From: a virus
Length of the DNA: 23,182 bases
Direction: 5' to 3' (one strand)
Virus record (IMG/VR): IMGVR_UViG_3300047172_000033
Coordinates: 1 to 23,182 of that record
Positions 1-23,182 of this stretch are shown piece after piece (the first letter of the stretch is position 1; each line of letters starts with the position of its first letter). The notes beneath the pieces are model-generated. The model was not told where the DNA came from and ran no database searches. It worked only from the letters and a program-made list of their open reading frames with translations. The translations under genes were made by a program, and so were the position numbers.

Positions 1-25
1 CGGCGAAGTCGTCCACCGTACGCAT
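1..25 (-). CDS. Start of a probable IS21-type transposase (IstA-like), partial
   Basis: Only the first eight codons lie in the window (MRTVDDFA, ATG at 25..23), and the gene runs off the left edge. A purine-rich Shine-Dalgarno (AGGGGGGAAAG) sits directly upstream of the ATG, which supports a real start. The sequence resembles the beginning of IstA-type transposases, which often open with Met-x-Thr-Val-Asp/Glu, and it lies just inside tandem repeats of the kind found at IS21 ends. Eight residues cannot identify a protein, so the name rests mostly on the neighbouring repeats. It could also be any other small leftward gene. Confidence 0.35.
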
Positions 26-130
26 CTTTCCCCCCTGCGACCGGCGTTGGTGCCGAACGCAGAGGCTGTGCTACGGTGGTCCAGAATTCGATGCCGAGGG
101 TGGTCCAGAATTGCGCGCCGATTACCAGCA
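26..130. mobile_element. Probable IS21-family terminal region with tandem end repeats
   Basis: Two copies of a 23-base unit lie at 75-97 and 99-121. They share GGTGGTCCAGAATT exactly and end in GCCGA; I count 19 of 23 matching positions. Multiple short direct repeats with a GGTCCAG core at each terminus are a known property of IS21-family elements, where the transposase binds. The outer tip would lie near 121-130, and the transposase start at position 25 points inward. The other end of the element is outside the window, so neither target duplication nor element length can be checked. Just outside is a short tandem CCCCTGA at 131-137 and 138-144. Confidence 0.45.
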
Positions 131-156
131 CCCCTGACCCCTGACTGGAGATACCC

Positions 157-291
157 GTGGTCTACATCACCCGAGTCCAGATCGGCGGCATGATCGAGCA
201 CTACCGCTACGCGAGCAGGGCCGCGCAGATGCGCGACCTCAAACGAAGGGGAATGGTCACCGCTTGGAGTTCGCGCCAAGGTCGGCGATGA
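157..291 (+). CDS. Small hypothetical protein on the plus strand (44 aa)
   Basis: This is a GTG-started ORF of 44 residues preceded by a well-placed GGAG six bases upstream. It begins VVYITRVQIGGMIEHYRYAS and ends in a basic tail. Its codons are strongly biased to G or C at the third position, as in the real genes of this window. It is convergent with the lipoprotein gene and overlaps its last 35 bases. It is the only well-supported plus-strand reading frame in the left part, lying between the IS end and the phage genes. I do not recognise a family. It could be a small host or phage regulator, or chance. Confidence 0.35.
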   Translation: MVYITRVQIGGMIEHYRYASRAAQMRDLKRRGMVTAWSSRQGRR

Positions 292-1516
292 TCTTGAGCA
301 CGTCCTCAGCGATCACGATCGCCCCCGCCTTCGCCTTGAGGTCCGTGAGCAGCTGCAGCACGTCCGCGATCACGGCCGGATTCACTCCGGACGCCTTCAG
401 ATCGTCGGCAACGCTAACCGCCGGGCCCGTCGTCACCGCCGTGAGAGTGCCGTTCGTGTACGTGTAGGTGATCGACCCGGTGAACCCCGGGCCGACCGGA
501 GTCGGCGTGGGTGTCGGAGTAGGGGTAGGGGTCGGCGTCGGGGTTGGCGTTGGTGTGGGGGTGGGCGAAGGAGTCGGCCCGGGGTTGGGTTGCGGCTTGC
601 CGTTCACCGTCGCCGTCGGGTTGCGGAGCCACGCTTCCGCGACGGTGGACATGATCCACGCGTGATCGACGAACCCGATCGACGACCAGGTGAACAACAA
701 GTAACCGGTCTGCGTCGGTTGGAGCGCGGCCGGGAGCGGGACGTTGAGCGCGGCGAACAGCGCCTGAGCGGTGCCGTATCCGGCGAGCGACACACAGTGA
801 TCTTCGTTGCCGAACTGTTGCGGCGTGCCGCCCGTCGCGTACCACCCCTGTTGATTCCCGGCCGTCTGGGGGAGCGCCGTCGAGTCGATCCCGATCTTCA
901 CGGGCGCGATCGCGAGCGCCGCCTGTAGGGTCGGCTCGTCGCCGAAGTTGACGCTCGTGTATCCGCCGATGCCGTAGGTGTTGCCGTTCTGGCTGAAGCC
1001 CGATTTGGCCATCGCGTCCATCACGTCCGTCAGGGTCGCGCCGTCGAGAAAGCCCCCCGCGCCGGCCCACGTTCGGACGGTGGCGTCCTGGATGAACACG
1101 CCCGCGGCGTCCTGGTTGAACGCCTCCTCGGCGGTCACGCAATCGCCGTCCTGGTCGTTGAGCCACATGCTCAACTGCTTGGGGACGTAAGCGACCGTCG
1201 CGGGGATCGCCTTGCCCGGTGCAGGCACGAACGGCTTCGCGGCGAAGATCTTGTGTTTGGGGGTCGGCTTGGCCCCCTTCTTGAACGTCTTCTTGACGAC
1301 CGGCTCACCGGCGCGGACCGGCACCGGCGAATCCGAGATCGTCAGCGGATCGCACTTCGGCCCCTGCGCGATTCGATCCGGCGCCGGGGCCGGCTTTTGC
1401 AGCCGCGGCAGGGCGGGCGTAGTTGGCACGGCGGGGGCGGCGGCCCGGGGCGCGGCGCACAGGGCGCACCCGGCGAGCGCGAGCGTGAGGACCGGGAGCA
1501 ACAGGCGGCGGATCAT
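257..1516 (-). CDS. Papain-like lipoprotein with Pro-Thr stalk
   Basis: Residues 1-17 are a lipoprotein signal (basic start, hydrophobic core, lipobox Leu14-Ala-Gly-Cys17), so the mature protein should be membrane-anchored outside the cytoplasm. After a proline/alanine-rich spacer, residues ~115-300 carry landmarks of a papain-type cysteine peptidase: DQDGDCVTAEEAF (Cys126), EDHCVSLAGYG (His240) and a late FTWSS segment (~275-279) where papains have NSWG, with the usual Asn not conserved. Residues 313-340 are an almost pure Pro-Thr repeat, a flexible stalk leading to an unrecognised helical C-terminal domain (~345-419). The ATG overlaps the stop of the upstream TM mini-gene (ATGA). It could be a lysis endopeptidase, an exclusion factor or a surface protein; the peptidase fold is an inference from motif spacing. 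Confidence 0.6.
   Translation of the reverse strand: MIRRLLLPVLTLALAGCALCAAPRAAAPAVPTTPALPRLQKPAPAPDRIAQGPKCDPLTISDSPVPVRAGEPVVKKTFKKGAKPTPKHKIFAAKPFVPAPGKAIPATVAYVPKQLSMWLNDQDGDCVTAEEAFNQDAAGVFIQDATVRTWAGAGGFLDGATLTDVMDAMAKSGFSQNGNTYGIGGYTSVNFGDEPTLQAALAIAPVKIGIDSTALPQTAGNQQGWYATGGTPQQFGNEDHCVSLAGYGTAQALFAALNVPLPAALQPTQTGYLLFTWSSIGFVDHAWIMSTVAEAWLRNPTATVNGKPQPNPGPTPSPTPTPTPTPTPTPTPTPTPTPTPVGPGFTGSITYTYTNGTLTAVTTGPAVSVADDLKASGVNPAVIADVLQLLTDLKAKAGAIVIAEDVLKIIADLGANSKR
497..580 (-). repeat. Degenerate hexamer repeat encoding a Pro-Thr stalk
   Basis: About 13 alternating Pro-Thr pairs are encoded (residues 313-340 of the lipoprotein) by hexamers that differ mainly at third codon positions. The drift at synonymous positions means the protein repeat, rather than the DNA repeat, has been kept. 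A length-variable linker of this type commonly separates an anchored domain from a distal one. Confidence 0.85.
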
Positions 1517-1644
1517 TGGTCACCAGGGAACGGGGTTGGGGCGAACGGGCCGATCGACTTGATTTTCCAGACCAGAACCATGACCAGGTCCAGAACGACC
1601 GCGAACGTAAACGCGAGGACGAAGAGTTTGGCGAACAGGTTCAT
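1513..1644 (-). CDS. Single-TM mini-protein, holin-like candidate (43 aa)
   Basis: A 43-residue protein beginning MNLFAKLFVLAFTF has one strong hydrophobic helix at about residues 5-28, followed by a short basic turn (WKIK) and a proline-rich tail. Both ends overlap neighbours by four bases in the ATGA arrangement: its start with the stop of the TM/coiled-coil gene, and its stop with the start of the lipoprotein gene. The three are therefore almost certainly co-translated. Size, single helix and position between a spanin-like protein and a secreted peptidase-like protein suggest a holin or other lysis accessory. The sequence alone does not show pore formation. Confidence 0.6.
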   Translation of the reverse strand: MNLFAKLFVLAFTFAVVLDLVMVLVWKIKSIGPFAPTPFPGDQ

Positions 1645-1970
1645 AAGTGCGTGAGGGGTTTGGTGTTGGCCGCCCGCTGCGCCTCCTCCAGCGCGCTCAG
1701 GCGGAGTTCGGTCGTCTGGTGCTTCTCCTGGCAGTCGTCGAGCTTCGCCGCCGTCTCCGCGTGCGACTCCTCGCACGCCTGCGACCGCCGCTCGGCCTCG
1801 GTCGCCCGCGCTTCGAGGGTGGCGGCCTTCTGTTCGAGCAGCGCGGTCTTCACGCCCGCGCGCGTCTGGGCGATCTTGACGGCGGCCGCCGACACCGCGG
1901 CGACCGCGGTGCCGACCATCGAGACGGCCGCGAAGGCGACCGCCACCCAGGTCAGGCTGTTGCTTTCCAT
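1641..1970 (-). CDS. N-terminal TM plus coiled-coil protein, inner-membrane spanin-like
   Basis: The 109-residue product starts MESNSLTWVAVAF. I chose this ATG because GAGG lies about seven bases upstream. Residues ~7-35 form a membrane helix, and residues ~40-100 are rich in Ala, Glu, Gln, Arg and Leu with heptad-like spacing, predicting a long coiled coil, interrupted by Cys residues in QACEES and DDCQEK. This is the layout of Rz-type inner-membrane spanins, and the downstream genes encode a TM mini-protein and a lipoprotein, which would suit a lysis cassette. Alternatives are a generic membrane-anchored coiled-coil protein or a mislocated tail accessory. It opens the cassette after a 154-base gap. 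Confidence 0.55.
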   Translation of the reverse strand: MESNSLTWVAVAFAAVSMVGTAVAAVSAAAVKIAQTRAGVKTALLEQKAATLEARATEAERRSQACEESHAETAAKLDDCQEKHQTTELRLSALEEAQRAANTKPLTHL

Positions 1971-2124
1971 CGGATACCTCAAGGTAGTGACTATAGCCTA
2001 CAACACAAAGATCGGTTTTGCCTATTGAAGATTCCGCGAAGAATCAGCCGTCCGGGGGTTTCGCACGGTTGATACCTCGATGCCGTGATTGCGGGTGCGT
2101 CGAGATACTTGACCGTCGCAACCG
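1971..2124 (-). promoter_or_regulatory. Intergenic gap, possible promoter region of the membrane cassette
   Basis: This is one of the few real gaps between minus-strand genes. Its left half (about 1985-2045) is clearly more AT-rich than its surroundings. Read on the minus strand it contains TATAGT (1990-1995), a reasonable -10 hexamer, but I find no convincing -35 at the right distance. The octamer GATACCTC occurs twice (1973-1980 and 2071-2078, plus-strand reading), the first copy lying in the leader of the spanin-like gene. I see no obvious terminator hairpin. The position suits a separate promoter for the membrane cassette, which is an inference. Confidence 0.3.
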
Positions 2125-3852
2125 TCACGGCGCGAGTTCCCACAACCCGGCCGCGTTCACCCGCACGTTCACTCCCCCCGTCGTTCCGCCGACCGCCAGC
2201 GTCCCGGCCGGGATCGTCACGGGCGCCGCCCAGGTGTTCCACTTCGGATCGGCCGGCAGCACCCACGTGACACCCCGCGGGCCGGTGTTGAGGAGGGTCG
2301 TCGTGAACCCCGCACCGCGACCCGCCGCGCTCAACGTGACCGGCATTCCGCCGGCTACCGGCTTGGCTTGCCCGTTGAGGCGAGAGATGCCGTTGGTCGG
2401 GTAGACCGTCAGAGCCGTGTCCGTCGCGCTCGCGTCCAGCTTCACCCCGGGCACCGCCACGCCCTGCCACACCGTCCCGCTGACGACGGGTGCGGCCACC
2501 GACGCCAGCCCGATCGACACGTCGCACGCGCCCGGCGCGACGACGGAACCGGTGACCGTCGAGCCCGCCAGTGACGCGAAGGAACCCGACAGTACCGCCG
2601 CCCCGCTCTTGCTGACGGTACAGTTGCGCACGGTCAACCCGGTCCAGCCTTGCCCCTGCCCGCAGATGCCGCCCAGCCCGTTGAACGTGCAGGTGTCGAA
2701 CAGGGAATCGGTACACCACCCGCCCGACATGATGCACGCCTGTGCCGTCGTGTTGAACGTCGCCTTCGTGAACGTCACGTTCTGGACCCGAGTTGTCAGC
2801 GACAGTCCGCGATCGCCGGTCAGGGTCGTATTGCTCACGGTCAGGAACGATTTCGTAACCGTGTTGTTCTGCACCCACGCGACCGCATTGGACCGCGCGC
2901 CGATGGTGCTGTTGCTGATCGTCAGGGAGTGTTGATCGACAACGGCCTGATTCTCGCACCCCTGAAAGACATTCGGCCCGATGGTGCTGTTGCTGATCGT
3001 GACCGCCGCGGAGCACGACACCGCGTCGGCGTTGGACTGGTCGAGGGTGCAGGTGTCGAGCGCGATCGTCGCGCCGGCCGGCAAGCTGGCGTAGCAGATT
3101 TCGCCTCGCCAGTTCTTCGCCGTACAACCCTTGATGACCACCGCGCCGAACGGCTTCCCGCCGCCGAACAGCCAACACTTGTGCGTCATGTCCCAGCCGT
3201 CGCCCGTCGCCGGGATTCCGCCCACGGTGTAGTTGCCGGTAGCGGGCGCGCCGCCGTCGAACGTCAGCCCCTGAAACGTCAGCGTGCCCGTCAACCCGCC
3301 GGTACACGAGAACATCCCGAACCGCGCGATCTTGAAGTAGCTCTGCCCGGTCGTCGTCCAGGTCGTCGCCGGGTCGGCCAACCCCGGCATGTAGCCGCGG
3401 ATCGTCGCCGCGCCGTCACTGCTCCAGGTCGCCGCGCCGCCGATGGTGAAGATCGGCCGATATGGCGGCGCAGTCGTTGCCGGTGCCGGGTCCGTCGGTT
3501 GCGGGCAGACGGCATACGTCCCGGCCGGGAAGTAGATCGTCCCGGCGCACGCCTCCGCTGCCGCCTGCGCCCGCCGGATGGCAACCGTCGAGTCGGCCAC
3601 CCCTTTCGGGTCCGCGCCGTAGTGCGTCACGTCGAAGACGGTCGGCCGGAAGTCGGAGACGCACTTCGCCGCCGCGGACTGGACGGCCGGCGCGCTCGTG
3701 CCCTTGAGAGCCGCCACCAGCGCGGATACGTCATTCTGAAGGGCCGGGCTCAGTGCCGACACGTCCACGCTGACCGGCGATTGCGCCACGACGGGCGCGC
3801 CGAGGGATACCAGTGCCAGAGCCGCCAGTGCGAATCGCGCAACGAACCGCAT
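2125..3852 (-). CDS. Secreted right-handed beta-helix (pectate-lyase-3-like) protein, tailspike-like
   Basis: The ATG at 3852 has GGAGG six bases upstream and opens a Sec signal peptide (residues 1-24: MRF, hydrophobic core, cleavage near VVAQ-SP). Residues 72-113 contain the pectate-lyase-3 entry motif: VFDVTHYGADPKGVADST, an AIRRAQAA helix, then TIYFPAGTY. Residues ~150-480 are a run of beta-solenoid rungs with recurring SNSTIG, SNTTLTG and TLDTCTL motifs. Such folds occur in phage tailspikes and secreted polysaccharide lyases. A signal peptide is unusual for a virion part, since virion proteins assemble in the cytoplasm, so this could be a secreted depolymerase or a cell-surface protein carried by the prophage. 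I cannot place catalytic residues with confidence. Confidence 0.75.
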   Translation of the reverse strand: MRFVARFALAALALVSLGAPVVAQSPVSVDVSALSPALQNDVSALVAALKGTSAPAVQSAAAKCVSDFRPTVFDVTHYGADPKGVADSTVAIRRAQAAAEACAGTIYFPAGTYAVCPQPTDPAPATTAPPYRPIFTIGGAATWSSDGAATIRGYMPGLADPATTWTTTGQSYFKIARFGMFSCTGGLTGTLTFQGLTFDGGAPATGNYTVGGIPATGDGWDMTHKCWLFGGGKPFGAVVIKGCTAKNWRGEICYASLPAGATIALDTCTLDQSNADAVSCSAAVTISNSTIGPNVFQGCENQAVVDQHSLTISNSTIGARSNAVAWVQNNTVTKSFLTVSNTTLTGDRGLSLTTRVQNVTFTKATFNTTAQACIMSGGWCTDSLFDTCTFNGLGGICGQGQGWTGLTVRNCTVSKSGAAVLSGSFASLAGSTVTGSVVAPGACDVSIGLASVAAPVVSGTVWQGVAVPGVKLDASATDTALTVYPTNGISRLNGQAKPVAGGMPVTLSAAGRGAGFTTTLLNTGPRGVTWVLPADPKWNTWAAPVTIPAGTLAVGGTTGGVNVRVNAAGLWELAP

Positions 3853-3927
3853 ACAGAGCCTCCACGGGCGAACGAATCGGGATCGAGTGTCTTGGATCGC
3901 CTGCACGTCCGCGATGGTGGTCGCGGC

Positions 3928-4107
3928 TTGGATTTGCCCCTCGAGGCGGCGCTCTTGGTGCGCGACGCCCAGCTCACCTTCTTCCAGGCCAAGCAGCTCA
4001 AGCTCGGGCGGTACAAGCGGTTCACCATCGGCTCCAAGTACCGGCAGCCGGAACCGGTGTGCGACGCCGGGTGTGCGGCTGCGGCGCGTGTCAGTTGGCG
4101 ACCGTAA
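3928..4107 (+). pseudogene. Coding-like plus-strand remnant (59 aa, no clear start)
   Basis: From a TTG at 3928 this frame reads LDLPLEAALLVRDAQLTFF, continues through LKLGRYKRFTIGSKYR, and stops at 4105-4107. From about 3934 to 4060 nearly every codon ends in G or C (for example CTC AAG CTC GGG CGG TAC AAG), which is the signature of coding DNA in this genome and is weaker in the minus-strand frames of the same interval. No Shine-Dalgarno is visible and the frame begins in the leader of the spike gene. I do not recognise the family. It may be the end of a gene truncated by recombination, or a coincidence of composition. Confidence 0.25.
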
Positions 4108-4195
4108 CCGATGCTGAACTCGGCGGGCAGCTCGTGGAGGCCGGGACGGCCTTAGCTTCGTCCACGGTCAGCCCGAACGTGTAGGTCGGTTGCAC
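4091..4195 (-). pseudogene. Small phage ORF, probably frameshifted (34 aa as read)
   Basis: A GTG at 4195 follows AGGAG at good spacing, 16 bases after the stop of the upstream gene. It opens QPTYTFGLTVDEAKAV, then turns into Pro/Ser-rich residues and stops. Reading one base back after the GCC at about 4143 gives LHELPAEFSIGYGRQLTRAA instead. From memory, short phage proteins of the form TFxLTxDEAxxVLxxLxELP are common downstream of tail genes, so the composite fits better than the literal reading. A one-base deletion, or a sequencing error, is the simplest explanation. The literal peptide may still be expressed. Confidence 0.4.
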
Positions 4196-4211
4196 GCGCG
4201 CTCCTCTCGGC

Positions 4212-4799
4212 TCACGAGGTCGGGGACGTTTCGGCCTTGGCCGCGCTCTCGAGCGCGGCGAGCACCTGGGCGTAGGTGAACGGCTGGAGGCTCGACCAGT
4301 TGCCGCTCTTGCCGGCCGCGATGATGGCGTTGAAGCCCTGCGTCACGCTGGCCCGGACGTACGCCCGCAGCGCCTGCGCCGCCGGGTTGGCGGACGTCAG
4401 CAGCCACGCGATCGCCGCCGCGGCCGTCAGGTTGCACTGGGCCTGCGCCGCCTGGGCGGCGGTGAGGGCCGCGGCGGCCGCGGCGACGGCCGCGTTGGTC
4501 GGCACGGCCGTGCCCTTCGCCGCGTTCCAGGTGGCGATCTGGGGGCCGGTCGGGGTTGCGGTCACCGTCCAGTCGGTCCACGGCGTGTAGGCCGGGTAGG
4601 TGAGCACCAGCGCGGACACGAAGCCGGTCGGGTCGGGGACCGCCTGCGGCAACCCCGTCGCCGGGTTCACCGACTGAACGCTTCCGGCCCCGCCCCCCCA
4701 CGGGGCGACGGTCGCGCCGGGATACAGGGCCGCCAGGTTGGGCAGCTGCCAGTCGTCGTGTGTGGCGATCACGTTGCCGTTGGCGATGATTAGTTGCAT
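4212..4799 (-). CDS. Hypothetical tail-fiber-associated protein (195 aa)
   Basis: The start MQLIIANGNVIATHDDWQ is preceded by AAGGAAG at suitable spacing and lies 13 bases after the fiber stop. Residues 1-80 look globular, with NGNVIATH and a YPAYTPWTDWTVT stretch. Residues ~95-195 are very alanine-rich and helical (AAVAAAAAALTAAQAAQAQ) and end in a Thr/Ser tail. I do not recognise a family. The position directly behind a long fiber gene is where fiber chaperones or tip accessories are often found, but nothing in the sequence identifies it as one. Confidence 0.6.
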   Translation of the reverse strand: MQLIIANGNVIATHDDWQLPNLAALYPGATVAPWGGGAGSVQSVNPATGLPQAVPDPTGFVSALVLTYPAYTPWTDWTVTATPTGPQIATWNAAKGTAVPTNAAVAAAAAALTAAQAAQAQCNLTAAAAIAWLLTSANPAAQALRAYVRASVTQGFNAIIAAGKSGNWSSLQPFTYAQVLAALESAAKAETSPTS

Positions 4800-4812
4800 G
4801 CCGCTTCCTTCC

Positions 4813-7800
4813 TCACGACATCGAGGCGCCGCTGTTGCCGGTCGAACCCGCCGCCGGGCTAGCGTTCGTCGTGCATGACGTGTACGTGGTGCCGACCTGT
4901 AACGCCTGCGTGCCGTCCTGCGCGTAGACGCCGTAGGTGCAACTGGTGACGGACGCGTTGCGGAAGTAGACGTTGCTCACGGCCGCGCCGAACACGCCGT
5001 ATGTGAACGTGGAGATCGACACGCTTCCGCCGAACACGTACAGCCGGCCGTTGTTGACCTGCACCCCGACGTTGGCGCCCGCGTACCCCGTCAGCGAAGT
5101 GCCGTTGGTGAGGTACAGGCTGCCGCTGCTGGACGCCTGTGTGGCGTTGTAGCAGCCGGTGACCGCCACGCCGCTCAGTGCGACGAGGGTGTTGCTGACG
5201 GCGACGCCGGTCGTTGTCCCGCTGCTCGGGCCCGACACCCCGAGCGAACTGAGCAGAACCAGGCCGCCCGGTTGGGAGCAGGAAATGCCCCCGGTCGTGA
5301 AGCTGAGGACGCTGGAGGCGCTGCCCTGGCCCAGCAGCTGGAACGTGCCGCCCGACGCCGCGAGGGTCAGCGTCGTGGTGGTCATCGCGTAGGTGGTGGA
5401 CGCCTTCAGCGAAACCGTCAGGGTCGCGCCCGAGCCGATCACCGCCGTGTTGCAGAACGCCAGGGCCGCGACGAGGCCGGCGGCGGTTGCCGCGAACCTG
5501 GTCCCGTCGGCGGCGACGGTCGTGCTCGTGACGCACTGGACCATCTGCCAGTACGTGCCGGTGTCCGTCGTCGGGTTGTGATTGAGATTCGATCCCGAAT
5601 AGATCGACTGGTACAGGTTGCTGTCCGACCCGGTGACGAGACTGTACTGGGTGTACCCGACGGCCGAGGACCAGGGCGTCAGCGCGTACCCGGTCGCCGC
5701 CGCCGCCCACTGAGGGAGCGCCCCCGGCCCCTGCGAGGTCAGCACCTGCCCGCTCGTGCCGACGCCGCTCACCTGCTGGAGCGCGCCCGTCGAGGTCGTC
5801 CCGCCGCAGAGCACGGCGTAGGTGGTGAGGGTGCTCAGGCCGGTGCCACCGCCGCCGGCCCCGAGCGTCCCGCTCAGGTTCGCCGCCGTGTACCCGGTGC
5901 AGTTCGTCAGCGTCCCGCCGGCCGGCGTCCCGAGCGCGATGCTCGCGCCGAACGACGTGAGCGAGGACGACGTGACGCCGGTCGCCAGCGCAGTGCCGGT
6001 GAGCGTCCCGGCCGCCGCGGGCACGGTGATGTTCGCGGTGCCGTTGAAGCTCGTACCGTTGATCGTGCGCGCGGTCTGGAGCTGTGTGGCCGTCGCCGCG
6101 TTGCCGGTGAACGCGCCGGCCGCGGTGATCTGGCTGACGGTCGAGCCGTTGATCTGGAACTCGACGATGTCCGCGGTCGCGCCGGTGGGGGCGTTGAGCA
6201 CCAGCGGCACCACGGAGCCGGAGGCGGTCTGGATCGTCTGCGCCGCCGACCAGGTGTTCGCGCCGCTGAGCAGCGGGATCGTGCCGCCGCTGGTCCCGGT
6301 GTTGACCGTAGCCGCGGTGCCGAGGCCCGTCACGCCGGTCGCCGGCAGCCCGGTGCAGTTGGTCAGCGTGCCCGACGCCGGGGTGCCGAGCACCGGGGCC
6401 GTGAGCGTGGGCGCCGTGAGCGTCTTGTTGGTGAGCGTCTGGGCCGTGGTCAGGGTCGCGGCGTCGGTGATTCCGTAGCCGCTCACCGTCGTCGGCTGGC
6501 CGGTGAGCCCGATCCACGGGACCGCCGTCAGCCCCGACCCGGAGCCGCTGAACGAGGTCGCGGTGAGGTTGCCGCCGTAGTCGATCTTGGCGAGCGTGGT
6601 GCCGCCGCTGGTCGTGGCGTCGAACAGGTCGGCCGTCTGCGAGGTCGCGCCCTTGACGGTCAGCGGGGTGTTGGTCGCGGCGGAGGCGTTGACCGTCTGC
6701 CCGGCGGTGAACGTGTTCGCGCCGAGGGTGGCGTAGGAGCCGCCCGACCCCAGCGCCACACAGACGCCGCCGGCGAACGTGTCCCCGCCGCCGCCCGTCC
6801 CGCTGACGCCGAACACCGGCGCGGCGGTGCCGGCGCAGAACCCGAACCCGTTGGCGACGATCGGCACCCCGGCGTTGCTCCGGAGGGTCGAGCCGTTGAG
6901 GTAGTACCAGCTCGTCGCCAGGTGGGTCGGCGCGGTGTACGAGTAGTACGACGGGATCAGGTTGAGTTCGCCGGTGACCGTGATCGTGTTGAGGTTGTTC
7001 GTCGCGCTGTACGCGTGCCCCGGGGTGTAGTTGACCGCGTCCCCGCGCATGGCGAGGCTCATCTGGCCGCCGCTCTCCGCGGTGGTGAAGGCCGCGCCCT
7101 GGAGCGTCTTGGCGCCGGCCAGCGTCTGGCTGCCGGTGGTGATCACCCCCTGCGCGCTGGTCGAGGCCGACACCAGGTCCACTTGCACCGTGCCGGCGGT
7201 CGGCTGCGACAGCGAGAATCCGTCCGCCGAGACGAAGTTCAGGGTCCCCGTGTTCGTGTAGTTGGTCCCGATCGTCTGGTCGTGAACGGTGATCACACCG
7301 CTCGGGGTTCCCCACTTCACGCCGAGCGCCTGGGTGCTGTCCGCCTCAAGGAACGTCCCATTGGTTCCGACGGGGATCCGCGCGTCGGAGGAGCCGAAGC
7401 CCCAGATGTCCCCCTTGGTCGTCAGCGGCGACGTGATCCCGCCGCCGCCGCCCATGTCCCCCTGCAACAGCACCAGGGCCGTCACTGTGCCCGTGGTGCC
7501 GCTCTGCCACACGATCTTGGCCGGGCCGCCGTCGGTCGCGCTCTTGAGTCCGGCCGTGCCGACCGTGGAGTCCGGGACGGCGTAGCCGTCGCCCATCGTG
7601 TTGATCGTGAGCCGGACCGGAACCAGGCCGAGGACCACGGCCCGGACGGTTGCGCCCGGCGCGGCCGGCTCGATCGTGATCGCGAACGGGTTCAGGTAGC
7701 TCGTCGGCGCGGTGCCGGTGAAGGTCGGCGTCTCGCGGGCGAGCTGCGGCTCGACGCGCGGGTCGATGCCGGGAGTGCCGAGCGCGAGTACCGAGAACGG

Positions 7801-7998
7801 GGCCAGGGCGGTGCCGGTGGAGTTGGTGACGAGGGTCGTACACGAGGGGGTCCACGCGACCCCCTCGCGGTACACCGGCGCGTCCTGGCCCTGGGGCGGC
7901 GTGAGCGCGTCGCGGCCGCCCTGGATGAGCGCGGTCCACGTCTCCCGACTGTTCGGGAGCGCGTCACCAAACCCGATGCTCGCGAGCGGTGGGGGCAT
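4813..7998 (-). CDS. Large tail fiber protein (1061 aa)
   Basis: I place the start at ATG 7998 ([12 protein letters not shown]), which overlaps the stop of the tip protein as ATGA; the frame is open further upstream but that part is only the shadow of the previous gene. Residues ~190-240 carry the fiber motif [12 protein letters not shown]...[11 protein letters not shown]. The central part has fiber-type repeats: [19 protein letters not shown], and [13 protein letters not shown] twice. The last ~250 residues look like a beta-solenoid ([31 protein letters not shown]). Gly, Thr and Ser dominate throughout. The role is receptor contact at the tail tip. Which surface it binds cannot be read from the sequence. 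Confidence 0.85.
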
Positions 7999-9302
7999 CA
8001 GGTGACCGGGAGGGTGGTGAAATCGCCGTACGCATACACTTGCTCGACGTACACGGCGACCGGGGGAACGGTGAGCACGTTGTTGGCGGCCACGGGTTGA
8101 TACCGCGCCCACAGGTACGAGTGCCCCGGTTTGAGCGGCAGGGTGATTCCGCCGATCTGCACGTTCGTCACGTCCGGCTCGTACTTGAAGCGGTGCGCGA
8201 GGTTCCAGAAAGTGAAGTTCTGGCCGTTCGCCATGCTGCCTTCGCCCGACGTCGGCTCGAACCCCAAGTACAAAAGGGTGCCGGTCGGGTAACCGTGGAA
8301 CGGCGCGGCGTTGATCTTGCCGACCATCGCGCGGCACGTGCGGATCACGGCGTCCGTCATGCTCGCCACCGACTGGCTGAGCGTGAACTCGCACGCGGGA
8401 ATCACGATGTCGCAGCCCGCAACCGTGTCCCTCGTTACGCCGATCGCGCCGTTGAAGCTCTGTGCCTTCCCGAGCATGTACCAGGTTCCCCCGGCCGTGC
8501 CGGCCGCCGCCGGGGACTCGTTCAGCACCCACTCACCGGCGTAAATCGTCTCGATCAGGTACACGCCCGGCGTGAACCCGGTGCCGCCGACGATGGCGAT
8601 GGAGCGGCCCACGTCCGCGGAGCTGACCCCCCACCCGTCCGGCGCGACGTAATCATCGAGGACCGAGTCCACCGTGAGGTCCGTTCCCGCGCCCACGGTC
8701 GTCGGTTTGTTCCACGCGCCGCCGCTCGTGCCGACCGCCGCGGGACTGGCCGACAGTTGCCACTTCAACACCCCCCCCGGACTGACCAGCGAGACGACGG
8801 TGTACGCGCCGGCCGTGAACCCGGTGCCCCCGGTGACATATACGGTCTGCCCGACGTCGCCGGGTTGGGGCGTGTACCCGTCCGGGAGGACGGAGGTGTT
8901 CGTCGTCCCGTCCACCGTGAGGTTGGTCCCGGACTGGGACATATCCGAGATGCCGAGCCGGTTCCACGTCGCCAGGCTGTTGGTGACGTGCGCGGTGTTG
9001 GTGCCGACTCTGACCGTCAGCTGATCGGGCCGGTACGCGCCCGCCGCCGCCGCGCTCCCGTACTGGACGGTGAACATCCACAAATCCGGAGCGCCGAGGT
9101 TGCGCCCCTGGACGCTCTTCACCTCCAGGTTCCCGTAGCCGGTCGCCAGGGGGTTGCTGATCGTGCCCCAGAGCAGCCCTTCGGCCGCCGCCAGGGTGGT
9201 CTCGTACCACACGACCCATTCGGCCGTGAGGTCGCCCCCCGCGTACCCCTTGCGGTAGGTCTGCGAGTCCACCGTTTCGAAGATCAGCGGCGTGCCGGCC
9301 AT
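7998..9302 (-). CDS. Tail-tip/baseplate-region protein with internal 80-residue repeat
   Basis: The 434-residue product starts [14 protein letters not shown], three bases after the tape-measure stop. The position between tape measure and fiber is where distal tail and hub proteins lie. Two copies of a module, about residues 127-197 and 207-274, share DVG-x-x-(V/I)-x-V-x-GGTGFT-x-G-Y, then SPAA-x-GT-x-GG-x-W: beta-rich small domains separated by NLTVD/DLTVD linkers. The flanks (1-120 and 280-434) look like a single beta-rich domain into which the modules are inserted. I recognise no catalytic motif. Adhesion or spacing is the likely job of the repeats. Confidence 0.65.
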
Positions 9303-9305
9303 TGG

Positions 9306-11930
9306 TTAGCGTCCGATCCGGGGGTTGAGCGGGGCCACGGCTTTGCCGACCTCGGTGCCGATCAGTTGGGGCGCCGCCGCGCCCTGGAGTACCAGTTGAT
9401 TGAGCAGCTCGTTGGCGCGGAGCGCCTGGTCGCTCACGCCGAACTGTTGCCCGAGCGCCGCCCCCGAGAAGCCCCCCTTGACGTTGATCTGCCCCAGCAG
9501 GTCCGGGCGGATCGGGGGCAGCCTGTTTCCGTCCGGGCCGATCGGGGCGCGGGGCTCGTTGGCCTTCGCGGTGAACGCGGCCAGATCCTTTTTGAGACCG
9601 TCGAACGTGTCCAGCGCGTTGCTCACGTCCTGGTCTCGCTCGCCCTGTCGCTTCGCGGCCGCGTCGGCCCGCTCCTTCTGGTGCGCGGCGACCTGCGAGT
9701 CCCGCTCCGCGATGATTTTGCCTTGCTCGTCCTTTACGCTCCGGTCCCCGGGGATCGTGGTCTTCAGCTTCTCGGCCAGTTCGACCCCTTCCTTGATGAA
9801 CCCGGTCGGGTCCAGCCCCCGCAGCTTGTTCGCGGCCGCGATCACGGTATCAACGGCCGTGCGTGCGACGCCCTTGAACGCGTTCTCGATCGAGATGGAA
9901 ATCCCCGCGTAGGTCTTCTCCACCCACGCGCCGAGGTTGATCAGGTTGGTGACGATGTTCTTGTCGAGGTTTTCCCAGGCCAGTTCGATGACGCCCACGG
10001 CCGCGAGGAACGGCAGGGCGATGGCCGCGAACACGGACTCCAGGAACTTGACCACCTTCATGACGGGTTCGCGGATCGCCTCCCAGATGCTCTCGCCCAG
10101 GCTCCACAGTTGCTTCCCGACCCACTTCCAGCCCTGGTACACCTCGTCGAAGAACCCCGCCACCTGGGTCCACACCTCACGGAGCGGCGCCGCGAGCCCC
10201 CCGGTGATCTCCTGCCAGCCATCGACGAAGTACCCCTTGAAGTCGCGCCACCCCTTCTGAAACTTCACCATCAAATCGGCCCACAGCAACTCGAGCGAAG
10301 TGGTCGCGACCTTGCCGGCGGTCTCCAGGTCCCCTTTCTTGAGTGCGTTGGCGAGCGCGACGTATGCACTCTTCCCGGTCTCGAACGCTCCCGTGAGTTC
10401 GTCCTCGATCACTTCCGCGGCCTTCCCGCCCGTGTCGCTCAGGTTGAGGAACGCGGCCCCGACCGCGACGATTGACCCCGCGGTCGCCCCGATGGCCGCG
10501 ATCCCCGCGGCTATGCCCGCCAGGACTTCGGGCGCGGCCGCGATGGCCCCGATCGCGGCCGCGAGTCCGCCCGCAACCCCCGCGACGAGCGCGCCGGCCG
10601 TCGCGACGGCCGCACCGAGCGCCGTCACTCCGGCCGCGAGCGGGAGCAGGGGGGCGATCAGGTGGGCGTTGGTCTTGACCCAGTCCGCCGCGAGCTTGAG
10701 GTAGGGCGTGAGCGCTGAGACCAGCGGCAAGAGCGCGTCCTGGAGCGACCGGGTCGCTTCGGCCAACACCTGTTGGGATTCGGCCGCCGCCTTCGCGTCC
10801 CGCGGGTCGATCGACGGGGCCGCGGCGATGTCGGCGCGATACCGGCCCGTTTCGTCCTGCATCACTTCTTCGATCGACACCCCGGCCTTCTGTGCCGCGT
10901 ACTGCATTTTGTTGAGCAGCTCGACGTTGACGCCGAGCCGGCGGGACAGCCGGTCCAGATCCGCGGCCCGGTCGATGCCCCCCTTGAACAGCGCGGCCAA
11001 CGGGGCGAGCGCCGCGCCGCCCAGGCCGGTGAGTCCGGCCCCGACCTTGAGGAGCGCGGAGCCGAGAGACTCCGCGGCCGCCGCACCCGCGCCGAAGGCG
11101 CCGGTGACGGTGTTCTTGAGCGCGCCGGCCGCCTGTGCGATCCCGCCCAAGCGGCCCATGTATTCGCCGGTCTTGGCGTCGAGTTGCTTCTCCCCGAAGA
11201 CGAACCGGTTCACGAGCCCCGAGCCGCCGGCGCCGCTGTCGAGCGTCGAGCGGAGCGGGGTCAGCAACCCGCCCACGCGGCCCTTGTACTCTCCCTCGGT
11301 GCGGGCCTTGAGCGCGTTGAGTCGCTTCTCCAGGTCGCCCACTTCGAGATGAGCCTTCACCGCCACGTCGATCTGCCCGGCCTTCTGCGCCGCGGCGAGC
11401 TTCGCCCGTGCGAGGTCGAGCCCCTTCGTCGTGGTCTGAGTGTCCACGCGGATCTTGGCCCGGTCCTTCAGCCCCGCAAGCTTCTTCTCCATGTCGCTGA
11501 CGTTCAGGTCCGCTTTGGCCGCCAGATCGAACCGACCCGCCTTGCGAAACTTGTCCGCCTCGCCGCGCGCCTTCACGATGGCCGCGGTCGTCGCGCCGAT
11601 CTCGGCCGTGGGGTCGGCGGACCGGCCGAACAGGAACTCGTTGACCGCGCCGCCCCCGCGCGGGCCCGGGTCGAGCGCGGCCCGGACCGGCCCGAGCAGC
11701 CCCCCGACGCGCCCGAGATACTGTTTGCTCTGCGCGTCGAACTCCTTCGCCCCGAAGACCAGTCGGTTCAAGAACCCGGTCCCGCCCGCTCCGGGGTTGA
11801 GCCCGGCGAGTGACGCGCTGAACACGGTCGCGTTCTTTTGGATGCGGGCGAGCGACGGGGACAGGTCGTCCCGGCAACTGAGCTGATAGAACGCACCGCC
11901 GGCGCGCACGTCAGAAGCTGATGCCGCCAT
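9306..11930 (-). CDS. Tail tape measure protein (874 aa)
   Basis: This long helical protein follows the tail chaperone, the normal tape-measure position. Residues ~1-265 contain duplicated modules: LNRLVFGAKEFDAQ at ~54 matches VNRFVFGEKQLDAK at ~240, GRVGGLLGPVRAALD at ~73 matches GRVGGLLTPLRSTLD at ~217, and KAGRFDLAAKADLNVSDMEK at ~130 matches KAGQIDVAVKAHLEVGDLEK at ~183. Residues ~428-495 are a long Ala/Gly hydrophobic stretch able to cross membranes, as expected for DNA ejection. Residues ~710-790 are charged and coiled-coil-like. The length should set tail length, roughly 130 nm using the usual 0.15 nm per residue. ATG at 11930 follows the chaperone stop by three bases. Confidence 0.88.
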   Translation of the reverse strand: MAASASDVRAGGAFYQLSCRDDLSPSLARIQKNATVFSASLAGLNPGAGGTGFLNRLVFGAKEFDAQSKQYLGRVGGLLGPVRAALDPGPRGGGAVNEFLFGRSADPTAEIGATTAAIVKARGEADKFRKAGRFDLAAKADLNVSDMEKKLAGLKDRAKIRVDTQTTTKGLDLARAKLAAAQKAGQIDVAVKAHLEVGDLEKRLNALKARTEGEYKGRVGGLLTPLRSTLDSGAGGSGLVNRFVFGEKQLDAKTGEYMGRLGGIAQAAGALKNTVTGAFGAGAAAAESLGSALLKVGAGLTGLGGAALAPLAALFKGGIDRAADLDRLSRRLGVNVELLNKMQYAAQKAGVSIEEVMQDETGRYRADIAAAPSIDPRDAKAAAESQQVLAEATRSLQDALLPLVSALTPYLKLAADWVKTNAHLIAPLLPLAAGVTALGAAVATAGALVAGVAGGLAAAIGAIAAAPEVLAGIAAGIAAIGATAGSIVAVGAAFLNLSDTGGKAAEVIEDELTGAFETGKSAYVALANALKKGDLETAGKVATTSLELLWADLMVKFQKGWRDFKGYFVDGWQEITGGLAAPLREVWTQVAGFFDEVYQGWKWVGKQLWSLGESIWEAIREPVMKVVKFLESVFAAIALPFLAAVGVIELAWENLDKNIVTNLINLGAWVEKTYAGISISIENAFKGVARTAVDTVIAAANKLRGLDPTGFIKEGVELAEKLKTTIPGDRSVKDEQGKIIAERDSQVAAHQKERADAAAKRQGERDQDVSNALDTFDGLKKDLAAFTAKANEPRAPIGPDGNRLPPIRPDLLGQINVKGGFSGAALGQQFGVSDQALRANELLNQLVLQGAAAPQLIGTEVGKAVAPLNPRIGR

Positions 11931-11933
11931 CGG

Positions 11934-12248
11934 TTACACCTTTCCCGCTTTGGAGAACTGCTCCCTTACCCACGCGGCGAACATGGCCCTGTCCACCCAC
12001 GCCTTCACCCGGGCCAGCTCGCCGGCCCGGTCGGACGTCCCGAACGGGTTGATCGCCCCCGGGTTCAGTTGCTTGCCCGTGAACGGCATGAACCCGATCA
12101 CCGCCGCCGCGTGCCACGCGAAGAGCGAGCCCTCGTACTCGCGCCTCGCCCGGGCCATCTGCCACAGCCGACGGAGCGTCAGCCCGCGGCGACAGGGGTC
12201 GATGCCGAGGACGGCGGCGCACTCGTAGCACCGGTCGATGGGGTCGGG
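11934..12248 (-). CDS. Tail assembly chaperone, T-like extension in the -1 frame
   Basis: The segment from PDPIDRCYECAAVLG to the stop before the tape measure has sensible protein composition (LTLRRLWQMARARREYEG, AWHAAAVIGF, INPF) and resembles C-terminal parts of tail chaperones that end in a W-x-x-x-A...NPF/HPF region. It lies in the -1 frame relative to the preceding chaperone frame, overlaps it by 70 bases, and has no Shine-Dalgarno-supported start of its own; the first ATG is at 12158. The lambda G/GT precedent suggests that it is reached by programmed -1 frameshifting. The left limit of meaningful coding, near 12248, is my estimate. Confidence 0.6.
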   Translation of the reverse strand, partial: PDPIDRCYECAAVLGIDPCRRGLTLRRLWQMARARREYEGSLFAWHAAAVIGFMPFTGKQLNPGAINPFGTSDRAGELARVKAWVDRAMFAAWVREQFSKAGKV

Positions 12249-12655
12249 GCTTTCGGCCTGTCCGGGTCGAAGGTGGCGATCTCGGCCAGGGTCTTCGCCA
12301 GCTCCCGCTCGCTGAGGTCTTTCCCCCGCGCCAACAGGGCCTTCAGCGCTTGCCGCTGTTGGCGCGGGGAGAAATCCGCGAGCGCAACGTAGAACGCGTC
12401 CGCAGCGTCCTCCAGGGCGTCCCCGTTGAACGCCTTGCCGAAGCTCTCCGGGCTCACCTTCCGCTCGATCGCGTCGGGCTCCACCATCACCCACAGCACG
12501 CGGACCAGGAGGACGGGATCCGCCATCAGCGTGCCCAGTCCGTCCGCGAGCAGCCGGCCGATCCTCACGTCGGTCGCCTTCTGGATCCGCTCGCACGTCG
12601 GGACGTCCAGGTCGAGCGTCCACTCGCGCCCCGCCTTGTCTGTGAACTTCGCCAC
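12179..12655 (-). CDS. Tail assembly chaperone, G-like (158 aa)
   Basis: GTG at 12655 follows GAGGGGG closely. The product begins AKFTDKAGREWTLDLDVPT (a beta-hairpin opening typical of small tail chaperones), continues with helices (VLLVRVLWVMVEPDAIER; LEDAADAFYVALADF; SERELAKTLAEIATF) and ends in a low-complexity Pro/Thr/Ser tail that is probably just the readout past the shift point. It sits between tube-region genes and the tape measure, as lambda gpG does, and would bind the tape measure during tail assembly. The -1 frame downstream encodes the extension listed separately. Confidence 0.7.
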   Translation of the reverse strand: MAKFTDKAGREWTLDLDVPTCERIQKATDVRIGRLLADGLGTLMADPVLLVRVLWVMVEPDAIERKVSPESFGKAFNGDALEDAADAFYVALADFSPRQQRQALKALLARGKDLSERELAKTLAEIATFDPDRPKAPTPSTGATSAPPSSASTPVAAG

Positions 12656-12664
12656 GGTGCCCCC

Positions 12665-13159
12665 TCAGTTGATTGCGCCCCGGAGCAGCTCCGGCATCTT
12701 CTTCGCCTCGGCCTCGCCCGCCGGCCGCGCGAACGGGTGCGGGGCGATGTGAACCGTCTTCCGCCCCGAGCCCCGGCGGGCGGATACGCTCCCGCCCGTT
12801 TCGAGCGCTCCGGCCCCGCGCGCGCCGAACGCCACGGGGCCGATCACGACACTGTTGGCGGCCGGATCCCGGGCGAAGAAGATCAGCTCCCGCAGCGGGC
12901 TCCGCTGTTGCCGCGTGGTCGCCCCGCTCTTCTTGTTGACCTTCTCTTTCGAGAACGCCTCGGACCGGTGCGCGAAGGGCGGACTCCCCGCCGGGGCCGA
13001 GCCCTTCGCCTTGTACTTGATCGACGTCTTCATCGTCCGGCGGACGTACGCCCCGAACTTCGACTGGACCTTCGCGTCGGCCCGTGCCGCGGCGGCCTCG
13101 ATCTTTTTCGCGTCGAAGAACCCGGCCTTCAGGCTCTTGATCTTGAAGTCGAACGCCAC
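12665..13159 (-). CDS. HK97-gp10-like head-tail/tail completion protein
   Basis: GTG at 13159 starts AFDFKIKSLKAGFFDAKK. The 164-residue protein is basic, with a first helix, KTSIKYKAKGSAPAGSPPF in the middle, and the closing motif HIAPHPFARPAGEAEAKK. The pairing of G-x-PP-x-x-R near the centre with a late P-H-P-F-x-R-P is typical of the gp10-like/virion-morphogenesis group. These usually precede the tail tube gene; here it follows it. The function would be at the head-tail interface or tail terminator. The identification is from motif resemblance only. Confidence 0.55.
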   Translation of the reverse strand: MAFDFKIKSLKAGFFDAKKIEAAAARADAKVQSKFGAYVRRTMKTSIKYKAKGSAPAGSPPFAHRSEAFSKEKVNKKSGATTRQQRSPLRELIFFARDPAANSVVIGPVAFGARGAGALETGGSVSARRGSGRKTVHIAPHPFARPAGEAEAKKMPELLRGAIN

Positions 13160-13171
13160 GTCCCGCCCCGC

Positions 13172-13693
13172 TCAGTACGTGATCGAGGTATAGGTCACGA
13201 CCGCGTTGTTGTTGTTGTTCGACACCAGGGCCAGCACGGGCAGGTTGGAGTACAGGTCCACGGTCGGCTTCAGGTCGAACGTGTAATAAATCATCCCGTC
13301 GATGTCCTGCGGCGCGTCGCCGATCGACAGGAGGAACGGCCCGCGGACGCCCACGGCCCCGATGACGGTCTGTTTGGCGTCCAGGATCAGCAGGTCGCGG
13401 ATCGCGTTCACCCCCGCCCGCGTTCCCGCGACCTGGATGAAGAGCTGGAACGTGGCGTCGGCCGGGTCGGCGCGCATCACGATCTGGTGGGACAGGTCCT
13501 GGCCCGTCTTGGCGTACAGCTTGAGCGGGGTGTCCCGGGACCGGCTCTCCGCGAAGTCCCAGGGGAGCGTGACCTTCACGTCCTTGACGTCGGTCACCTC
13601 CAGCCAGGTGGGCGAGTTGTACGCGGTGTTCCCGGCCGCGGCGTTCAGGTACAGCCCCGCCGCGCAGCCCGGCATCAGAGCGTTGACCGACAT
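13172..13693 (-). CDS. Major tail tube protein
   Basis: The ATG at 13693 has a strong AAAGGGGG Shine-Dalgarno, as expected for a highly expressed gene. The 173-residue product is beta-rich: WLEVTDVKDVKVTLPWDFAE near residue 30, matching the K-V-x-L-x-x-x-x-x-x-x-x-S-x-R pattern of tube proteins, then LYAKTGQDLSHQIVMRAD and a late YYTFDLKPTVDLY. It ends in a run of five Asn followed by AVVTYTSITY. Position before the chaperone and tape measure supports the call. The protein should form stacked hexameric rings of a non-contractile tail, as no sheath gene is visible. Confidence 0.72.
   Translation of the reverse strand: MSVNALMPGCAAGLYLNAAAGNTAYNSPTWLEVTDVKDVKVTLPWDFAESRSRDTPLKLYAKTGQDLSHQIVMRADPADATFQLFIQVAGTRAGVNAIRDLLILDAKQTVIGAVGVRGPFLLSIGDAPQDIDGMIYYTFDLKPTVDLYSNLPVLALVSNNNNNAVVTYTSITY
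13205..13219. repeat. Five-unit trinucleotide repeat (GTT plus strand, AAC coding)
   Basis: Five perfect AAC codons in a row encode the Asn run near the C-terminus of the tail tube protein. A perfect microsatellite within a structural gene can vary in copy number by slippage without breaking the frame. Confidence 0.9.
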
Positions 13694-13716
13694 GGCGAGC
13701 CCCCTTTATTGGCCCG

Positions 13717-14214
13717 TTACGGGCTTACGAGTTCCTGAAACTCCAGGTCGATGAGCGCGTAAAACAGGCGCCCGCCGCCGATCAGCTTTTCGAGGTCCAC
13801 CACCTGCACCGTCGTCTTCAGCGACCAGAGCAGGGGGTTGAACGGCGCGGGTCCGGCCTTCGTGTACCGGAGCCCCTGAACGATGTACTGGTGGACGAAG
13901 TCCACCCGGGCGCCGGTCCAGCTCGCGGGCGGGTCGCCCGCGGCGGCCGTGTACCGCTCGGCCACCAGGCACTGAACGTGGTGCGTGTACCATTCCCCTG
14001 CCCGGACCGCGTTTTCCCACTCGTACCCGTGCGGGAAGAACACCACCTGCCGCCCCGCCAGGGCCGGCACGCTCACGTTGTCCGCGTCCCCGTACCGGCG
14101 GAAGAAGTCCCAGCCCGCACCGCTCGCCCCGTCTGTCGGGCTCCACGCGCTCTGCACCACCGTCGCGAGCTGCGAGCAGAGGAGCACGGTCGGCGTCGTC
14201 GGGACGTAGGGCAC
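13717..14214 (-). CDS. Probable tail terminator/tail completion protein (165 aa)
   Basis: GTG at 14214 begins one base after the stop of the 38-residue membrane peptide. The sequence opens PYVPTTPTVLLCSQLATVV, has aromatic-rich centre segments (WDFFRRYGD, VVFFPHGYEWENAVRAGEWYTHHVQCLVAERY) and ends DLEKLIGGGRLFYALIDLEF. The alternation of a first helix, central beta strands with H-x-V-Q-x-x-V-x-x-R, and a final strand fits tail terminators, and it lies immediately before the tube gene, where lambda carries Z and U. I would not assign it to one of those two families without a structural search. Confidence 0.5.
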   Translation of the reverse strand: MPYVPTTPTVLLCSQLATVVQSAWSPTDGASGAGWDFFRRYGDADNVSVPALAGRQVVFFPHGYEWENAVRAGEWYTHHVQCLVAERYTAAAGDPPASWTGARVDFVHQYIVQGLRYTKAGPAPFNPLLWSLKTTVQVVDLEKLIGGGRLFYALIDLEFQELVSP

Positions 14215-14215
14215 G

Positions 14216-14332
14216 TCAGCTCACCCGCTTCGTGTGCAGCCGGTCGTTGCGGAGCGACACCACCAGGGCCGCGATCGTACACAGCACCCCGGCCATGAAC
14301 CCCGCCACCCGTGAGTTCAGGTGCACGGCCAT
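14216..14332 (-). CDS. 38-residue single-TM peptide in the connector region
   Basis: A short ORF (ATG at 14332) encodes MAVHLNSRVAGFMAGVLC followed by TIAALVVSL and a charged end RNDRLHTKRVS. Residues ~9-28 form one hydrophobic helix. It starts two bases after the stop of the upstream gene, whose last codons supply its Shine-Dalgarno (GAGGGTGAG), and its own end provides a near-identical site for the next gene. The tight packing supports real translation. A membrane peptide between head-tail connector and tail genes is unusual; it might be a small holin-like or signalling peptide, but no family is recognised. Confidence 0.5.
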   Translation of the reverse strand: MAVHLNSRVAGFMAGVLCTIAALVVSLRNDRLHTKRVS

Positions 14333-14333
14333 A

Positions 14334-14708
14334 TCAGCTCACCCTCTTGCAGTGGACCCGGTACATGGCCCGCCACTGGCTGGAGTACCGCCAGGCCGGT
14401 TCGCCGGTGTCCGGGGTCATGACCTCGAACGTGCAGGTGACGCCGTTCACGGTCTCGGCGATCCGGTCCCCGAGCGCGGGCGGGGTCTCGACGCCCGACA
14501 CCATCAGGTCGGCGACCGCGACGAGGTAGTCCCGGTTCGCGATCTCGATCCGCCCCGGCAACTGCTCGCTCGTGAACGTCGTCAGCCCGGGGACCGCGGT
14601 CAGCGTCAGCACCGGCCCGGCGGCGCGGGTGTACGTGACGCTCACCCCGGCCGCCTGCTGCTGGCGACTGGTGAGCGCGTCCCGGCCCCGACTACTGAGC
14701 GTTGACAC
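14334..14708 (-). CDS. Head closure/connector-like protein (124 aa)
   Basis: The product begins MSTLSSRGRDALTSRQQQA and overlaps the upstream gene by 17 bases. Residues ~22-100 are beta-rich, with VSVTYTRAAG, LTAVPGLTTF, IEIANRDYLVAVADL and PPALGDRIAETVNGVTCTFE, then EPAWRYSSQWRAMYRVHCKR. The pattern of a two-stranded opening, a GDRI turn and an ending with paired aromatic strands fits proteins of the FII/head-closure group that cap the connector and receive the tail. The position two genes before the tail terminator agrees. The family name is inferred. Confidence 0.5.
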   Translation of the reverse strand: MSTLSSRGRDALTSRQQQAAGVSVTYTRAAGPVLTLTAVPGLTTFTSEQLPGRIEIANRDYLVAVADLMVSGVETPPALGDRIAETVNGVTCTFEVMTPDTGEPAWRYSSQWRAMYRVHCKRVS

Positions 14709-14961
14709 CGAGCGCCCCCAGCAGGTCCGCCACGTCCCGGACCAGGACGTGAATTTTGATCCGCGCCTGTTCGGCCGCCGGCCGCCCGGCGAGCGCGTTT
14801 TGTGGCCCCCTGCCCCACACGAGGCTCGTCTCCTTGCCCGCGGGCACGGCCGCGGTCAGGGTCGCCAGGTCCTGCGCCGACACCTCGACGAACGAGGCCG
14901 GGTTGCGGTCGGCGACGGCGGCCTTGATGCGGTCCGCCGCGGCGGTCTGTACGTCGCTCAC
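14692..14961 (-). CDS. Small hypothetical connector-region protein (89 aa)
   Basis: GTG at 14961 follows AAAGGG at about seven bases. The frame is open further upstream, but that part is only the shadow of the glycosyltransferase-like gene. It begins SDVQTAAADRIKAAVADRN, has a central VSAQDLATLTAAVPAGKETS and ends RIKIHVLVRDVADLLGALGV. The pattern of an initial helix, strand and final amphipathic helix, and the position between decoration and head-closure genes, suggest a morphogenesis or adaptor role. No family recognised. It overlaps the next gene by 17 bases, so the two are probably translationally coupled. Confidence 0.5.
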   Translation of the reverse strand: MSDVQTAAADRIKAAVADRNPASFVEVSAQDLATLTAAVPAGKETSLVWGRGPQNALAGRPAAEQARIKIHVLVRDVADLLGALGVNAQ

Positions 14962-14975
14962 GGTGCAGCCCTTTC

Positions 14976-15728
14976 TTAAATGGTGGGGGTGTCGCCCGGG
15001 TCGGTCGCGTACTCGCCCCACACCCGATCGTTTCGGTACTCGACGCCGCCCGCCCCCAGGTGCGCGAGCGGCACTTTCCGGGTCACCTTGACCGAGAGCC
15101 CGGCCCGCGCCGCCCACACGCTGAAGGACCAATCTTCGGGCAGGCACGAGGCCACGAACCGCCCGTCCGGCAGCCGCTTCACCCCGTCGAACATGTTCCT
15201 GAAGCCCGGGAACTCGTCGCACCAGTCCCCGAACCGGCACAGCCAGAGGCCGGTATTGACCAGGAGCGTTTCGGCCCCGTCGCCCCGTGCGATCCCGGCG
15301 GCCACCAGGTCCGCCAGGTCGAACGTCGGCGGGAGCGTGAACAGCTCGGCCAGCGTCAGCCGGCGGACCTCGCCCGTGGTCTGGTTGTGGACCGCCGTAC
15401 TGGTCAGGCCCCTGGCGTCCTTGAGCGGGACCGCGACGCTCACCACGTCGGCCCCGGTCGCCTGCATCTCATCGAACAGCACGTCCGCCCAGCCGGCCCC
15501 GACCTCGATGTCGTCGTGGCACATGGCGAAGAACCGCACGCCGTCCGTGCGGGAGTTCAGCGCCCCCGCCCAGAGCTGGTTGAAGCTCAGGTTGAGCAGG
15601 CTCCCCGCCGTGCGCGCCAGCCGGGCCGGGGCCCGCAGGCTCGCGCGCGGGTACGCGCCGGGGTCGGCCGCCGCGCACCCGGGGCGGCGCGGGTAGCCGA
15701 CGAACAGGGTCAGCGGGGCCGGGTCCAT
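14976..15728 (-). CDS. Glycosyltransferase-like protein (GT-A type) within the structural operon
   Basis: Residues 66-74 (FFAMCHDDI) give the end of a core strand with an acidic pair at Asp72-Asp73, the place of the metal-binding DxD in GT-A glycosyltransferases. LPEDWSFSVWAARAG (197-210) matches the region with the catalytic base and the following helix, and LAHLG (221-225) gives the late His common in family 2-type enzymes. It would move a sugar from a nucleotide donor to an unknown acceptor. The 250-residue length suits a minimal single-domain enzyme. It sits between decoration protein and connector genes, suggesting that virion proteins are the acceptor. The start ATG at 15728 has only a weak GGAA Shine-Dalgarno. 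Confidence 0.6.
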   Translation of the reverse strand: MDPAPLTLFVGYPRRPGCAAADPGAYPRASLRAPARLARTAGSLLNLSFNQLWAGALNSRTDGVRFFAMCHDDIEVGAGWADVLFDEMQATGADVVSVAVPLKDARGLTSTAVHNQTTGEVRRLTLAELFTLPPTFDLADLVAAGIARGDGAETLLVNTGLWLCRFGDWCDEFPGFRNMFDGVKRLPDGRFVASCLPEDWSFSVWAARAGLSVKVTRKVPLAHLGAGGVEYRNDRVWGEYATDPGDTPTI

Positions 15729-15761
15729 TCGGGTTCCGTTCGCGGGTCGGGTCGGCCTCGG

Positions 15762-16469
15762 TTACGCGCTCAGGATCGAGTGCCACTGTCCCGCGACGGT
15801 CGAGAAGAACGTCGCCGTCTTCCCGGCCGCGAGCGCGAACGCCGCGTTGGCGCCGAGGCTGTTGATCTGGTCCCCGGTGTTCGGGAACACGTTCATGCTG
15901 TTCGCCGCGGCCGCGTTGGTGACCGTCACCTCCAGGCCGGGCCCGGCCGCCGGCAGGAGCCCGGAATCGCCCGCGGTGGCGACGGTCGTGAACCGCGCGA
16001 TCTGCGCGAGGATCGGGGTGGCGTTGGCCTGCCCGCCCCCGGCGTGCGCGGTGAGGGCGTTCACCGAGCTGACGCGCGGCAGGGAAATGCCGACCATGTC
16101 GGGGTCGTGGAGCGCGTAGCAGTACGACCCGGCCCCGGTCGGGCCGCCGTCGGACACCAGTCCCGTCGGACCCGCGACGATGAACCCGAACGGCACCGTC
16201 GTGGGCGTGGGCGCGCCGGTCACCTGACTGGTGGCCGGGTTCCACCAAACCGGTTGCCCGACCGGGTACGCGGCGTCCGCGGCCACCTGGTAGATGCCGC
16301 CGACGTACAGCGCCGACTGGATGATCGACGTTCCGGTGCCGACCGGGTTATCGACGTCCGAGACGAGCGACAGGTTGCCCTGGACGACCACGTCCCCCGC
16401 GTTCACCGCGGACCCCGGGACGTTCTGCACGGCCCAGCGCGGGCCGTTCACGTAGCGCGCCATCGTCAT
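15762..16469 (-). CDS. DUF2190-like capsid decoration protein
   Basis: I start at the ATG at 16469 (MTMARYVNG), which has GGGAG eight bases upstream, rather than the TTG at 16484. Residues ~15-85 show the small barrel typical of DUF2190 proteins: AGDVVVQGNLSLVSDVDNP, then ALYVGGIYQVAADAAYPVGQ and PVWWNPATSQVT. Residues ~140-235 form a second beta-rich domain (LEVTVTNAAAANSMNVFPN, ending TVAGQWHSILSA) of the sort seen in fiber or surface domains, possibly displayed outward on the capsid. Its position after the capsid gene matches lambda gpD. Confidence 0.65.
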   Translation of the reverse strand: MTMARYVNGPRWAVQNVPGSAVNAGDVVVQGNLSLVSDVDNPVGTGTSIIQSALYVGGIYQVAADAAYPVGQPVWWNPATSQVTGAPTPTTVPFGFIVAGPTGLVSDGGPTGAGSYCYALHDPDMVGISLPRVSSVNALTAHAGGGQANATPILAQIARFTTVATAGDSGLLPAAGPGLEVTVTNAAAANSMNVFPNTGDQINSLGANAAFALAAGKTATFFSTVAGQWHSILSA

Positions 16470-16542
16470 CGGTGTTGCTCCCAAGGTTGCCGGTCAGGCC
16501 GGCTTACAGAACGCGCCCACTTGGGGCGGAACCGAAACTCAA

Positions 16543-16615
16543 TCGCGCGGGCCGGATTCGAACCGGCGGTCTCCAGATCATGACTCCGGCGAGTTAGCCG
16601 CTACTCCACCGCGCT
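16543..16615 (-). tRNA. tRNA with CAT anticodon (tRNA-Met or lysidine-type Ile)
   Basis: A 73-base minus-strand cloverleaf: acceptor strands AGCGCGG / CCGCGCG (six pairs plus an A1-G72 mismatch), D arm GAGT-AGCGGCTA-ACTC, anticodon stem CCGGA / TCTGG with loop GTCATGA (anticodon at 16580-16582), five-base variable loop AGACC, T arm GCCGG-TTCGAAT-CCGGC, discriminator A. No CCA is encoded. T8, G18G19, A21 and T33 are conserved. Positions 32 (G) and 37 (G) are unusual, and the G-C triplets of initiators are absent from the anticodon stem, so it is not a normal initiator. It lies in the 213-base gap between capsid and decoration genes. Confidence 0.85.
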
Positions 16616-16682
16616 CCGTACCGCGGGCGCGGGGGGAGTCCGCAGCCGGCAAGTCGCACATCCCCGCGCCCGCGGTGTCCGA

Positions 16683-19097
16683 TCACGCGCCCGGCGACTT
16701 CACCGAGGCGCGGGGGTTCTGCATCGCCACGCCGTAGTCGAAGAACCCGCGGATGTCGATGCCCAGCTCGTTGAAGTTCGCTTGCGCGGTCTGGACGGTC
16801 GGCGTCTCCTGGCCGTTGAGGAACGCCATCTCGATCGTCGAGAGCCCGGTGAGCTGCGGGTTGGACAACAGCCACCACTGGGTTGCGCTGTACCCGGTGT
16901 AGTTCGGGTTCTGGATGTAAGGCGACTTCACCGGCTTGAACCGGCCCTTGAACACGTTGGTGTTCGGCTGCTTGCTGGCCGTACCGCCGCCGTACACCAG
17001 GAACTGAGCGTTCATCAGTTCTACCGCCGTCGCGTCGAGTGCGGGCGGGTAGAGCAGGATCGCGGGCGGGACGCCGAGCGGCTGGCCGTTGGCCTTCACC
17101 TGCATGTCGAACAGGGTCACGGCCGACTGGAGGCTCGTCGAGGACAGGGCCGAGGACGCACCGGCCGCCAGGGCGTTGGCCTGGATCGCGCCGCCGCCGA
17201 GCAGGCTCGCCGCCACGTTCCGGGCCGAGTACCAGAACGCGTTCCCGTCCGTCCAGTTCCCCGGGTTGAGGAAGAGCGTCCAGAACAGGATGCTGATCGA
17301 ATCGTTCGCCCCGATGCCCATCAGCATCGGCACGGTGGTGAGCCCGCTGATGTCATCGTTGATGATCATCTGCCGCGAGATACCCAACTTCCTCGCGAAG
17401 GTGTCGATCTGGTTGGCGTACGCTTCGTCCGTCAGTGCCGCGTTCTGGATCTGGCCGTCCGCGTTCAACTTCTTGTAGATGAAGTCGCCGGTCACGTTGA
17501 TCGACTTCGACGGCTTGAAGTCCTTCACGGGACGAACCGAGCAGATCTCCCGCCAGCTCATGTCCGTGTGCGTGTACCCGGTCAGCAGCATCTTGTTCAG
17601 GACGTTGGCGAGCAGGTTCTGGATCGAGATGGTGGACCCGCCCTCGGCGCGGATCATGGTCTTGTCGAAGGACGCCCGGAGGACTTCTTCCAGGTTCCCG
17701 TTGTTGATCTGGTTCGCCCGGCCGTTGTAGCCACCGGCCCGCGCCACCATGAGGAGCAGGTGTTGCAGCCCCATCTCGCCGACGTAGTTCGGCGAGGAGG
17801 CGTTCACGAACATGTCGTGCGCGGCCTGCTGCACCTGATCCGTGTACCGGGCGCGGAACTCGCGCTGGGTGTCGCGCTGGATGAACTCGGGGACGCGCCG
17901 CTCGGGGCGCCCTTCCGGGCCGCGGTTGAAGTAGTACTCGTCCTGCTCCAATGGGCAGGCCGCCGCGCGGAGGATCGCGGACTCGATCACCGCCTGATTC
18001 AGTTGCGGCTGGCTCGGGGCGTACCACGTCGGGCCGGGGGTGCCGCGGTCGGCGCGGAGGATCTCGAGCTTGACCTTCTTCTCGGTCCAGCCCTCGGCGA
18101 TGGCCGTGGCAGCCAGGTCCTCATCGACGTACTTCCCGTTCCGCTCCACCGGCACCTTCAGCCCCGGCTTGGTCGCCAGCAGGGCCTGGATCCGGTGGAT
18201 CCGCACGGCCTCGGCGCGGAGGTCGAGCGTGGCGCTGGCCTTCGCGCTCGCGGGCTTGTCCTTCTCCTTATCGTTGTCGTCGCCGGCCTTGGCGTTCTTC
18301 GCCGCGGGCTTGGTGTCCTCGTCTTCCTCGTCGCTGTCGTCGTCCGTACTTTCGTCGTACTCCGCGCGCATGCGGGTCTTCATGCGCTCGGTCATGGTGT
18401 CGGGGTCGCCGTAGCCCTCCCCCTTGCACCACGCCTTGAACTTCTCGTCGTCGCTGGCGTCGGCAACGATTGCGGTCGGGTTCATGGCCTTACCCTTCTT
18501 CTTCAATCGCGCGATAATCGCGCTGGTGTCGGAATCGTCGCCCAGGACAACAAAAGAAACTTCGCGCAGTTTGGTTTTCGTCGCCACGTAGACCGGACCT
18601 TCAAAGGTCCGGCTGTTCACTTCGACCGAGGTTCCCTCGGGAATGAACTTCCGGGCCATCACCTTCGCGCCGATCGACGTCTGCCAGGCGAACCCCTGGT
18701 CCGCGAGACCGATGATTTCCCGCGCGGCTTCGGTATCGAACATACCGCCCGACAGCTTCAGTTCGCTCCCGGACACCCGCGCGCTGTTGGCCTGCCCTAC
18801 CACCGTGTCCCGGAGCTTCTCCCGGTTGAACCAGTCCCCGCCGTGGTTGTCGAGCAGGGGGAACGTCTCCTGCGACAGGTCGAACCCCTGGACGTCGCAC
18901 ACCACCGGGTAATCCCACCCGTAATCCCCCTGACTCGTCAGGAGCCCGCCCGTGTAAGCGACGATCTCCACCGTGCGCTGTTGGGGGCCCTTGCCGTCCG
19001 CGGCCGCGATGGTCGCCGAGGGCGAGCCGAACCGCGCCGGGGCCAGGATCGCCAGTTCGCTTTGCGCCTCAAGCGGCGGGGACTTTGGAGCGCTCAT
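16683..19097 (-). CDS. Prohead protease/major capsid protein fusion (804 aa)
   Basis: The ATG at 19097 has AAAGGGGA upstream and lies 29 bases inside the portal gene. Residues ~40-200 are an S78/U35-type prohead protease with FPLLDNHGGDW (His85), FAWQTSIGAKV (Ser141) and LREVSFVVLG (Glu179) as likely catalytic triad. Residues ~212-350 are charged and helical with an acidic patch (DDDSDEEDEDTK, ~252-263), like a scaffold/delta domain. Residues ~360-804 are the capsid part, with NLLANVLNKMLLTGYTH, a TIEMAFLNGQETP strand near the end and a final GIDIRGFFDYGVA. A second Shine-Dalgarno and ATG at 18485 (Met205) could yield scaffold-capsid alone. The protease should cut itself and the scaffold away during maturation. 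Confidence 0.82.
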   Translation of the reverse strand: MSAPKSPPLEAQSELAILAPARFGSPSATIAAADGKGPQQRTVEIVAYTGGLLTSQGDYGWDYPVVCDVQGFDLSQETFPLLDNHGGDWFNREKLRDTVVGQANSARVSGSELKLSGGMFDTEAAREIIGLADQGFAWQTSIGAKVMARKFIPEGTSVEVNSRTFEGPVYVATKTKLREVSFVVLGDDSDTSAIIARLKKKGKAMNPTAIVADASDDEKFKAWCKGEGYGDPDTMTERMKTRMRAEYDESTDDDSDEEDEDTKPAAKNAKAGDDNDKEKDKPASAKASATLDLRAEAVRIHRIQALLATKPGLKVPVERNGKYVDEDLAATAIAEGWTEKKVKLEILRADRGTPGPTWYAPSQPQLNQAVIESAILRAAACPLEQDEYYFNRGPEGRPERRVPEFIQRDTQREFRARYTDQVQQAAHDMFVNASSPNYVGEMGLQHLLLMVARAGGYNGRANQINNGNLEEVLRASFDKTMIRAEGGSTISIQNLLANVLNKMLLTGYTHTDMSWREICSVRPVKDFKPSKSINVTGDFIYKKLNADGQIQNAALTDEAYANQIDTFARKLGISRQMIINDDISGLTTVPMLMGIGANDSISILFWTLFLNPGNWTDGNAFWYSARNVAASLLGGGAIQANALAAGASSALSSTSLQSAVTLFDMQVKANGQPLGVPPAILLYPPALDATAVELMNAQFLVYGGGTASKQPNTNVFKGRFKPVKSPYIQNPNYTGYSATQWWLLSNPQLTGLSTIEMAFLNGQETPTVQTAQANFNELGIDIRGFFDYGVAMQNPRASVKSPGA

Positions 19098-20634
19098 CGG
19101 TCCCCTTTCGCTTCGTGGCCGGCGGGTCATCACCCTCGTCGTCCGGCGGCTTCACCGTGACGTTCGTGGTCGTCTTCGGGAGCAGGTGTTCGACCGGGAT
19201 CCCGAGCTTGGCCGCGAGCTTGTAGCACAGCGCCACTTCCTCGGCGCGCTGGGTGATCGCTGTTTCCCAGTCCTCGCCGCGCTCGGCGTAGATCGAGGTG
19301 AGCGTTTCGGTCCCGGTCTCCAGGCGCTTCTCTTCCGCCGTGGCGTCGTCCACGGGGCTGATACTCTCGGCGCTGTCCCAGAACCACCGGTGCGGGAGCT
19401 GGTCCGCCGACACCACGTCTTCCGGGAGCAATCCCTCAACCATCACCGCCTCGTCGATGAACGCGGCGAAGATCTTGTCGAGGACCGATTCCGCGCACGC
19501 CTGCCGGTCAACCCGTTGGGTCCGGTGGTACGGCAGGTGGTCCAGGCGGCCGCTCGCGAAGTTCGAATTGGAGGAGTCGCCGAGCGCCATGTTGAGCGGA
19601 ATGTTCAGGCACCGGCAAATTTCTCTGAGCAAAACCCGGACGAACATTTCGTACGTGGTCGCGGGCTGTTCCGCCTTCAGCTGCGACAGCTTCGCGCCCC
19701 AGGGGAGCGTGAGCATCTCGCCCCGCTTGAAGTGGATGTGGTCGAACGGCTCGGGCTGGTCCGGATCGACGTTCGCCGGGGCCTGCGTCTCCATCATCGC
19801 GACCACATCCGCGGCGGTCTCGGCGGCCGCGATCACGGCCTTGGTGTACCGCCGCAGCTGCGCGAACAGGTCCAGGGCCGGGGTGATCTCCGGGACGCCC
19901 CGACACTGGCCGGGGCGGTCCTGGCGGAACCAGTGGAGCACGTGCGCGGGCCGCCACTTGTCGTAGATCAGCGGGTTGAGCTGCGGAATAAAAAAGTCGC
20001 CCGGGTGGTGGCGGAGAACGTGGTACTCGGTCGGGTTCCCGAGCCGGTCCAGGACGATCCCGTCCACCCAGAAGTAATCGATAAAGCCCGGGTCCGGGGT
20101 CGTGACCTGGTCGGACTCGATGACGCACACGTCGAGCTGCACGGCGTCCGACACGTTCAGGTCGCCGCCGAACGTCGCCTTGAGGTTCCGGTTCGTGACG
20201 AGCAGCGCGAACGCCTCGCCGTCTGCGACCTTGGCCTTGGCCATGACGCGCAGTTTGTTCGCCAGGCCGATGGACCGCGCCCAGCTGTGCCACGCGTCCT
20301 GAATCCGCCTGTTGACGGCGGGGTTCCGGGTGCGCACCTGGAGCCGCGGCCCGGACCCGATCAGGTCGTTCGACATGGTGTCGATGATGCCGCGGAAGTA
20401 CGAGTTGTTGCTGGCCTCGTACCGCGAGCGGATCTTGAGCGTTCGCCTGACCTGGAACGAGTTGGCGGCCTTCGCCGAGAGGTAATCGGTGAACCGCCAG
20501 AGCGGTTCGTTCTCGCGGTTGGTCTCGGCCCCCTCGTATCTCGCCGCCAGGTGCGTGCGGGAACCCGGCCGCGGCGAGGTGTCTCGCGGTGCGGTCGGGG
20601 TCGAAAGTCCCAGGATTCGGCCGAGCCAGCTCAT
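19069..20634 (-). CDS. Portal protein, lambda family (521 aa)
   Basis: The ATG at 20634 (MSWLGRILGLST) overlaps the stop of the gpW-like gene (ATGA); the frame upstream is only its shadow. The length matches lambda gpB (533). Landmarks of the lambda portal family: RYEGAETNRENEPLWR near residue 35, RTLKIRSRYEASNNSYFRGI (~69-88) with the tandem Arg and Asn typical of the entry helix, an AWHSWAR helix, DGEAFALLVTN, DKWRPAHVLHWFRQDRPGQ with the following RGVPEITPAL, and LNIPLNMALGDSSNSNFASGR. It forms the dodecameric DNA channel at the capsid vertex. The C-terminal tail is charged and disordered, and its end overlaps the protease start. Confidence 0.88.
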   Translation of the reverse strand: MSWLGRILGLSTPTAPRDTSPRPGSRTHLAARYEGAETNRENEPLWRFTDYLSAKAANSFQVRRTLKIRSRYEASNNSYFRGIIDTMSNDLIGSGPRLQVRTRNPAVNRRIQDAWHSWARSIGLANKLRVMAKAKVADGEAFALLVTNRNLKATFGGDLNVSDAVQLDVCVIESDQVTTPDPGFIDYFWVDGIVLDRLGNPTEYHVLRHHPGDFFIPQLNPLIYDKWRPAHVLHWFRQDRPGQCRGVPEITPALDLFAQLRRYTKAVIAAAETAADVVAMMETQAPANVDPDQPEPFDHIHFKRGEMLTLPWGAKLSQLKAEQPATTYEMFVRVLLREICRCLNIPLNMALGDSSNSNFASGRLDHLPYHRTQRVDRQACAESVLDKIFAAFIDEAVMVEGLLPEDVVSADQLPHRWFWDSAESISPVDDATAEEKRLETGTETLTSIYAERGEDWETAITQRAEEVALCYKLAAKLGIPVEHLLPKTTTNVTVKPPDDEGDDPPATKRKGTDERSKVPAA

Positions 20635-20885
20635 CCGAACCCCCCGGGGCCTGGGTAGTTGCCGAACGGCCCCGCGTGCCCGTCGCACTGCGGCGGGGCG
20701 ATGATCCGGGTCCGGCGCAGCCCTCGGTGCAGCAGGACCACGCCCGCGGCCGCCGCCGCGAACTGGATGCCGAGCATCTTGTCCGCCACCGACCGGTCCG
20801 TCACGCTCTGCCCGTCCGCCGAAGACGCGAGCGGGTCCGTCAGGGCCTGCGTGATGGAACTGGTGTCGGCGGGGGTGTCGGCCAC
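20631..20885 (-). CDS. gpW-like head-tail joining protein (84 aa)
   Basis: The start is uncertain: GTG at 20885 (VADTPADTSSITQ) gives 84 residues; GTG at 20894 is also possible and neither has a clear Shine-Dalgarno. The core ITQALTDPLASSADGQSVTDRSVADKM-type order follows lambda gpW: a first helix, a DG-x-x-V hairpin, then a second helix (LGIQFAAAAA). The basic LRRTRII and Gly-rich end match the Arg/Gly tail of gpW. It lies between terminase and portal, where lambda has W. It would close the DNA-filled head and provide the tail-binding surface. Confidence 0.6.
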   Translation of the reverse strand: MADTPADTSSITQALTDPLASSADGQSVTDRSVADKMLGIQFAAAAAGVVLLHRGLRRTRIIAPPQCDGHAGPFGNYPGPGGFG

Positions 20886-21045
20886 AGCGCACACGGGGTA
20901 AGGAGGCCACACCGGACGGTGCGCCGCGTCGAGCGGCGGGCGATGTCGCGGGGGCCTACTTACAGTGACGCATACGAACCGAGAAACGGGAGCGTGGAAG
21001 TGCGCGGAATGCAAATGGGTGGTTGCCGGTAGACCGGTTTCACTC
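20886..21045 (-). other. Short interval with a weak 27-codon ORF
   Basis: From GTG at 21043 to a stop at 20960 there is a 27-residue frame (VKPVYRQPPICIPRTSTLPF...) beginning two bases after the previous micro-ORF stop. Its third-position bias is weak and its Shine-Dalgarno poor, so I do not call it a gene. The rest (20886-20959) is GC-rich leader of the gpW-like gene with no clear regulatory motif. Confidence 0.3.
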
Positions 21046-21111
21046 TCAGGGGATCGTTACCTTGATGTCCGGCCAGCGCTGAGCCAGGAGCGCGGCCTCT
21101 TCGCTCGTCAT
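21046..21111 (-). CDS. Micro-ORF coupled to the zinc-ribbon gene (21 aa)
   Basis: The ATG overlaps the stop of the zinc-ribbon gene (ATGA), and the frame reads MTSEEAALLAQRWPDIKVTI plus one Pro before TGA. Codon third positions are mostly G or C. The peptide would be one amphipathic helix and a short strand. The perfect 4-base overlap is the only strong evidence. It may be a real micro-protein, a truncated gene, or a reinitiation leader keeping ribosomes on the message ahead of gpW. Confidence 0.35.
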   Translation of the reverse strand: MTSEEAALLAQRWPDIKVTIP

Positions 21112-21278
21112 GTCTCAGCCCTGTTCACGGTTTCGGTGGTCTTGATTTTGGCGTTGCAGGTGGAGCATTTGCGGTAGCGTATCCGCACCCCCGGGCAGGG
21201 CAACACGGTCTTGACGACCGTGAGCCGCACCCCGCGACACTGGGGGCAATACAGCCCCTTCGGTTTGGGTGGGTTCAC
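21108..21278 (-). CDS. NrdR-like zinc-ribbon mini-protein (56 aa)
   Basis: GTG at 21278 overlaps the terminase stop (GTGA). The frame is open further upstream, but that part is only a terminase shadow. The product has CPQC at about residues 11-14 and CSTC at ~38-41, with GVRIRYRKCSTC followed by KIKTTETV. This order (C-x-x-C, a basic RxRRxC-x-x-C stretch, then TTxE) closely follows the N-terminal zinc ribbon of NrdR, the ribonucleotide-reductase repressor, but the ATP-cone domain is absent. Phage Ogr/Delta-type activators are also small zinc proteins. A nucleic-acid-binding role in late transcription or packaging is plausible; which one cannot be told. Confidence 0.6.
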   Translation of the reverse strand: MNPPKPKGLYCPQCRGVRLTVVKTVLPCPGVRIRYRKCSTCNAKIKTTETVNRAET

Positions 21279-23182
21279 TTCGATCCCGCCTTCGCCTTCT
21301 GGACCTCGGACCACTTCACCCGCTTCTTCGCCTGGTCGGGCGGTTCGGGTCTGCCGCTCGGGGAGAACGTCAGCCCCTGGACACTGGCCCCGACCGCGCA
21401 CCCAACGAGACAGTCCCACAAGTGGTTATCCGGCCGGTGTGCCAGTATCTGCCACTTGTCGAACGTCGCGCCGCGCACGGTCGCCGGTTCGGCCTGTTCG
21501 GCCGCGCAGTGTTCGGCCAACATCTCGTGCGTGCGCGAGTCCTTGCCGAAGAGCGTGAGGCACCCCGCGCCGCCCATGTCCGTGGTGAGCCGTTCGTACA
21601 AGAGCGACTTCCACATGTCGGGGTCGAACTGGACCATTCTCCCCTTGCCCGTTTCGCTGGTGGTCAGTCGCCAGTGATAGCCCGGCTTCGGTTCTCCGGG
21701 CCGGGGTTTCCACTCCGACACCCCGCGACTGGTGAGCGTGCGGCCCACGCCCTTCGACGGGTAGATGATCCCGGAGTACGGGCTCTGTCGGCAGAACTGG
21801 TAAACGGTCTGGGACTGCCAACCGCAGTCGATGAGGCACCGCTCGACCCGCAGCTCATCGCCGCTCTGGTCGCGGTAATGCACCCGGCCGAGGATCTGAG
21901 TCGTGAGGTCCGTGAGTCCCGCGTAAACGTACTGTTCCTCGGACTTGCCCGGGTACGTATCGCGTAGCCCGGGTTTCGGGTCGGAGTTTTCGAACATGCT
22001 CCGTCCCTGGCGCGGCCACGTCCCATAGTCGATCACGGACCCGCCGAACGTGTTGTCCCAGGCAATGACCGCGAACCAGTGCATGAGCGTCCCGCAGTCG
22101 ATGAACGCGGTGATGCGGCTGCACTCGCGCGGGATCTGGAGCCGCGCCACCCCCGACAGGCGCGCGGCCACGTTCTCGGCCCGGAGTTCCTTGCACGCGC
22201 CCGCGCCGCCCTCAGGTTCGGGTTCGTTCTGCCCTTCGGCCAGGAACTCGCGCCGGTTCGTGAGGAACCAGTTCATGGCGGATTGAATCCCGCTGATCTC
22301 CCCGTCCTTGAACCGCTCAGGCCAGCTCGCTTCGGCTCCGTGATCCATGGTCTCGCGGTTCTCGCGGTAGAACTCGGTGGCCGCGCTGCCGTCGCCGTGT
22401 TCCGCCATGCACTGGTCGCGGAGTTCCTTGTATTGGTCCCAGATGTCCAGGTTCGTCGGGAACCGGTTCAGCATCCGGGTTCGCTCCCCCTGCCACTCGG
22501 GGCGCGCGTCCCGATCCAGGAACCGGGCCGCCAGGTCGCGCGGGTAGATCACGGTACAGGGCATCACCGCGGCGATGTTGGTCGTCGGACCCGCCAGCCC
22601 CAACACGTCGCCGAGGATGATCCGCTCGCGGTCGTGGGTCTGCGCTGGGCTCTTGGCGGATCCGCGCGTCTGGGGGTCGTCGAGGATCACCAGGTCCGGG
22701 CGGAACGGGGTGCCGTCCGGGGCCAGCTCCGACAGCCCGCGGATCGACCCGGTGAGTCCGGCCACGCGCACGGTCGCACCCGACGAGACGGACCCCGCCA
22801 CGGTCGGGAGTCGGATGCCGTCTGCGGTCCAGCCGATCCTGGTCCGCTCCCCCTTGAGCGTCTGGCCCTTCGCCCGGTTGTGGATGCCGTCCAGCTTCCG
22901 CACCGGGTAGCACACCTCGGGGAAGTCCTGGTTCAGCAGGTCGTTCGTCTCGATCTCCGCTTTCAGTTTTTCGAGCGTGCCCTGCGCGTGTTCCGCGGTC
23001 GCGCCGACGATCACCACGAACCGCCGCGTCCCGTAGAGGACCGCGTGCAGCGCCGCGCACTCGCACAGCGTTGACTTGCCGCTCCCGCGCGGCATCGCCA
23101 GCGCGAACAGGCCGCCGCTCGCCGTGCAGCGCTCCAGGCGCTCGATCGCGCTCAGGTGCGCCGACGACCAGCCGAGGTAGAA
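21275..23182 (-). CDS. Terminase large subunit, partial at the window edge
   Basis: The frame is open to the last base of the window (leading residues FYLGWSSAHLSAIERLERC), so the start is outside; the internal Met before the P-loop is not the start. ATPase part: LAMPRGSGKST (Walker A variant), then VVIVGATAEHAQGTLEKLK, and FRPDLVILDDPQTR with Walker B VILDD. Nuclease part: AFIDCG, RCLIDCGWQSQTVYQF and DNHLWDCLVG, giving the acidic residues of the RNase H-like fold. It cuts and pumps phage DNA into the prohead through the portal. The order terminase-W-portal fits lambda-type heads. No small-subunit gene is visible; it would lie to the right. Confidence 0.88.
   Translation of the reverse strand, partial: FYLGWSSAHLSAIERLERCTASGGLFALAMPRGSGKSTLCECAALHAVLYGTRRFVVIVGATAEHAQGTLEKLKAEIETNDLLNQDFPEVCYPVRKLDGIHNRAKGQTLKGERTRIGWTADGIRLPTVAGSVSSGATVRVAGLTGSIRGLSELAPDGTPFRPDLVILDDPQTRGSAKSPAQTHDRERIILGDVLGLAGPTTNIAAVMPCTVIYPRDLAARFLDRDARPEWQGERTRMLNRFPTNLDIWDQYKELRDQCMAEHGDGSAATEFYRENRETMDHGAEASWPERFKDGEISGIQSAMNWFLTNRREFLAEGQNEPEPEGGAGACKELRAENVAARLSGVARLQIPRECSRITAFIDCGTLMHWFAVIAWDNTFGGSVIDYGTWPRQGRSMFENSDPKPGLRDTYPGKSEEQYVYAGLTDLTTQILGRVHYRDQSGDELRVERCLIDCGWQSQTVYQFCRQSPYSGIIYPSKGVGRTLTSRGVSEWKPRPGEPKPGYHWRLTTSETGKGRMVQFDPDMWKSLLYERLTTDMGGAGCLTLFGKDSRTHEMLAEHCAAEQAEPATVRGATFDKWQILAHRPDNHLWDCLVGCAVGASVQGLTFSPSGRPEPPDQAKKRVKWSEVQKAKAGSK

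Follow-up and report, generated by a model that had tools for sequence, protein, structure and literature searches.

The papain-fold endolysins known so far fall into the CHAP, NlpC/P60, C39-like and related branches. Mycobacteriophage Lysin A has papain-family N5 domains (PMC3314691), and papain-like lytic enzymes also include PlyC and PeiW/PeiP, with triads reduced to dyads being known (PMC10318531). Xylellain-type C1A peptidases have also been reported in Caudoviricetes, as horizontal acquisitions (PMC10380794). The protein described here, P0001, resembles the papain-fold endolysins (LysA N5, CHAP enzymes such as PlyC, and the PeiW/PeiP isopeptidases) in that it would be a papain-like cysteine peptidase used for lysis; however, those enzymes represent CHAP, C39-like or other branches, whereas the nearest fold of P0001 is that of C1A, and its cutting of the cell wall is putative. 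The gene cassette of P0001 is also reminiscent of the Rz/Rz1 spanins, with a TM/coiled-coil protein and then a proline-rich lipoprotein. Unlike a small outer lipoprotein, that of the cassette comprises 419 residues with a papain-like core and is enzyme-like; furthermore, its closest relative has no lipobox, and the TM/coiled-coil protein, P0003, has no significant match to a spanin profile. A search of the literature found no paper describing this cassette.

The window, i.e., the whole analyzed stretch of 23,182 bases, belongs to a tailed phage of soil-type bacteria and carries a minus-strand series of genes for terminase, portal, a fused protease/capsid, tape measure, tail and spike. The cassette is placed 256 bases from the end of this record, which is probably a fragment of a genome. 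It consists of three minus-strand genes, each junction (P0003/P0002 and P0002/P0001) being an ATGA overlap, followed here by the parts of P0001 and the neighboring gene:

1641..1970, minus strand: TM/coiled-coil protein P0003 (109 aa), N-terminal TM and then a charged helix, inner-spanin-like topology
1513..1644, minus strand: single-TM protein P0002 (43 aa), ATGA overlap on both sides, holin-like only by size
257..1516, minus strand: papain-like lipoprotein P0001 (419 aa; AlphaFold2 model, fold searches, alignment)
1466..1516, minus strand: signal peptide and lipobox LAGC of P0001, residues 1-17 (sequence)
602..1306, minus strand: predicted papain-like catalytic core of P0001, residues 71-305 (AlphaFold2 pLDDT, VIA range), including a pro-region-like N-terminal part
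1139..1141, minus strand: codon of P0001 Cys126, invariant in 36 of 36 sequences
797..799, minus strand: codon of P0001 His240, invariant in 36 of 36 sequences
494..589, minus strand: Pro-Thr stalk of P0001, residues 310-341 (sequence; low-pLDDT stretch), Pro-rich stalks being alike in stalk-type relatives
2125..3852, minus strand: beta-helix tail-spike-like neighbor (phrog_2234, E 3.7e-10; PF12708, E 1.7e-8; signal-peptide heuristic)

The open reading frames and overlaps agree with the first-pass annotation, which had described three ATGA-coupled genes, the products being a TM/coiled-coil protein, a TM protein of 43 residues and a lipoprotein. A gene caller based on codon usage picked all three (scores of 45 for P0003, 13 for P0002 and 112 for P0001), and these scores, together with the existence of homologs, rule out chance open reading frames. 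P0003 starts at the ATG at 1970, with an SD-like GAGG upstream. The neighboring spike, which is pectate-lyase-like, has at its start what looks like a Sec signal peptide, MRFVARFALAALALVSLGAPVVAQ, and in L033 and L037 the papain-like gene is likewise preceded by large signal-bearing proteins. Near the left end of the record, a direct repeat (GGTGGTCCAGAATT; 75-88 and 99-112, 24-base spacing) is reminiscent of the ends of insertion elements. A minus-strand gene of the head operon (14976-15728) appears by eye to contain a glycosyltransferase-2-like domain, for which Pfam gives no match.

P0001 begins with MIRRLLLPVLTLALAGC, which contains a clean lipobox (LAGC at 14-17), and continues with an Ala/Pro linker, the conserved core, a (PT)n stalk (∼310-341) and a helical C-terminus. 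The core (∼71-305) was modeled by AlphaFold2 with a pLDDT of ∼95, and papain-family peptidases, pro-forms included, dominated the matches of the model in the PDB (Foldseek E 8.5e-8). With VIA-align, residues ∼70-303 were aligned to proenzymes, best to xylellain (PDB 3ois; Z 17.4 over 200 residues) and procathepsin K (Z 17.3). Like xylellain-type C1A peptidases, P0001 is predicted to have a single-domain papain fold, with the Cys and His boxes and a GA..VLDxM..G segment in register; it differs from them by Asn120 at the position equivalent to Gln19, by TW in place of NSWG, by the Pro-Thr stalk and by the coupled phage membrane genes. The fold match to mycobacteriophage Lysin A (LysA of MOOREtheMARYer) was weak (E 7e-3). 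When the family profile was compared with PDB sequences, cathepsin L, ficin and actinidin scored best (E 0.0022 to 0.01), with the alignment falling on the His box. Profile–profile comparison of the family with true bacterial C1A enzymes gave a short in-register match only, so that the papain assignment is carried by the fold evidence. P0001 remained below the cut-off for Pfam Peptidase_C1 (PF00112; E 0.15, 12.6 bits versus a gathering threshold of 20.7), matched NCBIfam only with its stalk, and had no known peptidoglycan hydrolase domain in PHROG, Pfam and NCBIfam searches. Its matches to PHROGs 15511 and 21473 reflect Pro-Thr low complexity and were discarded.

In an alignment of 36 sequences, N120, G124, D125, C126, H240, C241, W277 and P300 were invariant. 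The position of the oxyanion Gln, six residues before the Cys, was occupied by Asn120 in 36 of 36, and the place of the third catalytic Asn (NSWG) reads (T/S)W by sequence, W277 being present in all 36; the canonical Asn of C1A is thus probably replaced, by Trp. With Asn120 at the oxyanion position and TW in place of NSWG, P0001 is here called papain-like, as derived from or close to C1A, and is not filed as a member of C1A. It would be a divergent papain-like peptidase of putative catalysis and substrate. At the level of the predicted fold and the conserved Cys126/His240 dyad, P0001 is papain-like. The first-pass annotation had named these two residues as the papain-like pair and had proposed structure prediction as the check; the AlphaFold2 model indeed has a papain fold, and both residues are found in every one of the 36 aligned sequences.

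The two membrane proteins could be characterized by topology. P0003, with its N-terminal TM and coiled coil, has the topology of an inner spanin, and its best Rz-like spanin PHROG was not significant (E 0.037-0.13). For P0002, no family match was obtained in PHROG, Pfam or PADLOC searches, and neither protein had a significant homolog in PHROG, Pfam or the comparison with neighbors in related phages. A resemblance of P0003 to a neighbor of the papain-like gene in L029 (21% over 99 residues, E 0.002) is a coiled-coil match and was taken as topology only, and tblastn matches to a “holin” of Gordonia phage (E 4-6) were considered chance. The membrane partners are thus not recognizably homologous between phages; topology alone recurs. 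Of the order inner spanin, holin, outer lipoprotein read from the cassette beforehand, the topology stands, and spanin (best Rz PHROG E 0.037) and holin are putative identities based on that topology.

Iterated searches recovered the papain-like family, which is undescribed in Pfam and NCBIfam, from 28 viral and nine bacterial contigs; a plasmid search yielded no match, and P0001 had none at E 0.01 in the phage collection. Most relatives comprise ∼235 aa and lack an export signal. Phages resembling that of the window commonly have a stalk type, in which the C-terminal tail is rich in Pro. Signal peptides were found in the window protein and in L030, L031 and L040, and an N-terminal TM in L002, so that the export modes of the family are none, signal peptide/lipobox and N-terminal TM; endolysins likewise vary in their export route. 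The closest relative (phage G003, locus L022; 55% identity to P0001) has no export signal, and the lipid anchor can accordingly not be upheld as a general feature of the papain-like protein. The bacterial copies are solitary chromosomal genes (Acidobacteria, Bacteroidota, Alphaproteobacteria); copies standing alone and outside prophages occur in Acidobacteria, Edaphobacter, Mucilaginibacter and Mesorhizobium.

Some members have additional features. A Granulicella MAG contig (L019) contains tandem papain-like paralogs (4080-4844 and 5009-5809), and two bacterial copies have C-terminal repeats that by eye are propeller-like and beta-trefoil-like (L015, 913-2481; L018, 5980-7098). On a phage contig (L040, 5923-7671), a trypsin-like serine peptidase (GDSG) appears to share a single open reading frame with the papain-like domain. 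A short amphipathic helical module, fused to or adjoining the papain domain, was considered as a shared element and is not claimed, as profiles built from one set failed to recognize the other (best E 0.048). Distant relatives match PHROG 19005, of unknown function (L010, 7e-18; ctsHD2, 4e-25), whereas P0001 itself did not match this profile. PHROG 19005 proteins (e.g., UOF82311.1 of phage ctsHD2) have the same ND..G(D/N)C, H and TW signature as P0001, and Komagataeibacter phage phiKX2 carries a protein similar to these relatives. The ctsHD2 protein, the gene of which overlaps an amidase gene, differs in being only 23% identical to P0001 and in lacking stalk and lipobox.

The window protein forms a clade with those of L022, L023, L025, L027 and L030 (support 100/97). 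In L025, L027 and L030, the gene immediately upstream of the papain-like one encodes a TM/coiled-coil protein, and in G003 the order is tail fiber, TM/coiled-coil protein (141 aa), 2-TM protein (102 aa) and papain-like protein, with a gap of ∼850 bases before the latter. The three-gene order, which the first-pass annotation had suggested looking for in other prophages, thus recurs in the closest relative, and far from lying always away from such partners, four of the five clade homologs adjoin topologically alike genes; in L023, the papain-like gene is part of the head module. Small TM genes were found more often within two genes of the papain-like gene (38/99) than elsewhere (40/309; p 1e-7), as counted over 26 viral loci, related ones of which are not independent. 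Enrichment of TM/coiled-coil genes alone near the papain-like gene was not significant (p 0.07). A heuristic predictor called Sec or lipoprotein signals more often in genes up to six away from the papain-like gene (21/271 versus 3/137, p 0.016). The cassette is therefore more than chance, as this type of module recurs beside homologs, and the P0001 gene, as would be usual for an endolysin gene, is part of a late module that includes small membrane proteins. Two other arrangements were observed next to family members: in L004 (6741-7211) and L043 (6644-7207), a permuted papain (C92-like) gene is located directly 3′ of the papain-like gene (weak similarity between the two, E 0.003), and on viral contig L003 (7359-9768) cytochrome-c-like proteins and a TM protein of 38 residues, with an ATGA overlap, are encoded after the papain-like gene.

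As the window is probably a fragment, the earlier statement that no ordinary endolysin is visible cannot be judged from it alone; a further endolysin could lie beyond its left end. G003 and G007, which have exact terminal repeats (123 and 127 bp, respectively), were therefore taken as complete genomes. A panel of seven endolysin families (Amidase_2, GH24, NlpC/P60, M15_3, SLT, CHAP and M23) gave no match in contigs G001-G005 and G007-G012. This panel misses lambda-R-like and lysozyme-like enzymes, which are known in G014 and G015 (GH19, the control of which was unmatched, is not counted); complete Pfam scans and custom queries were therefore added. The complete scans found no endolysin family among the proteins of G003 and G007 (E<0.01), with Pfam missing some divergent endolysins such as a lysozyme-like protein of L008, and no endolysin was among the 25 of 31 PHROG families listed for G007. 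Nine divergent endolysin queries from relatives detected none in the window, G003, G007, G005 and G001, apart from one marginal coiled match in G007 (E 0.0068). An unrecognized endolysin in G003 or G007 is possible. Elsewhere, separate lysis enzymes do occur in phages with the papain-like gene: GH24 in G013, M23 in G006, a lambda-R-like enzyme in L037 and lysozyme-like ones in L008 and L039; in G016, an SLT domain lies inside a 757-aa frame. The statement is thus supported for the related complete genomes, in which none was recognized, but not for several other phages. The same applies to the suggestion that the peptidase replaces the muralytic enzyme: since the family coexists with lysis enzymes elsewhere and its bacterial copies are solitary, replacement could apply to one branch at the most.

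The best explanation, to which we give close to even weight, is that the cassette is a late envelope-disruption (lysis) module with a divergent papain-like peptidase as its enzyme, catalysis, substrate and lysis all being putative; the interpretation in the first-pass annotation is, as a whole, partly supported. In such a module, the three genes, following the tail-fiber/spike genes, would be translated as a coupled unit, and P0003 and P0002 would act on the inner membrane, preparing or breaching it. P0001 would reach the envelope by Sec export, lipid anchoring and its flexible linker, and its Cys126/His240 dyad would cut peptide bonds there, either in peptidoglycan peptides or in envelope proteins, until the cell bursts. 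Sister proteins without a signal would need release by a holin. For the window's clade of planctomycete-like phages, the papain-like protein may be the chief lytic enzyme, and elsewhere a relative could be auxiliary, working beside a glycosidase, amidase or M23 enzyme. Rather doubtful is the stricter proposal, in which this clade has a divergent peptidase of C1A type (papain/cathepsin-like) as its sole or main endolysin and sister phages bring it to the envelope by different routes, namely holin release, an N-terminal anchor or Sec export with lipid anchoring. Planctomycete-like features, such as the LEARDVPA-type N-terminus of a neighboring protein in G003, suggest on general grounds that Planctomycetota may be the hosts of the window's clade.

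A possible, if less probable, reading is that P0001 is an accessory exported peptidase (a moron) at the surface or in the periplasm, which alters the envelope of the host or serves in competition with other cells while something else causes lysis. The solitary non-prophage bacterial copies, the coexistence with real endolysins, the enrichment of genes for exported proteins nearby, and the phiKX2 relative, which lies near the integrase in a phage with separate lysozyme-like genes, all point this way. However, most members have no export signal, which would be odd for a constitutively exported enzyme, the gene in the window clade follows the tail-fiber region beside TM/coiled-coil genes, the usual place of lysis genes, and neither G003 nor G007 has another recognizable lysis enzyme. 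The position of the gene among or next to those for terminase, portal and capsid in L005, L006, L010, L023 and L038 would instead fit a virion-associated peptidase or structural processing enzyme serving assembly or entry; this is improbable, as the Sec signal and lipobox of the window copy do not fit well with virion assembly in the cytoplasm and the family shows a strong enrichment of small membrane genes beside it. Least probable is the superinfection-exclusion system at the cell surface that had been offered as an alternative. Lipobox, stalk and two membrane partners do resemble exclusion lipoproteins, in layout only, but PADLOC gave no match for P0001 and P0002 and only E 0.049 to the coiled coil of JetC for P0003, the lipid anchor is absent even in the closest relative, and a late position downstream of tail genes and an invariant catalytic dyad speak against it.

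If the lysis module is the correct reading, the range of lytic enzymes would be extended by a cathepsin-like branch acting in phages, and it would become testable how phages of little-studied Gram-negative soil bacteria (Planctomycetota, Acidobacteria) break the envelope without a standard endolysin. Through the papain-like family, phage genes are moreover connected to genes of unknown function that stand alone in Acidobacteria and Bacteroidota.
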